Source: Lactiplantibacillus songbeiensis (GTDB taxonomy: Bacteria > Bacillota > Bacilli > Lactobacillales > Lactobacillaceae). Taken from it: a stretch of DNA of 64,000 nt. Of the stretch, positions 1 through 64,000 are shown in pieces; the first letter of the stretch is position 1; each line of letters starts with the position of its first letter. Below the pieces are notes generated by a model. It was not told the DNA's origin. It searched no databases and worked only from the letters and a program-made list of their open reading frames with translations. The position numbers and the translations under genes were made by a program. Location: assembly GCF_005405125.1 (NCBI RefSeq), contig NZ_BJDL01000010.1, positions 62,001 to 126,000 of the forward strand. Direction: 5' to 3'.

Positions 1-148
1 TACGTTCAACTTGCTTAGCATGCCGAGCGACATCTTTAACGGGAGCTGCGCGTGACTGTTGCCAATAAACACCGCCGCCCACAATAACCAATCCAATAAT
101 TATCAAGCCACCGACTAGCCATGGCCGGTGCCGTGATGCTGACTTCAT
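1..148 (-). CDS. N-terminus of a membrane-anchored protein (partial)
   Basis: Forty-nine residues are visible before the window ends. They open with a short basic stretch, then one hydrophobic segment (about residues 11-28, rich in Leu, Ile, Gly and Val), then a charged extracytoplasmic-looking stretch. This is a single-pass N-in anchor or an uncleaved signal peptide, as in efflux adaptor proteins or cell-surface proteins. A weak GGTGA ribosome site lies 7 bases before the ATG. The function cannot be called from this fragment. Confidence 0.55.
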   Translation of the reverse strand, partial: MKSASRHRPWLVGGLIIIGLVIVGGGVYWQQSRAAPVKDVARHAKQVER

Positions 149-192
149 CTTAAATCACCAGTTTCTTTTCTGATTACACGTCTATATTAGCC

Positions 193-528
193 AATTGTTT
201 CACTACGCTTAGTGCTAGTTGAAATTTCCGCCTGCCGGTTGGTTCCTAAAACGCTGAAACGACACAGCTGAGCATTTTATGAACCAACGGCTCGGCTAAA
301 CTTATGGCCAACAATAAATAGTCAATAATCCCCGTTAGTTAACGTCGAGCGGACCAGAATTGGCTCAGTGGTGTCGTTTATCTTAGTCGGTGATTTTCCG
401 ACTTAGATAAAGCCCGGCTTGGAAGACCGCTCTTCGGCTTCCAAACGTGGCCACCACGTTCCAGCCGATTCTGGGCCAACCAGAGTGGCAATTTAAGCCA
501 ACTAACATCAAGCGTAATTGTTTCACTA
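193..528. mobile_element. MITE-like composite repeat with 13-bp target duplication
   Basis: Element body about 206-515. Its ends are inverted repeats (ACGCTTAGTGCTAGTT at the left; the right end reads ACGCTTGATGTTAGTT on the other strand). It is flanked by the identical direct repeat AATTGTTTCACTA at 193-205 and 516-528. Inside are a collapsed type-2 unit (about 217-300, with both inner hairpins deleted) and a full type-1 unit (about 345-493) with outer stem P1 and hairpins P2 and P3. No transposase is encoded. This element fills the gap between the partial first gene and the acyl-CoA dehydrogenase. Confidence 0.8.
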
Positions 529-568
529 TATAAATATAATCATATCAAAAAAGACTGGTCACTGGCAA

Positions 569-2170
569 TTAATTCAAAGCCGCTAAGATCCCCGTTAAGA
601 AGTCATCGACATTACCAACAAAGGCATGCTGCGCCACTTTAAAGATTGGCGCGGTTTCATCTTGGTTAACCGCCACGATATGCTTAGCCCCAACCATCCC
701 AATAACGAATTGATCAGCACCGGAAATGCCTAACGTGATAATGACTTCTGGATTGACGGTCGCACCGCCAAGTCCAATCTGCTGATCAACACTGAATTGT
801 TCCAACGTGGTTAGTGGTCGCGTAACCGCAATCGTCGCACCAATCCACTTCGCCAATTGTTGGGCCTTTAACACTACCGCTGGGTCAAGTGCCCCACGAC
901 CGAGGGCAATAATCCGCTTGGCCGTGCTGACATTACCGACATTGACCGGCACATCTTCTGTTAAATGCAATTGTTTGACGACGCGATGTAAGTCCGCTAC
1001 TTGAATGCGCTTGGCCGTTGGAACCGGTTGTTGATTCAAGGTATCTTGTTGCACCATAACACCGAGTTCAATCGCCCCTAAATCTTGACTGATCCATTCA
1101 GACGATCCTTCCGCTAAATCTAAAGCCCGCACGTCCCGCAATAATTGTTCTAATGGGAACTCATGGGTATACGCAACGCCGCCGACAACTTGAATCGCTT
1201 CATTAGTCACCTTGAACCCTTGATGGCCGCCATAAAGCTTAGCCATCGCTGCCGCCGCTTCAAAGTCAGCACTCGCATCGACTTGTTGGGCCGCATCTAA
1301 AGCTAACAATTCAGCTGCACGCTTTTGCATCGTCATATTAGCAACCTTCGTTTGGACGGCCGGAATCGTATTCAACGTGCCATCCACAACTTCGCGTTTT
1401 TCAGCATAGCCTTTAACACAATCCAAGGCATGTTCCATAATACCGGCCGCAATCGCCCCCATCATAATACGAGCAACCGCCTGATTGCGCCGAGCAATCT
1501 CTAACCCTTGACCAGGACGTCCTAAGATGTTTTCAGCCGTGACTTTGACGTTGTGGAGATGCAGGCCAGCTACAGAGACCCCACGCAAGCCCATCGTGGT
1601 TTGCTTGTCCGCAGTCGTAACCCCTGGCATACTAGTATCAATAATAAAGGTCGCAAACTCACCTTGGTCAGTCCGCGCTAAAATCACATAAGTCGTCGCC
1701 TGGCCACCGTTAGTAACAAAGGCTTTTTCACCATTAATCAGCCAACCATCAGCCGTTTTAGTCGCCATCGTTTTAACCCCGAGCAAACTACCGCCACTCG
1801 GTTCAGTAATCGCAAACCCCATCAGATGATCAACTGCTGGCGTTAAATACTTGTCCTTTTGTTCAGTGGTCCCATAATGATCGATCTGTTCAGCCGCTTT
1901 CCATAAGCCTTCTAGCATGACTGCTAGACTAGCCGAACCACGGGCAATAATCGACAATACTAACGCACGCGATTGCATCCCTAGTCCCGCGCCATATGGC
2001 TTAGCGAGTCCTAATTGTGGTACCTTTTGTTGGATCAGCAAGTCATACGCGGCTTTTGGAAATTCCCCCGTTTGATCAATCTGGTGATCCAATGGTGCCA
2101 GATGCTGTTTGGTAAACGTCACTAACTGCCGCTGCATGGCAGCTTGATCAGCCGTTAAATTCAATCCCAT
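569..2170 (-). CDS. Acyl-CoA dehydrogenase fused to ETF-alpha FAD domain
   Basis: A 533-residue fusion. Residues 1-375 are a complete acyl-CoA dehydrogenase: N-terminal helical domain, middle domain with the TEPSGGS flavin/substrate stretch, and C-terminal helical domain with AEGSSE, where Glu354 occupies the usual catalytic-base position. Residues about 415-533 match the C-terminal FAD-binding domain of electron-transfer flavoprotein alpha (GRGALDP, QIGLGG, GISGA, AVNQD, APIF). ETF-alpha normally accepts electrons from the dehydrogenase as a separate subunit with ETF-beta, and no ETF-beta gene is present here. The ATG follows a GAGGG site. The likely role is oxidation or reduction of an acyl- or enoyl-CoA with built-in electron transfer; the substrate is unknown. 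Confidence 0.88.
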   Translation of the reverse strand: MGLNLTADQAAMQRQLVTFTKQHLAPLDHQIDQTGEFPKAAYDLLIQQKVPQLGLAKPYGAGLGMQSRALVLSIIARGSASLAVMLEGLWKAAEQIDHYGTTEQKDKYLTPAVDHLMGFAITEPSGGSLLGVKTMATKTADGWLINGEKAFVTNGGQATTYVILARTDQGEFATFIIDTSMPGVTTADKQTTMGLRGVSVAGLHLHNVKVTAENILGRPGQGLEIARRNQAVARIMMGAIAAGIMEHALDCVKGYAEKREVVDGTLNTIPAVQTKVANMTMQKRAAELLALDAAQQVDASADFEAAAAMAKLYGGHQGFKVTNEAIQVVGGVAYTHEFPLEQLLRDVRALDLAEGSSEWISQDLGAIELGVMVQQDTLNQQPVPTAKRIQVADLHRVVKQLHLTEDVPVNVGNVSTAKRIIALGRGALDPAVVLKAQQLAKWIGATIAVTRPLTTLEQFSVDQQIGLGGATVNPEVIITLGISGADQFVIGMVGAKHIVAVNQDETAPIFKVAQHAFVGNVDDFLTGILAALN

Positions 2171-2287
2171 CGCAATGCCCTCTTCATTTCCTGAAAATTT
2201 AAGTTAAGTCTAATTTACCACAGTTCGCACAGAATAAAACGACTAAAAAAGCCGGACTGCCGCCCGACCTTTAAATTCAGTCACTTT

Positions 2288-3478
2288 TTAAATGTTGAAC
2301 CGGCGATTCCGAACCATTAAAACGATCACAATCACCAGACTAATCAAGGTAACTGCCGTGTCAATTTGGAAAACGTGCAAGACACTAACAGCGGTTTCAT
2401 TAATAATAAAGCTCGATACTAACGGCCCGACAAAGAACGTCAATGCCGTTGCAAAGCTATAGTAGCCGGTAACTTTCCCCTTTTGTGCTGGGAAATATTG
2501 ACTCAATAACGTCAAGCCTAACTGCCAAATCCCACCGGCCGCAAAGAAGCCGATCACGATGGCCGTCAACCGAGCCCCATTGGCACTCGGAATCATGACC
2601 ATTTGTAACAACGCTAAAAATGAGACTAAGGTGTAAATAAAAATTAATTTAATTGGTTTTACTTTTGTGACTAATGAAGACGTAATGAAGACCGAAATTA
2701 ATGACGCACTGGCGTACCATGAGATTAAGGACTTCGCCGTATTCGCACCCAGCTTCAAGACGGAACTGCCAAAGTTAGGGGCATATTGCGAGAAGATATA
2801 GAACGTAAACGACAAGGTAAAGCCAATAATGATTAAAAGACTCCCATCAATCAACATCGATGGCTTCGGACCAGTTGTCTGCTCAACGTCCGCAGCCGGT
2901 TGTTTAATCGTGGTTTTTGAAATTACTGGTTGCGGTGCAAAGGCGGCCATTGCAATCAAGCCAATATCTAATACCATGATAACGACCATCGCAATCAACG
3001 TCGTCTTTGAACTCGGTTCTGCGGCGACAATAAAGGGCAGGACAAACTGTGCTAACGACATCGCTGCTTTAACGAGTGAATTCATGCTGGCAGCTTGATC
3101 TTGAAACGCATCGGTCAAGGCTGGATAGCTGGCCGTATCACCAAAGGAGTTCGTGACCCCCATGAATAACGCGGCCACACAAGCACTGATTAAGTTCGTA
3201 CTGAGTAGTAGGCCAACCAAGAAGACGATTTGAGCGACCATCCCAATCAGCATCGTCCGCTTTCGACCGAGGCGATCGGACAAATACCCGGCCACTAAGA
3301 TCGTCAATAACCGCCCAACCCCAATCATCGCAATGACCGTGGAAATGCCTTTTAGATCCGTGTGCCACAACGCTTGAAATTGAGTGCCGTACTGCGACAC
3401 AATAATCGTCGCCATTCCCAAAATGGCATAATTAATATAGATTCCTAAAGCCAATGGTAAATATTGTTTGCGTTTCAT
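2288..3478 (-). CDS. Major facilitator superfamily transporter
   Basis: About 396 residues with 12 predicted membrane segments and the MFS loop signature (GYLSDRLGRKRT) between segments 2 and 3. The family moves small solutes by proton-coupled symport or antiport; the substrate is not evident. I start at the ATG for MKRKQYLPLALG, directly before membrane segment 1. In-frame starts further upstream (GTG at 3517, ATG at 3509) would add 10-13 charged residues and cannot be excluded. The promoter region carries a cre-like site and two palindromes (3562-3663), so catabolite control plus a specific regulator is plausible. Confidence 0.85.
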   Translation of the reverse strand: MKRKQYLPLALGIYINYAILGMATIIVSQYGTQFQALWHTDLKGISTVIAMIGVGRLLTILVAGYLSDRLGRKRTMLIGMVAQIVFLVGLLLSTNLISACVAALFMGVTNSFGDTASYPALTDAFQDQAASMNSLVKAAMSLAQFVLPFIVAAEPSSKTTLIAMVVIMVLDIGLIAMAAFAPQPVISKTTIKQPAADVEQTTGPKPSMLIDGSLLIIIGFTLSFTFYIFSQYAPNFGSSVLKLGANTAKSLISWYASASLISVFITSSLVTKVKPIKLIFIYTLVSFLALLQMVMIPSANGARLTAIVIGFFAAGGIWQLGLTLLSQYFPAQKGKVTGYYSFATALTFFVGPLVSSFIINETAVSVLHVFQIDTAVTLISLVIVIVLMVRNRRFNI

Positions 3479-3561
3479 CGTTACGACCTGCTTTTCTTTA
3501 ATTTCCATCTCTGTCACCAGCCAATACTATTTTTAAGTGATTAACGTCACAGAACTATTTG

Positions 3562-3575
3562 TTTAACCGCTTACA
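3562..3575 (-). promoter_or_regulatory. cre-like site upstream of MFS gene
   Basis: The minus strand reads TGTAAGCGGTTAAA, 13 of 14 positions of the catabolite-responsive-element consensus TGWAANCGNTNWCA. It lies about 85-100 bases before the MFS start, where CcpA could act. Sequence match only. Confidence 0.5.
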
Positions 3576-3593
3576 ATTTCATTTTGAAGTAAT

Positions 3594-3663
3594 CCATATC
3601 GCGTGGCTATTAGTTAAAATTCGGCTATCACGTGATATGGGACGTTAATCAAGTTAACTTGAT
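3594..3663. promoter_or_regulatory. Two dyads upstream of MFS gene
   Basis: An imperfect inverted repeat (CCATATCGCGTG at 3594 and CACGTGATATGG ending at 3640) is followed by the perfect 16-bp palindrome ATCAAGTTAACTTGAT at 3648-3663. They lie 115-185 bases upstream of the MFS start and could be operators. A short T-run after the second dyad on the plus strand means a terminator role is also possible. Apart from these and the cre-like site, 3479-3824 holds only the esterase-operon terminator. Confidence 0.45.
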
Positions 3664-3768
3664 AGTTTTTTCACAATCATCTTTACAACTTTGATTTTAG
3701 CACTGGTATGGCGGCTGTCTAATGGCGACTAGTAATCAGACTGATAGCTTGTGGCTATTGATAGATAG

Positions 3769-3803
3769 CAAAAAGGCTTGGGAATCAACTCCCAAGTCCT
3801 TTA
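3769..3803 (-). terminator. Terminator of MFS-MFS-esterase operon
   Basis: The minus strand forms a stem AAAGGACTTGGGA / TCCCAAGCCTTT with a 6-base loop followed by T residues, directly after the esterase stop codon. Confidence 0.85.
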
Positions 3804-3824
3804 ATTTGCTTAATTTCAATTAGA

Positions 3825-4706
3825 TTACAAGGCCCGGCCTAACTTTTGGTTTAACCAAGCGACGACCCGATTAATAATCTCAGGTTGATACCATTCCCAA
3901 GTCCCATGGCCAGCTTGATCAATCGTAATTTGTTGTACATCAGCCTGATGGGCCTTGAGTGCGGTCACCATTTCGCTAGCTTGGGCTGGCGAGACGATTC
4001 GATCAGCATTGCCATGCATGATCAAGAATGGTGGCACTTGGGCTGTCACATAGCTGACTGGGCTGGCTGCTTGGGCCTTGGTTTTATCCGCCGTAATTGA
4101 TTGCGCCGTATCACTCATGAACGATGGTCCATTGACTAGCAAGGCTTCCGTTGACGTCGTCGATTCATGGAACGGCTCATTCAAGCCAGAGCCAATGGTT
4201 AATAGGTCACAGAACCCATACATTGAGACGACCGCTTTGACTTGTGTCTGGACTTTAGTCACATCAGCTGGTAAGAAATGAGCCGTCTGACTCGTTGTGC
4301 CGAGGAACTGAGCCAAGTAACCGCCCGCCGAATCCCCGATTACCGCGATGCGATTCGTATCAATATGATAAGCATCAGCGTGTTGGTACAAATAGCTTAA
4401 GGCATGCTTGCCATCAGTCACAATCTTTGGGAACTTGTCTGGCACAACGCGATATTCAGCCGCCGCAACCACATAACCCGCTTGTGCTAACGCAGCCCGC
4501 ATCTGAATATACTTGTTATGATTAGCTGCCGTAAACCCGCCACCTGGTAAGTACAACACCGCTGGCTTTAGATCAACAGTCCGTGGCACTAACATTGATA
4601 ATTTCAATTCGACCGCATGATCGCCTTCAATCGTTTGGTAATAAACCAGATTAGGCATTTCATCGACTGTTGGTACCGTTTGTTTAACTTGAATTAATTC
4701 ACTCAT
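3825..4706 (-). CDS. Alpha/beta hydrolase, esterase/lipase of the HSL-like type
   Basis: 293 residues. An oxyanion-hole motif (LPGGGF, corresponding to HGGG) is followed by the nucleophile elbow GDSAGG. The catalytic Asp lies in MHGNADRIVSP and the His in AGHGTWEW, so the triad is complete. There is no signal peptide, so it is cytoplasmic. Such enzymes hydrolyse short acyl or aromatic esters. It is the last gene of a three-gene operon, 21 bases after a pair of duplicated MFS transporters, which suggests it processes what they carry. GGGGTG is the ribosome site. Confidence 0.88.
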   Translation of the reverse strand: MSELIQVKQTVPTVDEMPNLVYYQTIEGDHAVELKLSMLVPRTVDLKPAVLYLPGGGFTAANHNKYIQMRAALAQAGYVVAAAEYRVVPDKFPKIVTDGKHALSYLYQHADAYHIDTNRIAVIGDSAGGYLAQFLGTTSQTAHFLPADVTKVQTQVKAVVSMYGFCDLLTIGSGLNEPFHESTTSTEALLVNGPSFMSDTAQSITADKTKAQAASPVSYVTAQVPPFLIMHGNADRIVSPAQASEMVTALKAHQADVQQITIDQAGHGTWEWYQPEIINRVVAWLNQKLGRAL

Positions 4707-4727
4707 TATTTTTTACACCCCAATATT

Positions 4728-5897
4728 CTATTTCGCCGCTGCTGGTTGATAGTAGCCAGTAAACGTAAAGTAAAAATCAACTAATGTCATCAAAACCATT
4801 CCAGCACCGCCTAACATTAACACGGTACTCGGTGACCCATTGCCGAATAATTGCGCTAGTGGATTCATCAGAATCGGCGATAAGAATGAGCCGAGACTCC
4901 CACTGACTAAAATCATTGATGTTGATAAATGTTTGGCATCTTTTGAGGCCACTTTATCGATCCGCATGAAGCACCGTGGCAAGACCCAACCGAAGAAGAG
5001 TCCGACTAAGAAGACACCTACAAAGACTAACACCATATTTTTAGCTGTCGCAATTAGAAACATTCCTAAGGCCATGCCTAATAGTGACGTTGGCATAATG
5101 TAGTCACCTAAACGCTTGTTAACTTGGCTAAAGAAGCCACTTGCAACCATTGAGAAGACGCCCATTAAGGATAGTGCCACTGCCGCAGCGGATGGCGTCC
5201 CAATCTTTTCAGTCGTGACTAAACTAGCTAATTTGATAATCACTGCCATAAAGGCACAGAAAGTTAAAAAGACTAGCAAGGTTAATAACCAGATTTTATG
5301 ATTGGCCTTGCCACTTTCCTTCACATCAACTTTAGCTGGCTGTTCAGGTACTTTTATGAATAGCCCAAATAAAACCAATGGAATGAGTACTATTAGATAA
5401 GATAAGAAGGCTAATTTCCAACTAAACGCTAATAATGCGGCAATCAATAAGCCAATCCCAGCAGCGCCGAGATTTTGTGCAGAACTTTGATAACCTAGCA
5501 TCGCGGATAGCTCATCATCTTGATAGAAGCTGTACATCAGACTAACCGAGAATGGGTTAAAGAGGCCGACCCCACAGCCCATTAAGAACCGTGTCACCAT
5601 AATAACCGTATAGTTGTTCGTTAAAGCCGGCGTAATGCCACCAATCAAGAAGAGCACTAACCCTAACATAATCGTGCGTTTGATACCTAACTTTTTACCG
5701 ATAATTCCTGAAAACATAATCAATAACAATGACCCAAAATTGGGCATCGTAATAATACTTTCAATCTGAGATAATGATTGGCCGTGTAACGACCGTTGCA
5801 TCAATGGAACGGCGGCTGAAATTGACGACGTCGTCATTGCTAAAATCGAAATTGACAATAAAGCCAATTTAAAAGCCCAGCTATGTTCATTTTTCAT
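4728..5897 (-). CDS. MFS transporter, second of a tandem duplicate pair
   Basis: 389 residues, about 12 membrane segments. It is strongly similar to the preceding gene over its whole length (for example MKNxHSWAFKL, LMQxSxxGQSLSQIESIITMPNFGSLL, and the C-terminus FTGYYQPAAAK in both). The pair therefore arose by tandem gene duplication. GGAAGGTGA lies 4-5 bases before the ATG, and the same ribosome site precedes the paralogue. Co-transcribed with the upstream paralogue (34-base gap) and the downstream esterase (21-base gap). Divergence is concentrated in the C-terminal half, which may mean different substrates or a heteromeric role. Confidence 0.87.
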   Translation of the reverse strand: MKNEHSWAFKLALLSISILAMTTSSISAAVPLMQRSLHGQSLSQIESIITMPNFGSLLLIMFSGIIGKKLGIKRTIMLGLVLFLIGGITPALTNNYTVIMVTRFLMGCGVGLFNPFSVSLMYSFYQDDELSAMLGYQSSAQNLGAAGIGLLIAALLAFSWKLAFLSYLIVLIPLVLFGLFIKVPEQPAKVDVKESGKANHKIWLLTLLVFLTFCAFMAVIIKLASLVTTEKIGTPSAAAVALSLMGVFSMVASGFFSQVNKRLGDYIMPTSLLGMALGMFLIATAKNMVLVFVGVFLVGLFFGWVLPRCFMRIDKVASKDAKHLSTSMILVSGSLGSFLSPILMNPLAQLFGNGSPSTVLMLGGAGMVLMTLVDFYFTFTGYYQPAAAK

Positions 5898-5931
5898 GAT
5901 ATCACCTTCCGAATGCCTGTCTCATAACTAT

Positions 5932-7102
5932 CTATTTGGCCGCAGCTGGTTGATAGTAGCCAGTAAACGAACAATAGAAATCAATTAACGTCATGAAGAC
6001 TAATCCCGACCCAGCTAACATTAAAACAGTGGCTGGCAACCCATTACCTACTAGGTTAGCCATTCCATTCATAATGGCTGGTGATAAAAATGACCCGAGA
6101 CTTTCGCCCACTAAGACCATCGACGTTGAGATATGCTTGGCATTTGGAGAAGCAACTTTGCCAACGCGTAAGAAACTCTGTGGTAGTACCCAGCCAAAGA
6201 AGACCCCGACTAAGAAGACCCCAGCAAAGACCAACACGATATTAGTCGCACTAGCAATCAAGAACATACCTAGTGCCATGCCTAACAGGGAAACTGGCAT
6301 CACAAAATCACCTAAGCGTTTACTAATTTGACTGAAGAAACCACTTGAAACCATTGAAACAACGCCCATCAAGGACAACGCAATCGCGGCGACAGAAGGA
6401 CTGGCTAACTTTTCAGTGGTAACCAGGCTACCTAACTTAACCACAACTGACATAAAACCACAGAACGTGATAAACATTAAACCAGTTAAAATCCAAATTT
6501 TATGATTAATATGCCCATTTTCTTTCGCATGCATTTCCGTATGCTGATCTGGGACTTTGATAAATAGACCGAATAGAACCAATGGAATCAGCACAATCAG
6601 ATATGAGAGAAAGGCTAACTTCCAACTAAAGGCTAACAGGGCAGCAATCAATAGGCCAATCCCCGCGGCACCTAAATTCTTCGCTGAATTCTGATAACCC
6701 AGCATCGCTGATAATTCATCATCTTGATAAAAACTGTACATTAAACTAACTGAGAATGGGTTAAATAACCCGACCCCACAGCCCATTAAGAAGCGGGTAA
6801 TCATGATAATAGCATAATTACTGGTTAAAGCTGGGGTAATTCCGCCGATTAAAAACAGGCCTAACCCCAACATAATCGTTCGTTTGATTCCTAATTTTTT
6901 ACCGATAATTCCCGAAAACATGATCAACAACAAGGATCCAAAATTGGGCATGGTGATGATACTTTCAATCTGCGACAGCGATTGTCCTCGCATTGAATGT
7001 TGCATCAAAGGGACCGCCGCTGAAATTGAAGAGGTCGTCATCGCCAAGATTGAGACTGACAACAAGGACAGCTTAAACGCCCAGCTATGTTGATTTTTCA
7101 TG
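5932..7102 (-). CDS. MFS transporter, first of a tandem duplicate pair
   Basis: 390 residues from the ATG at 7102 (MKNQHSWAFKL). This start is chosen because GGAAGGTGA lies just upstream and the paralogue starts at the same residue; an upstream in-frame start would add about 20 non-homologous residues. About 12 membrane segments with an MFS-type loop (GIIGKKLGIKRT) after segment 2. First gene of the operon. A cre-like site lies about 140 bases upstream. The ligand is unknown; the esterase partner hints at an esterified compound. Confidence 0.87.
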
Positions 7103-7385
7103 GTATTCACCTTCCGATTGCCGTGAAACGACAATCCTTTCATTGAGAAAGTGACTTCATACACAAACGAAACTAGCTTTTAGCTGTAACGCGATTCAAT
7201 TTTAAGTTCGATAATTTCTAAAATACTAGTTCCACCCATATGAAGCGCTTTCAATTTAGTTAAAAGCAACAACAGGTTTTCGAGAAAAAACTCACAAATC
7301 ATTCACACCTTTAGTCTAACATCTCCGCTTGGCCTGTCTAATCACCCCTAAGCATAGCATCCATAGTCTAGGGCTATGAATCCAT
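7103..7385. promoter_or_regulatory. Promoter region of MFS operon with cre-like site
   Basis: Non-coding gap between the MFS operon and the TetR terminator. At 7241-7254 the minus strand carries a sequence close to TGAAAGCGCTTCAT, matching the cre consensus at 12-13 of 14 positions. I see no other clear dyad and no gene. Confidence 0.4.
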
Positions 7386-7424
7386 AGCAAAAGGCCCAGG
7401 CAATACCCGCCCAGGCCTTTGCTT
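7386..7424 (-). terminator. Terminator of TetR gene
   Basis: Stem AGCAAAGGCCTGGGC / GCCTGGGCCTTTTGCT right after the TetR stop codon. The 5' side of the stem carries an A-run, so it may also work in the opposite direction. Confidence 0.8.
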
Positions 7425-7429
7425 TTTAA

Positions 7430-8071
7430 TTATGTCAATGGTGTCACAAAACCAAATTGTAAGATCTGCATATAATCCTTCGCCCGATCCACAATCCATT
7501 GCGCATCGGTCATCGTTTTAATATCTGGTGACTGTTGCATATGCTGCTGAAACTCTGTAAAAATTTGATTATAAAGGCCCATAATGAGACTGATTAACGT
7601 CTCCCGGTTAATCTCCGGGCGCACCGCCATCTGATCCAGTACGTCACCAATCAACCCTTGCATCGTGTGCATATTTTGTTGATACAACTGGTTTAGTTGG
7701 GCCCGTACCTTAGCGGGTAACTTATCAACCATCCCATAAGCATCAATCATAATCCGCATTTCATCGGGATGTGTCTGGCCGAACTCAGCTTTGTAACGCG
7801 CCCCTCGAACGACTAAAGTCACCAAATCTGTCGTCACTTCATACGCTTTAGGATTAATCGTGTCCAGAATAGTCTGTGTCGCTGCTTGAACGGTCTCAAA
7901 GTATAACGCTTGTTTACTCCCATAATAGTGGAAGATCAACCCTTTTGAAACCTGTGCCTTCGCGGCAATCTGTTCGGTTTTAGCCCCAGTATAACCGTGA
8001 CTGGCAAATTCATGAGTGGCCGTTTGCATAATTCGGGCCACCTTTGCGGGATCTTTTGGCACTGCTGTCAT
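7430..8071 (-). CDS. TetR/AcrR family regulator
   Basis: 213 residues. The N-terminal helix-turn-helix runs ATHEFASHGYTGAKTEQIAAKAQ followed by VSKGLIFHYYGSKQALY, typical of TetR; the rest is an all-helical ligand-binding domain. The start is the ATG at 8071, preceded by AAAGGAAG; the open frame continues upstream, but only into a repeat element. It lies downstream of, and in the same orientation as, the ABC exporter genes, with a repeat between. Two palindromes at the ABC promoter (11258-11287) are candidate operators, so it probably represses the exporter until a toxic ligand binds. Confidence 0.85.
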   Translation of the reverse strand: MTAVPKDPAKVARIMQTATHEFASHGYTGAKTEQIAAKAQVSKGLIFHYYGSKQALYFETVQAATQTILDTINPKAYEVTTDLVTLVVRGARYKAEFGQTHPDEMRIMIDAYGMVDKLPAKVRAQLNQLYQQNMHTMQGLIGDVLDQMAVRPEINRETLISLIMGLYNQIFTEFQQHMQQSPDIKTMTDAQWIVDRAKDYMQILQFGFVTPLT

Positions 8072-8102
8072 CCTGAGACTTCCTTTCTTAAATCGGTTAA
8101 AC

Positions 8103-8258
8103 TGCCACTCTGGTTGGTCCAGAATCGGCTGGAACGTGGTGGCCGCGTTTGTGAGCCAAAGAACGGTCTCACAAGCCGGGCTTTGACTAAGGCTGGGAAA
8201 ACCACCCAACCTAAGTCAAACGACACCACTGAGCCAATTCTGGCCCGCCCGACGTTAA
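8103..8258 (-). repeat. Type-1 three-way-junction element
   Basis: Outer stem P1 pairs the GGCCAGAATTGGCT-type end with AGCCGATTCTGG. P3 stem is TTGTGAG / CTCACAA around the conserved ACCG...TGG core; P2 stem is TTTGACTTAG / CTTAGTCAAA. It sits 30 bases upstream of the TetR start, so TetR must be transcribed through it or from its flank. Confidence 0.85.
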
Positions 8259-8395
8259 ATAACTGTGTTTGTTTGATTACTAGTTAGCCATATTAAAACT
8301 CAAGTTCAAAAAAATTCTTTTTAGTTGAAGATTATTAACACTGGAACCAGCTATGGAAGTGGTATTAGGCCAATGATTTTATCCGATCTTACATC

Positions 8396-8512
8396 ACAGA
8401 CAATCCTGGTCATTTGCGAATTTGGCAACAGACCCAGTCGAAGTTTCAGACCGTTTTTTGACTACAGATCTGCCCCATCGCGAACATGCTGGCCAACGAA
8501 GACTAATTCAAC
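8396..8512. repeat. Degenerate type-3 element
   Basis: Remnant resembling the element at 28797-28975: GCGAAC-TGCTGGCCAACGAAGACTAATT at one end and CTGGTCATTTGCGAATT at the other, with an eroded interior (CAGACCG retained). It abuts the permease stop codon. Together with the type-1 copy it explains most of the 8072-8516 gap. Confidence 0.5.
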
Positions 8513-8516
8513 CAAC

Positions 8517-10136
8517 CTATTGCGCCAGGTCGCGACGCCGGTAGCCGATGCCAGCCACTAATAATAGTAGCACAGTTATGGCTAACAGCCACCAGTTAGT
8601 TGTCCAGTCAATGGCTTTCATCGGGACCTTATTGACAAAGCCGAGTGGGGTTAATTGCTTCGCCCATTTTGGCAAATCAATTAAACTGCCGAGATAGAGC
8701 GAGAAGAATCCATAAAAGACCCAAAGCCAGCTCAAATGCCGTAGCCTTGGTGCCCAACCCACCAATAAGCTAGCAAAAGCAATCATCACTAACATAGCCG
8801 GGAAGTAAGCCAAAAGCACGTGCCAATAGGTGAGCCATTTAATCGGATCAGTCATCATCGTAGCGCCCGTCGCGTACATCCCAAAAGCACCTGCAAAGAA
8901 CACCGCCGCAGCTTCAATCATCGCCAACCCAGTATAACTGGCCCAGACTTGCCAACGTGATGTCGCGGTCGCGTAAAGCTGATGCAAATAGCCTTTATTC
9001 TCATCACTGACCAATTTTAACATCGTCTGCACCGCTGGAATCAATGCCACAATCACCATCACAATCGCTAAAATGGCAATAAAGTTCTTCACGATGACCC
9101 GATTAGCGGCGGCTAACGCCGAGGCCCCGAGTAGTTGCTTGATCATCGGATTACTCTTTGCTAAGTCGCCAATCGTATTAAAAACCGAGGCATATGAGGC
9201 CCCTAACATTAAGTTCCCCAACACCCAAACTAGTAAGCTGATGCGCGTCCGACGCCATAATAATGTCGCCGGTCCACGTAAGATTGGCGAAGCGGTTGTC
9301 CGACCTTGCCGGGTTGGCAACAAGCCGGCACCTAAATCACGCCGTAAATTCAAACGCTGGGCTGCCACTAGACAAATCAGTCCAAACAACCCCATCATTA
9401 GTAGCGGCTGCCACTGATTAGTCTGATAAATACCTAACTTTTCGATCCAACCAAATGGCACCCACCACGTTGTCTTAGGGTCACTGACATCAGTACTCAT
9501 CCGCGCAACGTACATCACACCAAACACGGCATAGGCCAGCATGGTTGTCCCACTAGCGCTATCAGCTAACTGTGCCAACAAGAGCGTCAACATCCCAAAC
9601 ATCCAGCCAATGGCCGCTAAGCCAGCGCCAATCAGCCAGTTACCAGCTGAATCCGCTCCTGGCATGTTCGCTAATTGTAATCCGGCGCCAAATAAAAGCC
9701 CAACAATCGCGTTCAAGCCGGTTAGTTCAATAAACGCCGCCATCAAAGGCGCTAAACGACCGACCGCATGCGACCGGACCAGTTCAAGTAACCCTTCATC
9801 TTCTTCCGCTCGCGTGGCGGCGACCGCAATCATAATATTCATAATCACCATGACGATCGCCATGAAGACCATCATCTCAGTGGCAAAGATTTTCGCCGTC
9901 GTATAGGGCGCTTTTGCCGTAAAGGCCCCAAATAAAGAGACCATCGCGGGGGACTTCAACGTTTTAACAATCGTCTCAATTGCACTTTGAGTCCCATAGA
10001 TGCCATCGAATTTCGCCGCAATCGCCGTGAATAATCCCGCCAACGCGACGATCCAAATGACTAACTTCGCCCAATCACGTTTTAAATTAACTCGGATCAA
10101 CAACCCCGTCCGCTTTAATAGTTGTTCTGGCATCAT
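8517..10136 (-). CDS. ABC exporter permease (ABC-2 type)
   Basis: 539 residues with two similar halves of about six membrane segments each, as in fused ABC-2 permeases of drug or antibiotic exporters. The start is taken at the ATG for MMPEQLLKR, 8 bases after GGGAAG. A GTG at 10145 overlapping the ATPase stop is the alternative. Translationally coupled to the ATPase gene. It likely forms the membrane pore of a drug or lipid exporter controlled by the neighbouring TetR protein. Confidence 0.87.
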   Translation of the reverse strand: MMPEQLLKRTGLLIRVNLKRDWAKLVIWIVALAGLFTAIAAKFDGIYGTQSAIETIVKTLKSPAMVSLFGAFTAKAPYTTAKIFATEMMVFMAIVMVIMNIMIAVAATRAEEDEGLLELVRSHAVGRLAPLMAAFIELTGLNAIVGLLFGAGLQLANMPGADSAGNWLIGAGLAAIGWMFGMLTLLLAQLADSASGTTMLAYAVFGVMYVARMSTDVSDPKTTWWVPFGWIEKLGIYQTNQWQPLLMMGLFGLICLVAAQRLNLRRDLGAGLLPTRQGRTTASPILRGPATLLWRRTRISLLVWVLGNLMLGASYASVFNTIGDLAKSNPMIKQLLGASALAAANRVIVKNFIAILAIVMVIVALIPAVQTMLKLVSDENKGYLHQLYATATSRWQVWASYTGLAMIEAAAVFFAGAFGMYATGATMMTDPIKWLTYWHVLLAYFPAMLVMIAFASLLVGWAPRLRHLSWLWVFYGFFSLYLGSLIDLPKWAKQLTPLGFVNKVPMKAIDWTTNWWLLAITVLLLLVAGIGYRRRDLAQ

Positions 10137-10141
10137 CGTCG

Positions 10142-11068
10142 TCACTTCCCATCTGTTGCCCGTGCATCGTTGGGGGCTTCATAGTAACGCATGAATAAGT
10201 CTTCCAAGGTCGGCGGCGTGGTCGTCAGTGACACTAACTGTTGCTGCGTCAAATAGGCCATGACTGGGGTCAACTGCTCAGCATCAACTGCTAAGCTGAC
10301 ATGGTTCTCACCATGCTTGGCCGTCACGCCATGTACCCCTGGTAGTTCAGCCAACTTAGTCAACGGTGCCACCGTTTGAACATCGATCGTTGTCCGGGTC
10401 AAATGCCGCATTTCAGCCAACGTTCCAGTCTCAACGATCTGGCCTTCGCGAATAATGCCAATGCGATCACACATCTTTTCAACTTCTGACAAGATATGGC
10501 TGGATAACAGCACACTCTTGCCTTGTTGTTTCAGTGCCAACACATGATTTTGGAAAGTTTGTTCATTCAACGGATCGAGTCCCGATGTTGGTTCATCAAA
10601 GATATAGAAATCAGCATCGGTTGAAAAAGCAGCAATCAAGGCAACTTTTTGCCGATTACCTTTTGAATAAGTCCGGGCTTTTTTCCGTGGATCCAAGCCA
10701 AATTCTTCAATCAAAGCATCGGTCTTAGCCGTATGTCGTTCACCATTCATCTTCAAGAACAAATCAATGATCTCGCCACCACTTAAGTTCGGCCATAGAT
10801 AAACATCGCCGGGCACATAGGCAATTCGTTGATGAATCGCCACACTGTGTTGCCAAACATCCTGACCAAAAATTGTTGCAGACCCGCCACTGGCCTTTAG
10901 GATTCCTAGTAGTACTCGGATCGTCGTCGATTTACCAGCGCCGTTCGGGCCAATAAAACCGAAAACTTCGCCAGGATAAATCGAAAAATCAATATCCTTT
11001 AACGCTTGGAATTTGCCGAAGCGTTTTTGGAGATGTGTTATTTGTAATAGTGGTGCTGGTGTAGCCAT
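10142..11068 (-). CDS. ABC exporter ATP-binding protein
   Basis: 308 residues: Walker A GPNGAGKST, signature YSKGNRQK (a variant of LSGGQ typical of this exporter family), Walker B FYIFDEPTSGLDP, and H-loop LLSSHILSE. The start is the ATG of MATPAPLLQ, preceded by AAGGGGG; the longer open frame upstream only reads through a folded leader. It powers the permease encoded immediately downstream. Expression is probably controlled by the promoter/operator at 11245-11287 and by the leader. Confidence 0.9.
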   Translation of the reverse strand: MATPAPLLQITHLQKRFGKFQALKDIDFSIYPGEVFGFIGPNGAGKSTTIRVLLGILKASGGSATIFGQDVWQHSVAIHQRIAYVPGDVYLWPNLSGGEIIDLFLKMNGERHTAKTDALIEEFGLDPRKKARTYSKGNRQKVALIAAFSTDADFYIFDEPTSGLDPLNEQTFQNHVLALKQQGKSVLLSSHILSEVEKMCDRIGIIREGQIVETGTLAEMRHLTRTTIDVQTVAPLTKLAELPGVHGVTAKHGENHVSLAVDAEQLTPVMAYLTQQQLVSLTTTPPTLEDLFMRYYEAPNDARATDGK

Positions 11069-11090
11069 GATGGATTCCCCCTTAAGAGTG

Positions 11091-11232
11091 TGAGCCCAAC
11101 CGGGTTGCCCATGAGCATTGCCTAGCCAAAGCAATGACTCGGCGCTTTCCCGAGTGATTGTTTTGGCGTAGCAAGCGGAGTGGGCAGGTTGGGCGAACAC
11201 GTTTCGGCACCCTCGCCGAAACCAACTTTATA
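11091..11232 (-). ncRNA. Structured 5' leader of the ABC exporter mRNA
   Basis: Between promoter and start codon the minus strand can fold into three nested hairpins. First, GTTTCGGC / GCCGAAAC. Second, a long outer stem GCCCAACCTGCCCA with TGGGCAACC-GGTTGGGC. Third, within it, a hairpin CCAAAACAATCACTCGG / CCGAGTCATTGCTTTGG. The whole leader is about 140 bases and ends 20 bases before the ATG. I do not recognise it as a known riboswitch class. Cis-regulation is an inference. Confidence 0.5.
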
Positions 11233-11244
11233 ATTGCAGAAGCA

Positions 11245-11287
11245 ATCATAATCTCAATTGACCAATAAGTCAATGACTCACGAGTCA
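11245..11287 (-). promoter_or_regulatory. Promoter and probable TetR operators of ABC exporter
   Basis: Minus-strand TTGACT (11268-11273), exactly 17 bases, then TATGAT (11245-11250). Two inverted repeats cover the -35 side: TTGAC...GTCAA (11258-11273) and TGACTCACGAGTCA (11274-11287). Their position over and next to the promoter fits repression by the TetR protein at 7430-8071. Confidence 0.65.
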
Positions 11288-11379
11288 ATTTCATACTTTA
11301 ATTTTCCAATCACACTGAAATTCCCAACACACCGGCGTTTACCGTTCAAAAATTAACCATCAAAACCCTAAAAAAAGCC

Positions 11380-11410
11380 AAAAAAATAACACTGATCGCC
11401 AAGACCAGTG
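11380..11410 (-). terminator. Terminator between SDR and ABC exporter
   Basis: The minus strand reads CACTGGTC-TTGGC-GATCAGTG followed by TTATTTTTTT. It ends either the SDR transcript or the candidate small RNA at 11382-11490. Confidence 0.8.
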
Positions 11411-11490
11411 CCCACGTTGAGGCGACAATAAAATAACCTGAGATAGTCTCACACCTTATTGTCAACGTAATTACTTAACGGTAATTACCG
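11382..11490 (-). ncRNA. Candidate small RNA
   Basis: A TATAAT box (11497-11502, minus strand; no strong -35) is followed by about 109 bases containing a CGGTAATTACCG palindrome, a long hairpin GACAATAA...TTATTGTC with an inner CTGAGA/TCTCA stem, and then the terminator at 11380-11410. The layout is a compact transcription unit with no open reading frame. The alternative is simply the 3' untranslated region of the SDR gene. Confidence 0.35.
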
Positions 11491-11542
11491 CTTTCAATTA
11501 TACCGTATTCTAGCAATGAAGTGGTAAAAATGACCGAATTTG

Positions 11543-12337
11543 TTAAAAAATGGTTGGCACCAAGCCGCCATCTGCTCGAAGCGCTTCACCAGAAAAGCTG
11601 CTGGCAAACGGACTCGCAACAAAAACCACTAGACGTCCGATTTCACTCGGCCGAATCAAGCGTTGAATTTGTGATAACGGTCGGTGATTAATCATAAAGT
11701 CATGTTCCCACTGATCTTTGGGTAAGTCCGACTCCGCATACATCTCGTTAATCATATGCTGCACGCCTTCCGTCAAGGTTGATCCCGGCATAACCGTATT
11801 CACAGTCACATGGCTCCCAACCGTTAATTTCGATAGACTCTTCGCCAATGAAAGATTCATCGACTTGGTCATCGAATATTGTGGCATCTCACCAGATGGC
11901 ATCACGGCTTCTTCACTCGCAATAAAGATAATGCGACCAAAATCATTGGCTAACATCGCTGGCAAATAATGCCGGGCCAAGCGATTACCCGCCAATACAT
12001 TGATTTTAAAGAACCGTTCCCAAGTGGCATCATCAATATCGGCATACGCCATTGGGGCAAAGATACCCATATTGTTGACCAGAATATCCACCGTTGGGAC
12101 TAACTTAAACAGCGCTGCGGTGGCCGCTTCATCACTAACATCAAATGGTGCGGCGATTGGTGTCGTTGCCGGATACGCCGCTACTAAATCATCGACAACC
12201 GCTTGAACAGTCTCTGCACGTCGACCATTAATGATGACATCCGCGCCCTCTTTAGCAAAAGCTTCGGCAATTGCGCGGCCGATACCTTTAGTCGAACCAG
12301 TCACTAAAACTGTCTTATGTTGCAAACCCATTTCCAT
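11543..12337 (-). CDS. Short-chain dehydrogenase/reductase (SDR)
   Basis: 264 residues with the classical SDR layout: TGSTKGIG nucleotide-binding turn near residue 14, an acidic or basic choice after beta-2 (NGRR, suggesting NADP), NNMG motif, and active-site Ser in IASEEAV followed by YSMTK (Tyr and Lys). Start ATG follows CGGAGG. It catalyses NAD(P)-dependent oxidation or reduction of a hydroxyl/carbonyl; the substrate is not evident. Single gene, transcribed toward the ABC exporter. Confidence 0.88.
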   Translation of the reverse strand: MEMGLQHKTVLVTGSTKGIGRAIAEAFAKEGADVIINGRRAETVQAVVDDLVAAYPATTPIAAPFDVSDEAATAALFKLVPTVDILVNNMGIFAPMAYADIDDATWERFFKINVLAGNRLARHYLPAMLANDFGRIIFIASEEAVMPSGEMPQYSMTKSMNLSLAKSLSKLTVGSHVTVNTVMPGSTLTEGVQHMINEMYAESDLPKDQWEHDFMINHRPLSQIQRLIRPSEIGRLVVFVASPFASSFSGEALRADGGLVPTIF

Positions 12338-12363
12338 CGTTAAGTCCTCCGTTAATTAATGAC

Positions 12364-12753
12364 ACGCTTGATACTAGTTGGATTAAATTGCCCACTCTGG
12401 TTGGACCAGAATCGGCTGGAACGTGGTGGCCACGTTTTCGAGCCACAAAACGGTCTCGAAAGCCGGGCTTTATCTAAGTCGGAAACTCACCGACTAAGAT
12501 AAACGACACTACTGAGCCAATTCTGGCCCGCCCGCCGTTAATTACCAGATAATAATCATCTAATCCACAGATTTAGCCGAGAGGTTGAATTCTAAAATGC
12601 TCAGCCGTGTCGTTGGCCTTAGTGCGAGTGACTTTCTCGGACTTAGGCCAAGGTCAGTTTTGAAGACCGGGCTGTGGCTTCAAAATGGCCCATGGCGTTC
12701 CAGCGTTTTAGAATCCAACCGGCAGGCGGCAATTTTAACTAGCACTAAACCCG
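12364..12753. mobile_element. Composite repeat: type-1 plus type-2 units
   Basis: Ends are related inverted repeats (ACGCTTGATACTAGTT on the left; CTAGTTAAAATTGCC read inwards from the right). Type-1 unit about 12389-12543 with P3 stem TTTCGAG / CTCGAAA. Type-2 unit about 12575-12745 with outer stem CTAAAATGCT / AGCGTTTTAG, inner stems TTGGCCTTAGT / ACTTAGGCCAA and TTTTGAAG / CTTCAAAA. I see no target duplication, so the flanks may have decayed. It fills the gap 12338-12831. Confidence 0.8.
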
Positions 12754-12831
12754 TATTGGTTACATCTTAAATAGCACCAGCATAGCCGATTGCTGTCTTA
12801 AACGCTAGTTAAAAGGTTTGGTAAGTTCCCG

Positions 12832-12864
12832 AAAAAAAACGCCGGTATCTTTAAGATAACCGAC
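12832..12864 (-). terminator. Terminator of the AP2-like protein gene
   Basis: The minus strand forms GTCGGTTATC-TTAA-AGATACCGGC followed by GTTTTTTTT. Confidence 0.8.
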
Positions 12865-12892
12865 GATCAAAACGACTTAGTTATGTACGCGT

Positions 12893-13384
12893 TTATTCCG
12901 CGCTTGTTTTAGCATAAGCTTCTAAGACTGGCATGACATAACGTTCTTCTGCTTGTTTCCGTGCTAGAATCGCATCATCCATGTCCGCAAATTGTTGATT
13001 CAAGACTAGGCGGCCGCGATACATCAAGCGGGCGACCCACTTTTGCGAACACCGATCAAAGGAAACCCCAATCACACCACTACGGTTACGACTGTTAGGC
13101 TTCAAGCGATCAACGGATGTCCCTTGATAGAGGGGCAAGTTATCACTGCGGCCCATATTCTTGCGCGTTTGAGGATTTTCAAAAATATTCTTCCGACTGA
13201 CATCAGCCCGTAAGCACCCACAGCTCTTGGTAATCCCTTTACGTAACCGATAACTATCCACCACGACCTGCCGACCACATGAACATTGACACAACCAGCG
13301 TGCATTCCCATTCGGGGCACTCTTAGCTCGTTTAATGACAGTCAATCGGCTAAACGTCTCTCCTGTTAGATCTTTTAGTCGCAT
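12893..13384 (-). CDS. Cys-rich / AP2-like DNA-binding protein
   Basis: 163 residues from the ATG preceded by GAGGTG. A Cys cluster (C32, C34, C36, C55, C57 in CQCSCG...SCGC) probably binds zinc. Residues about 100-150 (RSGVIGVSFDRCSQKWVARLMYRG...) resemble the AP2/ERF-type DNA-binding fold that in bacteria is mostly found in phage and mobile HNH endonucleases. No HNH catalytic motif is present. It stands alone between repeats and the PadR pair, and could be a remnant of a mobile or phage gene kept as a DNA-binding factor. Confidence 0.7.
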   Translation of the reverse strand: MRLKDLTGETFSRLTVIKRAKSAPNGNARWLCQCSCGRQVVVDSYRLRKGITKSCGCLRADVSRKNIFENPQTRKNMGRSDNLPLYQGTSVDRLKPNSRNRSGVIGVSFDRCSQKWVARLMYRGRLVLNQQFADMDDAILARKQAEERYVMPVLEAYAKTSAE

Positions 13385-13782
13385 CAAAATCACCTCGATA
13401 ATTTTTTATGGTCCAATCGGATCGGCAGCACCCGGCCTCAATTGAACTTAAGTTCTAATCTATACTGATTTTATGAAATAAGTATGACGAATACCAAAAC
13501 ATTCGTTGCTTAATTTATTGACATTTTTATTTCTAGTCAAAACTAATAATTAAAACGCAGATACCAGCTTTAGCCATTTTTATAATACTACTATCCTGTT
13601 TTGATGTCACTTAATATTAATTATTTTATATTTTCGTTGATTAGCCGGACTAACTGCCTTAGCCCAGTTCATGCGACTTCAGGTAAATCCACTGAAAAGT
13701 GGCCGGCTACTTGCTATTTTCATTATACCCAACTTTAATCTGCTTATCACTAACTATCACTCAGCATTAACGGCCGGTCGAA
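13385..13782. other. AT-rich intergenic stretch, no gene seen
   Basis: About 400 bases, visibly richer in A and T than the surroundings. Short open frames here lack ribosome sites and similarity to anything I know. The part nearest 13385 must contain the promoter of the AP2-like gene. Nothing else is supported. Confidence 0.5.
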
Positions 13783-13814
13783 CAAAAAAGCACCTGTCAA
13801 ACTACGACACGCGC
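13783..13814 (-). terminator. Probable terminator of PadR-DUF2812 operon
   Basis: An imperfect stem GCGCGTGTC / GACAGGTGC is followed by TTTTTTG just after the DUF2812 stop codon. Confidence 0.55.
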
Positions 13815-13822
13815 TCATTCAT

Positions 13823-14617
13823 TTACAATGGCCACAGACCTAGGAAACTCATGACGTCAACTTTGACGTCAGCACCCACAACTGGCTGAACCACTTGTTT
13901 AATTTCAGCTTGACTGGCATTGGTCTGAACATCATACCAATACGCGCCTTTTTTACTCTGACCGACTAAACGCCAATTACCTAAGCTGCCGACTTGATCC
14001 AAGTCTAATGGCGCGGACATGTTGGTTAAAAAGACATGCATCGTTGGCCGCCATGCTCCATCATAATCTTGCAACCGTGCCCGCAACCGCTTAGCCGGGC
14101 GATGGACCCGTAAGATTTGGATGACTAACCACGCGCAGACCAAAAACCAGACACCAACAATTACTTTAAACAACCAGGCTGGACCATTACCGCGAAAAAT
14201 CGCTAATAAGATGGTGATTAAGATGACACTACCAATGGTCCAACCATCCGCTAAACTGAGTAACTTTGACCGTAAGCCTAAGGTCGCTTTCAATTGGGTG
14301 TCTTCATCACTCAGTAACGTCAAGTCAGCCTGCTTCAATGGGTCATGCTGACTAGCGGAATAAACAACTTGCACAGCAGGTTGTTTTAACGTGACCGTTG
14401 TTAATAATTGAAAGACTGATTGCGGCGTGGTCTCGGTTGCCACGTCCACCGGCACATATTCTGTAAAGACCCGATACGTCGCCGTCACTGCTTTGAACTC
14501 ATACAGCCCCCCATGAACGGCGGTTAACAACCAACCCTTTTTCGCCAGTTGATTTAACCAAGCCAATTCTTGTGGTGACCCCTTCACTAAGATACGAAAA
14601 CGCCGCACCGCACTCAT
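13823..14617 (-). CDS. DUF2812-type membrane protein
   Basis: 264 residues. The N-terminal domain (about 1-125) has the DUF2812 pattern, including ELAWLNQLAKKGWLL. Two membrane segments follow at about residues 125-168, then a soluble C-terminal part. Such proteins are typically encoded next to PadR regulators and are thought to take part in membrane-stress signalling with them; the biochemical role is unknown. The ATG abuts GGGGG, so the GTG nine bases further in (VRRFRILV) may be the real start. Confidence 0.78.
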   Translation of the reverse strand: MSAVRRFRILVKGSPQELAWLNQLAKKGWLLTAVHGGLYEFKAVTATYRVFTEYVPVDVATETTPQSVFQLLTTVTLKQPAVQVVYSASQHDPLKQADLTLLSDEDTQLKATLGLRSKLLSLADGWTIGSVILITILLAIFRGNGPAWLFKVIVGVWFLVCAWLVIQILRVHRPAKRLRARLQDYDGAWRPTMHVFLTNMSAPLDLDQVGSLGNWRLVGQSKKGAYWYDVQTNASQAEIKQVVQPVVGADVKVDVMSFLGLWPL

Positions 14618-14630
14618 CCCCCAAAAATAA

Positions 14631-14960
14631 TCATTTTACTGGTGTGTCTACTAGCCGAAACAACAAGGCTAACCGCTCACGTTCAGCCGCCAGCACCGCT
14701 TCGCCACTCCCCGTAATCTCATAAGTATGCACCTCGTCGCCGCTCACTTGTTCCTTAACCAAATAGTCCCGCGTCATCGCGTGCAAATTTGTAAATAGTG
14801 CCCCTAAGCCCAGTTGCAGTTGATGATCCGTCAACGCTTCAATCTTCGCCGGAATATCGGCACCATTAATTGGTTGGCGAACACTAATTAAGGTTAATAA
14901 CGCCGCTTCAGTCAGTGGTTCATACTTATCAATCAAACGTTGATAAAAATCGGTTGCCAT
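14631..14960 (-). CDS. PadR family transcriptional regulator
   Basis: 109 residues with the PadR winged-helix layout: an N-terminal helix pair, recognition region, and a wing that includes YLVKEQVSGDEVHTYEITGSGEAVL. GGGGGGATG lies upstream of the ATG at the right distance. It precedes the DUF2812 gene by 13 bases and forms the usual regulator/membrane-protein pair. PadR proteins repress their own operon and often a transporter or phenolic-acid gene. Confidence 0.82.
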   Translation of the reverse strand: MATDFYQRLIDKYEPLTEAALLTLISVRQPINGADIPAKIEALTDHQLQLGLGALFTNLHAMTRDYLVKEQVSGDEVHTYEITGSGEAVLAAERERLALLFRLVDTPVK

Positions 14961-15024
14961 GAAAACATCCCCCCGTTTATGAAATCGGTTACTTTAAATC
15001 GAATTATGGACTCCTCATGCCTTA

Positions 15025-15094
15025 AATGCAAACAAATAAAGTGACGTTAAACCTGATTTAATTAGGCTTAACGTCACTTTATTTGTTTGCATTT
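15025..15094. terminator. Very long hairpin terminator after GntR gene
   Basis: An almost perfect stem of about 29 base pairs: AATGCAAACAAATAAAGTGA... pairs with ...TCACTTTATTTGTTTGCATT around an 11-base loop, with T-rich flanks on both strands. It follows the GntR stop codon. It is longer than a terminator needs. Confidence 0.75.
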
Positions 15095-15109
15095 TGACTT
15101 TACGGCACC

Positions 15110-15826
15110 CTAATGAACTTGAATATCCGCCACCACGGTACTCGTTGCATACGGGAAGTGGGATTCTGACACTTCAAACGGCTGACCATCATCGGTATAA
15201 CTGACTTGATTAATAATGAGGACGGGATCACCTAACTTGGCACCCATGCCGTCAACATCATCTTGCGTGGCTTTACCCGCCGAGACAATCCGATGAGACC
15301 CGGCAATCGATAAGCCACATTCATTTTCTAAGTAGCCATAGACTGAACCCATCAAGACGCTCTTGGTCAATGTGACAATACTGGTTGGCATAATCGTATG
15401 TTCATAGGCCCAAACCTGGCCTTCCACATAACGAACTCGCCGAATGACGTAGACGGGATCCATCTCATCGATCATCAACTGTTCTGCTTCACGAGTCGTT
15501 GGTAAGCGGGCCTGTAATTCTAAGACCTTACTCGTGACCTTCTTGCCAGCGTTCGTCCGCGTCGTCCCAATTGGGCGATCAACCCGGGTTTCTTGGCGAT
15601 GGTCGGTCAACCCAAAGTCTTTGCGCACAAAGGTCCCGGCCCCTCGCTTTGAATAAACCATCCCTTCAATAATTAATAATTGAATGGCCTTATGAATCGT
15701 AATCCGCGTCGTGTTAAACGTCTTCGCTAATTTATTTTGATCCGGCATCAATTCCCCGGGCGCATACTTGCCCGCTTTGATGTCCGACCGCAAACTATCC
15801 GCGATCGTTTCGTATTTATAAGCCAA
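15110..15826 (-). CDS. GntR/HutC family regulator with UTRA domain
   Basis: 238 residues. Winged helix at 1-70 (SLRSDIKAGKYAPGELMPDQNKLAKTF...ITIHKAIQLLIIEGMVYSKRGAGTFV), UTRA effector domain at about 95-235, which usually binds a phosphorylated sugar or amino-acid derivative. The start is TTG: an in-frame stop lies immediately upstream and the winged helix needs these residues. No strong ribosome site. The beta-glucoside PTS operon 1 kb away is the nearest plausible target, but a repeat and another gene lie between. Confidence 0.83.
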   Translation of the reverse strand: MAYKYETIADSLRSDIKAGKYAPGELMPDQNKLAKTFNTTRITIHKAIQLLIIEGMVYSKRGAGTFVRKDFGLTDHRQETRVDRPIGTTRTNAGKKVTSKVLELQARLPTTREAEQLMIDEMDPVYVIRRVRYVEGQVWAYEHTIMPTSIVTLTKSVLMGSVYGYLENECGLSIAGSHRIVSAGKATQDDVDGMGAKLGDPVLIINQVSYTDDGQPFEVSESHFPYATSTVVADIQVH

Positions 15827-15934
15827 TTAAATTCACATTCTTTCTTCAATAACTTCTTGTCAAACAGTTTACCCCATTTCGTTAACAATTGACAATATTT
15901 GTATATACTTTTTCTAATGATTGTTCATTTGTCT

Positions 15935-16234
15935 TGCCACTCTGGTTGGACCAGAATCGGTGTTAGCTAGACTGATTGCCCGCCGGTTATTTTCTAAAAT
16001 ACTGGCATGCTTTGGCCGACATTTTAAGAACCAACTTCTCGACTAAATTCATGGATTAATATTAATCAATAACTACCCGTTAGTTAACGCCGGGCGGGCC
16101 AGAATTGGCTCAGTGGTGTCGTTTATCTTAGTCGTGGTTTTGCGACTTAGATAAAGCCCGGCTTTCGAGACCGCTCTGTGGCTCGAAAACGTGGCCACCA
16201 CGTTCCAGCCGATTCTGGCCCAACCAGAGTGGCA
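15935..16234. mobile_element. Nested repeat: broken type-1, collapsed type-2 and full type-1
   Basis: Begins as a type-1 end (TGCCACTCTGGTTGG, 15935) that stops abruptly at about 15961. A composite end then takes over (TTAGCTAGACTGATTGCCCGCCGG). It continues with a type-2 unit lacking its inner hairpins (to about 16045) and a complete type-1 unit (16085-16234) with P3 stem TTTCGAG / CTCGAAA. This pattern suggests one element inserted into another or a deletion between copies. It fills 15940-16240. Confidence 0.7.
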
Positions 16235-16337
16235 GAATCAGCCATTTCAACCTTTTAAAACCGATTGTTTCCCCCTCCATCATCTAAATCGTTATAATGA
16301 AGATACTGCCCAATCTAATTCAATGAGGTGAAAGTCT

Positions 16338-16604
16338 ATGGAAGTCCATTCATTAAAACTCGATCAAGAAGCCGTCATCTATTCAGCGGCCATTAAAGCA
16401 TTAGCCGGCTTTAAGCCTGAAATCGATGTTGATTTTTCAAAAGTAACCAATCAAGAAGAAGCCCAAATCTTAGCGCACGAAACCACGAAGCAATTTACTG
16501 AAGTTTTCGAAAAGCTTTTGGAATCTGGCTATGCTAAAGCCATTTCAAAAGGCCAATTGGCTGAATGGGGCGCTTACTATATGGCCCACAAGGTTCACAA
16601 ATAA
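16338..16604 (+). CDS. Conserved-looking small hypothetical protein
   Basis: 88 residues, mixed charge, predicted mostly helical, without signal peptide or membrane segment. GAGGTGAAAGTCT precedes the ATG, and a strong terminator follows, so it is a genuine single-gene unit. I do not recognise the family and give no function. Confidence 0.72.
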   Translation: MEVHSLKLDQEAVIYSAAIKALAGFKPEIDVDFSKVTNQEEAQILAHETTKQFTEVFEKLLESGYAKAISKGQLAEWGAYYMAHKVHK

Positions 16605-16678
16605 GTCTCAATCAATAAAACGTAAGCGCAATCATTTTAAGTCAAAAACAACTAGCACCACTATGATTGACCGCTTGA

Positions 16679-16716
16679 ATTAGTACCAACCAATCCGGTT
16701 GGTACTAATTTTTTTG
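16679..16716 (+). terminator. Terminator of the small hypothetical gene
   Basis: Stem TTAGTACCAACC / GGTTGGTACTAA with a 5-base loop and a run of T. Confidence 0.9.
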
Positions 16717-16800
16717 TGATTTTCTATTTTTAAAAATGCCGTCATAACGCGGTTTACCAGCGGTCATTTTTAAAAGACTATACAAATTTAATTAAAAGGA

Positions 16801-16856
16801 TTGTTTTTAATACCATTTGAGGCTATACTAAAAATTGTTAAAGGAAAGCGCTTCCT
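16801..16856 (+). promoter_or_regulatory. Promoter and cre site of beta-glucoside operon
   Basis: TTGTTT (16801), 17 bases, TATACT (16824-16829). The cre-like GGAAAGCGCTTCCT at 16843-16856 matches the consensus at 13 of 14 positions and lies just after the expected transcription start, where CcpA would block initiation or elongation during growth on preferred sugars. Confidence 0.75.
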
Positions 16857-16884
16857 GAAAAACAAGCTTAGATTGGAGGAAAAT

Positions 16885-18267
16885 ATGGAACTTTCACGTA
16901 GAATGCCCAAAGATTTCTTCTGGGGCAACTCCGTTTCAAGTATGCAAACGGAGGGGGCCTGGAACATTGATGGTAAAGGGCTATCAGTATATGATGTGCG
17001 CCCGGCCACTGAGCACACTGCGGATTGGCATGACGCCATTGACGAATATCACCGTTATGACGAAGACTTGGATTTGATGCAGGACATGCATATGAACATG
17101 TATCGAATTCAGATTTCGTGGTCACGAGTGGTGCCCGATGGTGATGGTGACTTTAATGAAGCCGGGATTGCTTTTTATGACCGCTTAGTTGATGGGATGC
17201 TCAAGCGCGGGATTACGCCGATGATTTGCTTGTATCACTTCGACATGCCCTTAGCGTTAGCCCAAAAAGAAAACGGATTCATGTCCCGGCATACGGTGGA
17301 TGCGTTTGTCCGTTTCGGGAAAAAGATGATTGAACACTTCGCTGATCGGGTCAAGTATTGGATCACGTTCAACGAACATAATTTGTACTTTACGAATGAA
17401 GTTTTCAACATTTCAGGTTACGAACATGGCGACAAGTCTCTAAATGATCTCTACACAATCTTCCATCATACGATGTTGGCACACGCCCAATTGGAAACGT
17501 TTACCCACAGTCACTATGATGATGTGCAATTTGGAGGCATGATTGCTTATACGCCGGTCTACCCCGCTACTTCCAAGCCAGAAGACGTGTTCGCTGCTCG
17601 GCAATTAGATCAATTTTTAAATAACAATTTGAACGATGCGTTTGTCCACGGTCATTACGCCAACGAAGTCTTAACCTATATTAAGAACCACCAAATCGAT
17701 TATGACTTGCAACCAGGTGACGATGACATCTTAGCAGGCATGCACGCTGACTTCTTAGCTTTCAGCTATTATCGCACGACGACGATCAACGCCGACAAGG
17801 TACCAGCGGGAACCGCACCAAATCGTTACTTAGACTATGGCATGGAAAGTAACCGTTTTCTACCAGCTAACCAGTGGGGCTGGACCATTGATCCACTGGG
17901 CTTTCGCAATATGATTACTGATTTGTACAATCGCTACAATGTACCGGTCTTCCCGATTGAAAACGGGATTGGGATCGAAGAACATTGGGATGGTCACGAT
18001 ATGATCGAAGATGACTTGCGCATCAAGTATCATAAAGAACACATCAAAGCGATGAAGGACGCAATGTTTTTAGATGGCGCTAAAGTGCTTGGTTACTTGG
18101 GCTGGGGGCTCATCGATATTCCAAGTTCACACGCCGACATCGAAAAACGGTACGGGGTCGTCTATGTCAATCGCAGTAATCATGATTTGAAAGATTTAAA
18201 ACGAGTACCAAAGAAGTCTTATTACTGGCTAAAGTCAGTTTTAGCAAAAAATGGAGATGAATTGTAA
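16885..18267 (+). CDS. 6-phospho-beta-glucosidase (GH1)
   Basis: 460 residues from the ATG after GGAGG. GH1 signatures: TFNEHN (acid/base Glu, about residue 163) and IENG (nucleophile Glu, about 357). The C-terminal SSHADIEKRYG stretch carries the Ser and Lys-x-Tyr residues that bind the 6-phosphate in phospho-glycosidases. It hydrolyses beta-glucoside 6-phosphates such as cellobiose-6-phosphate in the cytoplasm after PTS uptake. First gene of an operon with EIIC and EIIB; its stop codon overlaps the EIIC start. Confidence 0.93.
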   Translation: MELSRRMPKDFFWGNSVSSMQTEGAWNIDGKGLSVYDVRPATEHTADWHDAIDEYHRYDEDLDLMQDMHMNMYRIQISWSRVVPDGDGDFNEAGIAFYDRLVDGMLKRGITPMICLYHFDMPLALAQKENGFMSRHTVDAFVRFGKKMIEHFADRVKYWITFNEHNLYFTNEVFNISGYEHGDKSLNDLYTIFHHTMLAHAQLETFTHSHYDDVQFGGMIAYTPVYPATSKPEDVFAARQLDQFLNNNLNDAFVHGHYANEVLTYIKNHQIDYDLQPGDDDILAGMHADFLAFSYYRTTTINADKVPAGTAPNRYLDYGMESNRFLPANQWGWTIDPLGFRNMITDLYNRYNVPVFPIENGIGIEEHWDGHDMIEDDLRIKYHKEHIKAMKDAMFLDGAKVLGYLGWGLIDIPSSHADIEKRYGVVYVNRSNHDLKDLKRVPKKSYYWLKSVLAKNGDEL

Positions 18268-19742
18268 TGGAAAATAGCAGTAGTAATAGTGCTTTTAGTA
18301 ATTTCATTAACAACAAGATTTTGCCACCAGTAATGAAGTTCGTTAACACGAAACCAGTTAAAGCCTTACAAGACGGGATGGTTTACGCGTTACCATTTAT
18401 CATTATTGGGTCCGTATTCTTAATTTTATCAAATATTCCAATACCAGCCGTCGCCGCAGTCTTAAAAGCGTCTGGTTGGTCGGCCTTCTTTAACCAAGCT
18501 TACACCGCAACATTCGCGATTATGTCAGTTTGGGCGGCCGTTGGGATTGCGTATGTGTATGTCCGTAACGAAGGTTATGAAGCGTTGCCTGCCGGGTTAA
18601 CGTCATTAGCAACCTTCCTCCTATTACAAACATTATCCATCGCCAGCCCATTAGCTGGTGCGATGGGTAAAGCTGGCACTGGGATCACCAATGCCGCTGG
18701 TAACGTTGTGATGTCTGGAACAGCCGTTTCAAGCAACATCGACAAATTACCAAAGGCTTTACAAGGCTTCTTAACCACTCCTGTTAGTGGCGTAATCAAC
18801 TTAACTTGGCTTGGTGGTCAAGGGATGGTTGCCGCTATCATTATCGGGATTTTAGTTGGTTGGGCTTACTCCGCTATGATTCGTGCTGGTTGGAAGATTA
18901 CCTTACCAGAACAAGTCCCAGCTAGTGTTGCTGGTCAATTTACAGCGATGATTCCTGCCGGTGTGATCATTACCGTTTCAATGTTCATTTACGCCGCCAT
19001 TGATTTCTTCGGTAAGACTGATTTATTGCAATTAATCTATAAATTATTACAAACACCACTCCAAGGGTTATCTGATTCCTTAGGTGGGGCCTTAGTCATT
19101 GCGTTCTTAGTCCCATTCTTCTGGTTCTTCGGGGTCCATGGTGGGTTAATCATGGGTGCCATTACCAGTGGTCTCTTGATTCCTAACACAGCTGATAACG
19201 CCGCTTTATATAAAGCCGGCAAATTGACTGTTGCTAACGGTGCACACATTGTTACTAACGAATTCTACAATAACTTTATTAACTTAACTGGTTCTGGGAT
19301 TACCATTGGTTTGGTTATCTTTACGGTCTTCGCTGCTCATTCAGTTCAAATGAAGACCATTGGGAAGATCGAATTGGTTCCAGCTTTATTCAACATTAAC
19401 GAACCATTCCTGTTTGGTTTGCCATTAGTTATGAACCCATTCTTGGCAATTCCATTCTTCTTAACACCAGTGCTCGTTGCTTTGTCAACTTACTTGGTTA
19501 TCTACTTCGGGATTATCCCACCACTGAACGGGGTTGCCGCTCCTTGGACGACACCAGCAATCATTTCTGGGTTCCTGATTGGCGGCTGGAAGATGTGCAT
19601 CTGGCAGACTATTACCTTGGTTATGTCAACAGCCATCTACTTCCCATTCGCTAAGAAGTACGACAAGATCTTGAAGGGTCAAGAAGACGCTAAGGCCGCT
19701 GCAGAAGCTGCTGCCGGTAACGCCGCTACTGAAAAAGCTTAA
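18267..19742 (+). CDS. PTS EIIC, lactose/cellobiose family
   Basis: 491 residues with about ten membrane segments and the family signature LFNINEPFLFG that lines the sugar site. It imports a beta-glucoside while EIIB phosphorylates it. A short Ala-rich tail (EDAKAAAEAAAGNAATEKA) follows the last segment. The ATG shares one base with the upstream stop codon, indicating coupled translation. No EIIA gene is in the operon, so a shared cellobiose-type EIIA elsewhere is required. Confidence 0.92.
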   Translation: MENSSSNSAFSNFINNKILPPVMKFVNTKPVKALQDGMVYALPFIIIGSVFLILSNIPIPAVAAVLKASGWSAFFNQAYTATFAIMSVWAAVGIAYVYVRNEGYEALPAGLTSLATFLLLQTLSIASPLAGAMGKAGTGITNAAGNVVMSGTAVSSNIDKLPKALQGFLTTPVSGVINLTWLGGQGMVAAIIIGILVGWAYSAMIRAGWKITLPEQVPASVAGQFTAMIPAGVIITVSMFIYAAIDFFGKTDLLQLIYKLLQTPLQGLSDSLGGALVIAFLVPFFWFFGVHGGLIMGAITSGLLIPNTADNAALYKAGKLTVANGAHIVTNEFYNNFINLTGSGITIGLVIFTVFAAHSVQMKTIGKIELVPALFNINEPFLFGLPLVMNPFLAIPFFLTPVLVALSTYLVIYFGIIPPLNGVAAPWTTPAIISGFLIGGWKMCIWQTITLVMSTAIYFPFAKKYDKILKGQEDAKAAAEAAAGNAATEKA

Positions 19743-19771
19743 TCGCATTAGTTTGAAAGGATGAATTGATT

Positions 19772-20098
19772 ATGGCTGAAAAAATCATTATGTTAGCCTG
19801 CTCAGCGGGGATGTCAACCTCCCTCTTAGTTTCAAAGATGGAAGCCGCTGCTAAAGCGGACGGCGTTGATTACAAGATCTTCGCCACTGCTTCATCTGAT
19901 ATTGACCACCAATTAGCTTCCGATGAAAAGCCCGATGTCTTATTACTCGGGCCACAGATTCGCTATATGGCTAACGATGTTAAAAAGAAGACCGATGCTG
20001 CCGGGATTCCAATGGACATCATCAACATGTCTGATTATGGCATGATGAACGGGGAAAACGTCTTAAAAGCTGCTGAAAAGCTATTAGGTGACGCTTAA
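19772..20098 (+). CDS. PTS EIIB, lactose/cellobiose family
   Basis: 108 residues. The phosphorylated cysteine is Cys10 in the loop CSAGMSTS. It transfers phosphate from EIIA to the sugar carried by the upstream EIIC. The start is the ATG for MAEKIIM, 6-8 bases after GAAAGGATG, rather than the TTG two codons earlier. Last gene of the operon. Confidence 0.93.
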   Translation: MAEKIIMLACSAGMSTSLLVSKMEAAAKADGVDYKIFATASSDIDHQLASDEKPDVLLLGPQIRYMANDVKKKTDAAGIPMDIINMSDYGMMNGENVLKAAEKLLGDA

Positions 20099-20103
20099 CA
20101 CGT

Positions 20104-20119
20104 TGTTCCACGTGAAACA
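20104..20119. other. parS centromere site
   Basis: TGTTCCACGTGAAACA matches the bacterial ParB-binding consensus TGTTNCACGTGAAACA at every defined position. It lies between the EIIB stop codon and its terminator. In Firmicutes such sites cluster near oriC and load ParB/Spo0J and condensin. Confidence 0.88.
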
Positions 20120-20138
20120 TTGTCACACATAGATTGAC

Positions 20139-20184
20139 TAACGGCGCCGCTGCACATTAGATTGTGTAGCGGCGCCGTTTTTTT
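20139..20184 (+). terminator. Terminator of beta-glucoside operon
   Basis: Stem AACGGCGCCGCT / AGCGGCGCCGTT followed by seven T. Confidence 0.92.
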
Positions 20185-20192
20185 GTTGGCCA

Positions 20193-20372
20193 GTAGTTGG
20201 CTTAAATTGCCACTCTGGTTGGACCAGAATCGGCTGGAACGTGGTGGCCGCGTTTGTGAGCCAAAGGGCGGTCTCACAAGCCGGGCTTTGACTAACTCGA
20301 GAAAATCGCTCGACTAAGTCAAACGACACCACTGAGCCAATTCTGGCCCGCCCGGCGTTAACTAACGGGGAT
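20193..20372 (-). repeat. Type-1 three-way-junction element
   Basis: Left end TAGTTGGCTTAAATTGCC is the composite terminal repeat. P3 stem TTGTGAG / CTCACAA, P2 stem TTTGACTTAG-TCGAG / CTCGAGTTAGTCAAA. The spacer seen in composites follows (GGGGATTGAAAAATTA), but the type-2 half is missing, so this is a truncated composite. It fills 20185-20400. Confidence 0.85.
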
Positions 20373-20497
20373 TGAAAAATTAGCGTCATTGAATACACCT
20401 TTTTGCTACAAATCTACCTTACCTGCAACATGGCTAGCTTTTATTTAAGGAATTGTTTTACAATACCGGCAAGTCAAATCAAAGGAGCTAGATAAGT

Positions 20498-20986
20498 ATG
20501 CAAAAGCGTTTATTAGATTATCTTAAATATAACAACGCTATTTGTTCCATCAATAACTACACGCCAGTCCCAGCACTATCATTAGGCCTATTTATTGAGA
20601 TTATCATCATTTGTATTGGTACCTATATTCGACTGGTTATGTTTGATGCAGTACTTCCAGATTTTTCCCTAATACTAAACCTCACTGACTTATACATTAA
20701 CGCACCTCAATTTATGATGGCACCACCCAATAGTCAACAAGTCGCCAACGGACTGCGCATCTGCCTGTCAGCCGCTGTATCTATCAATCGACACATCTAC
20801 CCACTACTAGTTACTATTCTAGGCAATTGCCTAAGTCCGCTTACAATTTGGTACGGGACATTTGCTGTAATTGTCTTACTAATCATCTTGTCGCCCAAGA
20901 TTAACCAGCACCCACTACTTAACGCCAGGCGGGTCAGAATTGGCTCAGTGGTGTCGTTTATCTTGGTCGGTGATTTTCCGACTTAG
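20498..20986 (+). CDS. Small membrane protein whose end is repeat-derived
   Basis: 162 residues. AAGGAGCTAGATAAGT gives a good ribosome site. Hydrophobic segments lie at about 28-50 and 105-132. From about residue 142 the reading frame runs into a type-1 repeat (ARRVRIGSVVSFILVGDFPT is translated repeat, the same peptide pattern that other copies encode in this frame). The original C-terminus was therefore probably lost or replaced. Family not recognised. It may be a decaying gene. Confidence 0.6.
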   Translation: MQKRLLDYLKYNNAICSINNYTPVPALSLGLFIEIIIICIGTYIRLVMFDAVLPDFSLILNLTDLYINAPQFMMAPPNSQQVANGLRICLSAAVSINRHIYPLLVTILGNCLSPLTIWYGTFAVIVLLIILSPKINQHPLLNARRVRIGSVVSFILVGDFPT

Positions 20987-21070
20987 ATAAAGCCCGGCCC
21001 GGAAGACCGCCCTTCGGCTTCCGATCGCGGCCACCACGTTCCAGCCGATTCTGACCCAACCAGAGTGGCA
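20917..21070 (+). repeat. Type-1 element overlapping a gene end
   Basis: Complete P1/P2/P3 architecture. P3 stem CGGAAG / CTTCCG around ACCG...CGG; P2 TTTATCTTGGTCGG / CCGACTTAGATAAA. Its first 70 bases are the 3' end of the upstream reading frame. Confidence 0.85.
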
Positions 21071-21096
21071 AAAAAACAACCAATACAATACAACAA

Positions 21097-21131
21097 AAGC
21101 ACGCAACCAGCTGATCCTGATTACGTGCTTA
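21097..21131 (-). terminator. Terminator of mntH-usp operon
   Basis: The minus strand folds as AAGCACGTAATCAG / CTGGTTGCGTGCTT followed by TTTGTTG, after the Usp stop codon. Confidence 0.8.
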
Positions 21132-21140
21132 ATTGTATTT

Positions 21141-21572
21141 TTAACGAATCACCAACACTGAAATTGGTGAATATTTAGCCATATAAGCGGCTTGACTCCC
21201 GAAATGACGCGCTAAACCTTTTTTGGCGATTGATCCAATAATCAATAAATCTGGTTGGAGATGTGGAATCACATCTTTAACAATCGTTTCGCCCGGTTCG
21301 CCTTCAGCGATCAACGTCCGTACTCGCTTGGCACCGGCATCTTGGGCTTGCTTTTGATACTTCAGCAAGTGAGTTTCAAGCTCATCACGTTCACCATGGA
21401 CGTAATCTTTATTCAAAGCCTGATACACATTCATCTCATCATTTTCCAAAATCGACACGATAATCAACTCAGCATCGGTTTGAACAGCTTGTTGAATCGC
21501 ATATTCGAAAGCTAGTAAAGCATCGGCCGAATCATCGACCCCTACTAAAATTCGTTTAAACGTTGTGCTCAT
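21141..21572 (-). CDS. Universal stress protein (UspA family)
   Basis: 143 residues, a single Usp domain: KRILVGVDDSADALLAFEYA at the N-terminus and the nucleotide-binding G-rich motif LIIGSIAKKGLARHFGSQA near the C-terminus. Starts one base after the mntH stop codon, with GGTGA as ribosome site. Cotranscription with a manganese transporter suggests a role in metal or oxidative stress. Confidence 0.9.
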   Translation of the reverse strand: MSTTFKRILVGVDDSADALLAFEYAIQQAVQTDAELIIVSILENDEMNVYQALNKDYVHGERDELETHLLKYQKQAQDAGAKRVRTLIAEGEPGETIVKDVIPHLQPDLLIIGSIAKKGLARHFGSQAAYMAKYSPISVLVIR

Positions 21573-21573
21573 C

Positions 21574-23160
21574 TTATTCACCATCCTTGGCTAAAGCAGC
21601 CTGTTGCGCTGCATAACGCCGATTACCACGACGTAAATCATAAACGGTCCAGACTAATAAAGCTAAAATTGCAGCAACTAAAACGTATGCAATAATCGTG
21701 GACAACGTTTGTTCACCAGCCGTTGGGTTAGCCCCAAAGAATCCCAAGACCGCATCTGGTAACCCAATCATGTTCAAGACCGTTAATCCAATAACGGATA
21801 ACCAACCTAACACCTTAATGACCAATGAATTCTTAAACCGATTCCCCATTTCAACTTTGCTATCGGTCATCATCAATAATGGCAGCATCGAGAATGGTAA
21901 AGCAAAGGCTAAGAAGACTTGCGAGTTGTTCATCAGATTATTCAACGCGGTATGTTCATCAATCGCGCTCTTACCACTCGTTAACATGACACAAATTAGC
22001 ACTGGAATCACTGAGATTAACCGGGTGACTAACCGCCGTAACCACAGTGGCATCCGCATGTGGACGAAACCTTCCATGATAACTTGACCAGTTAAGGTCC
22101 CGGTAATCGTGGAGTTTTGACCAGAAGCTAACAACGCAATCGCGAAGAGCGCTGACAGCAACCCTGACTTGGCAACGCCGATTAGAATCCCGTTACTTAG
22201 CATCGATGTGTTTGACAAAGCTTCATACAAGCCGAAGAATGATGGATCTTTAACCGCACCACTCTTGAAGACCGCGACCCCCATAATTAAGAGCAACGCA
22301 TTAACCACAAAGGCAAAGGATAATTGAATATTTGAATCCCAAGCGGCAAACTTCACTGTTCGTGCAACATCTTTTTCATCGCTGTGATCAATCTTCCGCG
22401 TTTGTGAGATGGCTGAATGCAGATACAAGTTATGTGGCATAACGGTCGCCCCGATAATCCCTAGCGAACCAGATAATGGCGTCATCCCAGCAACACTTCT
22501 GGACGTTGAGAACGTGGCGGCAGTTGGGACTAACCCTTTAATAACACCGCCCCAATCTGGATTAGAAAGGGCCACTTGATAGACGAAAACAAACAAAATA
22601 ACTAAAATCAAACAAACCACAATGGCTTCGATCTTTCGAAACCCAATCTTGGTTAATAATAGCAATACTAAGACGTCAAAGACGGTAATAAACACCGCAA
22701 TGACTAGCGGAATACCGAATAATAGATATAACGCAATGGCTGCCCCAATAACTTCCGCAATATCGGTCGCCATAATAGCAAATTCAGTTAAAATCCATAA
22801 CACAATCCCTAACGACTTACTGGTTCTGGCCCGAATCGCTTGCGCCAAATCCATCTGACTCACGATGCCAAGTTTAGCTGCCATATATTGAAGCAACATC
22901 GCAATCAAACTTGAGATCAAGATGACAGACATTAACATATACTGGTAATTTTGCCCACCAGTAATTGACGTTGACCAGTTCCCGGGATCCATATAGCCAA
23001 CCGCAACTAACGCACCTGGCCCTGAGTAAGCGAATAAGGTCTTCCAAAAGTTAAGGTTCTTAGGCACCTCAATTGAGCCATTGATCTCTTCTAGTGATGG
23101 GCCATTCGCATACTGAATTAGCTTATGCTTCTGGCCACTGCTTGCATTTTCTTTGTTCAA
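21574..23160 (-). CDS. mntH: NRAMP-type manganese transporter MntH
   Basis: 528 residues, about 11-12 membrane segments. Metal-binding signatures are present: YMDPGNW in segment 1 and MPHNLYLHS in segment 6. It imports Mn(II), and possibly Fe(II), with protons. Lactobacilli hold high Mn as an antioxidant. The start is a TTG ([10 protein letters not shown]) set by GGGGGAG 6 bases upstream; the open frame extends further, but the ribosome site lies inside that extension. A DtxR/MntR-like dyad lies about 80 bases upstream. Confidence 0.93.
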
Positions 23161-23237
23161 GTAAAACTCCCCCTTTATTCTATTTGAATTAATTGAACAG
23201 TTGTCATTGTACAATAAATATTCTTAAATGGAAATGT

Positions 23238-23258
23238 TTTTTAGGCATACCTAGAAAA
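23238..23258. promoter_or_regulatory. Probable MntR-type operator of mntH
   Basis: The dyad TTTTAGGCATACCTAGAAA resembles DtxR/MntR-family operators (TTAGG...CCTAA). It lies about 80 bases upstream of the mntH start, and a TACAAT -10 candidate is between. Confidence 0.55.
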
Positions 23259-23334
23259 ATAAAGCGGCTATCAACTACTTTAATAGCCATTCGTGAAACC
23301 GTTGACAACATTAGGGCTATCAGCCCCAGTACGC

Positions 23335-23374
23335 AAAAAAGATCAGTGCAAAATTTGCACTGATCTTTTTTTAA
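23335..23374 (-). terminator. Terminator of flavin reductase gene
   Basis: AAAAAAGATCAGTGCAAA pairs with TTTGCACTGATCTTTTTT; T-runs on both strands. Confidence 0.92.
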
Positions 23375-23389
23375 ATTAATCGATTCAGT

Positions 23390-25789
23390 TTAGTTTTCGA
23401 CTGGGACTTTCGCCAACGCATTCTTGACCGCGCTCTTGATTGCCCGACTTGACGTTGACGCACCAGAGATACTGTCAACATCGTAGGTATTAGCCGCCAC
23501 CATCTTATCTGGTAATTGTTCGACGGCCGCTTGACCAACATCTTCACTTTCACTTTGTCGTACGATATCGACTTTTTGCAAGGTGTTGTCCGCATAAGTG
23601 ATCCGAACCACAACTTCGCCACCGATACCGGCTTCACTAACACCCAGATATTGGTTTGTGCCTAGCTCGATCTCGCTTAAAGCATCGGCTTGTGCAATAT
23701 CATTGCCGCCAAGTTGAACATCTGTCTCCGTTGGCCCTTCGACAGGTACCGTTGAAGCGATTGGCGTCTGCTTAGCCGCGTTTTCACCGGCAATCTTACC
23801 GAAGATTAAGCATTCGGCTAAGTTGCTACCACCGGCATATTGATTAGCATTGGCGCCACCGAGTTCCCCGGCGCCGTATAAATGTGGAATCGGTTGTTCG
23901 TTGACATCCAAGATTTCAGCTTGGGCATTGCGCCGCGGCCCACCTTGGGTATTCAACATGCCAGCTTCCAAACGAGCCGCATAGAATGGCCCGTTACCAA
24001 AGGCTCGCATCGTCTTGGCATCCCGATGCTGACTGAAGTCTTCACCATTTTGGGCGAAGCTGTTAAAATCGGTAACCGTCTTTTCTAAGACAGCTGGATC
24101 TAAGTCCGTCGCTGCGGCCAAGTTAGCCAACGTATCGGCTTTAACTAAGTTGTCTAAGAAAGTCGTATCTGGCAAATTATCGGCTTGCTTAAATTGGTCA
24201 AGTTGCGCTTGATCAAAGATTAAGTAAGCATGGTCTTGAGCAGTTGGAATCCGCCAAGTCCCATGGTCATACAAACGACCATGCCGATTTGGTTCGTCTT
24301 CGCGGAAGTAACGACTCCCATCGTCCCCCGCCACAAAGATTGACCCGGTATAGAGATCTGGCCATGGCGCTAAGATCAACTTACCACGTTCACCTGGCTT
24401 CGGCGCAAAGGTCATGCCAGCTAAGAACCCTAACCCTTCATAACTGTGCATGTGCCACATGTCGGCACCCACAGCTTCAGCCATCCGAATCCCGTCACCG
24501 CGATTATACAAGCTCCCAATTGGGGCCAAATGTGGGGCGCCGAGGTAATCTTGAATATATTTCTGGTTTGTTTCAAAACCACCCATGGTCATCACAACCC
24601 CATTACGGGCCCGGATATTGACGCTAACGCCATTCCGCTTGATTTGGACCCCTAAAATAGCTTTGGTCTCAGGATCTTGAATCAACTGTTCCGCTGGAGA
24701 ATCCAGCCAAACATCAATATTATCAGCCCGATCTAAGACATGTTGCCGTAAGTTCTTCCATAGAGCAGCATCAAAGAAACCTTCATGAACTAAGGTCAGA
24801 TCAAATGCTTTTGCACCTGGGAATTCAGGATATTCTGGGGCCAAAGCATCTGATGGCCCCGTCTTTGGTCCATATTTGTACGTATCGTTATAGCTAACGG
24901 GATCTTTAACATCTAAATAAGTCTTAAAGTAGTCCCGCATATTGACCATCCCGTGTACATAAGTAGCTAGGAGGTCTTCGTCAATGTCGATTGAACCGAA
25001 CATCGCTTGATAATAGGCCAACAATTGATCATAATCCGTCCCAGTTGCCACCACTTGGCCGGCATAGCGGACATTCCCGCCTTCATGACCATTTGGCGCG
25101 GCATCGACTAATAACGTTTTGGCATGATTATCGGCCGCAAAACGCGCTGCCGAAGCCCCAGCAGCCCCGAATCCTAGCACAATAACATCGTAACTAGCGC
25201 TCCACTTAAGATTGGAACGATTATTAACCGCTTGTGGGGCAAACTTGGCTTCAATCATTTTGGCATAATCGATAAAGTGGGCAACACATTCTTCTAAGAA
25301 GGCCACCGTCTTCGTATCTTTGAGCCAGCCTTGATCGTCAAAAGCCTGCGTCGCATGACTCAACAGGAACTCGTTACCTGGCAAGACATAACCGCCGATA
25401 CCAGGTGCATCTAAAGTTTCGCGTAATTGAACTTGAGCGCGCGACGTTCCTTGGGCGCCTAATGAAGCCCCAACGATCATAATGGCTTTATTCCGAAATG
25501 GATGGTCGATACATGATAGCCATTCAATGACACTCTTCAAAGCGGCTGGAATTGCATGGTCATATTCCGGTGTCGCTAAGATAACCCCATCAGCGGCCTT
25601 TACCGCATCGTTTAATGCTTGAACACTGGCTGGCGGATTGCTGACAGCATCTTCATTGAATAAAGGTAAATCCTTAATTTCTGCCACTTCAATCTCAACT
25701 TCATCTTTAAAGTGGCGCTGCATAAATTGCAATAACTTCCGGTTGTAGGACACGCTTGCGTTGGTCCCGACCAGACCGATAACTTTCAT
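23390..25789 (-). CDS. Flavin reductase / fumarate-reductase-type enoate reductase fusion
   Basis: 799 residues in three parts. Residues 1-180 are an NAD(P)H-dependent FMN reductase domain. About 198-680 is a FAD-binding fumarate/urocanate-reductase domain (VIVLGFGAAGASAARFAA; GGxGGxN-like GELGGANANQYAGGSNLAECLIFG near the end). About 715-790 is an FMN-binding domain with the motif SGASTSS, the usual site of ApbE-mediated covalent FMN attachment, though with Ser where Thr is more common. The layout resembles L. plantarum hydroxycinnamate reductase HcrB. It probably lets NADH reduce a 2-enoate as electron acceptor. Divergent LysR gene and a cre-like site support substrate induction. Confidence 0.87.
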   Translation of the reverse strand: MKVIGLVGTNASVSYNRKLLQFMQRHFKDEVEIEVAEIKDLPLFNEDAVSNPPASVQALNDAVKAADGVILATPEYDHAIPAALKSVIEWLSCIDHPFRNKAIMIVGASLGAQGTSRAQVQLRETLDAPGIGGYVLPGNEFLLSHATQAFDDQGWLKDTKTVAFLEECVAHFIDYAKMIEAKFAPQAVNNRSNLKWSASYDVIVLGFGAAGASAARFAADNHAKTLLVDAAPNGHEGGNVRYAGQVVATGTDYDQLLAYYQAMFGSIDIDEDLLATYVHGMVNMRDYFKTYLDVKDPVSYNDTYKYGPKTGPSDALAPEYPEFPGAKAFDLTLVHEGFFDAALWKNLRQHVLDRADNIDVWLDSPAEQLIQDPETKAILGVQIKRNGVSVNIRARNGVVMTMGGFETNQKYIQDYLGAPHLAPIGSLYNRGDGIRMAEAVGADMWHMHSYEGLGFLAGMTFAPKPGERGKLILAPWPDLYTGSIFVAGDDGSRYFREDEPNRHGRLYDHGTWRIPTAQDHAYLIFDQAQLDQFKQADNLPDTTFLDNLVKADTLANLAAATDLDPAVLEKTVTDFNSFAQNGEDFSQHRDAKTMRAFGNGPFYAARLEAGMLNTQGGPRRNAQAEILDVNEQPIPHLYGAGELGGANANQYAGGSNLAECLIFGKIAGENAAKQTPIASTVPVEGPTETDVQLGGNDIAQADALSEIELGTNQYLGVSEAGIGGEVVVRITYADNTLQKVDIVRQSESEDVGQAAVEQLPDKMVAANTYDVDSISGASTSSRAIKSAVKNALAKVPVEN

Positions 25790-25880
25790 CAAGGTCAAAA
25801 CTCCCATCTTGGTTCAACTAACTTGTGTGATTGATTTGTGAATTTATTCTCAAAATCATTGTAACGCTGTTATTTAGAAA

Positions 25881-25894
25881 TGAAAGCGGTAAAA
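25881..25894. promoter_or_regulatory. cre-like site in reductase/LysR intergenic region
   Basis: TGAAAGCGGTAAAA matches the cre consensus at 13 of 14 positions. It lies 92 bases from the reductase start and 50 from the LysR start. Confidence 0.45.
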
Positions 25895-25943
25895 TAATTC
25901 TAGAGGCGAAAGATTTAGTTCGCCTAGCTTAGGAGGCCAAATC

Positions 25944-26831
25944 ATGAACATTGAACTCATCCAATTATTTCTCGAAGTCGTTGAACTCGGGAGCTTTAAA
26001 AAGGTTGCGGAACGCCACTTAATCTCGCAACGGGCCGTTTCTAAAAAAATCGGCACGCTTGAAATGGATCTAGGTGTCGCGCTTTTTAAGCGTCAGGCGA
26101 ATCGAATCAGCCTCACCCCGGCCGGTCACTTCTTCTATACCGCTAGCCAAGAAATGACTAACCGCTTTAGTGAAGCCTTACGTGAAATTCAAACTCTCAG
26201 TGGTAACACACAGGAAGTCTTAAGTGTCGGTTACTTTTCAATTTTTGAAAGTCACGTGATGCAAGCTCGCTTTCAGACGTTTAAGCAAGCCCATCCGGCC
26301 ATCAATTTGATTTTCCGTGAAGAAAGTATTGAACACCTCAGCCAAAGCATTCTGAATGGCGACTTGGACCTCGCCTTTACGATTGTCTACGGTCAAGAAC
26401 CATTTTTACCAAATAGTCAAGTTCAATCAAAAACAGTCCTAGAACGTGAAATGGTCCTCGGTATCAGTAAACAAAATCCGCTAAGCCAACAAGACAGCGT
26501 GCTGCCTCGTGACTTAGCGGATACGAAAGTGCTCTATTATAGTGCTGAGAACTCCGCCTTTTTACAACGGAGCTTTGAAACGCGAAATCCCGAACTCGAT
26601 CCCCACCAATTACAACGGGTCACTAGTGTTGAACAGATGGAACTCCTTGTCGCCCTTGATCAAGCTGTGGCGTTTTATCCAGCTGACATCAATGATCCGT
26701 TGCTCAATCCCAATCGGCAAATTAACTTCGTGCCCGTACAAGGGAATGACCAGACCTATCACTTAGTTGAATTCTGGCATGCCGGTAATCAAAATCCGGC
26801 CCTCACTAAATATCAACACTTAATGCTTTAA
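25944..26831 (+). CDS. LysR family transcriptional regulator
   Basis: 295 residues. N-terminal helix-turn-helix (LIQLFLEVVELGSFKKVAERHLISQRAVSKKIGTLE...LGVALFKR) and periplasmic-binding-protein-like effector domain (about 90-290). Ribosome site TTAGGAGGCC precedes the ATG. Divergent from the enoate reductase gene, the classic LysR arrangement, so it probably activates that gene in response to the acceptor molecule. The 3' end overlaps the convergent gene by 12 bases. Confidence 0.9.
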   Translation: MNIELIQLFLEVVELGSFKKVAERHLISQRAVSKKIGTLEMDLGVALFKRQANRISLTPAGHFFYTASQEMTNRFSEALREIQTLSGNTQEVLSVGYFSIFESHVMQARFQTFKQAHPAINLIFREESIEHLSQSILNGDLDLAFTIVYGQEPFLPNSQVQSKTVLEREMVLGISKQNPLSQQDSVLPRDLADTKVLYYSAENSAFLQRSFETRNPELDPHQLQRVTSVEQMELLVALDQAVAFYPADINDPLLNPNRQINFVPVQGNDQTYHLVEFWHAGNQNPALTKYQHLML

Positions 26832-28334
26832 TAACCATTGTAGCCGTTGCAATGCAGCTTGATGGTCACCACTACTGTGTTGGGCCACGTAATAATAACC
26901 TAAGGTCTCGTGATATAGGGCTTGGCGAGCGGGTGCTAATTGATAGTAACGGTCAAAGGTCTGCTTAAATACCGTTGAACTGTCACTCGCAGCTAATTCA
27001 CGCTGACAAAATTCCCGCAGTTCGGCTTTACTAAGCCGGGTTCGCGGAATTGGTGTTAACTGCGGCTGTTCAGCTAATCGATTAGTTAAAGCGGTTTTCA
27101 ATGGTGTGGCAGCATCGCCCAAAGCGGCCTTAATCGTTGTAGCCGAAGTCAATCTAGCCAACTGTTCAAACCAGGCTAAGCTTAATTTAGCACCCCAACG
27201 CGTGGCTAAAAGTCGTTGCCAATCAGCTAATTGGGCCGTCACTTGATGATACGTCCACCCCCAGCAACTATTGAAGACATCATCATAGAAGCGCGTTGTT
27301 TGTTGCTGATCTAACGTGCGCGTTACTTGGTCTAAATCGGCCACAAAGTCACGATTCAGCATTGCTAATCGTCGGACTTGAATCCGGCCAGTTTGGGCAT
27401 ATTCCGTCACCATTAACCCGAATTGATAACTATTCAACAGCGTCTTTAAGGTTGATACTGTGTTCAGTTTGCTGAACTGGTTTTTAGCCGTGTTGCGGTC
27501 CGGACGTTCAACAATAATTGCTGCTAATCGTTGCAAATAACGTTGATAGGGTTGGCTCTGCCGTAAATCGGTTTCGGCTTTTACAGCGGCTTGTTGCGCA
27601 GATTGTTGGGCTTGCTGTTGGGCTAATTGATGCTGCTTTTTAGTCGCTGCGACCCGATCAGCAATGGCTTGCTTTTCTTGGACAACCAATTGGTCATAGG
27701 TCCGCAACGTTGGTTTTAATGCTAATAAAGGTAATTCAGCTGTTTTCCGCCGTAAATAAGTTGTCACTGTGGTACTCGTATCGGTTCGCACTTGATGCAC
27801 TTGCGGTCGAATGTCGCTTGGCAATTGCGGTAACAGTGGCTGCTTAAACATAATCGTTGGCACAACGGGTACTTGGGCCGTCAATGTCTGATATTGGGCC
27901 GCCGCATAAAAGTTATCTTCGGTCGTAATCACCATTAAATAACGGGTTTCTGCATTCATAAATTTCTTGACACATTCGGAACCCACGATTAATTCTTGAT
28001 GATTGCGTTTATTTTGAACATGATATTCATACCGCACCGGTTTATGGCACAATTCGCAATGATGCCAAGCTTTGCGATCATCGCTCGCCGTTACCACATA
28101 TGGCAAACTGGCTAACAGCTGCCATTCTTGACTACAAGCCGTCAGCCAATCGGCATGGTCATGCATAATTAAATTGCGTACCGTGATGGGTAAGAAGTCA
28201 CTATCGGCTTTAACCGTCACATGGTCGCGCAATAACCCACTAATTTGTTGTAAAGTCGTGTGCCGGCGCGCTTGTTCACTTAATAGAAAGAAACGGTTTT
28301 CGGCCGGCGTAATTAAAGTTGTCATGGCTGGCAT
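26820..28334 (-). CDS. Cys-rich coiled-coil protein of unknown function
   Basis: 504 residues. A treble-clef-like metal site is suggested by HHCELCHKPVRYEY...LIVGSECVKKF (His92, Cys93, Cys96, Cys121). A Gln/Ala/Lys-rich coiled coil spans about 220-270, followed by an all-helical C-terminal region. No signal peptide, no membrane segment, no catalytic motif that I recognise. Similar Cys-x2-Cys...GSEC modules occur in phage and plasmid nucleic-acid-binding proteins, but function is not assigned. Ribosome site is a modest GAGGA about 10 bases upstream. Confidence 0.75.
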   Translation of the reverse strand: MPAMTTLITPAENRFFLLSEQARRHTTLQQISGLLRDHVTVKADSDFLPITVRNLIMHDHADWLTACSQEWQLLASLPYVVTASDDRKAWHHCELCHKPVRYEYHVQNKRNHQELIVGSECVKKFMNAETRYLMVITTEDNFYAAAQYQTLTAQVPVVPTIMFKQPLLPQLPSDIRPQVHQVRTDTSTTVTTYLRRKTAELPLLALKPTLRTYDQLVVQEKQAIADRVAATKKQHQLAQQQAQQSAQQAAVKAETDLRQSQPYQRYLQRLAAIIVERPDRNTAKNQFSKLNTVSTLKTLLNSYQFGLMVTEYAQTGRIQVRRLAMLNRDFVADLDQVTRTLDQQQTTRFYDDVFNSCWGWTYHQVTAQLADWQRLLATRWGAKLSLAWFEQLARLTSATTIKAALGDAATPLKTALTNRLAEQPQLTPIPRTRLSKAELREFCQRELAASDSSTVFKQTFDRYYQLAPARQALYHETLGYYYVAQHSSGDHQAALQRLQWLLKH

Positions 28335-28437
28335 GCGCTTTCAGTCCTCTCATTTGAAACTAACTTAAATAGCATAGCACAAGTTACGGTCAGCTAGGTC
28401 GGATGAGCTTTCCGCTTCGTGTTAGATAGATATAACT

Positions 28438-28557
28438 TGCACTCTGGTTGGTCCAGAATCGGCTGGAACATGGTGGCCGCGTTTTATCTAAGTCGGCAAC
28501 CCACCGACTAAGATAAACGACACCACTGAGCCAATTCTGGACCGCCCGGCGTTAATT
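28438..28557 (-). repeat. Type-1 element lacking hairpin P3
   Basis: P1 and P2 (TTTATCTTAGTCGG / CCGACTTAGATAAA) are present, but the linker and P3 hairpin are cleanly missing: GGCCGCG joins straight to TTTTATCTAAG. A natural deletion mutant of the family. Confidence 0.8.
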
Positions 28558-28594
28558 ACCGGGCATCTGCAAATGAAAGATTTCTTCTACCAGT

Positions 28595-28735
28595 TGTTTT
28601 AGTTTCTAAAATATTCAGCCGTGTTGTTGGGCATCAATATGAGCGATCTTCTCAGACTTAGACTAAGAACAACTTTGAAGACCAAGCTTGCGGCGTTAGC
28701 ACACAATCTTAGGTATTTGGATAATGGATAACGTG
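28595..28735 (+). repeat. Degenerate type-2 element
   Basis: Recognisable from TTTCTAAAATATTCAGCCGTGT, GACTTAGACTAAG and TTTGAAGACC; the right half is eroded. It follows the P3-less type-1 unit in the order seen in composites. Confidence 0.6.
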
Positions 28736-28796
28736 AGCGTAAATACCCAGCATCAAGCATAATTATTTAATTAGCTATCCCCATTGAACAAGCAGT

Positions 28797-28975
28797 CTTA
28801 GTCGTAGTGACCAGCAAGTTCGCCGTGTCGAGCCACTTAGCCGGGTACTTTTGCCCAGATTAGTGGCTGGGCCAGCTTTTAAGACGTGATTTTCGGCTTA
28901 AAGGTGCCCTAACCACCCTTTGGCTGCAGGGCTGCCCCACCGCGAATCTGCTGGTCAACGGAGACGACTAATCTC
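28797..28975 (+). repeat. Type-3 three-way-junction element
   Basis: Own terminal inverted repeat (TTAGTCGT... and GACCAGCAAGTTCGC / GCGAATCTGCTGGTC). Inside is the family plan with new sequences: CGTGTCG junction, P2 AGCCACTTAG...GATTAGTGGCT, linker GGGCCAGC, P3 TTTTAAG-AC...GG-CTTAAA. The remaining non-coding DNA to 29170 is AT-rich and holds the promoter of the secreted protein gene. Confidence 0.7.
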
Positions 28976-29220
28976 AACCATACTAGATTTTATGACAATT
29001 TCGTTACAGTATAAATGTGGTAATGATGAGATACCAACAATTCAACTACTAACCTTTTTGTCAACCTTATCAGCACGCAAACTAGCGTTAATTAAGCGAA
29101 CATCCCTAACCATAAAAATAATGATTTTTTGTGTGATAAAGATTGCTCTTATAAAATCAAGGTGCTAAACTATCGGTGTTCCATCGAAAAAGGTTAAGTT
29201 ATTTAAGGGGGATTTTCAAT

Positions 29221-29928
29221 ATGAAAAAGATTAATGCCTTAATTGCAACTGCTGCTTTAGCTTTACCATTAGCTGCCGCACCATTGGCACCCGCAACTAC
29301 GTTAATCGCCAACGCCGCGACAGTCAAAAAAGCGACGTCCGCTACGACCACCACTTATACGTTAAAGAAAGCCACCAGCATCAAGAAGACGGCTTACCAC
29401 GCTAAGAAGGCGGGCGATAAGTATAAGATCGAATTTGCCGCTGACCGTGCCACTGCCAAGGTCTCCAAGTCTAAGACGAAGTTGTCGACGAAGAAGACTT
29501 ACACCACCAGCAAGACCATCGAATTATTGTCCAACAAGAAAGGTGCTAAGGAAGTTAAATACCTACACCTCAAGAACGATAAAGGTGAATTTGCTGGCTG
29601 GGTCAAGGCTTCTGAAATGACTAAAGGTGCGCTTGGTTCTAAAACACCCGCTAAGGCTAAAGCCACTAAGTTGACCTTAACCAAAAAGGCTAAGACCATC
29701 AAGAAGGCTTACACCGCGACCAAAAAAGGTGAATTTGCCAAAGCAGTCTTCGCTAAAGACGGCAAGACCGCGACTTTAACGAAGGCCGGCACGTTAACCA
29801 GCGGTAAGAAATATGACGCAACTAAGTCAATCTATGCTAAGACTTCCACTAAAGCCACTGCCCATGAATATGTTTTATTAAAGGACGCTGGCTGGACCTT
29901 AGCTACCAACTTAAAAGCGGCTAAATAA
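29221..29928 (+). CDS. Secreted lysine-rich surface protein with two repeats
   Basis: 235 residues from the ATG after AAGGGGG. Signal peptide with likely cleavage after ...LIANA (about residue 32). The mature part is extremely rich in Lys, Ala and Thr. It consists of two similar repeats of about 85-95 residues, each ending in a GW-type turn (AGWVKASEM; AGWTLATNL) as in GW/SH3-like wall-binding modules. A very basic charge fits binding to teichoic acids. No LPxTG anchor. Role unknown; probably a wall-associated protein. Confidence 0.82.
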   Translation: MKKINALIATAALALPLAAAPLAPATTLIANAATVKKATSATTTTYTLKKATSIKKTAYHAKKAGDKYKIEFAADRATAKVSKSKTKLSTKKTYTTSKTIELLSNKKGAKEVKYLHLKNDKGEFAGWVKASEMTKGALGSKTPAKAKATKLTLTKKAKTIKKAYTATKKGEFAKAVFAKDGKTATLTKAGTLTSGKKYDATKSIYAKTSTKATAHEYVLLKDAGWTLATNLKAAK

Positions 29929-29950
29929 GCTAGCTAATAACTTAACTTAG

Positions 29951-30002
29951 GCACGACAAAAACAGCGGCTCCGTTTAAACGGAGCCGCTGTTTTTGTCGT
30001 GC
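29951..30002. terminator. Bidirectional terminator, perfect 52-bp palindrome
   Basis: From GCACGACAAAAACAGCGGCT to AGCCGCTGTTTTTGTCGTGC every base pairs, with GTTTAAAC at the centre. It serves the convergent secreted-protein and oleate hydratase genes. Confidence 0.93.
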
Positions 30003-30009
30003 TTATTGC

Positions 30010-31704
30010 TTAATCAAACATTTTCTTAGTAGCTTTGAGCAAGGTCTTTGGATCTTTGTCATAACGTGGTGTCTTGACTAAGTTATCCATCGGAACCCCG
30101 GCAAAGTGATATGCGGCAATCTCACCAGAACGAACCGCACTTTGTTCCGTGAAGATCATCTGATAAGGTTGTTCCGCAAATTCACCAGTGAAGGCTAAGT
30201 TGGTCGAGTGCTTTGGTAAGACTTCTGGCCGATCAGTCTTCGCCCGGTTATTGAAGAGCGCCGAAGCATAAGGCATGTAGACTGGGATATTGTTGATAAT
30301 ACTATCCATAATCTCTTTTTCCTTATCCTTAATGTTACCAGGGCCAGGATCAACCTTGGATAATTGCCCGATCAATTCTTGGGCCATTTCTTTACCCGTC
30401 ATCTCAATGTAAGGCTTGTGAACGAACTCGCCTTTGCGCCGTGGATAGAGGAAGTAGCCCCAAAGGACGGTTTCATTCGGATTTTGCGTGGTAAAGTGTG
30501 GTTGATGATGAACCACGATCGACACGTTGATATCCTTTTGATTCAACGGCGTGATTGGCGTGGTTGATAAGAAGGAGTTCAACGCATTCCCAGGTTCTTG
30601 AGTCGTAATCCGCACGATTTCGTTTAAGAACAAATGATCCTTAGTCGTCAACGTGAAGCTGACCCATTCACTGGCATTCCGGTCGTTGAAGAATTTGTCC
30701 GGCGTCCCTAAATTATAGAACCGTTCCGTGGCTTTCTTCCAAAGGGCGGCACTAATCCCGTATTCCATGTTTTCTGGTGCAGGCGTGTTGTAATCACCCA
30801 TCGTGGCCGAATCAGTAATCGAGCCGTTGGTAAAGATAACGGCGGTATCATCGTCAACGGGTACCGTTTCAACATCGCCTGAAGCGACATCTTTAACTTT
30901 CAAACCTGTCACCGTAATCTCATCTTGCATCGCTGTGTCTTTGAATTCCCAATCTTCGACAATCTTGTTATCGATGAAGGTGACATTTTGACCTTGCAAG
31001 TACTTGATCAATGGTTCAATCATACTTTCAAATTGGTTGTAACGGGTCCGGTTGACCCCAACCAAATGTTCAATTTGGGTAAATTCATAAATCATTTGAT
31101 GCATGTAACGCCGTAATTCTTGCGCCGAACTTTGGGTCCGGAAAGCGAAGGTCGTTTCCCACATGTACCAGAAGTTGGTCTGGAACATATGCGGATCATC
31201 GGCAAAGTATTCGGCAATTGTTACATTGTCGAGCTTTTCTTCGTCTTTATCTGGCATCATAATGAGTTTGGTTAACAACGCTCGGTCTTTGTTATTGAAG
31301 CCTAGTTTACCAGCATTGATAATCCCTTTGCCACCTTGTAACAAACGGGCTTTATCAAAGGTCCGATGCTTGGCGTCAAAGTCACGCGTATCTTCTGCGG
31401 CGGTCATCCCAGGTTCGGTGATCGATGGAATCCGGTCGAGCAATTCCATTAAGTCCACATAGGTCCGATAGTTAAGCATCCGGCCACCCCGTGCGACGTA
31501 ACCGGTCGTGTTTTCCATGGGATGATTCTTGTTCCAATATTCATTAGTGAAATCAGTTGTGACCCCACCATCATTGGCACCATGCATATCAACCCCATAG
31601 AAGGTAATATCCTTACCATCCCAATGGCCATCTTGAATTAAATAAACTGCTGAGGCCATGTTCGAGAGCCCCGCACCAATCATAATTGCTTTACTTTTAA
31701 CCAT
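30010..31704 (-). CDS. ohyA: Oleate/linoleate hydratase (10-hydratase)
   Basis: 564 residues, FAD-dependent fatty-acid double-bond hydratase (formerly myosin-cross-reactive antigen). N-terminal dinucleotide-binding motif GAGLSNMASAVYLI at 9-22, ARGGRML loop, TNGSITDS, and a long conserved C-terminal region ending PRYDKDP. It hydrates cis-9 unsaturated fatty acids such as oleic and linoleic acid to 10-hydroxy acids. This detoxifies them and is the first step of the L. plantarum CLA pathway, whose Cla-HY it closely resembles. Start ATG after GGAGG; the upstream in-frame ATG is discounted. A cre-like site is at 31727. Confidence 0.95.
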   Translation of the reverse strand: MVKSKAIMIGAGLSNMASAVYLIQDGHWDGKDITFYGVDMHGANDGGVTTDFTNEYWNKNHPMENTTGYVARGGRMLNYRTYVDLMELLDRIPSITEPGMTAAEDTRDFDAKHRTFDKARLLQGGKGIINAGKLGFNNKDRALLTKLIMMPDKDEEKLDNVTIAEYFADDPHMFQTNFWYMWETTFAFRTQSSAQELRRYMHQMIYEFTQIEHLVGVNRTRYNQFESMIEPLIKYLQGQNVTFIDNKIVEDWEFKDTAMQDEITVTGLKVKDVASGDVETVPVDDDTAVIFTNGSITDSATMGDYNTPAPENMEYGISAALWKKATERFYNLGTPDKFFNDRNASEWVSFTLTTKDHLFLNEIVRITTQEPGNALNSFLSTTPITPLNQKDINVSIVVHHQPHFTTQNPNETVLWGYFLYPRRKGEFVHKPYIEMTGKEMAQELIGQLSKVDPGPGNIKDKEKEIMDSIINNIPVYMPYASALFNNRAKTDRPEVLPKHSTNLAFTGEFAEQPYQMIFTEQSAVRSGEIAAYHFAGVPMDNLVKTPRYDKDPKTLLKATKKMFD

Positions 31705-31726
31705 AAATAACGCCTCCAAAATCATT

Positions 31727-31740
31727 TGTTAACGCTTACA
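31727..31740. promoter_or_regulatory. cre-like site upstream of oleate hydratase
   Basis: TGTTAACGCTTACA matches the cre consensus at 13 of 14 positions, about 22 bases before the start codon in the untranslated leader. Confidence 0.5.
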
Positions 31741-31926
31741 GGTACATTATACAACTTGGATACCACTTGTCTAGTTTGAAGTGAAACCTTTTCGTTATTT
31801 TCATAGAAACTTTAGAATTGATTCGGCCGGACCACCGATTAGTCACTAAACTGCAACTTATACCGGTAAAGTTCATCGAAAGTGACGTAAAGACGCGTAT
31901 AATATGAAGTACTTAGGAGTGATTGG

Positions 31927-32748
31927 ATGACCCCATATTTAATCTGTTCAGATATCGATGGCACCTTGATGATCGATCATAAAGTAATGACGGCCAAGAC
32001 CCGTCAAGTGCTACATCAAGTCATGGCACAAGGCCATCAATTTTATTTAACCACGGGACGAATGCTGCCCTTGGCCCATCAAGTTGTCACCGAAATCGGC
32101 GGTCCCGTGAAAGTCATCGCTGCTAATGGCGCAACGTTTGAGCAAGGCAATCAACTAAAGAATAGTTTTCTATCCGGTGAACATTTAACGAAAATCTATC
32201 AGACCGTCCTCAGTAACAACTGTCGCGTCTACTTTTTTGAAAATAATCGGCTCTACTACACGGGCCAAACGGTCCCTTATCAAGATGAGATTGCAACGAG
32301 TGGGACGCATGCGACGCCGGTTCTAAACGCGATGCCGCTTATCGGACCGGAATTCTTACCGAATCTGACTGGCTACATTACTAACGCCATTGTTTACGGC
32401 CAACCCAGTGAACTCGCTCTCGTCCGCCAAGTTCTGGTCCAAACGACCGATTTGAACTTATCCAGTTCAAATCCACATAATTTGGAAATTATTCCGCACA
32501 GTGTCAATAAAGCCCTAGCCGTCACGGCAATTCAGAAGTATACCGGTATCGGTCGGGACCACACGATTGTCTTCGGTAATGAGCTTAACGATCTGGGTAT
32601 GTTCCGTGTGGCCGGTCACAGTGTCGCGATGGGCAACGCCAGCAACGTCGTCCGCCAAGCCGCGACCGACATCACCTTACCAAATACCGAAGATGGCGTG
32701 GCCGTCTTCTTACAAGACTTCTTTAAGTTAAACGAAAATCTAGCTTAG
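31927..32748 (+). CDS. HAD superfamily Cof-type phosphatase
   Basis: 273 residues. Motif I SDIDGTLM, motif II TTGR, motif III Lys in VNKALAV, motif IV GNELNDLGMF with a cap of the IIB type. Such enzymes dephosphorylate sugar phosphates, FMN or pyridoxal phosphate in the cytoplasm. TAGGAGTG precedes the ATG. Stand-alone gene with a TATAAT box about 35 bases upstream of the start. Confidence 0.9.
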   Translation: MTPYLICSDIDGTLMIDHKVMTAKTRQVLHQVMAQGHQFYLTTGRMLPLAHQVVTEIGGPVKVIAANGATFEQGNQLKNSFLSGEHLTKIYQTVLSNNCRVYFFENNRLYYTGQTVPYQDEIATSGTHATPVLNAMPLIGPEFLPNLTGYITNAIVYGQPSELALVRQVLVQTTDLNLSSSNPHNLEIIPHSVNKALAVTAIQKYTGIGRDHTIVFGNELNDLGMFRVAGHSVAMGNASNVVRQAATDITLPNTEDGVAVFLQDFFKLNENLA

Positions 32749-32856
32749 TCCTACGAAAAGGTCCTTTAAAGGTTAGCTTTTAACCAGCCCTTAAACATCT
32801 TAGTGAATCATTTAAAAATTCAATCTATATCGTGACTTTTTTAAGCCACTAAAAAT

Positions 32857-32880
32857 TGTGTTTTCCCCGCCAAGCGCGGT
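32857..32880 (+). promoter_or_regulatory. Promoter of YczE-like gene
   Basis: TTGTGT and TATGAT are separated by 18 bases. The -10 box overlaps the ATG at 32881, which rules that ATG out as the translation start. Confidence 0.55.
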
Positions 32881-32922
32881 ATGATAGTTCTCGAATGCTT
32901 TTTAAGAGAGGACTATTTTATT

Positions 32923-33597
32923 TTGCAATCAAAACCAACGACCACTAATTCGCTTCCTGCACGTATTGCGGCCTTAATCTTCAGTCTCGTCCTAAATGCT
33001 TGCGGGAATGCCCTATGTATTACCTCCAATGTCGGTAGCGGTATCTGGACAGCTTCAGCGGTTAATATGCATGAAGCCTTTGGGTTAGATGTCGGTCTGT
33101 TGTTATTTTTAATTGGCCTGGCTAATGCCATTACTAATCAACTTCTGATTCGCCGGCTGGATGTTCCCCGCTTTGTTGGCGAAATTATTTTCGTACTGTG
33201 TTTCAGTTATTTCGTTGATCTCTTCACCATGACGTTTACGACCCTTGGAATTCCCCACTTGCCTTGGCTCGTTCGAATGTTCATTTCGATCTTAGGTGTG
33301 TCAACGTTTTGTGTCGCCATTTCCATTTATCAACGGGCCAATATCTTCATGCATCCTAATGATGATACGACGAATATCTTGCGGTTCATGTATCTAAAAG
33401 GTAACGCTACTGCCTCACAATTGATCGACTTCGTCCCACCAATTATCATCATGGCGCTAACCTTTACCATCACGCACCGGGTGGACGCGGTTAATATTGG
33501 GACGTTTTACTCCTTTTTGATGAACGGGATCTTAATTGCGACCGCTGATCGATTGGTCTTTCCCAAGTTAGTGCATAACTTTAAAGTAAAAAAATAA
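32923..33597 (+). CDS. YczE/YitT-like integral membrane protein
   Basis: 224 residues, five or six membrane segments, similar to the YczE/YyaS/YitT group of small Firmicute membrane proteins whose transport role is unknown. The start is taken as TTG (LQSKPTTT) because the promoter -10 overlaps the upstream in-frame ATG; AGAGAGGA lies about 10 bases before it. Monocistronic, ending in a terminator. Confidence 0.78.
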   Translation: MQSKPTTTNSLPARIAALIFSLVLNACGNALCITSNVGSGIWTASAVNMHEAFGLDVGLLLFLIGLANAITNQLLIRRLDVPRFVGEIIFVLCFSYFVDLFTMTFTTLGIPHLPWLVRMFISILGVSTFCVAISIYQRANIFMHPNDDTTNILRFMYLKGNATASQLIDFVPPIIIMALTFTITHRVDAVNIGTFYSFLMNGILIATADRLVFPKLVHNFKVKK

Positions 33598-33632
33598 AGC
33601 TGCTCGGCGATTTTTCGTCGAACAGCTTTTTA
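33596..33632. terminator. Terminator between convergent genes
   Basis: AAAGCTG-C-TCGGCGA pairs with TCGTCGA-A-CAGCTTT followed by TT. Confidence 0.85.
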
Positions 33633-33633
33633 G

Positions 33634-34089
33634 CTAGCGAATCGCCCCGGTATATTGGAACGCCTCACTGGTTGGATCTTGTAAAAAGGCTTTTAAATCG
33701 GACATGTTTTGAACGGTTGCTTGACCCGACTTGGCTAGCATGACATTGAAGGTCCCATCGCCCAAAGTTTCTGCATAATAGGCGACTGGAATGCCTAGGC
33801 CGTATGCCGTCCCAGTCTCCCAGATGGTCCCGGTATCAACCCCATCCACCACGGCAACCACTAATTTGGCTTGCTTTAAATGCGCCACATTATCAGCAAA
33901 TACCGCGTTACGATCCGCATCGGTTGCATCCGGGGTCAAATCAATCCCATCTAAACGGGGACTGTAGTAGGTTATGCCTAGCTCATTCATCAACTGTTCA
34001 ATCTTCGCTAACCGTTCTGGCTGACCAGCCGTAAACCATGGTCCAGCTAAGTAGACAGTCGGCGTTTCACTTTTAATTCGGGGGTTCAT
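33634..34089 (-). CDS. Nucleoside 2-deoxyribosyltransferase
   Basis: 151 residues. VYLAGPWF at the N-terminus, D-rich loop DATDADRNAVFADNV, and GTIWETG with the catalytic Glu nucleophile, all typical of the family. It exchanges the base on 2'-deoxyribonucleosides during nucleoside salvage in the cytoplasm; lactobacilli are the classical source. ATG versus the TTG one codon upstream is unresolved (GAGG sits 7 bases from the TTG, 10 from the ATG). Confidence 0.93.
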   Translation of the reverse strand: MNPRIKSETPTVYLAGPWFTAGQPERLAKIEQLMNELGITYYSPRLDGIDLTPDATDADRNAVFADNVAHLKQAKLVVAVVDGVDTGTIWETGTAYGLGIPVAYYAETLGDGTFNVMLAKSGQATVQNMSDLKAFLQDPTSEAFQYTGAIR

Positions 34090-34114
34090 CAAGTATCAAT
34101 CCTCTTTCAATAGT

Positions 34115-34543
34115 TAATCAATGTCTACACTTAGTGCTAGTTTGCTTAAATTACCACTCTGGTTGGTCCAGAATCGGCTGGAACGTGGTGGCCACGTTTT
34201 TGAGCCAAAAAGCGGTCTCAAAAGCCGGGCTTTATCTAAGGCCGGAAAATCACCGACCAAGATAAACGACACCACTGAGCCAATTCTGGCCCGCCCGGCG
34301 TTAAATAACCGGAATTGAAAAATTAATGATTGATTATTCTCAGTTCAGTTATTTAGCCGAGCCGTTGATTCCTAAAATGCTCAGCTATGTCGTTGGCCTT
34401 AGTGTGAGTAGTCTGCTCGGACTTAGGCCAAGGTCAGGTTTGAAGACCTCAGCGTTGGCTTCAAAATGGCCCATGGCGTTCCAGCGTTTTAGGAGCCAAC
34501 TGGCAGACGCAATCTTAACTAGCACCAAGCGTAATCAGTGTCT
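34115..34543. mobile_element. Composite repeat with 12-bp target duplication
   Basis: Element body 34127-34531 (405 bp). Direct repeats TAATCAATGTCT (34115-34126) and TAATCAGTGTCT (34532-34543) flank it with one mismatch. Terminal inverted repeats: ACACTTAGTGCTAGTT and, inverted, CGCTTGGTGCTAGTT. Type-1 unit about 34150-34310 (P3 TTTTGAG / CTCAAAA), spacer with TTTAGCCGAGCCGTTG, type-2 unit about 34370-34500. The most intact composite in the window; it fills 34090-34621 upstream of no obvious promoter. Confidence 0.85.
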
Positions 34544-34621
34544 TTCATTTTACACGTGTCTCGTCTTAAATAACAAGTTCAAAAAACGAGCTTGGCAATT
34601 AAGCTAGGCTCGCTACATCAT

Positions 34622-35494
34622 CTATTTCACACTTAATTGACTTAATTCATTGAAGTCCGCCGTGGATAGATCCACGTTAGCCGCGGCCACGTTATCAGCC
34701 AGATGTTCAACTGAACTAGTCCCAGGAATTGGCAAGACATTCTTAGAACGCTTCAACAACCAAGCTAATGCAATCTGAGCTGAACTAACGTGATACTTAG
34801 CCGCCATCGTGCTCAAGCTACTCCCGGGTTGCGCCAACTGACCCGTTGCTAGTGGGAACCATGGCAAGAAAGCCATACCTTGTGATTCTGCGTAGTCTAA
34901 AACATCGTCATCGCGATGGTCAGCGACGTTATATAAGTTCTCAACAGCATCGATAGTCGCCACTTTTTGGGCGGCTTTTAATTCGTCAACCGTGACTTGA
35001 CTCAGACCGATATGCTTGATTTTGCCTTCGTCTTGCAACTTCTTCAACTCACCGACTTGCTCTTCGATTGAGAAGTGCGTATCGATACGATGCAAGAAGA
35101 CAAGATCTTCATGGTCGATTCCTAACGTCATCATCGAGACTTCCACTTGTTGCCGTAAGTAATTCGGCTCACCATGTGGCGTCCAAACATTCGGACCCTG
35201 CCGCGTCTGACCGACCTTATCTGAAATAAAGATCTGATCGCGATTAGCGGCGTCCTTTAAGCCCGCTGCCAAATAACGATCCGCGAACCATGGCCCATAA
35301 GAATCCGCGGTATCAAAGAAGTTGACTCCATAAGCCAAGGCTTGCTTAATGACCTTGATCCCATTTTCAGGATCAGCGTATGGCCCCCAAGTCCCTGGTC
35401 CGGTCAACTGCATCGTCCCATAGCCTAATCGATTGACTTTAAATGTCTCATCAAAAGCATAAGTTCCCGCATTAGCGGCATTAATTGTTGCCAT
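34622..35494 (-). CDS. Aldo/keto reductase
   Basis: 290 residues, (beta/alpha)8 barrel. Catalytic set: Asp and Tyr in FFDTADSYG, Lys in FISDKVGQ, His in VFLHRID; C-terminal NADPH-binding IPGTSSVEHLADNV. It reduces aldehydes or ketones with NADPH. GGGAGCGA precedes the ATG. The tiny membrane-peptide gene lies 90 bases upstream in the same direction, and a composite repeat follows downstream. Confidence 0.9.
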   Translation of the reverse strand: MATINAANAGTYAFDETFKVNRLGYGTMQLTGPGTWGPYADPENGIKVIKQALAYGVNFFDTADSYGPWFADRYLAAGLKDAANRDQIFISDKVGQTRQGPNVWTPHGEPNYLRQQVEVSMMTLGIDHEDLVFLHRIDTHFSIEEQVGELKKLQDEGKIKHIGLSQVTVDELKAAQKVATIDAVENLYNVADHRDDDVLDYAESQGMAFLPWFPLATGQLAQPGSSLSTMAAKYHVSSAQIALAWLLKRSKNVLPIPGTSSVEHLADNVAAANVDLSTADFNELSQLSVK

Positions 35495-35584
35495 TCAAAT
35501 CGCTCCCATCAATTATTTCACTTCAGTTACATGATCTAGTGTAGCGCTTGGACGCGGGTCTAGGTCAACTATTTAGTTCGCGAC

Positions 35585-35692
35585 TTAACGCCGAACCCGG
35601 ACTGGCCGCTTCCGTGGCTGGGTTGGGTCACCGATTAAGGTCAACAAGCCAACTGCCACTAGCACCACTGCCATAATTTGTAAAACTGCCAT
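35585..35692 (-). CDS. 35-residue membrane peptide
   Basis: ATG at 35692 follows a near-perfect ribosome site (GGAGG, 7-base spacing). The product starts MAVLQIMAVVLVAVGLLTLI (one membrane segment, residues 1-21) and ends in a strongly basic tail with PRKRPVRVRR. It has the size and layout of small regulatory or toxin-like membrane peptides. No antisense RNA or partner is evident. It may be transcribed with the aldo/keto reductase. Confidence 0.65.
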   Translation of the reverse strand: MAVLQIMAVVLVAVGLLTLIGDPTQPRKRPVRVRR

Positions 35693-35981
35693 CAGAATGC
35701 CTCCGTTCGATTTAAACTCATGAGCGTATTCTACTGGCTTCTAGTAACTCGAAGGCAAGCATTTTACCACTAAAAAAATAAATAAAATTTTTTTACGACC
35801 TTTTTTAATGATTCCTTCATAATTCGGTCTATGCCATTATTTGTTGGTACAAATACGATTAGCGGGTATTGGTTGCTTGTATTGATGTATAAGTATACTC
35901 ATATGCACTATTTGTAAGGGTTTACAACACCCGTGCTAACGCTTATTCTTAGCCTATCAACAACAAGGAGGAGCTAAGCTT

Positions 35982-37223
35982 ATGCATAAATTTATGGACT
36001 GGCTGCAAAATACCTTAATGCCGCCAATGGCTAAAGTCGGGAATAACAAGTACCTCGTTTCAGTACGGAACGGCTTGGTATTAACCTTACCAGCCATTAT
36101 CAGTGGGAGTGTCTTCCTCATTATTGGGAACATTCCAATCAAAGCTTGGACCAACTTAATGGCCCCGTATATGGATATGATTGGAGTTGCGGTCAACGGA
36201 TCGTTCGGGATTATCTCGTTACTGGCCGTCATTGGGATTGGCTACGAATTATCTAAAGCCCTCGAAATCGATCCACTTTCTGGGGCAGGACTATCCACGA
36301 TGGCCTTCGTCATTAGTTCATTCAATAATAAATTCAAATTAGATACTAATAATTTTGCATCATCCGGTTTGTTTACCGCTATTATTACGGCCTTTGTCGC
36401 CGTGTCGATCTTCAACTTTTTTGTCAAAAAGAACATTGTCATCAAATTACCAGCTGGGGTCCCCGAAGCGGTATCTAATTCGTTCGTGGCCCTTTTCCCA
36501 GGCTTCGTTATTTTGCTTTTATTCTGGTTTGTGCGGATGCCACTACATATCGACATCAACCAAGTCATTCAAACCATTTTCCATCCCCTATTGTTTGCGA
36601 TGAATACCTTGCCGGGGATCTTAGTCTATACCTTACTAGTCAGCTTACTGTGGGTCTGCGGGATTCATGGCGACATGACTTTGGAAGGTATCGCTGACCC
36701 AATCTTCTTACAGTTCCTAGCTGCAAACGGGACGGCCTTAGCGCATCATCAACCACTTCCATACGTCACGGCCGCTGGGTTCTCCAGCCTATACGTCAAC
36801 GTCGGTGGGACTGGTGCAACGATTACGTTAGTGGCCCTAATGCTCTTTTCTAAGAGTAAAACGTACCGTGATCTAGGCAAAGTGGCTTTTCCAAGTGCCT
36901 TGTTCGAGATTAACGAACCCGTAATCTTCGGTTTTCCAATCGTTATGAACGCCCTCACGATGATTCCATTTATCGTCGTGCCACTCGTCTTAGCAACGTT
37001 GTCCTACTTGCTTATCTCCCTCGGCCTGATCTCAGCACCGGTTGCGATGGTGCCTTGGACGATGCCCCCAATTATCGGCCCATTAATGGCTACCGGTTGG
37101 GATTGGCGTGCTGCCGTCTGGTCTGCCATCGAATTGGTCTTGGCGGGCGCGGCTTACTACCCATTCTTCAAAGTCGCTGAAAAACAAATGTTGGCTCAAG
37201 AAACGGCTTCAACTGAAGCTTAA
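35982..37223 (+). CDS. PTS EIIC, lactose/cellobiose family (stand-alone)
   Basis: 413 residues, about ten membrane segments, signature ALFEINEPVIFG. AAGGAGGAG precedes the ATG. It has no neighbouring EIIA, EIIB or glycosidase, so it must borrow partners. It is more similar in length and style to the EIIC of the MurNAc cluster (51288) than to that of the beta-glucoside operon. Substrate unknown; an oligo-beta-glucoside or amino sugar is plausible. Confidence 0.88.
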   Translation: MHKFMDWLQNTLMPPMAKVGNNKYLVSVRNGLVLTLPAIISGSVFLIIGNIPIKAWTNLMAPYMDMIGVAVNGSFGIISLLAVIGIGYELSKALEIDPLSGAGLSTMAFVISSFNNKFKLDTNNFASSGLFTAIITAFVAVSIFNFFVKKNIVIKLPAGVPEAVSNSFVALFPGFVILLLFWFVRMPLHIDINQVIQTIFHPLLFAMNTLPGILVYTLLVSLLWVCGIHGDMTLEGIADPIFLQFLAANGTALAHHQPLPYVTAAGFSSLYVNVGGTGATITLVALMLFSKSKTYRDLGKVAFPSALFEINEPVIFGFPIVMNALTMIPFIVVPLVLATLSYLLISLGLISAPVAMVPWTMPPIIGPLMATGWDWRAAVWSAIELVLAGAAYYPFFKVAEKQMLAQETASTEA

Positions 37224-37276
37224 ATCAAAAAAACGCCTCGTTGATAGTTTTCAACGAGACGTTTTTTGATTTAAGC
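37216..37276. terminator. Shared bidirectional terminator including both gene ends
   Basis: GAAGCTTAAATCAAAAAACG-type arms pair across ATAGTT. The palindrome of about 60 bases includes the final codons (Glu-Ala-stop) of both convergent genes. Confidence 0.9.
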
Positions 37277-38239
37277 TTCTCCGGGCACTAAGACCAGCCG
37301 GGCTTTCGATTGATTAGCTTCCACAATCTCATGAGCGCGTTGGGCTTGTGTGAACGGCATGACTTGCAAGTCATCATCCAATAATAACCCTTGGGCAAAT
37401 AACTGATTCAATAGCTGGCCAGCCCGCTGCAGTTGGTCTAAGCTGGCATGACTAATCACAAAACCAACAATCCGTTGTTGCTGCGTATAGAACTCGCGCA
37501 CATCAAAAGTGAATTGATTAGCGACCGGCGCGGTGATCAAGGCTACCGTACCGCCCAGACCCAACAGTGATAAGTTCGTCTTCAAGTCAACTTTACCCGA
37601 TGTATCCACAATCGTTTGCATCGGTGTCGTGATTGCACTGGCAAAGTCCGCGTGATAATCCAAGACTTGCTGGACACCCAGTTGTTTTAACCGGTCAAAA
37701 TCACGCGGATTGGCCGTGGCTAAAACTTCAGCGCCTTTAGCATGGGCGATTTGTACTAACTTAGTCCCAACGTGTCCAGCTGCACCTTCGATCAAAACGA
37801 CCTGACCAGGCTCGACCGGACTCACATCCGTTAAGAGAATTGCGGCGGTTGCAGCGGAGTGAACGGTCGCCACTAACGGCAAATCATCAATGCCCGCTGG
37901 TGCTAAAAAGGCCCGTTCAGCGGGAATCGCGGCATACTCACTCGTTACTCCCGGGCGACCGTCATAGCCCATACTGTTCGTCCAAATACGATCACCAACG
38001 TTAAACCCGCTGACCTGTTCGCCAACTGCGGTCACCGTTCCCACGGCATCACGACCAATCACAAATGGGAATGCCGTGGTGGTCTTAAAACTACCACGCC
38101 GTACAAATGTATCCACGTGATTAACTGCCACCGCCGTCACCTTGACTAACAGTTCCGTGGGACGCAGCGTCGGTTGGGGTAAATCACCGACTTTGATCAC
38201 GTCCGGCTGACCCGTCTGTTCAATATAAGCTGCTTGCAT
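37271..38239 (-). CDS. NADPH:quinone reductase-like oxidoreductase (MDR family)
   Basis: 322 residues, zinc-free medium-chain dehydrogenase/reductase. N-terminal GroES-like domain (VNHVDTFVRRG, GRDAVGTVTAVG), Rossmann domain with EGAAGHVGTKLVQIA. Lacks the zinc-binding Cys set. It likely reduces quinones or enones with NADPH. AATTGGAGG precedes the ATG. The leader contains an imperfect CTCCGC/GCGGAG hairpin about 30-85 bases upstream. Confidence 0.9.
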   Translation of the reverse strand: MQAAYIEQTGQPDVIKVGDLPQPTLRPTELLVKVTAVAVNHVDTFVRRGSFKTTTAFPFVIGRDAVGTVTAVGEQVSGFNVGDRIWTNSMGYDGRPGVTSEYAAIPAERAFLAPAGIDDLPLVATVHSAATAAILLTDVSPVEPGQVVLIEGAAGHVGTKLVQIAHAKGAEVLATANPRDFDRLKQLGVQQVLDYHADFASAITTPMQTIVDTSGKVDLKTNLSLLGLGGTVALITAPVANQFTFDVREFYTQQQRIVGFVISHASLDQLQRAGQLLNQLFAQGLLLDDDLQVMPFTQAQRAHEIVEANQSKARLVLVPGEA

Positions 38240-38476
38240 GCCAAGCCCTCCAATTAAAAATGATATCTCCGCATTGATCTAGCTAGACTAGTAAGATAAA
38301 CCAGCTAATTATCGCGGAGGCTCTAATAAACTCACGTTATAAAGCTAGTGTAATCCTAATGGCGGTGTTCAAGCTAGCCAACTTACTAATCTGACTGTGG
38401 TTATCCAACCTTTCAATACCTGACACTACGCCAACAGATTCATGCACAGCGAGGCCTAACGCCGAAAAAAGGCTGA

Positions 38477-39664
38477 TCAATCATAGATTGTCGCATGGCG
38501 TTGCACAATCACTCCAGATAAGGTTAATAATGCAGAAAAGCCTACCGCCAACCAGATCACTAAGTTCCACCCCACGTGACTCCCTAACCAACCGAACAAG
38601 ACAGGGCCAATGGCAGCCAATAAATATCCAGCCGACTGCGCCATTCCTGACAAATCTGCGGTTTCAAACCCATTGGTCGTCTTACGGGTAAAGAAGACGA
38701 CCGCTAAGTTGAACGCCGCCCCAGAACCAAAGCCTAAGATGATATTCAAGATTACGGCAACTGGCAAAGATAACCCGGGTAATAAAATACCGCCGATGCC
38801 ACCAATAAAGCCAATCCCAATAATTGCTAACATGATAGGCACCCCATGTCGTTTACCCGCCGTGGTTGGCACAAAAAAGGCTAAGGGCAAACCACTTAAT
38901 TGCATGACCGTTACTAAGTTACCGGCTGTAATCGTTGAAAAGCCATGCGCCACTAGGATCGTTGGTAACCAGGTCAGCATTGAATAATAGACCAGCGCTT
39001 GCAAGCCGAAAAAGGCCGTCACGACCCACGCGATTGGTAACCGCCAAACACTCGGGTGGGTCGTTGATTTTATTGCCGTTTCTTTCGGTAGCACTGGTTC
39101 ACGATGGTTATGCTTGAGATTAGGTAGCCAAGTGATCAGGTTAACCAACCCAACCGCCGAAAGCACCGCCATCACCACCGGCAATGACCAGTGAGCGGCC
39201 ATGATGCCAGACAAACCGGTCCCTAATGAACCGACCAACAACATCGATACCGTGTAAGCACTCGTTGCTAGTCCAATCTTAGTCGGAAAGTTATCCTTGA
39301 TAATCGCCGGTAACAAGACATTACCACCATCGGCACCAATGCCGACTAACAAAGTTCCAAGCAGTAAGAGCGCAATAGATGGCACGACACGTAAATAACT
39401 GCCGACTGCCAAAATAACCAGCATGGCATAAATGGTGACTTCATTACCAAAGCGCCGGCCCCAGCGTGCTAATAAAGGCGACATAATTGCAAACGTCAGC
39501 AACGGAATCGTCGTTAACATCCCAGCCATCGAACTTGGTAACCCTAAGGACTGCTTCAAACTACTAATTAGACCGGGCATCATCGTAATTGGCAGCCGCA
39601 TGTTAGTCGCGACTAACATCATGCCCAGTGTCAAATACCGACTATGCGTATGGGTCGTTGTCAT
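38477..39664 (-). CDS. MFS transporter, CynX/NimT-like
   Basis: 395 residues with about 12 membrane segments. The opening NMRLPITMMPGLISSLKQSLGLPSSMAGMLTTIPLLTFAIMSPL is typical of the CynX/NimT (cyanate/nitroimidazole) branch. Ligand not determined; efflux is likely. Adjacent upstream ArsR gene and a second MFS gene in the same orientation suggest a regulated efflux cluster. Confidence 0.86.
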   Translation of the reverse strand: MTTTHTHSRYLTLGMMLVATNMRLPITMMPGLISSLKQSLGLPSSMAGMLTTIPLLTFAIMSPLLARWGRRFGNEVTIYAMLVILAVGSYLRVVPSIALLLLGTLLVGIGADGGNVLLPAIIKDNFPTKIGLATSAYTVSMLLVGSLGTGLSGIMAAHWSLPVVMAVLSAVGLVNLITWLPNLKHNHREPVLPKETAIKSTTHPSVWRLPIAWVVTAFFGLQALVYYSMLTWLPTILVAHGFSTITAGNLVTVMQLSGLPLAFFVPTTAGKRHGVPIMLAIIGIGFIGGIGGILLPGLSLPVAVILNIILGFGSGAAFNLAVVFFTRKTTNGFETADLSGMAQSAGYLLAAIGPVLFGWLGSHVGWNLVIWLAVGFSALLTLSGVIVQRHATIYD

Positions 39665-39726
39665 AAATCAGACACTTCTTTCAAATAAATTTTAGTTCGA
39701 TAATCATCAAACTAAGCAAGCAAAAA

Positions 39727-40023
39727 TTACAGGGTCGCTAAAAACCCTGGCAAATAACGGTCAAACGTGGCCGTCTGCAACGAGAGATATTTGGTTTGCG
39801 CGACTTGACGAGTATTGGTCAGTCCGACTAACCGTAAAGCTTTAAAATGATACGACACCGTCGACTTGCTAATTTGTAATTGCGCCCCCACTTCACTGCA
39901 AGTCATTTCACGTTGTTCTTGATAAAGCACTCGGATAATTCGAAGACGATTTTGATCGGCTAAAGCTTTAAAAATGGCTACTCGTCGCTGATCGGCCGCG
40001 ACTTGATTTAGTTCGATATTCAT
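39727..40023 (-). CDS. ArsR family transcriptional regulator
   Basis: 98 residues from the ATG for MNIELNQVAADQRR. Winged helix: FKALADQNRLRIIRVLYQ...TCSEVGAQLQISKSTVSYHFKALRLVGLTNTRQVAQTKYLSL. The single Cys in TCSEVG is not the classic metal-binding CVCDL, so it may sense something other than arsenite-like metals. The frame is open to 40101 but the extension looks non-coding. It lies between two MFS genes and probably controls one or both. Confidence 0.83.
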   Translation of the reverse strand: MNIELNQVAADQRRVAIFKALADQNRLRIIRVLYQEQREMTCSEVGAQLQISKSTVSYHFKALRLVGLTNTRQVAQTKYLSLQTATFDRYLPGFLATL

Positions 40024-40113
40024 AGAACTAAGGTTACTCCGTCCCACGCTAAAAGACAAGCTACTGTGTACAAAAAAGCAGTTAATTAGTTTCCCAATCA
40101 ACCGCCTTAAGAC

Positions 40114-41346
40114 TTATTCTGCATGGGTACGCGGGTTCTTCCAAATCTCTGGTACTAACCACAAAATCAATGCTAGATTCACTAACAATAATCCCGCTGT
40201 TAAGATAAAGACCGAATTATAATCAAAGATCCCCGCAATCACACCCCCGAGTAATGCCCCGAGCATGTTACCAATCGCTTGAAATGATTGGTTATAACTA
40301 AAAACTGTCGACGTCAAATGTACCGGCGTATTCTTAGTAATCACCGTTTGAATCTCCGGATACAACGCTCCATCTGAGATCCCAATGGCAAAGCGCAACA
40401 AGCCTAACGTCACAACACTTGAGATTAAACCTTGCGGGAAATACATAATCACTGCAAAAACGTAGCCAAATAATAGCACTTTTCCAGAACCATGCTCATC
40501 GCCATAGCGACCCAAGCGCGGTGCCGCTAAGATATTAGAAATCCCCGGCAATGCCGCAATAATCCCTGCAACAACCGCGATTGGGCCAGTATGATGCATT
40601 AATTCCTGTACATATAAACTAATAATTGGTGCAATCGAGGCATTGCCAAGTTGCACAATCATGGTAGAACAAAGCATCACAATAATCAGTTTTGGATTTT
40701 GAAACGCCGCCAATGGATTACGGCTCGCGCCAGGTTCACGATGATGTTCAACTGGTTTGAAATGTTCTTGGACAAAGAACAGGCTGAGTAAAAAGGCACC
40801 AATTAGTAAACCCGCCGTAATAAAAAACGTGTTCCGAATTGAGAACAGCTGTGCGAGTACCCCACCAACGACCGGGCCAAATAAATTACCACTGACCGCG
40901 CCAGTAATCAACGTACTCAACGCCCGACCGCTGTACTTGCGTGGGGTTTGTGAAGCAACTAACGCTTGCGCATTCGAAATAAAGCCCGCAAAGACACCTT
41001 GTAGCGCCCGTAAAGCGACTAATTGCCAGACAGCCGTAACAAAGCCCATTAAGCCCATGGCAACGGCCATCCCTAATGAGGCTCGTAGCAGCATGATCTT
41101 ACGACCTTTTTTATCCGCCACAATACCCCAAAGTGGCGCCGAAATTGCGGCGACCGCATAGTCGGCCGCAAAGGCTAACCCACTATAGAAGGTAATCTGT
41201 TGCTTACTAAACTCACCCAATTGACTAATAAATAATGAGAGGAACGGCATAATTTCACTAAAAGCCATCCCCGCAACAAACGTACAAAACCATAAAACGA
41301 TTAGATTACGATGCCATGGTCCGCGCTCACGTTCTGCGTCATCCAT
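40114..41346 (-). CDS. MFS multidrug efflux transporter
   Basis: 410 residues starting MDDAERERGPW; the ATG is placed 9 bases after GGAG. Twelve membrane segments, motif A-like GIVADKKGRKIMLLR, and motif C-like region in segment 5 (SGNLFGPVVGG). Similar to MdtG/PbuE-type drug-proton antiporters. Upstream of the ArsR gene in the same direction. The promoter region has a perfect ATTTCCCGGGAAAT palindrome. Confidence 0.87.
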   Translation of the reverse strand: MDDAERERGPWHRNLIVLWFCTFVAGMAFSEIMPFLSLFISQLGEFSKQQITFYSGLAFAADYAVAAISAPLWGIVADKKGRKIMLLRASLGMAVAMGLMGFVTAVWQLVALRALQGVFAGFISNAQALVASQTPRKYSGRALSTLITGAVSGNLFGPVVGGVLAQLFSIRNTFFITAGLLIGAFLLSLFFVQEHFKPVEHHREPGASRNPLAAFQNPKLIIVMLCSTMIVQLGNASIAPIISLYVQELMHHTGPIAVVAGIIAALPGISNILAAPRLGRYGDEHGSGKVLLFGYVFAVIMYFPQGLISSVVTLGLLRFAIGISDGALYPEIQTVITKNTPVHLTSTVFSYNQSFQAIGNMLGALLGGVIAGIFDYNSVFILTAGLLLVNLALILWLVPEIWKNPRTHAE

Positions 41347-41428
41347 GTGAGTCATCTCCAAACTCAAGCTCAACTAAACAGTTGGCATGTCAACTAGCTT
41401 AACATATTTTAACAAAGCCTTGCCGCTT

Positions 41429-41442
41429 ATTTCCCGGGAAAT
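41429..41442. promoter_or_regulatory. Palindrome upstream of MFS efflux gene
   Basis: ATTTCCCGGGAAAT, perfect 14-bp palindrome about 85 bases upstream of the MFS start, with flanking GGCTA/TAAGC bases. Candidate operator for the ArsR or another regulator. Confidence 0.4.
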
Positions 41443-41537
41443 AGCCGACAAATAAGGCGTCCTTTTAAGCAATTCTAGTGACATTTCTATCATAGCGAAC
41501 CCCCGCCTAATAAGCAATCTAATCCTATTTAAAACAA

Positions 41538-41574
41538 GAAAGGCACCGCTCAATCTCAAGAGCGATACCTTTAA
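41538..41574 (-). terminator. Terminator of hsp20 gene
   Basis: The minus strand pairs AAAGGTATCGCTC with GAGCGGTGCCTTT, then TTGTTTT. Confidence 0.8.
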
Positions 41575-41585
41575 AATTAATGTGT

Positions 41586-42008
41586 TTATTGAATTTCAAT
41601 CTTATTGTCCGTGGCTTGCTTGGACTTTGGTAAAGTAATCGTCAATACGCCATCCGTTTGGGTCGCCTTAATCTGATCAGCGGCCACATTTGGTAACATG
41701 TAACTGCGTTGTAAGCTGCCAAAGCGCCGTTCGTTCATCACCACATTTTGATCTTGGTCACTGTGATCCACGAAGCTGTCCTTTTGAACTTTGATTGATA
41801 AGACATTATCGCGATAAGCTAACTTCACGTCTTTTTTATCAATCCCAGGCACATCAACGGTCACACTGTATTGGTCATCGGTTTCACTAATATCAGTCTT
41901 CAAAGCTTCCGTATCCCCATTGAATGGTTCCCAAAAGCGTTCTGCCATCCGTGCAAATGGATCAAACATCCCAAAGTCATTGTTGCGGTTCATCATTTCA
42001 TTAGCCAT
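41586..42008 (-). CDS. Hsp20/alpha-crystallin family chaperone
   Basis: 140 residues from the ATG after AGGAGA. Alpha-crystallin domain about 37-135 (LKTDISETDDQYSVTVDVPGIDKKDVKLAY ... DGVLTITLPK) with a short N-terminal arm (FGMFDPFARMAERFWEPF). ATP-independent holdase that binds unfolding proteins in heat, cold or solvent stress. Regulation is visible in the sequence: a CtsR double heptad and a CIRCE element lie upstream, so both HrcA and CtsR should repress it. Similar to the small heat-shock genes hsp1-hsp3 of L. plantarum. Confidence 0.93.
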   Translation of the reverse strand: MANEMMNRNNDFGMFDPFARMAERFWEPFNGDTEALKTDISETDDQYSVTVDVPGIDKKDVKLAYRDNVLSIKVQKDSFVDHSDQDQNVVMNERRFGSLQRSYMLPNVAADQIKATQTDGVLTITLPKSKQATDNKIEIQ

Positions 42009-42064
42009 AATCACAATCTCCTCTCAAAAATACTCGCATTCCAAGGTCAGCCGGTTTTAATTTC

Positions 42065-42081
42065 TTTGACCTTTCCTGACC
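42065..42081 (-). promoter_or_regulatory. CtsR box of hsp20
   Basis: The minus strand reads GGTCAGG-AAA-GGTCAAA, two direct heptads separated by three bases, as in CtsR operators, about 57-73 bases upstream of the start codon. Confidence 0.8.
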
Positions 42082-42123
42082 TTCAATTTATATCCTACCA
42101 GCTTTAATGAAAGATGCAAGGAT

Positions 42124-42150
42124 TTAGCACTCTATCAGACAGAGTGCTAA
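42124..42150. promoter_or_regulatory. CIRCE element (HrcA operator)
   Basis: TTAGCACTC-N9-GAGTGCTAA, an exact match to the CIRCE consensus. A TTGCAT/TAGGAT promoter (16-base spacing) lies between it and the CtsR box. The remaining gap up to 42336 contains the PspC promoter only. Confidence 0.95.
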
Positions 42151-42336
42151 ATTCAAGGCTGATGTTGAGAATTCGCTACATTAATTCAGCCTGTAACTAC
42201 AGTAGCTAATTGCTATCGTACTGAGAAGCAACTCCTGAATACAACTATACCTTGCCAACCGACTAACATTAAGTTCGGATAGTAGACGAACGCTCTTGAA
42301 ACCGCTAAACTAATGGGAGTTAAAGGAGGGGTTCTC

Positions 42337-42531
42337 ATGAAAATCGATATTCACCGTTCAAGTACTAACCGGGTCTTTGCTGGCGTGATTGGTGGACTGG
42401 CCGAACATTTTGATTGGTCGGCTAACGTTGCACGGCTAATCTTTGTCTTATTAGCCATCACCCCAATGTTCCCGGGGATTATCGCCTACTTGGTCCTTTG
42501 GTTATTAATGAAAGATCCAATTGAAGATTAA
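42337..42531 (+). CDS. PspC-domain stress protein
   Basis: 64 residues, starting MKIDIHRSSTNRVFAGVIGGLAEHFDWSANVARLIFVLL: an N-terminal PspC motif (RVFAGVIGGLAEHF) followed by a hydrophobic segment of about 30 residues. AAAGGAGG precedes the ATG. PspC proteins sit in the membrane and respond to envelope stress. Divergent from hsp20. Confidence 0.9.
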   Translation: MKIDIHRSSTNRVFAGVIGGLAEHFDWSANVARLIFVLLAITPMFPGIIAYLVLWLLMKDPIED

Positions 42532-42534
42532 CTA

Positions 42535-42572
42535 AAATGACCGGCTCGATTTAAGTGAGTCGGTCATTTTTT
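42535..42572 (+). terminator. Terminator of pspC-like gene
   Basis: AAAATGACCGGCTC pairs with GAGTCGGTCATTTT followed by TT. Confidence 0.88.
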
Positions 42573-43056
42573 AATCCAGTAAATAAGCTAAACCATAATC
42601 ATCGACGAACTGACCATCCAGGTAAAAGGCCTCACGCGCGACACTTTCCACTTGAAACCCTTGCTGCGCATAGAACTGGCGGGCCGCATGATTTGTCGCT
42701 AGTACCCGTAAAGCAATCCGATGAATGCCCTGTTCGCGAGCGGCAGCCTTTAACGCCTGCATTAACTGATGGCCAACGCCTTGATGTTGGGCCGTCTTAG
42801 CGACGCCGATGCCAATGTCCCAAGTATAACGGGCAGAAGCAAATGGTGGCAGCGGGTTCCACGAAATCATCCCGACAACTTGCCCCGCAACTTCGGCGAC
42901 TAACTGACTACCAGCCGGATAACTTTGCGCATAGCTGGCTAGATCGCGGGCTAAGACCGGTCCCGGACTATTCTGCGTATTCCAAATCGTTTGATCAATT
43001 GCTAATAATGCCGGTAGATCCGCCGTCCTCGATAGCCGGCAATTCACTGTTACCAT
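42571..43056 (-). CDS. GNAT family N-acetyltransferase
   Basis: 161 residues with GNAT motif A (VAKTAQHQGVGHQLMQAL, acetyl-CoA loop QGVG) and motif B (LRVLATNHAARQFYAQQGFQ). It acetylates a small amine or protein; substrate unknown. TTGGAGG precedes the ATG. A hairpin followed by five T lies just upstream in the leader and may attenuate expression. Confidence 0.9.
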   Translation of the reverse strand: MVTVNCRLSRTADLPALLAIDQTIWNTQNSPGPVLARDLASYAQSYPAGSQLVAEVAGQVVGMISWNPLPPFASARYTWDIGIGVAKTAQHQGVGHQLMQALKAAAREQGIHRIALRVLATNHAARQFYAQQGFQVESVAREAFYLDGQFVDDYGLAYLLD

Positions 43057-43081
43057 GTAGTAGCCTCCAATTTCTGTTAAA

Positions 43082-43120
43082 AATCAGGTTTTAGGCGACT
43101 TTTCGCACTAAACCTGATAT
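43082..43120 (-). terminator. Hairpin with T-run in the leader of the GNAT gene
   Basis: The minus strand pairs ATCAGGTTTAGTGCG with CGCCTAAAACCTGAT, then TTTTT, only 25 bases before the GNAT start and right after its promoter. It looks like an attenuator, or a terminator that protects the gene from divergent transcription. Confidence 0.6.
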
Positions 43121-43124
43121 GTTA

Positions 43125-43186
43125 TTGCAACTAATGTAATTTTTCGTTACAAAAATGTCAAACATTTTAATAACGATTAGTTGTAA
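43125..43186. promoter_or_regulatory. Divergent promoter/operator region, GNAT and P-type ATPase
   Basis: Minus-strand promoter TTGACA (43156-43161), 17 bases, TACATT (43133-43138). Inverted repeats TTGCAACTAAT (43125-43135) and ATTAGTTGTAA (43176-43186), plus TGTAA/TTACA, surround it. Together they form a probable operator shared by both directions. Confidence 0.55.
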
Positions 43187-43325
43187 TATTCGTTTATAAT
43201 AATAATTAACCAATAATTTATACTGGAAGGGATGTGGCGAAATTGGCCTGCCTAACGCGCAACAAACGCCGAGATTTCACCGAACCAAATCGATAAAATA
43301 ATTTATAACAATAGGAGTGGATTTA

Positions 43326-46064
43326 ATGATAGACGAAAATGCCCATCGCTTGACCGACACTGAAGATGCTGAACAGGACCAGATGCCTCCCGATGCCGCC
43401 AAACTTTGGCAGCTTGATGAAGCAACCTTAGCCGCTAAATACAAAACTGACCCAGAAAATGGGTTAAGTCTAGATGAAGCGGCCAACCGGTTGTACTTAA
43501 ATGGCCGTAACGAAATGGAAATTAAGCGCCAATCCCGCTTACTACAATTCATCAAGCAGTTTAATAACAGTATCATTTATATTTTAGCAGCCGCCGCCGT
43601 GATGACGTTCTTTATGCAGCGTTACTCCGACTCGATCGTTATCGGCTTAGTCATTATTGCCAACGCCATCATTGGCTACGTTCAGGAACGCCAAGCCGGC
43701 AACGCCTTAGAGCGAATCCGAGAAATGTTGATTTCCAAAAACTTCGTCATTCGCGATGGTCAAAAGCTAGAAGTCGACGCGCGTGATTTAGTCGTCGGCG
43801 ACTTAGTCAACTTGGAAGCCGGCGATGCGGTACCCGCGGATATGCGCTTGATTGCAGCGGACAACTTAAACGTCCAAGAGTCAACGCTGACCGGGGAAAC
43901 CAATCCGATTGAAAAGATTGAAGAACCGCTTAAGGATGCGCAACTAGCCCTCGCTGATCGCCGCAACATGGTCTATGCTTCAACGGCGGTTACTAGTGGC
44001 TCCGGTTATGGTGTCGTAACCGCCACAGCTGGTGCGACTGAGATTGGTCATATCCAACAATCCGTTGGTGAAGTCAAAGAAAAGCCAACACCATTGATGC
44101 GTAACTTGAATTCACTGGGCTTTGGACTCTCAATCGCGATCGTGGTCGCGGCAGTCTTGCTCTTCTTATTAGGGATGGTCATGGATACTTACAGCCTGCC
44201 AACCTTATTAATCGCCGTCATTACAATGGTCGTTGGCTCCATGCCGGAAGGATTACCCGCTAGTACGTCCGTCGTTTTAGCCATGGGTACCCGACAAATG
44301 ACCAAGAAGAATGTCATCGTCAAGTCATTACCAGCCGTTGAAACGTTAGGCGCGGTCGATATTGTCAACACCGATAAGACGGGGACCTTAACCAAAAACG
44401 AAATGACCGTCACCAAAATTGTTACCCCCAACCACGCCTTTGATGTGACTGGGGTCGGCTATGATGATAACGGCGGCGTCAACTTTGACGGCGCCTTGAC
44501 CTTAAATGGACAAGCCTATGATTGGCATCAAGACAACCATTTAGAGTGGCTGGTCAATATTGCCGGTCAAACAACCGATGCGCAATTGCATTTTGAAAAC
44601 GGCAAATGGGAACTAACCGGGGAACCAACCGATGGCGCCTTAACGACCCTTTATCGTAAAATGTCCGGTCACGACCCCGAAGTCGCCGAAATCGACTCCT
44701 TACCGTTCGATTCAGCATTTCGGTTCTCCGCCCGTTTAGCCGATCTCAATGGGCAACGCGTCTTAATGGTCAAAGGCTCACCCGCTACGGTGCTCCGTTT
44801 AACCGACCAAGCTGGAGACGAACACCACTGGGCCGCAAAGATGAAAGTTTTAACTGGCGACGGCTTACGAATTGTCGCTCTCGCCTATCAAGTTGTTGAC
44901 TCAACAGTTGATACAATTGACGCTAAAGCGATTAGCGGCCTCACCTTAGCCGGGATGGTCGGGATCATCGACCCCCCGCGTGAGGAAGCTGCCACCGCGA
45001 TCCAGGAACTCCGGCAAGCTGGTGTGCAAGTAAAGATGATTACTGGGGACCATCCAGATACGGCTATGGCGATTGCCAACAAGTTAAACTTGGCGCCCAC
45101 CGTCAAAGCAATTACTGGTCCCGAAATCGATGCCTTGAATGATACGCAGTTACAAGCGCAAATCGATGACTATAACGTCTTCGCTCGCGCAACGCCTGCT
45201 AACAAATTACGGATTGTTCGCGCACAACAAGCCAATGACCACGTTGTTTCGATGACTGGGGACGGTGTTAACGATGCGCCTGCCTTGAAGCAAGCAGACA
45301 TCGGGGTCGCCATGGGGATCAAAGGCACCGAAGTCGCCAAAGAATCCGCCGATATGGTCTTAGCAGATGATGATTTTGCAGATATCGTCGCGGCCGTACG
45401 CGAAGGTCGCCACGTTTTCGATAATATCCGTAAAACGATTCGCTTCTTGCTCCCGACTAGTTTTGCCGAAGGACTGGTCGTCATCATCAGTATCTTGATG
45501 GGTCACGACTTACCGCTTTACCCAACTCAGTTGCTTTGGATTAACATGGTTTCGGCCTTAACGATCCAGTTCGCCTTTATCTTCGAGCCGCCCGAAGCTG
45601 GGATTATGTCTCGGGGACCACGAAAAGTGAAGGCTGGCTTACTATCGAAGCTCGATTCATTTGAAATCGTCTACGTTTCGTTATTAATCTCTGGCTTAGG
45701 AATCTTCGCCTACGACTACTTAACCGCGATTGGCTTACCAAACGTGGTTGGGAGTACGATGTCCTTGAACATTATCATCTTCGGGAAAATTTTCTATCTC
45801 TTTAACTTACGAAACGACTACCCAGTCATTTCGAAATACTTCTTCCAGAACAAGATGGCATTTTATATTATTGGAATTTTGATTCTCTTACAGCTCGGCA
45901 TTGTTTACTTGCCGTTCATGCAATCAATCTTCCATACAACCAATGTCAACTTCTGGTACGGTTGGGGCATTCCGATTATCGCGGGGATCATTGTCTTAGC
46001 AGTGACTGAGATTGGAAAGTTCATCCGCTTTCACTTCTTAAAACCAGCAACCATTATTGAATAA
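43326..46064 (+). CDS. P2-type cation-transporting ATPase
   Basis: 912 residues. Actuator TGET (about 187), PEGLP in membrane segment 4, phosphorylation motif DKTGTLT (Asp about 349), and hinge TGDGVNDAP (about 645). Ten membrane segments. The family pumps Ca2+, Mn2+, Na+ or Mg2+. Segment 6 reads LLWINMVSALTIQFAFIFEPPE and lacks the acidic residue of the Ca2+-pump motif (NLVTDG), so substrate specificity is open. The start is the ATG after TAGGAG; the GTG three codons earlier overlaps that site. Confidence 0.9.
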   Translation: MIDENAHRLTDTEDAEQDQMPPDAAKLWQLDEATLAAKYKTDPENGLSLDEAANRLYLNGRNEMEIKRQSRLLQFIKQFNNSIIYILAAAAVMTFFMQRYSDSIVIGLVIIANAIIGYVQERQAGNALERIREMLISKNFVIRDGQKLEVDARDLVVGDLVNLEAGDAVPADMRLIAADNLNVQESTLTGETNPIEKIEEPLKDAQLALADRRNMVYASTAVTSGSGYGVVTATAGATEIGHIQQSVGEVKEKPTPLMRNLNSLGFGLSIAIVVAAVLLFLLGMVMDTYSLPTLLIAVITMVVGSMPEGLPASTSVVLAMGTRQMTKKNVIVKSLPAVETLGAVDIVNTDKTGTLTKNEMTVTKIVTPNHAFDVTGVGYDDNGGVNFDGALTLNGQAYDWHQDNHLEWLVNIAGQTTDAQLHFENGKWELTGEPTDGALTTLYRKMSGHDPEVAEIDSLPFDSAFRFSARLADLNGQRVLMVKGSPATVLRLTDQAGDEHHWAAKMKVLTGDGLRIVALAYQVVDSTVDTIDAKAISGLTLAGMVGIIDPPREEAATAIQELRQAGVQVKMITGDHPDTAMAIANKLNLAPTVKAITGPEIDALNDTQLQAQIDDYNVFARATPANKLRIVRAQQANDHVVSMTGDGVNDAPALKQADIGVAMGIKGTEVAKESADMVLADDDFADIVAAVREGRHVFDNIRKTIRFLLPTSFAEGLVVIISILMGHDLPLYPTQLLWINMVSALTIQFAFIFEPPEAGIMSRGPRKVKAGLLSKLDSFEIVYVSLLISGLGIFAYDYLTAIGLPNVVGSTMSLNIIIFGKIFYLFNLRNDYPVISKYFFQNKMAFYIIGILILLQLGIVYLPFMQSIFHTTNVNFWYGWGIPIIAGIIVLAVTEIGKFIRFHFLKPATIIE

Positions 46065-46077
46065 TCAGGCTAAAAAC

Positions 46078-46124
46078 AAATACGGCGCTAACCGCTTAAT
46101 TGAAAGTTAGCACCGTATTTTTGT
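46078..46124. terminator. Bidirectional terminator, P-type ATPase and aminopeptidase
   Basis: AAATACGGCGCTAAC pairs with GTTAGCACCGTATTT; T-rich on both sides. Confidence 0.9.
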
Positions 46125-46126
46125 CT

Positions 46127-47011
46127 TTATTCGGTTAAAAATTCTCCAAGATGTTTGAAATAATCTAACGGGTTATCCAGCATCTGACCATGCCCAGCCC
46201 CAGGGGTGATATGGACTGTTGCGTTGGGAATCGTTTGTGCCATTCGCTGTACCGCCGCAATCGGCATCGTATCATTTTCACCAACGGTCAGATAAGTCGG
46301 GACGCGCAGATACTGCAACCGCTCGCGGATGTCCCAGTCTTTTAGTGCACCGACCATGACGAACTCATTGTCGCCCTGAAAGTAATGATAAATGTCTGTC
46401 GCCAACGTTGACACTAAGTGCGTTGGGTGTGGATCGGTAGCGCGATGCAAATGCCGGTTGCCAAGTTCGGCAATTAGCTTTTGATAGCGTGGCTCGTGAA
46501 ACGCTTGGCGCCGCTCAACATCTTGCATGTAGATGACGGCTCGTTTAGAAAACTGCTGCGCCCGAATGGTATTCAGATGGGTGATATATTCTGGAATGTT
46601 GTCGACCATACTAGAGATGATGAGTCCTTTGAGATGAGCGCCATATTTGAGTGCGTATTCTTGGGCTAACAAACCACCCCATGACTGCCCTAATAAATAA
46701 AAGTTATCTAAGCCCAGTGCCTGACGCACCGCTTCGACTTCATCGACATAGTACGCAATCTTAAAATATTTATCGCGATTAGCTTGATCAGTCCAATCTG
46801 GCGATTCTGAAAAGTAGGAGCCCAGTTGATCATAATAGCTGACTTGAACATGGTAGTACGCTAGTCGTTTAGCGAAGTTTTCGAAAACTTCGTGGGTACC
46901 ACCGGGACCGCCGTGTAGACACAGTAAATTGATGGGACCTTGACCGTCAGTACGAGTCCATAAGTGGTAGCCGTCTGGTTGGGTGATGATTTTGGTGCCT
47001 GGTGTAATCAT
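46127..47011 (-). CDS. pepI: Prolyl aminopeptidase (proline iminopeptidase)
   Basis: 294 residues, the same length as characterised lactobacillar PepI. Alpha/beta hydrolase with oxyanion motif HGGPGG, nucleophile GQSWGG, catalytic Asp in VGENDTMP and His in GAGHGQML. Releases N-terminal proline from peptides in the cytoplasm during proteolytic nutrition. The start is the ATG for MITPGTK, 10 bases after AGGGGGG; the frame stays open for 50 codons upstream without homology. Confidence 0.9.
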   Translation of the reverse strand: MITPGTKIITQPDGYHLWTRTDGQGPINLLCLHGGPGGTHEVFENFAKRLAYYHVQVSYYDQLGSYFSESPDWTDQANRDKYFKIAYYVDEVEAVRQALGLDNFYLLGQSWGGLLAQEYALKYGAHLKGLIISSMVDNIPEYITHLNTIRAQQFSKRAVIYMQDVERRQAFHEPRYQKLIAELGNRHLHRATDPHPTHLVSTLATDIYHYFQGDNEFVMVGALKDWDIRERLQYLRVPTYLTVGENDTMPIAAVQRMAQTIPNATVHITPGAGHGQMLDNPLDYFKHLGEFLTE

Positions 47012-47120
47012 TATGTAAATGCCCCCCTGCGTGTTGGTTGGTGCTAGTATAGCGCGGAGCGGCGGTTGGGACAATGTGGCCGTTTTATTGTCTTTCAGCT
47101 TAACCATCTTAATCCAGCCA

Positions 47121-47149
47121 TTGCACGAATATTCAAACTCCCCTAGAAT
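47121..47149 (+). promoter_or_regulatory. Promoter of YdbS/YdbT operon
   Basis: TTGCAC (47121-47126), exactly 17 bases, TAGAAT (47144-47149). Confidence 0.65.
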
Positions 47150-47181
47150 AGGAACTATCAATCAACCACGGAGGAATTTAC

Positions 47182-47664
47182 ATGCCTACCCAATCTACAA
47201 AGCACTTACCTAAAACAATCAAAACAATCTGGATTTGGACAAGCCTAATTGAGCTAACACTTGGCTTAATATTCGCTATCGGGACTTGGCTATTAAGTCG
47301 CTGGTTTGCGCCCACTTTCTGGCACATCACGACCATCGGCATCTTAATCTTAACGTTACTCATAACCATTACTGAACTCGCGCTCGTTCCCTATCGTTGG
47401 CAATTCAACACTTATCTCGTCAACCCGCGACAATTCGAATTACACGATGGTTACTTCTTCCGTAAACAAACGGTGATTCCCATCGCTCAGATTCAAAATA
47501 TCAAGTTGGAACAGGGCCCCTTATTACGACTTAAACACTTGCAAGCCGTCACCCTGGTTACCGCGGCATCTAGCCATAAGATTGCTGGAATTCCAGCGGC
47601 AAAGTCTGAACAGTTCAAATCACTAGTCATGGCACTAGCACAGGAGGCGCGGACTGATGACTAA
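47182..47664 (+). CDS. PH-domain membrane protein, YdbS-like
   Basis: 160 residues. Two membrane segments (about 18-65) followed by one bacterial PH-like domain of the DUF304 type (FELHDGYFFRKQTVIPIAQIQNIKLEQGPLLRLKHLQAVTLVTAA). Such pairs (YdbS/YdbT in Bacillus) help resist lantibiotics and membrane stress by an unknown mechanism. The next gene overlaps by 8 bases, so the two are coupled. Confidence 0.86.
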   Translation: MPTQSTKHLPKTIKTIWIWTSLIELTLGLIFAIGTWLLSRWFAPTFWHITTIGILILTLLITITELALVPYRWQFNTYLVNPRQFELHDGYFFRKQTVIPIAQIQNIKLEQGPLLRLKHLQAVTLVTAASSHKIAGIPAAKSEQFKSLVMALAQEARTDD

Positions 47665-49087
47665 TCCCACGCCACAACGGCTACATCCGTTAGCGCTGAT
47701 TAATGAGTTTTACCACCTCATTCGTGAATGGGTCATTCCCTTAATTGTGCTACTGATTTCGTTAACGCCAGTCTTAATCAAAGCCCATTTAACTGGTTGG
47801 CTACCGGTAGCGATTATCGTCATTATCTTAGCCTTTCTAATTCCAGCAGGATTGCGTTATTGGGCGTTCAAATTTGCGTTAACTACTGACAGTCTGGTTA
47901 TTTATTCTGGCGTTTTTAATCATCAGATTAACCATATTCCCTACCAGCGCATTCAATCCGTCAACCAGACTCAGTGGGCGTTCTTAAAGCCGTTCAATCT
48001 CATTACCTTAAGTGTCGAAACGGCGGGCTATAGTAGTAGTGACCGCCCAGAAGCCGTCTTGGCCGTTGTTAATGCAACAGTTTATGCACAACTAATGGCT
48101 GCTCAACAAGCTGCTACGCTAGTAACGCCAACCGCAGTGCCCCAAATACCGACTTATACCATTAATCGACGCGACTTACGTGAATTTGCCTTAACCTCAC
48201 CAGCCTTTTTATCCGTCTTTCTACTCATCCTAGCTGGCTTTGGTAAGCTAAGTGAAAGCGCCCGTAAAGCACTGATTAATTGGGCTTTTAGTAGTGCCCA
48301 GCATATTGGTCTCTTGACAATTATCGGGTTATTATTAGCCACCGTCCTACTCTTTTACCTTGGCTCAATTGTGACGCTCATCATGACCTACTATGGCTTT
48401 ACCTTAACGCGACAAGGTGACCATCTCATTGTTCGCCGCGGCTGGTTCAAGACTCGGCAGACTGAGATTGCCATTGATCGCATTCAAGCTATCCGATTGA
48501 AGCAACCGTTATTACGACGTTGGCTACACTTAGTGACGGTCCAACTGGTCGTGATTAGCAACGACCATAAAGATGACGATGCTGCCAATGTGATCGTTAT
48601 GCCAGTCATCAAGCAAGCCACCGTTAATCACTTTTTGACGACCTTTTTCCCGCAATTACCACCACTGACTTTAACGCGGAATACCGACCCCCGAACTCGC
48701 TGGTGGAACTTACGCAATTACGGCTTGGTCGGCTTACTTATTTGTCTGCCATTTAGTATCTTATGGCGTCCCTGGGGCAGTCTTAGCTGGTTAATCTGGG
48801 GACTACTGATGCCAATGGGATTGTTACGCAGTCATGCTAGTACGGCCCAAGTGTTGACACCTCGCTACCTGATGATTAGTACTAGTCGCTGGTTCACTCG
48901 CAACGACTATTTGTTCCAACGTCAACATGTTCAATCGCTTGAATTACGGCAATCAATCTGGTTGCATAAACACGCTTACGGCCATGTTCGCTTACACTTT
49001 CGCGCCGGTCAGCATGGTCGCAGTCAGACCGTTCGTTACTTACCAATCACCCAGTTACAACGCATCTGCCAGTGGTATGAGCGCTAA
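47657..49087 (+). CDS. PH-domain membrane protein, YdbT-like
   Basis: 476 residues with three PH-like (DUF304) domains separated by membrane-segment pairs. The repeated pattern is visible as LVIYSGVFNHQINHIPYQRIQSVNQTQWAFLKPFNLITLSVETAG, LIVRRGWFKTRQTEIAIDRIQAIRLKQPLLRRWLHLVTVQLVV and a C-terminal copy. AGGAGG sits inside the upstream gene. Acts in the membrane with its partner. A parS site begins 2 bases after the stop codon. Confidence 0.86.
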   Translation: MTNPTPQRLHPLALINEFYHLIREWVIPLIVLLISLTPVLIKAHLTGWLPVAIIVIILAFLIPAGLRYWAFKFALTTDSLVIYSGVFNHQINHIPYQRIQSVNQTQWAFLKPFNLITLSVETAGYSSSDRPEAVLAVVNATVYAQLMAAQQAATLVTPTAVPQIPTYTINRRDLREFALTSPAFLSVFLLILAGFGKLSESARKALINWAFSSAQHIGLLTIIGLLLATVLLFYLGSIVTLIMTYYGFTLTRQGDHLIVRRGWFKTRQTEIAIDRIQAIRLKQPLLRRWLHLVTVQLVVISNDHKDDDAANVIVMPVIKQATVNHFLTTFFPQLPPLTLTRNTDPRTRWWNLRNYGLVGLLICLPFSILWRPWGSLSWLIWGLLMPMGLLRSHASTAQVLTPRYLMISTSRWFTRNDYLFQRQHVQSLELRQSIWLHKHAYGHVRLHFRAGQHGRSQTVRYLPITQLQRICQWYER

Positions 49088-49089
49088 AA

Positions 49090-49105
49090 TGTTTCACGTG
49101 AAACA
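49090..49105. other. parS centromere site
   Basis: TGTTTCACGTGAAACA is a perfect palindrome and an exact match to the ParB-binding consensus. It is placed between a stop codon and its terminator, as is the site at 20104. Confidence 0.93.
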
Positions 49106-49152
49106 AAAGCTCCGGTAGTTACTGTTAAATCAGTAACTATCGGAGTTTTTGT
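49106..49152. terminator. Bidirectional terminator, YdbT and small membrane protein
   Basis: CTCCGGTAGTTACTG pairs with CAGTAACTATCGGAG, flanked by A- and T-runs. Confidence 0.88.
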
Positions 49153-49524
49153 TTAGTGCATCACCGTCACAAAGATTTCAATTAAAACCATGACTACCGC
49201 TAAGCCATCCAAGACCCAGCAACCCCAGATATAATAGTTCTCCAAAGGTTTGTACGCCTGATGTGTCACCTTTAAATTTTTTTCGTAAAGGCGATTAAAG
49301 TAGATAAACGCCCACGCCAAGATCCAAAGAACAAAACAAAATAACGGATAAACAAAAATATTACTCCGAATCCCCCATGGTTCAAGGCCACTAATCGAGG
49401 TCGGCACAAAAATCTTTGCGGGTAAGACAGGATATGCGATTACCGCTAATAGTAACGGAATCAATGCCAATCCCGTTTGTTTCCATAAATTATAATGGCG
49501 TAATTTCGGTTTAAAATTAGACAA
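49153..49524 (-). CDS. Small integral membrane protein
   Basis: 123 residues with three membrane segments (about 16-32, 54-74 and 100-120), resembling DUF1648-like small membrane proteins. Start TTG overlaps the end of the esterase gene by 8 bases, with GGGAAG 8 bases upstream, so translation is coupled. Function unknown; a role next to the esterase is only suggested by the operon. Confidence 0.7.
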   Translation of the reverse strand: MSNFKPKLRHYNLWKQTGLALIPLLLAVIAYPVLPAKIFVPTSISGLEPWGIRSNIFVYPLFCFVLWILAWAFIYFNRLYEKNLKVTHQAYKPLENYYIWGCWVLDGLAVVMVLIEIFVTVMH

Positions 49525-50311
49525 CTTGCCAACTTCCCTTCATTAACCAATGCATCGCAGCTGGTAATTGTTGATTCCATAATGACCAATCATGATGGCC
49601 AACTTGTTCTTGCCACGTAAAGTCCGTGCCAAATTGAGCCGCTAACTGGGGCCGTAACGCTAAATCCATCGAGCGTAAGATATCTGCACTACCAGTCGTT
49701 GTTAAGACCCGTAAGCTCGGGGTGACTGGCTGATAATGGGCTAACAAATGCGTTAGGCTCACTGATGAATCGTCCAACTGCTGCGGATCAAAGGCCAAGT
49801 CCATATCAGGCATAATGGCCGCTTGCTCCGTTCGAAAACGTGCTAGATCAGCAACTGGTGATAAGGCTGCCACGGCGGCAAAACGTTGCGGCTCACTGAG
49901 CGCCCAACGCAATGCTGCATAACCACCCATTGAATTTCCCATGACATAATTACGGGCACGGTCGGTCGCCAACGGAAAGATATACTGCATCCGTGCGGGT
50001 AATTCTTGCGTTAAAAACGACCAGTAATGCGGCCCGTGAACCATATCGGTATAAAAGCCCCGTTCCGTTTGTGGCATCACGACGGCGACTCGATACTGTG
50101 TCGCCAACTGCTCAATGGCCGTCCGCCGTAACCAAGTCGTGGCATCACCACCTAAGCCATGTAGCAGCCAAATCGTTGGCAATAATTGTGGTCCCCGTGC
50201 GTACGCCGACAACACCCCACCAGTCGGCCCCGTTGGTTCTGGCAAGATGACATTAACTGTCACCTGCCGTCGCAAGACATTTGAAAAAAAGTTATTACTA
50301 TGAATGGACAT
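49517..50311 (-). CDS. Esterase of the EstA / S-formylglutathione-hydrolase-like family
   Basis: 264 residues. Oxyanion region WLLHGLGGD, nucleophile GNSMGG (Ser), Asp in TTTGSADILR and His in VGHHDWSLW. Similar to the tributyrin esterases of lactic acid bacteria that hydrolyse short-chain esters. No signal peptide. GGGGGAG precedes the ATG. Second gene after the GntR regulator in the same direction (about 20-base gap), so it may be co-transcribed with it. Confidence 0.88.
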   Translation of the reverse strand: MSIHSNNFFSNVLRRQVTVNVILPEPTGPTGGVLSAYARGPQLLPTIWLLHGLGGDATTWLRRTAIEQLATQYRVAVVMPQTERGFYTDMVHGPHYWSFLTQELPARMQYIFPLATDRARNYVMGNSMGGYAALRWALSEPQRFAAVAALSPVADLARFRTEQAAIMPDMDLAFDPQQLDDSSVSLTHLLAHYQPVTPSLRVLTTTGSADILRSMDLALRPQLAAQFGTDFTWQEQVGHHDWSLWNQQLPAAMHWLMKGSWQVV

Positions 50312-50331
50312 TAACCCATCACTCCCCCAAC

Positions 50332-51063
50332 CTAACGAATTTCACTAGCGACCCGCGGCTGGGCGGTGCTAGTCAGATGTAACCCAAAATAATTCGGCAA
50401 TAAGTAACTCAACGTATATTCCAAAGCTTGATCTTCACGAAAGACCCACCGCTCAACTTTAACAACCGGCGCATCCAAGGTGACGTGCAAGTAATCAGCG
50501 ACCCGCTGGTTAGGCACGACCGTTACGGCATATTCTTGTTCAAACGGCTGTTGGGCCAGATCTAGCTGCGCGTGTTTACGGATCAACGCATACAACGAAT
50601 GAATCAACCGTGGCCGACTCACACTAGCTGGCGGCAACAACGACTTTAAATACCAAGACTGCGAATATTCAAACGGCACCTGCTGAATCTCACGCAACCG
50701 TTCAAAGTACCAGACGGGGGTGGTCGTCTCAAACTTACTCCGCGCCTTAACGGGAGTCGTCTCATTGACGACTAACACGGCAACTTGTTCATCATCCAAA
50801 TCATAGGCGTGGGTATCCGTAATCTTCACAGCCGTGCCGCGATTGAACTTCGACACAAAACTGCCCTTCCCTTGAATTCGATGGATATAGCCTTGATCAG
50901 CTAGCATATTCAACACCCGCACGACCGTGGTCGAACTGACTTGGTACTTTTCACGTAATTCTTTTTCACTATAAAACGGTGCATTCTTCTTAAAGCGATT
51001 AGAATTTAATTCCAAGATCAAAGCATTTAAAATCGTTTGATAGATTGGTTCCTTTCGACTCAC
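50332..51063 (-). CDS. GntR/HutC regulator of the MurNAc cluster
   Basis: 243 residues from a GTG start (VSRKEPIYQ) 8 bases after GGAGG. Winged helix (about 5-75: YQTILNALILELNSNRFKKNAPFYSEKELREKYQVSSTTVVRVLNMLADQGYIHRIQGKGSFV) and UTRA effector domain. Divergent from the EIIC-MupG genes. The perfect palindrome AAGTTAATGCATTAACTT downstream of that promoter is the likely operator. The effector is plausibly MurNAc-6-phosphate or GlcNAc-6-phosphate (inference). Confidence 0.86.
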   Translation of the reverse strand: MSRKEPIYQTILNALILELNSNRFKKNAPFYSEKELREKYQVSSTTVVRVLNMLADQGYIHRIQGKGSFVSKFNRGTAVKITDTHAYDLDDEQVAVLVVNETTPVKARSKFETTTPVWYFERLREIQQVPFEYSQSWYLKSLLPPASVSRPRLIHSLYALIRKHAQLDLAQQPFEQEYAVTVVPNQRVADYLHVTLDAPVVKVERWVFREDQALEYTLSYLLPNYFGLHLTSTAQPRVASEIR

Positions 51064-51150
51064 GACCGCCACCTCCGCCATTTTCCAACTTAACACATTA
51101 AATGTCTATACTTACAGGCTGATTATGTCACTTTGGCCATTTAAAAGCAA

Positions 51151-51218
51151 TGTAAGCGTTAACTCATTCACTATAATATGCTATACTTGCCACAGATTTC
51201 AAGTTAATGCATTAACTT
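51151..51218 (+). promoter_or_regulatory. Promoter, cre and operator of MurNAc cluster
   Basis: cre TGTAAGCGTTAACT (51151-51164) matches the consensus at all 14 positions and overlaps the -35 TTAACT. A 17-base spacer follows, then TATACT (51182-51187). The 18-bp perfect palindrome AAGTTAATGCATTAACTT (51201-51218) lies at about +8 and suits a GntR-family roadblock operator. Confidence 0.8.
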
Positions 51219-51287
51219 AAAGCACAAGGAGGACTGCGAATCAAAACTTTTGGGGTGTTTTAAATTTTTTAAGGAGATGAATTTCTG

Positions 51288-52637
51288 ATGGATCAATCAA
51301 GTTCATGGAAAGATAAGACTGTTGAAGTCATGAGTAAAATTGCCGCGAACCGTTATTTACGCGCAATTCGTGACGGGATGGCGGTCATTATTCCAGTCGC
51401 CATCGTGGGGTCATTCTTTACAGTTGTTACCCAATTCCCACTTGCGGCTTGGACCAATTTCATTAAACCCTATGCGGCTGGTTTAGCTATTCCAATTAAT
51501 TTTTCAATGGGGTTTATGGCCATTTACGCGGCCTTCGCGATTGCGGGGCGCTTAGCGGAAGGCTATGATTTTGACCGGATTTCAACTGGGGTCGTATCAG
51601 TCATGGTATTCTTACTGCTTGCGGTCAAACCAATTGCCGCATCGACTCCGGCCGCGATGAAAGCGTTAAGCTTAAAGGCGGCGGCGACCGTCGTACCACT
51701 GACTAACTTTGGGGCGGCGGGACTATTTACCGCCATGTTAGCCGGGATTGCGACTGCGGAAGTCACCCGCTTTTGCCGTGACCATCACTTGGTCATTAGC
51801 ATGCCAGACGGGGTACCACCCGCTGTCGCTGCGTCATTTTCAGCGCTGATTCCCGCGACCTTCTTAATCGTGGTTGCTTGGACCATTCACGTTGGCTTTA
51901 ACTTTGACGTTAACACGTTCTTACAATGGGTCTTCAGTCCGTTAGCTTACTTTGGGAAAGATAACTTAATCTCAGTCATCGTCCCAATCTTATTGACTGA
52001 TATCGTTTGGTTATTCGGGATTCACGGGGCGGCTTTAGCCACCCCAATCTTCTGGCCACTCTGGTACCCGAACCTGAACGCCAACATGGCAGCCGTCGCT
52101 AAAGGTACCGTTACCGCTGCCAACGCGCCACACTTCATGACTGAACAATTCTTCCAGTGGTTCGTCTATGTTGGCGGTGCCGGGGCAACCTTGTCACTAT
52201 GTATTTTATTGGCTTTCTTCTCCAAGTCGAGTTATGGGAAGACAATTGGGAAAGTCACAATTATTCCAGGGCTCTTCAACATTAACGAACCCGTAATCTT
52301 CGGGGTGCCAATTGTTATGAACCCTTACTTCGCGATTCCATTCGTTTTAGCACCATTAGCGATGGGGATCTTAACTTGGTTTGCGACAATTACCCATATG
52401 ATCAGTCGGACGGTCGCCTTAGTGCCTTGGACATTGCCAGGACCAATTGGCGCCTTAATGACCACCGCTTGGGACTGGCGTGCCGCCGTCTTATGTGTGG
52501 TTAATATCGTCATGGCGACGTTTATCTACTACCCATTCTTCAAGATTTGGGATCGGAACCAATTAAAGAACGAACAACAAGCAGCCGCCGAAGATGCGGC
52601 TAAAGCTGCGGCCGCTGATGCGGTTCCAGCAGAATAA
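51288..52637 (+). CDS. PTS EIIC of the MurNAc cluster
   Basis: 449 residues, lactose/cellobiose-family EIIC with LFNINEPVIFGVP and about ten membrane segments; Ala-rich tail. Unlike MurP of E. coli it has no fused EIIB domain and belongs to a different PTS family, so MurNAc or GlcNAc-MurNAc uptake by it is an inference from its neighbours mupG and murQ. AAGGAGATG precedes the ATG. Confidence 0.87.
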   Translation: MDQSSSWKDKTVEVMSKIAANRYLRAIRDGMAVIIPVAIVGSFFTVVTQFPLAAWTNFIKPYAAGLAIPINFSMGFMAIYAAFAIAGRLAEGYDFDRISTGVVSVMVFLLLAVKPIAASTPAAMKALSLKAAATVVPLTNFGAAGLFTAMLAGIATAEVTRFCRDHHLVISMPDGVPPAVAASFSALIPATFLIVVAWTIHVGFNFDVNTFLQWVFSPLAYFGKDNLISVIVPILLTDIVWLFGIHGAALATPIFWPLWYPNLNANMAAVAKGTVTAANAPHFMTEQFFQWFVYVGGAGATLSLCILLAFFSKSSYGKTIGKVTIIPGLFNINEPVIFGVPIVMNPYFAIPFVLAPLAMGILTWFATITHMISRTVALVPWTLPGPIGALMTTAWDWRAAVLCVVNIVMATFIYYPFFKIWDRNQLKNEQQAAAEDAAKAAAADAVPAE

Positions 52638-52652
52638 GAGGGTTAAAGAGTT

Positions 52653-53753
52653 ATGTTAGGAATTTCAGTTTATCCGACCAAAGCGCCGACTGAACAAAGT
52701 ATTGCTTATCTGAAAACCGCTGCTAAGTATGGCTTCAAACGGGTCTTCGCCAGTTTACTCGATGTTACCCCGGAGAATAAAGATGCCATCTTAGCACAAT
52801 TCAAAAAAGTGTTCACGGTTGCTAACGATTTAGGGATGTCTGTCACGATTGATGCCAATCCACGGCTATTTGACACCCTGGGCGTTGATTATCACCACTT
52901 AGGCTTGTTCAAGCAATTGGGGGCCAGTGCCATTCGGCTGGACGCGAACTTTGACGGCTTAACCGAATCAATGATGAGTTACGAAGATTCCGGTCTGGAT
53001 ATCGAATTAAACTTATCCGTTGATACCGGAAATATCAGCAACATTATGTCTTATTTACCAAACAAGCAACGGCTAAGCGGGTGCCACAACTTCTATCCGC
53101 AACGTTTTACTGGGCTAGACTTAGACTTCTTTACCAAATGTACCGAGAAATATCGGCAAATGGGCTTAAAGACCGCGGCTTTTGTGACCTCACAAGTGGC
53201 GACGACTGGGCCACATCCATTTAACGATGGTTTGCCGACCTTGGAAATGCACCGGGACTTACCAATCGTCGTACAAGCCAAGCATTTATTTGCGACTGGT
53301 CTCATCGATGATGTCTTAATCAGCAACCAATTCGCCAGTGATGATGAATTGAAACAATTGAGCCAGCTTAATCAGGACCAACTCAGCTTAGCGGTCGATT
53401 TCGACGCAGCTGCCACCCCATTGGAACGCGAGATCTTACTCGATCATCAGCATTTCAATCGTGGCGATGTCAACAGTTACAGTGTTCGCTCGACTTTTGT
53501 TAAGTTGCAGTATAAGGATCAATCGATTCCAGTTAACCACCCCGTTGCAACCTTGCAACCCGGTGATGTGGTTATTGGGAACGATTCATTCGGCCAATAT
53601 AAAGGTGAAGTCAACATTGTGAAACAACCAATGCCTAATATTGATCAGCATAAAAACGTTGTCGGCCATTTAGTCGCTGATGAACAGTTCCTAATTCCGT
53701 ACATCCGACCATGGATGAAATTTCGGTTTGAGGATGCGCAAGCTCATAAATGA
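52653..53753 (+). CDS. mupG: 6-phospho-N-acetylmuramidase MupG-like (DUF871)
   Basis: 366 residues. N-terminal TIM barrel (LGISVYPTKAPTEQSIAYLKTAAKYGFKRVFASLL) and C-terminal beta domain from about 235. This family includes MupG, which cleaves MurNAc-6-phosphate-GlcNAc taken up by the PTS. It fits exactly between a PTS permease and MurQ. GGGTTAAAGAG is a weak ribosome site. A terminator follows immediately, so the downstream murQ must have another promoter or depend on read-through. Confidence 0.85.
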   Translation: MLGISVYPTKAPTEQSIAYLKTAAKYGFKRVFASLLDVTPENKDAILAQFKKVFTVANDLGMSVTIDANPRLFDTLGVDYHHLGLFKQLGASAIRLDANFDGLTESMMSYEDSGLDIELNLSVDTGNISNIMSYLPNKQRLSGCHNFYPQRFTGLDLDFFTKCTEKYRQMGLKTAAFVTSQVATTGPHPFNDGLPTLEMHRDLPIVVQAKHLFATGLIDDVLISNQFASDDELKQLSQLNQDQLSLAVDFDAAATPLEREILLDHQHFNRGDVNSYSVRSTFVKLQYKDQSIPVNHPVATLQPGDVVIGNDSFGQYKGEVNIVKQPMPNIDQHKNVVGHLVADEQFLIPYIRPWMKFRFEDAQAHK

Positions 53754-53762
53754 CAGTCAGCT

Positions 53763-53800
53763 GGGGGAGCTGCGGCAATTAGTTGCCGTGGCTCCTCTTT
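53763..53800 (+). terminator. Terminator after mupG
   Basis: GGAGCTGCGGCAA pairs with TTGCCGTGGCTCC, then TCTTTT. Confidence 0.8.
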
Positions 53801-53834
53801 TGTGTCAAAGTGTGAGAGAACGTAAGCACCTAGT

Positions 53835-53990
53835 TTTTCGCTCCGGTTGCGCTGGATTGATGCTGGAACGTGGTGGCCACGTTTGCAAGCCAAGGAGCGG
53901 TCTTGCAAGCCGGGCTTTTACTAGGCCGAGAAAATCACTCGACTAAGTAAAATTTCACCACTGAGCATCATCCAACCCGCCCTGCGCTAA
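53835..53990 (-). repeat. Type-1b three-way-junction element
   Basis: Same plan with a different outer stem (GGTTGCGCTGGATTGATGCTGG against CTGAGCATCATCCAACC). P3 TTGCAAG / CTTGCAA; P2 TTTTACTTAGTCGAG / CTCGGCCTAGTAAAA. Confidence 0.82.
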
Positions 53991-54074
53991 ATTAGCGGTT
54001 ATAGCTTTCTAGCTGGTGATAGTCACCATCGCTTTTATTAACCGACACTGCCTGATTTTATGCCTAATATCAAT

Positions 54075-54335
54075 TAACTGGTTCATCATTGGAAATCAGC
54101 CATTCAACTAAATTTACTGACTAAGAAGATCCTCATTAACTTATAAATGTCCATTAATTAACGCCGGGCGGGTCAGAATTGGCTCAGTGGTGTCGTTTAT
54201 CTTGGTCGGTGATTTTCCGACTTAGATAAAGCCCGGCTCGGAAGACCGCTCTTTGGCTTCCGAACGTGGCCACCACGTTCCAGCCGATTCTGGCCCAACC
54301 AGAGTGGCAAATTAAATCCAACTAATGACTAAGAA
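54075..54335. repeat. Composite remnant: eroded type-2 plus full type-1 element
   Basis: Type-1 unit about 54155-54312 with P3 TCGGAAG / CTTCCGA and P2 TTTATCTTGGTCGG / CCGACTTAGATAAA. Upstream 54075-54120 retains only fragments of type 2 (TGGTTCATCATTGG...CAGCC...ACTAAATTTA). The right end matches the composite terminal repeat. With the type-1b copy it fills the 53801-54373 gap between mupG and murQ; I see nothing else there. Confidence 0.75.
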
Positions 54336-54373
54336 CAATCGCTTAAAAGCTAAACCCAAAAGGAGAAAAAATC

Positions 54374-55264
54374 GTGAAAAACATCAATCAACTCACCACT
54401 GAAAGCCGCAATCCGGCCAGCGCGCATTTAGATGAGATGTCCATTGCCGACATCGTCACCTTGATGAATCAAGAAGATGCCAAAGTCAGCCAGAGCATCC
54501 AATCCCAACTACCAGCCATTGCCAAGGCAGTTGCCTTAATCGTCGCCGCATTTAAAGCTGGCGGCCGACTCATCTACATGGGGGCTGGGACTAGCGGACG
54601 CTTAGGTGTGCTCGATGCCGCCGAATGTGTCCCAACCTTTGGCACCGACCCCGCCATGGTCCGCGGCATTATTGCCGGTGGTCAAAAAGCGATGACAGTC
54701 GCTGTTGAAGGCGCGGAAGATTCGCTGACTTTAGGCGTCCAAGATTTAAAAGACCTTACCTTAACCGCCCATGACGCCGTTGTTGGCATCGCGGCTAGCG
54801 GGCGCACGCCATATGTGATTGGCGCTTTAACTTATGCCAATGAGATTGGCGCAGCGACCATTAGTCTTGCCTGCAATGACCATGCCGAAATTAGCAATAT
54901 TGCGCAAGTGGCGATTGAAGTCACTCCAGGTCCCGAAGTCTTATCTGGTTCAACTAGATTAAAAGCCGGGACCGCTGAAAAGATGGTTTTAAACATGTTG
55001 TCAACGATTTCAATGGTCAAAATCGGTAAGGTGTATCATAATCTAATGGTAGACGTGAAACCCACTAACGAGAAACTCGTTATTCGGGCCAAACACATCA
55101 TCGAACTCGCGACCGGCGTTGATTCAACAACTGCCAGCACGCTGTTCGAATCAGCGGGGCACGACGTTAAAACGGCGATTGTGATGGCATTGGCGCAAGT
55201 TGACGCTACCACCGCCCATGACCGGCTCAAAAAAGCCAACGGGGTCGTTCGTGACGCGCTTTAA
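54374..55264 (+). CDS. murQ: N-acetylmuramic acid 6-phosphate etherase
   Basis: 296 residues, GTG start after AAGGAG. SIS sugar-isomerase fold: [22 protein letters not shown], then an S-G-S-T-R-x-K-A-G-T loop ([24 protein letters not shown]). N-terminal [16 protein letters not shown] is the conserved substrate-site signature. Splits the lactyl ether of MurNAc-6-phosphate to GlcNAc-6-phosphate and D-lactate, joining cell-wall recycling to glycolysis. Followed 21 bases later by a sugar kinase. Confidence 0.95.
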
Positions 55265-55285
55265 ATCAAGGAGGAATTTTTTGAA

Positions 55286-56176
55286 ATGGATTATGTCATT
55301 GGGGTCGATTGCGGGGGTACCAATACCACTGCCATCGCTTATCAATTATCCGGTCAGCCGATTAAAACAGTCGTAACCGGACCGGCCAACTTAATGGTCG
55401 ACGATTTACGAGCACTGAATAATGTCCGCAATGCCGTTCAAAACTTACTAGCTAAAATTGACGGCACCTGCCAGGCCGTAACTGTTGGCATTGCCGGCTT
55501 GCGCGCCTATCCGTTTGTTGAACGTTTTCGTCAACAAATCAATGTCCCCGTACCACAAGTTAACTTAATGAACGATGCACAATTGGCGCAAATCGCTAAA
55601 TTACACGGACAAGCTGGCTTAGTCACCATCGCGGGAACTGGCTCAGTAGTCATTGGGACTAACGGCAAACGGCAATTCAGTGCGGGCGGCTGGGGCCACT
55701 TGTTGGGCGACGAAGGCAGTGGTTATCAACTGAGTCGCCTCGCTGTACAACAACTCACGGCTGAGACCGATGCCGGTACGCTGTCGCCATTCAGTAAAGA
55801 TTTATTGACCCATTTAAAGTTAAACTCCGTCTTTGAACTCATCGACCATTTTTATCAATGGGACAAAGGCCACGTGGCGAAGTTAGCCCCGTTTGTTTTG
55901 GATCAAGCTGCCAAGGGTGACCCGCATGCCAATACTATGGTTGAGACGGCCACCACTGGCTTAGCCGCAACCATCCTACAAGCGCGGCGTAAAGGTCGCT
56001 GGACCGCAACTGATACCGTCAATTTAGCCTTTACTGGTTCGGTTTTAGAAAAGAATACGTTCTACCGCGAACATTTAATCCAAGCACTCGCAAAATCCGG
56101 GTTACCATTCAATTACTTACCCGTTACCCCAGAAATCAGTAATGCGATTGCGGCTGTCTATGCCTATCAAGCGTAA
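55286..56176 (+). CDS. BadF/BadG-type amino-sugar kinase (GlcNAc/MurNAc kinase-like)
   Basis: 296 residues. ATPase signatures IGVDCGGTNTTAIAY, VTIAGTGSVVIG and GGWGHLLGDEGSGYQLSR. The family includes eukaryotic N-acetylglucosamine kinase and MurK of Clostridium, which phosphorylates both GlcNAc and MurNAc. Here it would phosphorylate the free amino sugar released by MupG or taken up without phosphorylation. CAAGGAGG precedes the ATG; last gene of the cluster. Confidence 0.87.
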   Translation: MDYVIGVDCGGTNTTAIAYQLSGQPIKTVVTGPANLMVDDLRALNNVRNAVQNLLAKIDGTCQAVTVGIAGLRAYPFVERFRQQINVPVPQVNLMNDAQLAQIAKLHGQAGLVTIAGTGSVVIGTNGKRQFSAGGWGHLLGDEGSGYQLSRLAVQQLTAETDAGTLSPFSKDLLTHLKLNSVFELIDHFYQWDKGHVAKLAPFVLDQAAKGDPHANTMVETATTGLAATILQARRKGRWTATDTVNLAFTGSVLEKNTFYREHLIQALAKSGLPFNYLPVTPEISNAIAAVYAYQA

Positions 56177-56222
56177 AAAATAATCTCACTAGTCATCAGA
56201 CCAGTGAGATTATTTTTTATCT
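56176..56222. terminator. Bidirectional terminator of the kinase gene
   Basis: AAAAAATAATCTCACT pairs with AGTGAGATTATTTTTT. Confidence 0.93.
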
Positions 56223-56229
56223 TTACTAA

Positions 56230-56898
56230 TTAGTCAAAATAATCTGAAGAAAGCTTTTCAAGACGGCGGATCAAGCCCTGCACGCCTTGATCAAAACTAG
56301 CAAGGTCAATCTGAATAGGAGCGCAGACTGCGGCAACTGCCGCCCAATCTATATGACCATCTTTCACTAAGCTGGTTTGTAATTGTGACACTTGTTCGGC
56401 GGTGACTTGTGCTAAATGCTCACGCCCCCAAGTGCCAATCAACCCATTCACGGCCAATTGTTGACTCAAGCTAGCCTGCCACGTTGTCGGTGTCAGTGGC
56501 TTGATTACGCTTAACCGGTCTTCTAACGGTACCGCGGGGACTTCTTTAAGTAAGAAATCCTGCCAGCTACTGAATTGTTGATTCAAAATCGCATAGTATT
56601 GCCATGGCACTTGATACCCTGATAGTTGTAAAGTCTGCTTGGTTAACGCCGTAACATCCCAGATCTGCCCATTTTCAGGCGCAGTCGCTAGATCCAGCCA
56701 ATTGCCGAAGAACTGCTGCATCGTCTTTTGGACGACCACGCGTTGTCGTTTAGCCTGTGTTAAATGATAGCGAACCAATAGGAAAGCTTTGATTTTTAAC
56801 GGATCAATCGCCCGCGCTTCATGTTGGGCATGATGTTGTTTAAACTGCCGCACTATTTTCTTACGACTGGACTTGGCATAATGTCCCTGTTTGACCAT
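56230..56898 (-). CDS. Hypothetical protein
   Basis: 222 residues with a very basic N-terminus (MVKQGHYAKSSRKKIVRQFKQHHAQ), suggesting nucleic-acid or membrane contact, then a helical body without recognisable motif. No signal peptide or membrane segment. GAGGTGG precedes the ATG. Single gene between two terminators. I do not recognise the family. Confidence 0.7.
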   Translation of the reverse strand: MVKQGHYAKSSRKKIVRQFKQHHAQHEARAIDPLKIKAFLLVRYHLTQAKRQRVVVQKTMQQFFGNWLDLATAPENGQIWDVTALTKQTLQLSGYQVPWQYYAILNQQFSSWQDFLLKEVPAVPLEDRLSVIKPLTPTTWQASLSQQLAVNGLIGTWGREHLAQVTAEQVSQLQTSLVKDGHIDWAAVAAVCAPIQIDLASFDQGVQGLIRRLEKLSSDYFD

Positions 56899-56960
56899 CG
56901 TTAGGCCACCTCATTTCTGCACATTAATGTTACTTAGTTTACCGCATTTCAAGGGAAAAT

Positions 56961-56993
56961 AAAAAGTGCTCACCCATTTGGATGAACACTTTT
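56961..56993 (-). terminator. Terminator of amino-acid permease gene
   Basis: AAAAGTG-TCA-CCA pairs with TGG-TGA-CACTTTT on the minus strand. Confidence 0.8.
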
Positions 56994-56996
56994 GAA

Positions 56997-58358
56997 CTAC
57001 GCTTCCGTATCTGCTCGTTGATGATACTTGCGGAAATAAATAATCGTCATAATCGCTAAGAAAACGACCCCCACTAAAATCGAGTAACGCGTTTCTGGAT
57101 TAATAAACATAAAAATCAACGTTAACGCTAAAAAGGCTAAGGTGGCATAGTTTGAATATGGTGACAGTGGCATCTTGAACGGATGATCGGCCATTTTATC
57201 GGCATTCTGACGCCGAAATTCAATCTGGCTGATCAAAATCACGATCCACGGCACCATTCCTGGCAATACACTGGAACTGTAAACCATCACGAAAATCTCA
57301 CTCGCATCCTTAAAGAACATCGGTAACACCACGTTCAAGATAATCCCGATCAAGATCCCCGCTGAAATCGAAATCACGGCGTAAAACGGCACGCCATGAC
57401 GATTCAAAAGCGTCATCTTATGCGGTAATTGATGATTTTCAGCCAATGTATACGTCATCCGACTAGCGCTATAGATCCCGGAATTGGCTCCGGAAAGCGA
57501 CGCAGTAATCACCACAAAATTGATAATTGACGCAGCCGCGGTAATCCCAATCTTGGCAAACGTTTGGACGAACGGTGACCCAATCTGATTTAACTGATCC
57601 CAAGGGTAGATACTGACGATGACAAAGATTGCCCCGACATAAAAGATTAAAATCCGCGCAACCGTTGAACGGATCGCTTTAACTAACGTACTCTGCGGAT
57701 TTTCCGCTTCACCGGCAGTGACCCCAATCAGCTCAATCCCTTGATAGGATGCCAACACGATCGACAAGGCGAAGACAAACCCTTTGACCCCGCCGGTAAA
57801 GAAACCGTGGCGCCATAGATTACTAATCCCGATGGCGTGACCATGGTTCCCAAAACCGAATAAAATCAAGCCTAAGCCGACAATAATCATCAAAATAATC
57901 GTCACCACTTTAATCAGGGAGAACCAAGTCTCTAATGTCCCGAACATCTTGACCGAGATCAGATTCGCCACACATAAGAAGATAATGGCAATTAATCCTG
58001 GTACCCAGTCCGGCAGATTCGGCCACCAAAACCGACAATAGCCACCCAGCGCAATCATTTCACTCATCCCCACGACCACGAATTGGAAGACGTTACTCCA
58101 AGCCGTTAGATAGCCAAAAACCGGATGAATGTACTCAGAAGCGAACTTGGCAAACGACCCCGTATTGGGATCAACGTATAGCATTTCACCCAGGGCTCGC
58201 ATGATCAAGTAAAGAAACGCTCCCGAAACCAGATATGCGATCAACACTGACGGCCCCGTCCACTTAATGGTGGAACCAGCCCCCATAAAGAGACCGACCC
58301 CAATCGTGCCGCCCAGTGCAATCATTTGCATCTGGCCCGTACTTAATTTTCTCTGCAT
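56997..58358 (-). CDS. APC-family amino-acid permease (AAT type)
   Basis: 453 residues, 12 membrane segments. N-terminal family signature MIALGGTIGVGLFMGAGSTIKWTGPSVLIAYLVSG and GYLTAWSNVF. Proton-coupled uptake of an amino acid; specificity is not readable. The start is the ATG for MQRKLSTGQ, preceded by GAGAGAAAG; the upstream in-frame extension is discounted because the signature begins right here. Monocistronic with its own terminator. Confidence 0.91.
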   Translation of the reverse strand: MQRKLSTGQMQMIALGGTIGVGLFMGAGSTIKWTGPSVLIAYLVSGAFLYLIMRALGEMLYVDPNTGSFAKFASEYIHPVFGYLTAWSNVFQFVVVGMSEMIALGGYCRFWWPNLPDWVPGLIAIIFLCVANLISVKMFGTLETWFSLIKVVTIILMIIVGLGLILFGFGNHGHAIGISNLWRHGFFTGGVKGFVFALSIVLASYQGIELIGVTAGEAENPQSTLVKAIRSTVARILIFYVGAIFVIVSIYPWDQLNQIGSPFVQTFAKIGITAAASIINFVVITASLSGANSGIYSASRMTYTLAENHQLPHKMTLLNRHGVPFYAVISISAGILIGIILNVVLPMFFKDASEIFVMVYSSSVLPGMVPWIVILISQIEFRRQNADKMADHPFKMPLSPYSNYATLAFLALTLIFMFINPETRYSILVGVVFLAIMTIIYFRKYHQRADTEA

Positions 58359-58583
58359 AACTTTCTCTCTTTTCATTTGTAAAGAACAAGTTGCGATAAT
58401 CAACAACACATAGCTTCCATCTTAACTAAAATTTTGCTGATACGCAACTTGACTAATTAACGACGAGGCGGTCAGAATCCAGTCCTCATCCGCATTCAGC
58501 GTTCTTAGTAAAATTTAATCAACCAACGTCGACCATCGCTTTCGGTTATACTAAAGGTATCCTAAAACGAAAGTCGTGATGAC

Positions 58584-59039
58584 ATGGCAAATTACATCCA
58601 AGAAATCCGCGCCCTCGTCGGCCATAAACCATTGATTTTAAATACTGCGGCTGGTATTCTGCTTAACGACCAGCATCAAGTGCTCCTGAACTTGCGTACG
58701 GACACCCATAATTGGAGTCTTCCGGGTGGCTATCTCGAATATGGCGAGACTTACGCCCAAGCTTGTGTTCGCGAATACGAAGAAGATAGCGGCTTAAAAG
58801 TCGACATCGTGGCACCGATTCAAATCTTTGACCGCGGTGAGACCACCTATCCGAACGGCGATGTTACCCAGACCATTAGCATGCTCTACTTAGTCCGAGC
58901 AGTCGGCGGCCAGTTATTAGGGGCAGCCACTGATGAAACTTTGCAATTAGACTACTTTGACTTTGATCAATTACCCCCATTGATGAACCAGCAGACCGCT
59001 GATATGTTAACGGCGGCGCAAAAGTTTACGACAAATTAA
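58584..59039 (+). CDS. Nudix hydrolase
   Basis: 151 residues. Nudix box GGYLEYGETYAQACVREYEEDSG, with E-D in place of the final E-E pair; the metal-binding Glu residues are otherwise present. Hydrolyses a nucleoside diphosphate linked to another group; the substrate is unknown (ADP-ribose-like or 8-oxo nucleotides are possible). Monocistronic. Confidence 0.9.
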   Translation: MANYIQEIRALVGHKPLILNTAAGILLNDQHQVLLNLRTDTHNWSLPGGYLEYGETYAQACVREYEEDSGLKVDIVAPIQIFDRGETTYPNGDVTQTISMLYLVRAVGGQLLGAATDETLQLDYFDFDQLPPLMNQQTADMLTAAQKFTTN

Positions 59040-59083
59040 AAAAATCGCGTTCCCATTTAACTGCTGGGAACGCGATTTTTTTA
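59037..59083. terminator. Bidirectional terminator, Nudix and Crp/Fnr genes
   Basis: AAAAAAATCGCGTTCCCA pairs with TGGGAACGCGATTTTTTT around a short loop. Confidence 0.93.
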
Positions 59084-59653
59084 GACTTCTGGTTTCAAAC
59101 GCCGCCGAATCCGACTTAACGAGACTGGGGTAATCCCTAGATATGATGCCACTAATTGTAGCGGTACCCGCTCCAAAATATCTGGCTCATCAGCCTGCAG
59201 CTTTTGGTAGCGTTCAACGGGCGACAATGCCAATTGATCTAAAAAGACGTTGCGATAACTAATAAATCGCTCGCAGATAAAACGCGTAATGGCCGGCTCA
59301 ATCGTTGGATATTGCTGCTGAAGCTGAGTGAAGGCTGATTTCGATAGTGCCAAAATAGTGGTCGGCTCAAAGCTTTCAATCGAAAAACGACTCGGTTGGT
59401 CGAGGTAGAAACTTTCAAAAGAAGACACCAGTTGATTCTCAAAGAAGAATTGCAAGGTAATCTCCTGACGTTCACTGTTATGCCATAACCGCAACGCCCC
59501 ACTCGTCACAATGTAAATCTCCGTGGCGACTTGTCCCTCACTTAGTAGCGTCGTCCCCGCTGGCACTTGCTGCGGCACAAACAACGACTTTAATTGAGGC
59601 CAATGCGCCTTTAATTCAGGAAATTGCTGACCAAGATATGCTGGTAGTTCCAT
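59081..59653 (-). CDS. Crp/Fnr family transcriptional regulator
   Basis: 190 residues, ATG after GGGAGG. Cyclic-nucleotide-like beta barrel (about 25-110: LLSEGQVATEIYIVTSGALRLWH) and C-terminal helix-turn-helix (LQLVASYLGITPVSLSRIRRRL). No Cys residues for an Fe-S cluster apart from one, so it is not a classic FNR. Divergent from a quinone reductase gene with a perfect palindrome between; it probably controls that gene in response to redox or toxic ligands. Confidence 0.87.
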   Translation of the reverse strand: MELPAYLGQQFPELKAHWPQLKSLFVPQQVPAGTTLLSEGQVATEIYIVTSGALRLWHNSERQEITLQFFFENQLVSSFESFYLDQPSRFSIESFEPTTILALSKSAFTQLQQQYPTIEPAITRFICERFISYRNVFLDQLALSPVERYQKLQADEPDILERVPLQLVASYLGITPVSLSRIRRRLKPEV

Positions 59654-59667
59654 CGAAATTCCTCCCA

Positions 59668-59683
59668 CTTAACAATTGTTAAG
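59668..59683. promoter_or_regulatory. Palindromic operator candidate, Crp/Fnr - quinone reductase
   Basis: CTTAACAATTGTTAAG, a perfect 16-bp palindrome, 15 bases upstream of the Crp/Fnr start and 60 before the reductase. Fits autoregulation and control of the divergent gene. Confidence 0.55.
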
Positions 59684-59743
59684 GCACTCGTCATGACTAG
59701 TCGCTATACTAACGACATTAATTAAAAAAACGAGGTCTTACTT

Positions 59744-60334
59744 ATGAAAACTGTTATTATTTTTGATCATCCCTATACGGCCACTGCTGGCAATAATGTG
59801 CCCCATCACCGGTCATTTCTAGCTGCCTTACTGCAATCAGTCTTAGCGCAACTTCGCGCGGAAAACAATCAAATTGATCTGATTGACTTACATGCAGATG
59901 GCTTTAATCCAGTCATGTCTGCGGCCGATTTAACTAATTGGCGCCGGGGTCGCACCATTGATCCGCAAGTCGCGGATTATCAGCAGCGTTTATTAGCGGC
60001 CGACCGAATCATCTTCATGTTCCCAGTTTGGTGGGAAGTCATGCCCGCGATGACGAAGGGCTTTTTAGACAAAGTCTATGCCAAAGACCAGCTCTACCGG
60101 GCTGACAACATGCAAACCAAACTCGTCAAGCAACCTAAGATCGAGATCATCACCACGATGAGTACCCCTAATTGGGCTTATCGTTTAATCTTTGGCGCTC
60201 CGCTCGCCAAATTGTTATTCCGTGGGACCTTTTTAAAAACCCGTTTATGGCACTTCAAGTGGCATAATTTCGCGCAAGTCGAGAAAAAGTCCCCCGCCAA
60301 GCGCGCACAACTACTCAACCAATTTAAGCTTTAA
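59744..60334 (+). CDS. NAD(P)H quinone reductase, flavodoxin-like fold
   Basis: 196 residues. Flavodoxin-like FMN-binding elements: FDHPYTATAGN near the start, IIFMFPVWWEVMPAMTKGFLDKVYAKDQLY (the FMN/quinone loop PVWWxxxPAxxKGFxDxV) and a C-terminal helix region. Two-electron reduction of quinones or azo/nitro compounds. ACGAGG precedes the ATG. Probably regulated by the divergent Crp/Fnr protein. Confidence 0.9.
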   Translation: MKTVIIFDHPYTATAGNNVPHHRSFLAALLQSVLAQLRAENNQIDLIDLHADGFNPVMSAADLTNWRRGRTIDPQVADYQQRLLAADRIIFMFPVWWEVMPAMTKGFLDKVYAKDQLYRADNMQTKLVKQPKIEIITTMSTPNWAYRLIFGAPLAKLLFRGTFLKTRLWHFKWHNFAQVEKKSPAKRAQLLNQFKL

Positions 60335-60339
60335 GTGAC

Positions 60340-60368
60340 AAGGCGGCTGGAAAATTTCCAGTCGCCTT
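60340..60368. terminator. Bidirectional terminator, quinone reductase and GH5 genes
   Basis: AAGGCGGCTGGAAA pairs with TTTCCAGTCGCCTT. Confidence 0.85.
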
Positions 60369-60372
60369 AATA

Positions 60373-61635
60373 TTATGGTTTCCGTAACCCAGATGTTCCT
60401 AATTTAACTTGACCGTCCAGTCCATAAAATTGGCCTTTTTTGGACTGCCATAATGCGGGTTTCACGAACCGATACAGTTTCGAATTCCAACTAGTCCAAT
60501 CACTATTCAATAGACCGCCTGTATCCGCTGAATTATTATTCAAGCACCAATACGTAAAGTTCAACTTGTGTGTCTTGATCAACTTACGTTCGGCTTTCAT
60601 CCACTTCAAGTTAGAGCCACTGAGATAACCGCCCCATTCACCAAGATATAAGGGAGCCTTTTTATTAGCATGGATATAATACCAATTCGGCCGCCAATAG
60701 CTCTTCATTAGTGAATTATACGTAAAGTTACCTTGAACCCAGCTACTACCTGGCGCCACACTCGGACCGTAATCATGAATTGAATAGACCAATTGGCGCT
60801 TCTTCAACTTAACCGGATATTTCGCAACGCCCCGTAAGTTAGCTCCCCATAACGCATAGTTATATTGGGCCGACTTCTTATACCCGGTCGCCCACTTTTT
60901 TGGTGTCACTTGCACCCCTTCGACAAAAACGAGGGCATGCGGGTTAGCTTTCAGAACTTTATTCCCAGCTTTCGCAGCGATATAACGCCAATTATTAGCT
61001 GCTTTGGAACCGTCCCACTTGGCGTAACTGCTGTCAGTCACCATCCCATGGGGTTCATTCTTCAAGTCGTAGCCAATAATCGTATCGTTTTTCTTATACC
61101 GTTTGGCTAACCAACTCAACGCTGCATAGTAATCCTTGGTCGTATAGCGCCCTGCTTTCCACAGCGGTGCATTTTGACCTTGCGGATCACTCTTGGCACT
61201 ATGAATGTCCACAATCACCTTTAACCCGTCTTTTTGGCAATCAGCTAAAAACCGACTCCAGATTTGCAAGCTATTCTTGCCTTTTAAAGCAGCGTTCGTA
61301 CTGAGATTAATATTAGCTTGCGGATACTTCTTCTGCGACCAAGCTTTTAAGAGTTGGACCGAAAACGGCACTCGAATCGTGTTAAAGCCATGGTTAGCCA
61401 CTGACTTGACGGTCTTATCCAAGTTAGCCGTCCAGACACCGTCAAATGTATTCGTGCCGGTATTATAGCCGAACCAATTAACCCCGCTAATTCGAACGGT
61501 CTTGCCCCGGGCATCGACAATCCGATTACCCTTAGTATGTAACCAGTCTGACTTCGGCCGACTTGCTGCTTGCGCAGATAAGCCGCTCATCGCCAGTCCA
61601 GCAATTAATGTGAGTCCCAATGCTCGCCATTTCAT
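60373..61635 (-). CDS. Secreted glycoside hydrolase family 5
   Basis: 420 residues. Signal peptide with cleavage after ...SAQA (residue 23). GH5 barrel: HGFNTIRVPFS, acid/base Glu194 in DLKNEPH, nucleophile Glu333 in LGEWGG, substrate His/Tyr in SIHDYG. Endo-beta-glucanase or related beta-mannanase/glucosidase acting outside the cell. Strikingly Lys- and Trp-rich for the family. No carbohydrate-binding module or anchor. GGGGTGG precedes the ATG. A type-1b repeat sits just upstream. Confidence 0.9.
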   Translation of the reverse strand: MKWRALGLTLIAGLAMSGLSAQAASRPKSDWLHTKGNRIVDARGKTVRISGVNWFGYNTGTNTFDGVWTANLDKTVKSVANHGFNTIRVPFSVQLLKAWSQKKYPQANINLSTNAALKGKNSLQIWSRFLADCQKDGLKVIVDIHSAKSDPQGQNAPLWKAGRYTTKDYYAALSWLAKRYKKNDTIIGYDLKNEPHGMVTDSSYAKWDGSKAANNWRYIAAKAGNKVLKANPHALVFVEGVQVTPKKWATGYKKSAQYNYALWGANLRGVAKYPVKLKKRQLVYSIHDYGPSVAPGSSWVQGNFTYNSLMKSYWRPNWYYIHANKKAPLYLGEWGGYLSGSNLKWMKAERKLIKTHKLNFTYWCLNNNSADTGGLLNSDWTSWNSKLYRFVKPALWQSKKGQFYGLDGQVKLGTSGLRKP

Positions 61636-61677
61636 TTACAACCACCCCGTTCTTAAAATTCAATCCCCCACTGTTAC

Positions 61678-61830
61678 TTGCCGCTCCGGTTAGGCCGGAT
61701 TTGACGCTGGAACGTGGGGCCACGTTTGCGAGCCAAAGAACGGTCTCGCAAGCCGGGCTTTCACTAGACCGAAAAAAACGGCCAAGTAAAATTTCACCAC
61801 TGAGCGTCATCCAGCCCAACCTGCGCTAAA
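61678..61830 (-). repeat. Type-1b three-way-junction element
   Basis: P3 TTGCGAG / CTCGCAA; P2 TTTTACTTGGCCG / CGGTCTAGTGAAA; outer stem GGCTGGATGACGCT against GACGCTGG...CCGGCC. It lies about 40 bases upstream of the GH5 start, in or near its promoter region. Confidence 0.83.
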
Positions 61831-61902
61831 CTAAACTCAAAATTTTTATGCCAATACTACGCATACTTTAATGCACAGCTAAAAACAATCATCTAACAAA
61901 CC

Positions 61903-63498
61903 TCAATCCTGCCAACGATTCATAAAGATTTGTAACCAATCTGGTTCATCCGGTGCCAAGACCCGTTGCGGATGTTCCGGCTGATCAATAATTGCTAACG
62001 CTGAAATCTCTTTCACTGGTACTTCTTGAACTTCGACCGCTTCAAAATTATAAAAAGCTAACATTGCTGTGGCTTGTGGATCGTTTTTATTCAAGTAGTC
62101 ACTGAATAATTGAAACGGATAGATCGGCTGATTCACGATCCCCAGTGTGGGCAGATGAAACCGCATACTGGCAATTTCGTGATATAACGTCGCATGAATC
62201 AAGGCTTGTAATAGAGCTTGATCCACGCCATCCGCACTCCCTGCGGCTAGATGCACATAGCGTTGATAACCGGCTAAGCTATGATAGACCTCATCGCCTA
62301 AAGTCGTCCGCAACTTTTCAATCGTAAAGGGCGTCACACTCGGTTCCAATTCTAATCCTAATTGTTGATTAGGTAGGCCGGACACCAATAAAGCAGCTAA
62401 TTCAGCTTGGTTGAATGTCGCTTGTTGATGATGCGCCGTCCGTGCAACATACGGCAGACGAGCGGCTTTTTCAGGATACGCCAACGCTAAATTCAATGCA
62501 ATCTGTGCATGCGGATCGCCATACGAAACCCAGCTCACCACAAATCCCAGCGCTTGATGGTCAGCCACCTTACCAACGCGATAAATCGCTTGGGCCTGAG
62601 TGCGGTCACTCGGCAGATTATCGTTATCCCCCGTCATCGTCTTCGTACTAATCCCGACAACGTAAAAACTATCCGGATTCGTTAAAATCACCGCCTGGTC
62701 AGTGGGATTATTCCAAGCATCGACCACGTCGGCCGCACCATTAGGAGCACAAGTCACCAATTGTTGATCTTGAACGGCTGACCAGTTAGGCGTAATAAAG
62801 TAGCGCTTCGTTACAAAACAGCTATCATCCGGTGTGAACCAAGGGTTTAGCGCCGTCACTTGATACGTAATTGGCCGACCGTTACTTTTGACCGTTAAAT
62901 GACCTAATGGCGTCATCAGTAAATCACTAGGCACCGCCGCTAGACTTGGCGCAGTCGTCTTAGCAAGCTGCTGTCTGACTCGTAGCGCTGGCACGCCGGC
63001 TTGGGCAGCGACACTTTCAAATAAGATTATTGTGACTTGCTGATGTTCGACGGACACCGTTTCAACAACACCGTATAACAAGTGACCCTGATCCATTAAG
63101 ATCGCATAAACATCATTTAGACTTCGTGGTAAATACCCCAACTTCGCATGCTGTTGCGTCCATACCGACACAGCTTTCGCATCATGTGAATTATTACCCT
63201 CGCGTTGCAGTAAGACGCACGCGCCAATCGGTAACTGTGCCAAAGTCGTTTTAATCTGCGGGGCATAGTGACAACCGGCTAAGGCAATGGCATTCAACCG
63301 AACATCGGCCCCTGCGACCCCAACCACCCCATCGGCACTCACGATTTGCGTAATCGCCGTCACGGCAATCATTAGCACCGGTTGAGCTGGAACTGCTGTG
63401 GCCTGAACCAAAACTTGTTGTTGATGATCAACTAACGCTAAAATGCGATAGGTTTGCTGATTCTGCGCTTTAACGAGCATTCCGACTTGCAGTTCCAT
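61903..63498 (-). CDS. HIRAN-domain protein of unknown function
   Basis: 531 residues. A HIRAN domain at about 70-146 (NAIALAGCHYAP...GACVLLQREGNNSHDAKAVSVWTQQHAKLGYLPRSLNDVYAILMDQG) has the conserved R-E-x-N-x-x-D-x-x-A-V and L-G-Y-L-P residues that in Rad5/HLTF bind DNA 3' ends. The N-terminal 65 residues and the long C-terminal region (150-531, mixed alpha/beta) match nothing I know. No helicase or nuclease motif. AGGGGGC precedes the ATG. Possibly DNA repair or mobile-element related (inference). Confidence 0.78.
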   Translation of the reverse strand: MELQVGMLVKAQNQQTYRILALVDHQQQVLVQATAVPAQPVLMIAVTAITQIVSADGVVGVAGADVRLNAIALAGCHYAPQIKTTLAQLPIGACVLLQREGNNSHDAKAVSVWTQQHAKLGYLPRSLNDVYAILMDQGHLLYGVVETVSVEHQQVTIILFESVAAQAGVPALRVRQQLAKTTAPSLAAVPSDLLMTPLGHLTVKSNGRPITYQVTALNPWFTPDDSCFVTKRYFITPNWSAVQDQQLVTCAPNGAADVVDAWNNPTDQAVILTNPDSFYVVGISTKTMTGDNDNLPSDRTQAQAIYRVGKVADHQALGFVVSWVSYGDPHAQIALNLALAYPEKAARLPYVARTAHHQQATFNQAELAALLVSGLPNQQLGLELEPSVTPFTIEKLRTTLGDEVYHSLAGYQRYVHLAAGSADGVDQALLQALIHATLYHEIASMRFHLPTLGIVNQPIYPFQLFSDYLNKNDPQATAMLAFYNFEAVEVQEVPVKEISALAIIDQPEHPQRVLAPDEPDWLQIFMNRWQD

Positions 63499-63615
63499 GA
63501 TAAAAGCCCCCTCTGACTGTTAAATTCATTATAGCTTACTTCGGCAACTAGGTGAAAGCCTTATCATGAGTGCCGAGTAAATCTGATTCAAACCATAATT
63601 AGCCGGTTACACGAC

Positions 63616-63667
63616 AAAGCACTGTCCAAGACCAGTTAATCTCAACTAGGCTTAGACAGTGCTTTTA
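63616..63667 (-). terminator. Terminator of amino-acid ABC permease operon
   Basis: The minus strand pairs AAGCACTGTCTAAG with CTTGGACAGTGCTTT. Confidence 0.85.
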
Positions 63668-63671
63668 AAGC

Positions 63672-64000
63672 TTAATTTAACTGACGGGCATGACCACGAT
63701 TTAAACGGTTTTCGTAATACCGTAATAAACGCGTCAAGATCCAACAGATAACAAAATAGATAACCATGGCAATTCCAATCGGTGCCACACCACGATACGT
63801 ATCCGCTTGAACAATTCCCAATTGATAGATCAATTCGGTAACCCCGATAATCGACACCATGGAGGTATCTTTAATTAAGTTAATGAACTGATTCCCCAAT
63901 GATGGCCAGATGATTTTCAACGTCTGTGGTAAGACCACATAACGCATCGTTGCCCCTTTGGATAGGCCTAAACTTTCCGCGGCTTCCGTCTGACCAGCGT
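63672..64000 (-). CDS. Amino-acid ABC transporter permease, C-terminus (partial)
   Basis: About 109 residues are visible; the start lies beyond the window. The EAA loop (AGQTEAAESLGLSKGATMRYVVLPQTLKIIWPSLGNQFINLIKDTS) that contacts the ATPase is complete, followed by two membrane segments and a basic tail. HisM/GlnP-type permease of a polar amino-acid importer. The ATG at 63947 is internal to the EAA loop and is not the true start. Confidence 0.92.
   Translation of the reverse strand, partial: AGQTEAAESLGLSKGATMRYVVLPQTLKIIWPSLGNQFINLIKDTSMVSIIGVTELIYQLGIVQADTYRGVAPIGIAMVIYFVICWILTRLLRYYENRLNRGHARQLN

Follow-up and report, generated by a model that had tools for sequence, protein, structure and literature searches.

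The structured repeat examined here, a three-way-junction arm that we call type 1, is probably the right half of a short mobile element of the MITE kind, without genes of its own, whose ends fold, whose copies decay, and whose stems are exchanged between copies. Three features bring us to this reading: arms standing in inverted pairs, inverted repeats at both ends of the paired unit, and target-site duplications, which together point to a MITE-like nonautonomous mobile element with structured ends.

The Unit and Its Copies

The window, by which we mean the whole stretch of 64,000 nucleotides that was analyzed, is G000:C10:62001–126000 of a 3.03-Mb draft genome. The unit at 206–515, which contains the arm under study, is laid out as follows.

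193–205, unstranded: left target-site duplication AATTGTTTCACTA, 13 of 13 letters identical to 516–528
206–515, unstranded: the whole putative mobile unit, 310 bp, with a type-2 arm remnant, a spacer, a type-1 arm, and inverted repeats at both ends
206–222, plus: left terminal inverted repeat CGCTTAGTGCTAGTTGA
221–300, minus: type-2 arm that has lost P2 and P3, recognized by sequence, no model match
342–487, plus: type-1 arm (the studied copy), 167.1 bits with model R1, folded
354–365, plus: 5' strand of P1, CCAGAATTGGCT, partner 463–474
366–367 and 458–462, plus: asymmetric loop between P1 and P1b, CA opposite GTTCC
368–373, plus: 5' strand of P1b, GTGGTG, partner 452–457
377–411, plus: P2 hairpin
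412–451, plus: P3 hairpin with bulged A
498–515, minus: right terminal inverted repeat CCAACTAACATCAAGCGT
516–528, unstranded: right target-site duplication AATTGTTTCACTA

The duplication is a perfect 13 bp, reduced to 12 bp when the count of the inverted repeat begins at ACGCTT. Nearby, positions 569–2170 would encode a 533-aa fusion of an acyl-CoA dehydrogenase with the FAD domain of an electron transfer flavoprotein alpha subunit. The window holds two further units and a series of other type-1 arms, each of the latter a covariance-model match.

12366–12750, unstranded: second unit, type-1 arm 12393–12538 (minus) and type-2 arm 12578–12726 (plus); ends without a clear duplication, score 2.5
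34129–34530, unstranded: third unit, type-1 arm 34155–34301 (minus) and type-2 arm 34358–34507 (plus); 12-letter duplication with 1 mismatch
8106–8255, minus: type-1 arm
16087–16231, plus: type-1 arm, with type-1 and type-2 fragments at about 15915–16060
20211–20358, minus: type-1 arm; a different P1 at this site in Lactiplantibacillus dongliensis (G193)
20922–21067, plus: type-1 arm, at the 3' end of ORF 20498–20986
28440–28552, minus: type-1 arm without P3
53839–53987, minus: type-1b arm; in L. dongliensis deleted between CGGTT direct repeats
54161–54306, plus: type-1 arm; both strands of P2 and of P3 are different in the orthologue
61682–61826, minus: type-1b arm

An earlier note on this DNA had placed ten type-1 copies in the window, and the covariance model finds an arm at every one of them; the seven P3 stems that it quoted are also present in the window copies. 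To its list we add the arm at 28440–28552 (minus) and three type-2 arms, at 12578–12726 (plus), 34358–34507 (plus), and about 221–300 (minus).

A Conserved Fold

The earlier note had folded each copy into P1, P2, and P3. The three-way junction is real; what that fold overlooked is a further helix and the loop that leads to it. P1 (CCAGAATTGGCT/AGCCGATTCTGG) is joined by a nearly fixed asymmetric loop, CA/GTTCC, to a second helix, P1b (GTGGTG/CACCAC), which precedes the junction with P2 and P3. Type-2 arms have the same architecture and different helices. When the 342–487 copy is folded, z = −6.09, a value equaled by none of 200 shuffles, and in the 35 of our 42 type-1 arms that could be parsed, P3 is fully Watson–Crick in 28, has one G·T in 5, and has one mismatch in 2. 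Single-sequence folding has its exceptions: the copy near 12389 prefers another fold, the one near 28430 is unable to form P3, and the one near 61678 shifts P1/P1b. The pattern GCTCAGTGGTGTCG has 220 exact occurrences in the 3.03-Mb genome and, read backwards, none. A tRNA reading was rejected, none being detected in the window, although GCTCAGTGG resembles a D-arm.

Do the helices covary beyond what common descent would give? From the loci of the best matches, 29 in number and all in genomes other than ours, we drew 40 matches (E ≤ 1e-5), which span six genera (g1, g5, g12, g16, g21, and g22), and fitted them to the structure. In this alignment, A3, 97.2% of 2044 cells are paired, and two-sided changes are seen in 45 of 52 pairs. 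Its covariation score of 0.665 compares with 0.173 when shuffled and at most 0.092 when slid. Under a tree-based null, tested with a purpose-written script in the style of R-scape and not with R-scape, 26 of 9453 column pairs covary, of which 24 lie in the structure (24 of its 52 pairs, at E < 0.05) and the other 2 adjoin it. The 54 arms of a genome of genus g4 (G128) give 97.7% of cells paired and a score of 0.562 vs. 0.183. The arm fold, in other words, is conserved above tree expectation in several genera with most helix letters changed, and the covariation that the earlier note had been ready to give up, should it fall short of phylogenetic expectation, exceeds it at those 24 pairs.

Paired Units, Inverted Repeats, and Duplications

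In stretches of our own genome picked partly for density, two arms stand back to back at 24 places, mostly a type 1 with a type 2, 30–75 bp apart (spacers between the two types are mostly 39–61 bp), divergent, and with 3' ends outward. Arms were counted as strong if they scored at least 120 bits and had 700 nt of sequence to either side. Of 74 such arms, 53 have a divergent partner on the 5' side, detected by the model in 47 cases and as a type-2 remnant in 6; the other 21 show none, and a mirror control finds 0 of 74. The arrangement recurs in other genomes, of other genera too, where spacers run from 47 to 425 bp among the 22 pairs listed.

Terminal inverted repeats of about 16 bp, ACGCTTGGTGCTAGTT with mismatches (up to 5 were allowed), mark both ends of 34 units. 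The target-site duplications of these units, a set that includes two doubtful ones (L079:1148 and L128:10875), have a mean score of 6.19, against 3.42 for swapped flanks, a difference reached in 0 of 5000 permutations. A score of at least 5 (5–14 matching letters) is found in 25 of the 34 and in 13% of swapped pairs; the remaining 9 score below 5 and have no clear duplication. For 18 units of g4, including the rows of two (L163 and L164) whose left ends were misplaced by the script, the means are 4.47 and 3.39 (1 of 5000), and with the set narrowed to the 11 units whose ends are best, the permutation count is 3 of 5000. By eye, one g4 unit is nested inside an arm of another, in its P2 hairpin, and shows an 8-bp duplication that is imperfect (L163:1380–2260, L164:1400–2270). 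The outer inverted repeats differ by genus, ACGCTTGG in g1 and GGTTCTTT in g4, and one transposase for all is therefore unlikely.

The arms have little room for protein: any one frame stays open in at most 11 of the 42 type-1 arms. Nor does a single gene always lie between them, the content differing by eye at four places. Most of the g4 spacers displayed are hairpins with A and T runs. Those of six G128 units (L131, L160, L163, L164, L167, and L169) hold a long hairpin between A/T runs, like a bidirectional terminator, and three of these units (L131, L167, and L169) are, by eye, apparently inserted in host terminator hairpins. In another genome, G044, a complete 86-aa ORF fills the spacer between divergent arms at L066:1163–1501 (= L194:2052–2392); its RelB match is weak (E = 0.018, below the Pfam cut-off), and it could be either cargo resembling an antitoxin or a host gene with an insertion on each side. 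The spacer at L146:4278–4660 of the same genome has a 39-aa hydrophobic ORF without a Pfam match and a strong hairpin followed by T, which by eye resembles a type I toxin module.

Exchange of Stems Between Copies

Comparison with L. dongliensis is close (MupG protein identity is 99%, with 95% for L. daowaiensis, G302, and 92% for L. mudanjiangensis, G287). Among eight arms compared, six differ by 0–2.1%, one by 13.7%, and one by 16.9%, for a total of 53 of 1140 letters; for comparison, intergenic DNA elsewhere differs by 2.3% and third codon positions by 6.0%. The orthologue of the arm at 54161–54306 differs at 20 of 146 letters, mostly two-sided swaps of P2 and P3, with both flanks kept, at a site where the two species are about 97% identical; a few further changes lie just outside the arm. 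This swap is best read, we infer, as conversion from another copy, and it means that part of the covariation seen within a genome is whole-stem exchange between copies. At 20211–20358, P1 differs on both sides and the core is nearly identical; since the flank toward 20445 has diverged as well, the site has probably undergone a larger replacement. One L. dongliensis unit has unmatched filler as its counterpart in the window. In the approximately 48 kb aligned, we saw no clean recent insertion, and the differences look like deletions or replacements. Between two arms, at 20445–20915, the window has about 0.5 kb containing most of a 162-aa ORF without a Pfam match, and the counterpart in L. dongliensis is about 4 kb of different DNA; the arms may act there as recombination sites.

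The earlier note had argued that compensatory change is not expected in neutral repeats. With whole stems passing between copies, that statement was too strong. Could exchange and repair have made the fold without any need for it? It has to be asked whether the element is mobile but its fold functionless, with template switching in palindromes (quasi-palindrome correction) and conversion keeping the arms complementary. We consider this unlikely. It would accommodate the 20 of 146 differences at 54161–54306, set against 2.3% in other intergenic DNA, and the P3 variants that are common to groups of copies and are combined with different P2 types. What it leaves unexplained is that the unpaired letters GCTCAG and GTTCCAGC and the bulged A are nearly fixed across six genera.

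The strand on which imperfect pairs fall bears on the same question. On the modeled strand of A3, there are 72 G·T cells to 14 A·C cells; one-sided departures run 43 to 9 in A3, 139 to 63 in all our own arms (38 to 12 in type 1, 28 to 21 in type 2), and 37 to 22 in G128. Counted by distinct types, the ratios are 28 to 8 in A3 (p = 0.001), 52 to 34 in our own set (p = 0.066), and 15 to 12 in G128 (p = 0.70). A functionless fold agrees with G·T being only 72 of 2044 A3 cells and with a bias by distinct types that is borderline in our own set and nonsignificant in g4; the excess of G·T over A·C in A3 is left unexplained by it. The excess leans toward a folded single strand of the modeled sense, and it would look the same for DNA or RNA.

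Position Relative to Genes

Arms are intergenic almost without exception: 1 of 108 lies inside an ORF, as judged by a crude ORF caller (7 of 115 arms had no neighbor gene). They occupy 36 of the 137 gaps between tandem genes, 17 of the 59 between divergent genes, and 15 of the 43 between convergent genes, and their orientation against genes shows no clear preference. Nineteen of 32 solo type-1 arms face a gene on the opposite strand, and 13 of these 19 end within 74 nt of that gene, a closeness to gene ends that is unexplained.

If the arms acted in transcripts that leave or cross the unit, as a host regulatory or processed RNA, the strong and strand-biased conservation of the fold would make sense, as would the 13 of 19 solo arms that end so near an opposite-strand gene; spacers elsewhere can also carry terminator-like hairpins and small ORFs. 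We nonetheless think such a role improbable. The gap counts just given show no clear orientation preference, promoter-like sites number 0 in three units against 0.5–0.6 in shuffles (a weak test), and the occurrence in both orientations, the target-site duplications, and the decay all suit a mobile element. Position gives a host-gene RNA little support. Of the three functions that the earlier note had offered, a transposition substrate fits the inverted pairs, terminal inverted repeats, and target-site duplications, and the terminator-like element finds no support: in the three units, terminator-like sites number 0, 0, and 1, near the shuffle level of 0.4–0.6, and on these counts an intrinsic terminator was rejected.

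The Search for a Transposase

What enzyme moves the unit? No transposase was identified for the element, and no autonomous copy with the same ends was found in 527.5 kb of the 3.03 Mb or in the wide pairs examined. Those 527.5 kb of our own DNA contain seven wide end pairs (520–5000 bp) with arm sequence at both ends. They look like the ends of separate units, and the idea of an autonomous unit in the wide divergent pairs was dropped because the ORFs in the gaps look, by eye, like host genes.

REP/BIME elements are moved by RAYT transposases, and we know of no target-site duplications made by them. It is very improbable that ours is an element of this kind moved by a Y1 (RAYT) transposase. The two do have in common inverted pairs of strand-specific hairpin structures, and our own genome has three Y1 matches; it is also the only one of five arm-bearing genomes to have any, with no match in G193, G128, G159, or G044. 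Moreover, the arms are about 146 nt long and their units have target-site duplications, whereas REPs are described as palindromes of 20–40 bp (PMC3733652), with GTAG or CGTC at one end, a size well short of the arm.

The ISL3 family, whose elements make 8-bp duplications, has transposase matches in three of the five arm-bearing genomes, all g4, and none in our own or that of L. dongliensis. The ISL3 elements of G128 begin GGTTCTAA / GGCTCTTT and g4 units begin GGTTCTTT; about the first six letters alone agree. The likeness may be called suggestive only, and an ISL3-derived MITE is possible for g4 alone. G128 also has a 1.4-kb repeat with, by eye, a TnpB-like 389-aa ORF (L135:1301–2705, L152:1067–2467, and L154:6971–8373). 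As a partner for the arms, this gene was rejected: it lies within 80 bp of an arm in two of three places, which we took as chance.

Spread and Likeness to Known Systems

Searches used model R1, built from 11 window copies, and its E-values are rough. In our own genome, all 150 candidates scored match at E < 1e-33, and 126 kb of our contig 10 hold 24 arms, which would amount to several hundred in the genome if they are evenly spread. The other genomes range widely, with 86 matches in G128, 61 in G159, 8 in G044, and 15 arms in 60 kb of L. dongliensis. The search of other Lactobacillaceae that the earlier note called for finds arms across 12 of 40 genera: R1 matches at least 75 of 301 genomes of the family (our own included) and at least 24 of 395 of the order, all within the same family. 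These counts are lower bounds, since no more than 10 candidates were scored per genome in the family search and 7 in the order search, with stricter filters applied. In a phylum sample of 398 genomes, an uncounted number of them family members, our own matches and 0 of 397 others do; here the searched family is read, going by the relatives named above, as Lactobacillaceae and the phylum as Bacillota.

The earlier note knew no named family for the repeat, and Rfam 15 agrees, with 0 matches above the gathering cut-off in the window; E-value searches of three stretches returned weak snoRNA, lncRNA, and miRNA matches only (best E 0.015, far below the cut-off). We recognized no published description of the element in a literature search on the titles and abstract openings of mainly freely available papers. 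A phage or plasmid element was tried and rejected, one 411-base unit having no match and one exact gapped pattern occurring 0 times in viral contigs.

The element works like a MITE with structured ends, and nearest in kind are BOX/RUP/SPRITE and bcr1. The BOX, RUP, and SPRITE repeats of Streptococcus pneumoniae are described as small, interspersed, and extensively folded; they are thought to be parasitic and likely to affect co-transcribed genes, and are almost absent beyond the pneumococcus and its near relatives (PMC3049150). Ours are set apart by that description, the abstract of which does not speak of paired inverted three-way-junction arms (PMC3049150). The bcr1 and other BCR repeats are described as 100–400 bp long with mobile features, found in the Bacillus cereus group only, and linked to a TTTAT motif, with bcr1 averaging 39 per strain (PMC6542083); by this description our elements differ, having no match outside the family searched. 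Bacterial MITEs as reviewed (RUP, NEMIS, bcr1, ERIC, YPAL, Nezha, and EFAR) are non-coding and gene-adjacent, 70–300 bp long, with inverted repeats of 15–30 bp (PMC3733652). Terminal inverted repeats, a target-site duplication, and lack of coding capacity are all found here; the window units are longer than that account gives, at about 310–400 bp, and each of their ends carries a covarying three-way junction kept across genera, while g1 and g4 have different outermost inverted repeats. Lac-1 of Lactobacillus johnsonii, reported in a stem-loop repeat survey as 231 bp and within coding sequences (PMC2267715), is likewise a structured repeat of lactobacilli and, as described there, is set apart by being intragenic.

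How the Element May Live

How might all of this have come about? A transposase made elsewhere would have moved the unit into intergenic DNA, where the copies would then decay, above all by slippage and loss of the type-2 arm. Each end would have to fold single-stranded, as DNA during transposition or as RNA, and this need would preserve pairing in the helices as their letters drift and hold the letters of loops and junction almost constant, with stems spreading between copies, probably by conversion.

A broader proposal, which we put forward tentatively and with more doubt than belief, is that these elements form a family-wide transposable class, in which both ends are conserved three-way junctions that work in a folded, single-stranded state (DNA or RNA), exchangeable outer inverted repeats let different transposases serve different genera, and there is room for cargo such as terminators and toxin- or antitoxin-like ORFs.

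A structured repeat with so many arms, and absent from Rfam at its cut-offs, would affect assembly, the calling of promoters and terminators, and the annotation of sRNAs. It also makes testable the question of why some mobile repeats without genes retain so elaborate a fold, and in which form, DNA or RNA, that fold is read.
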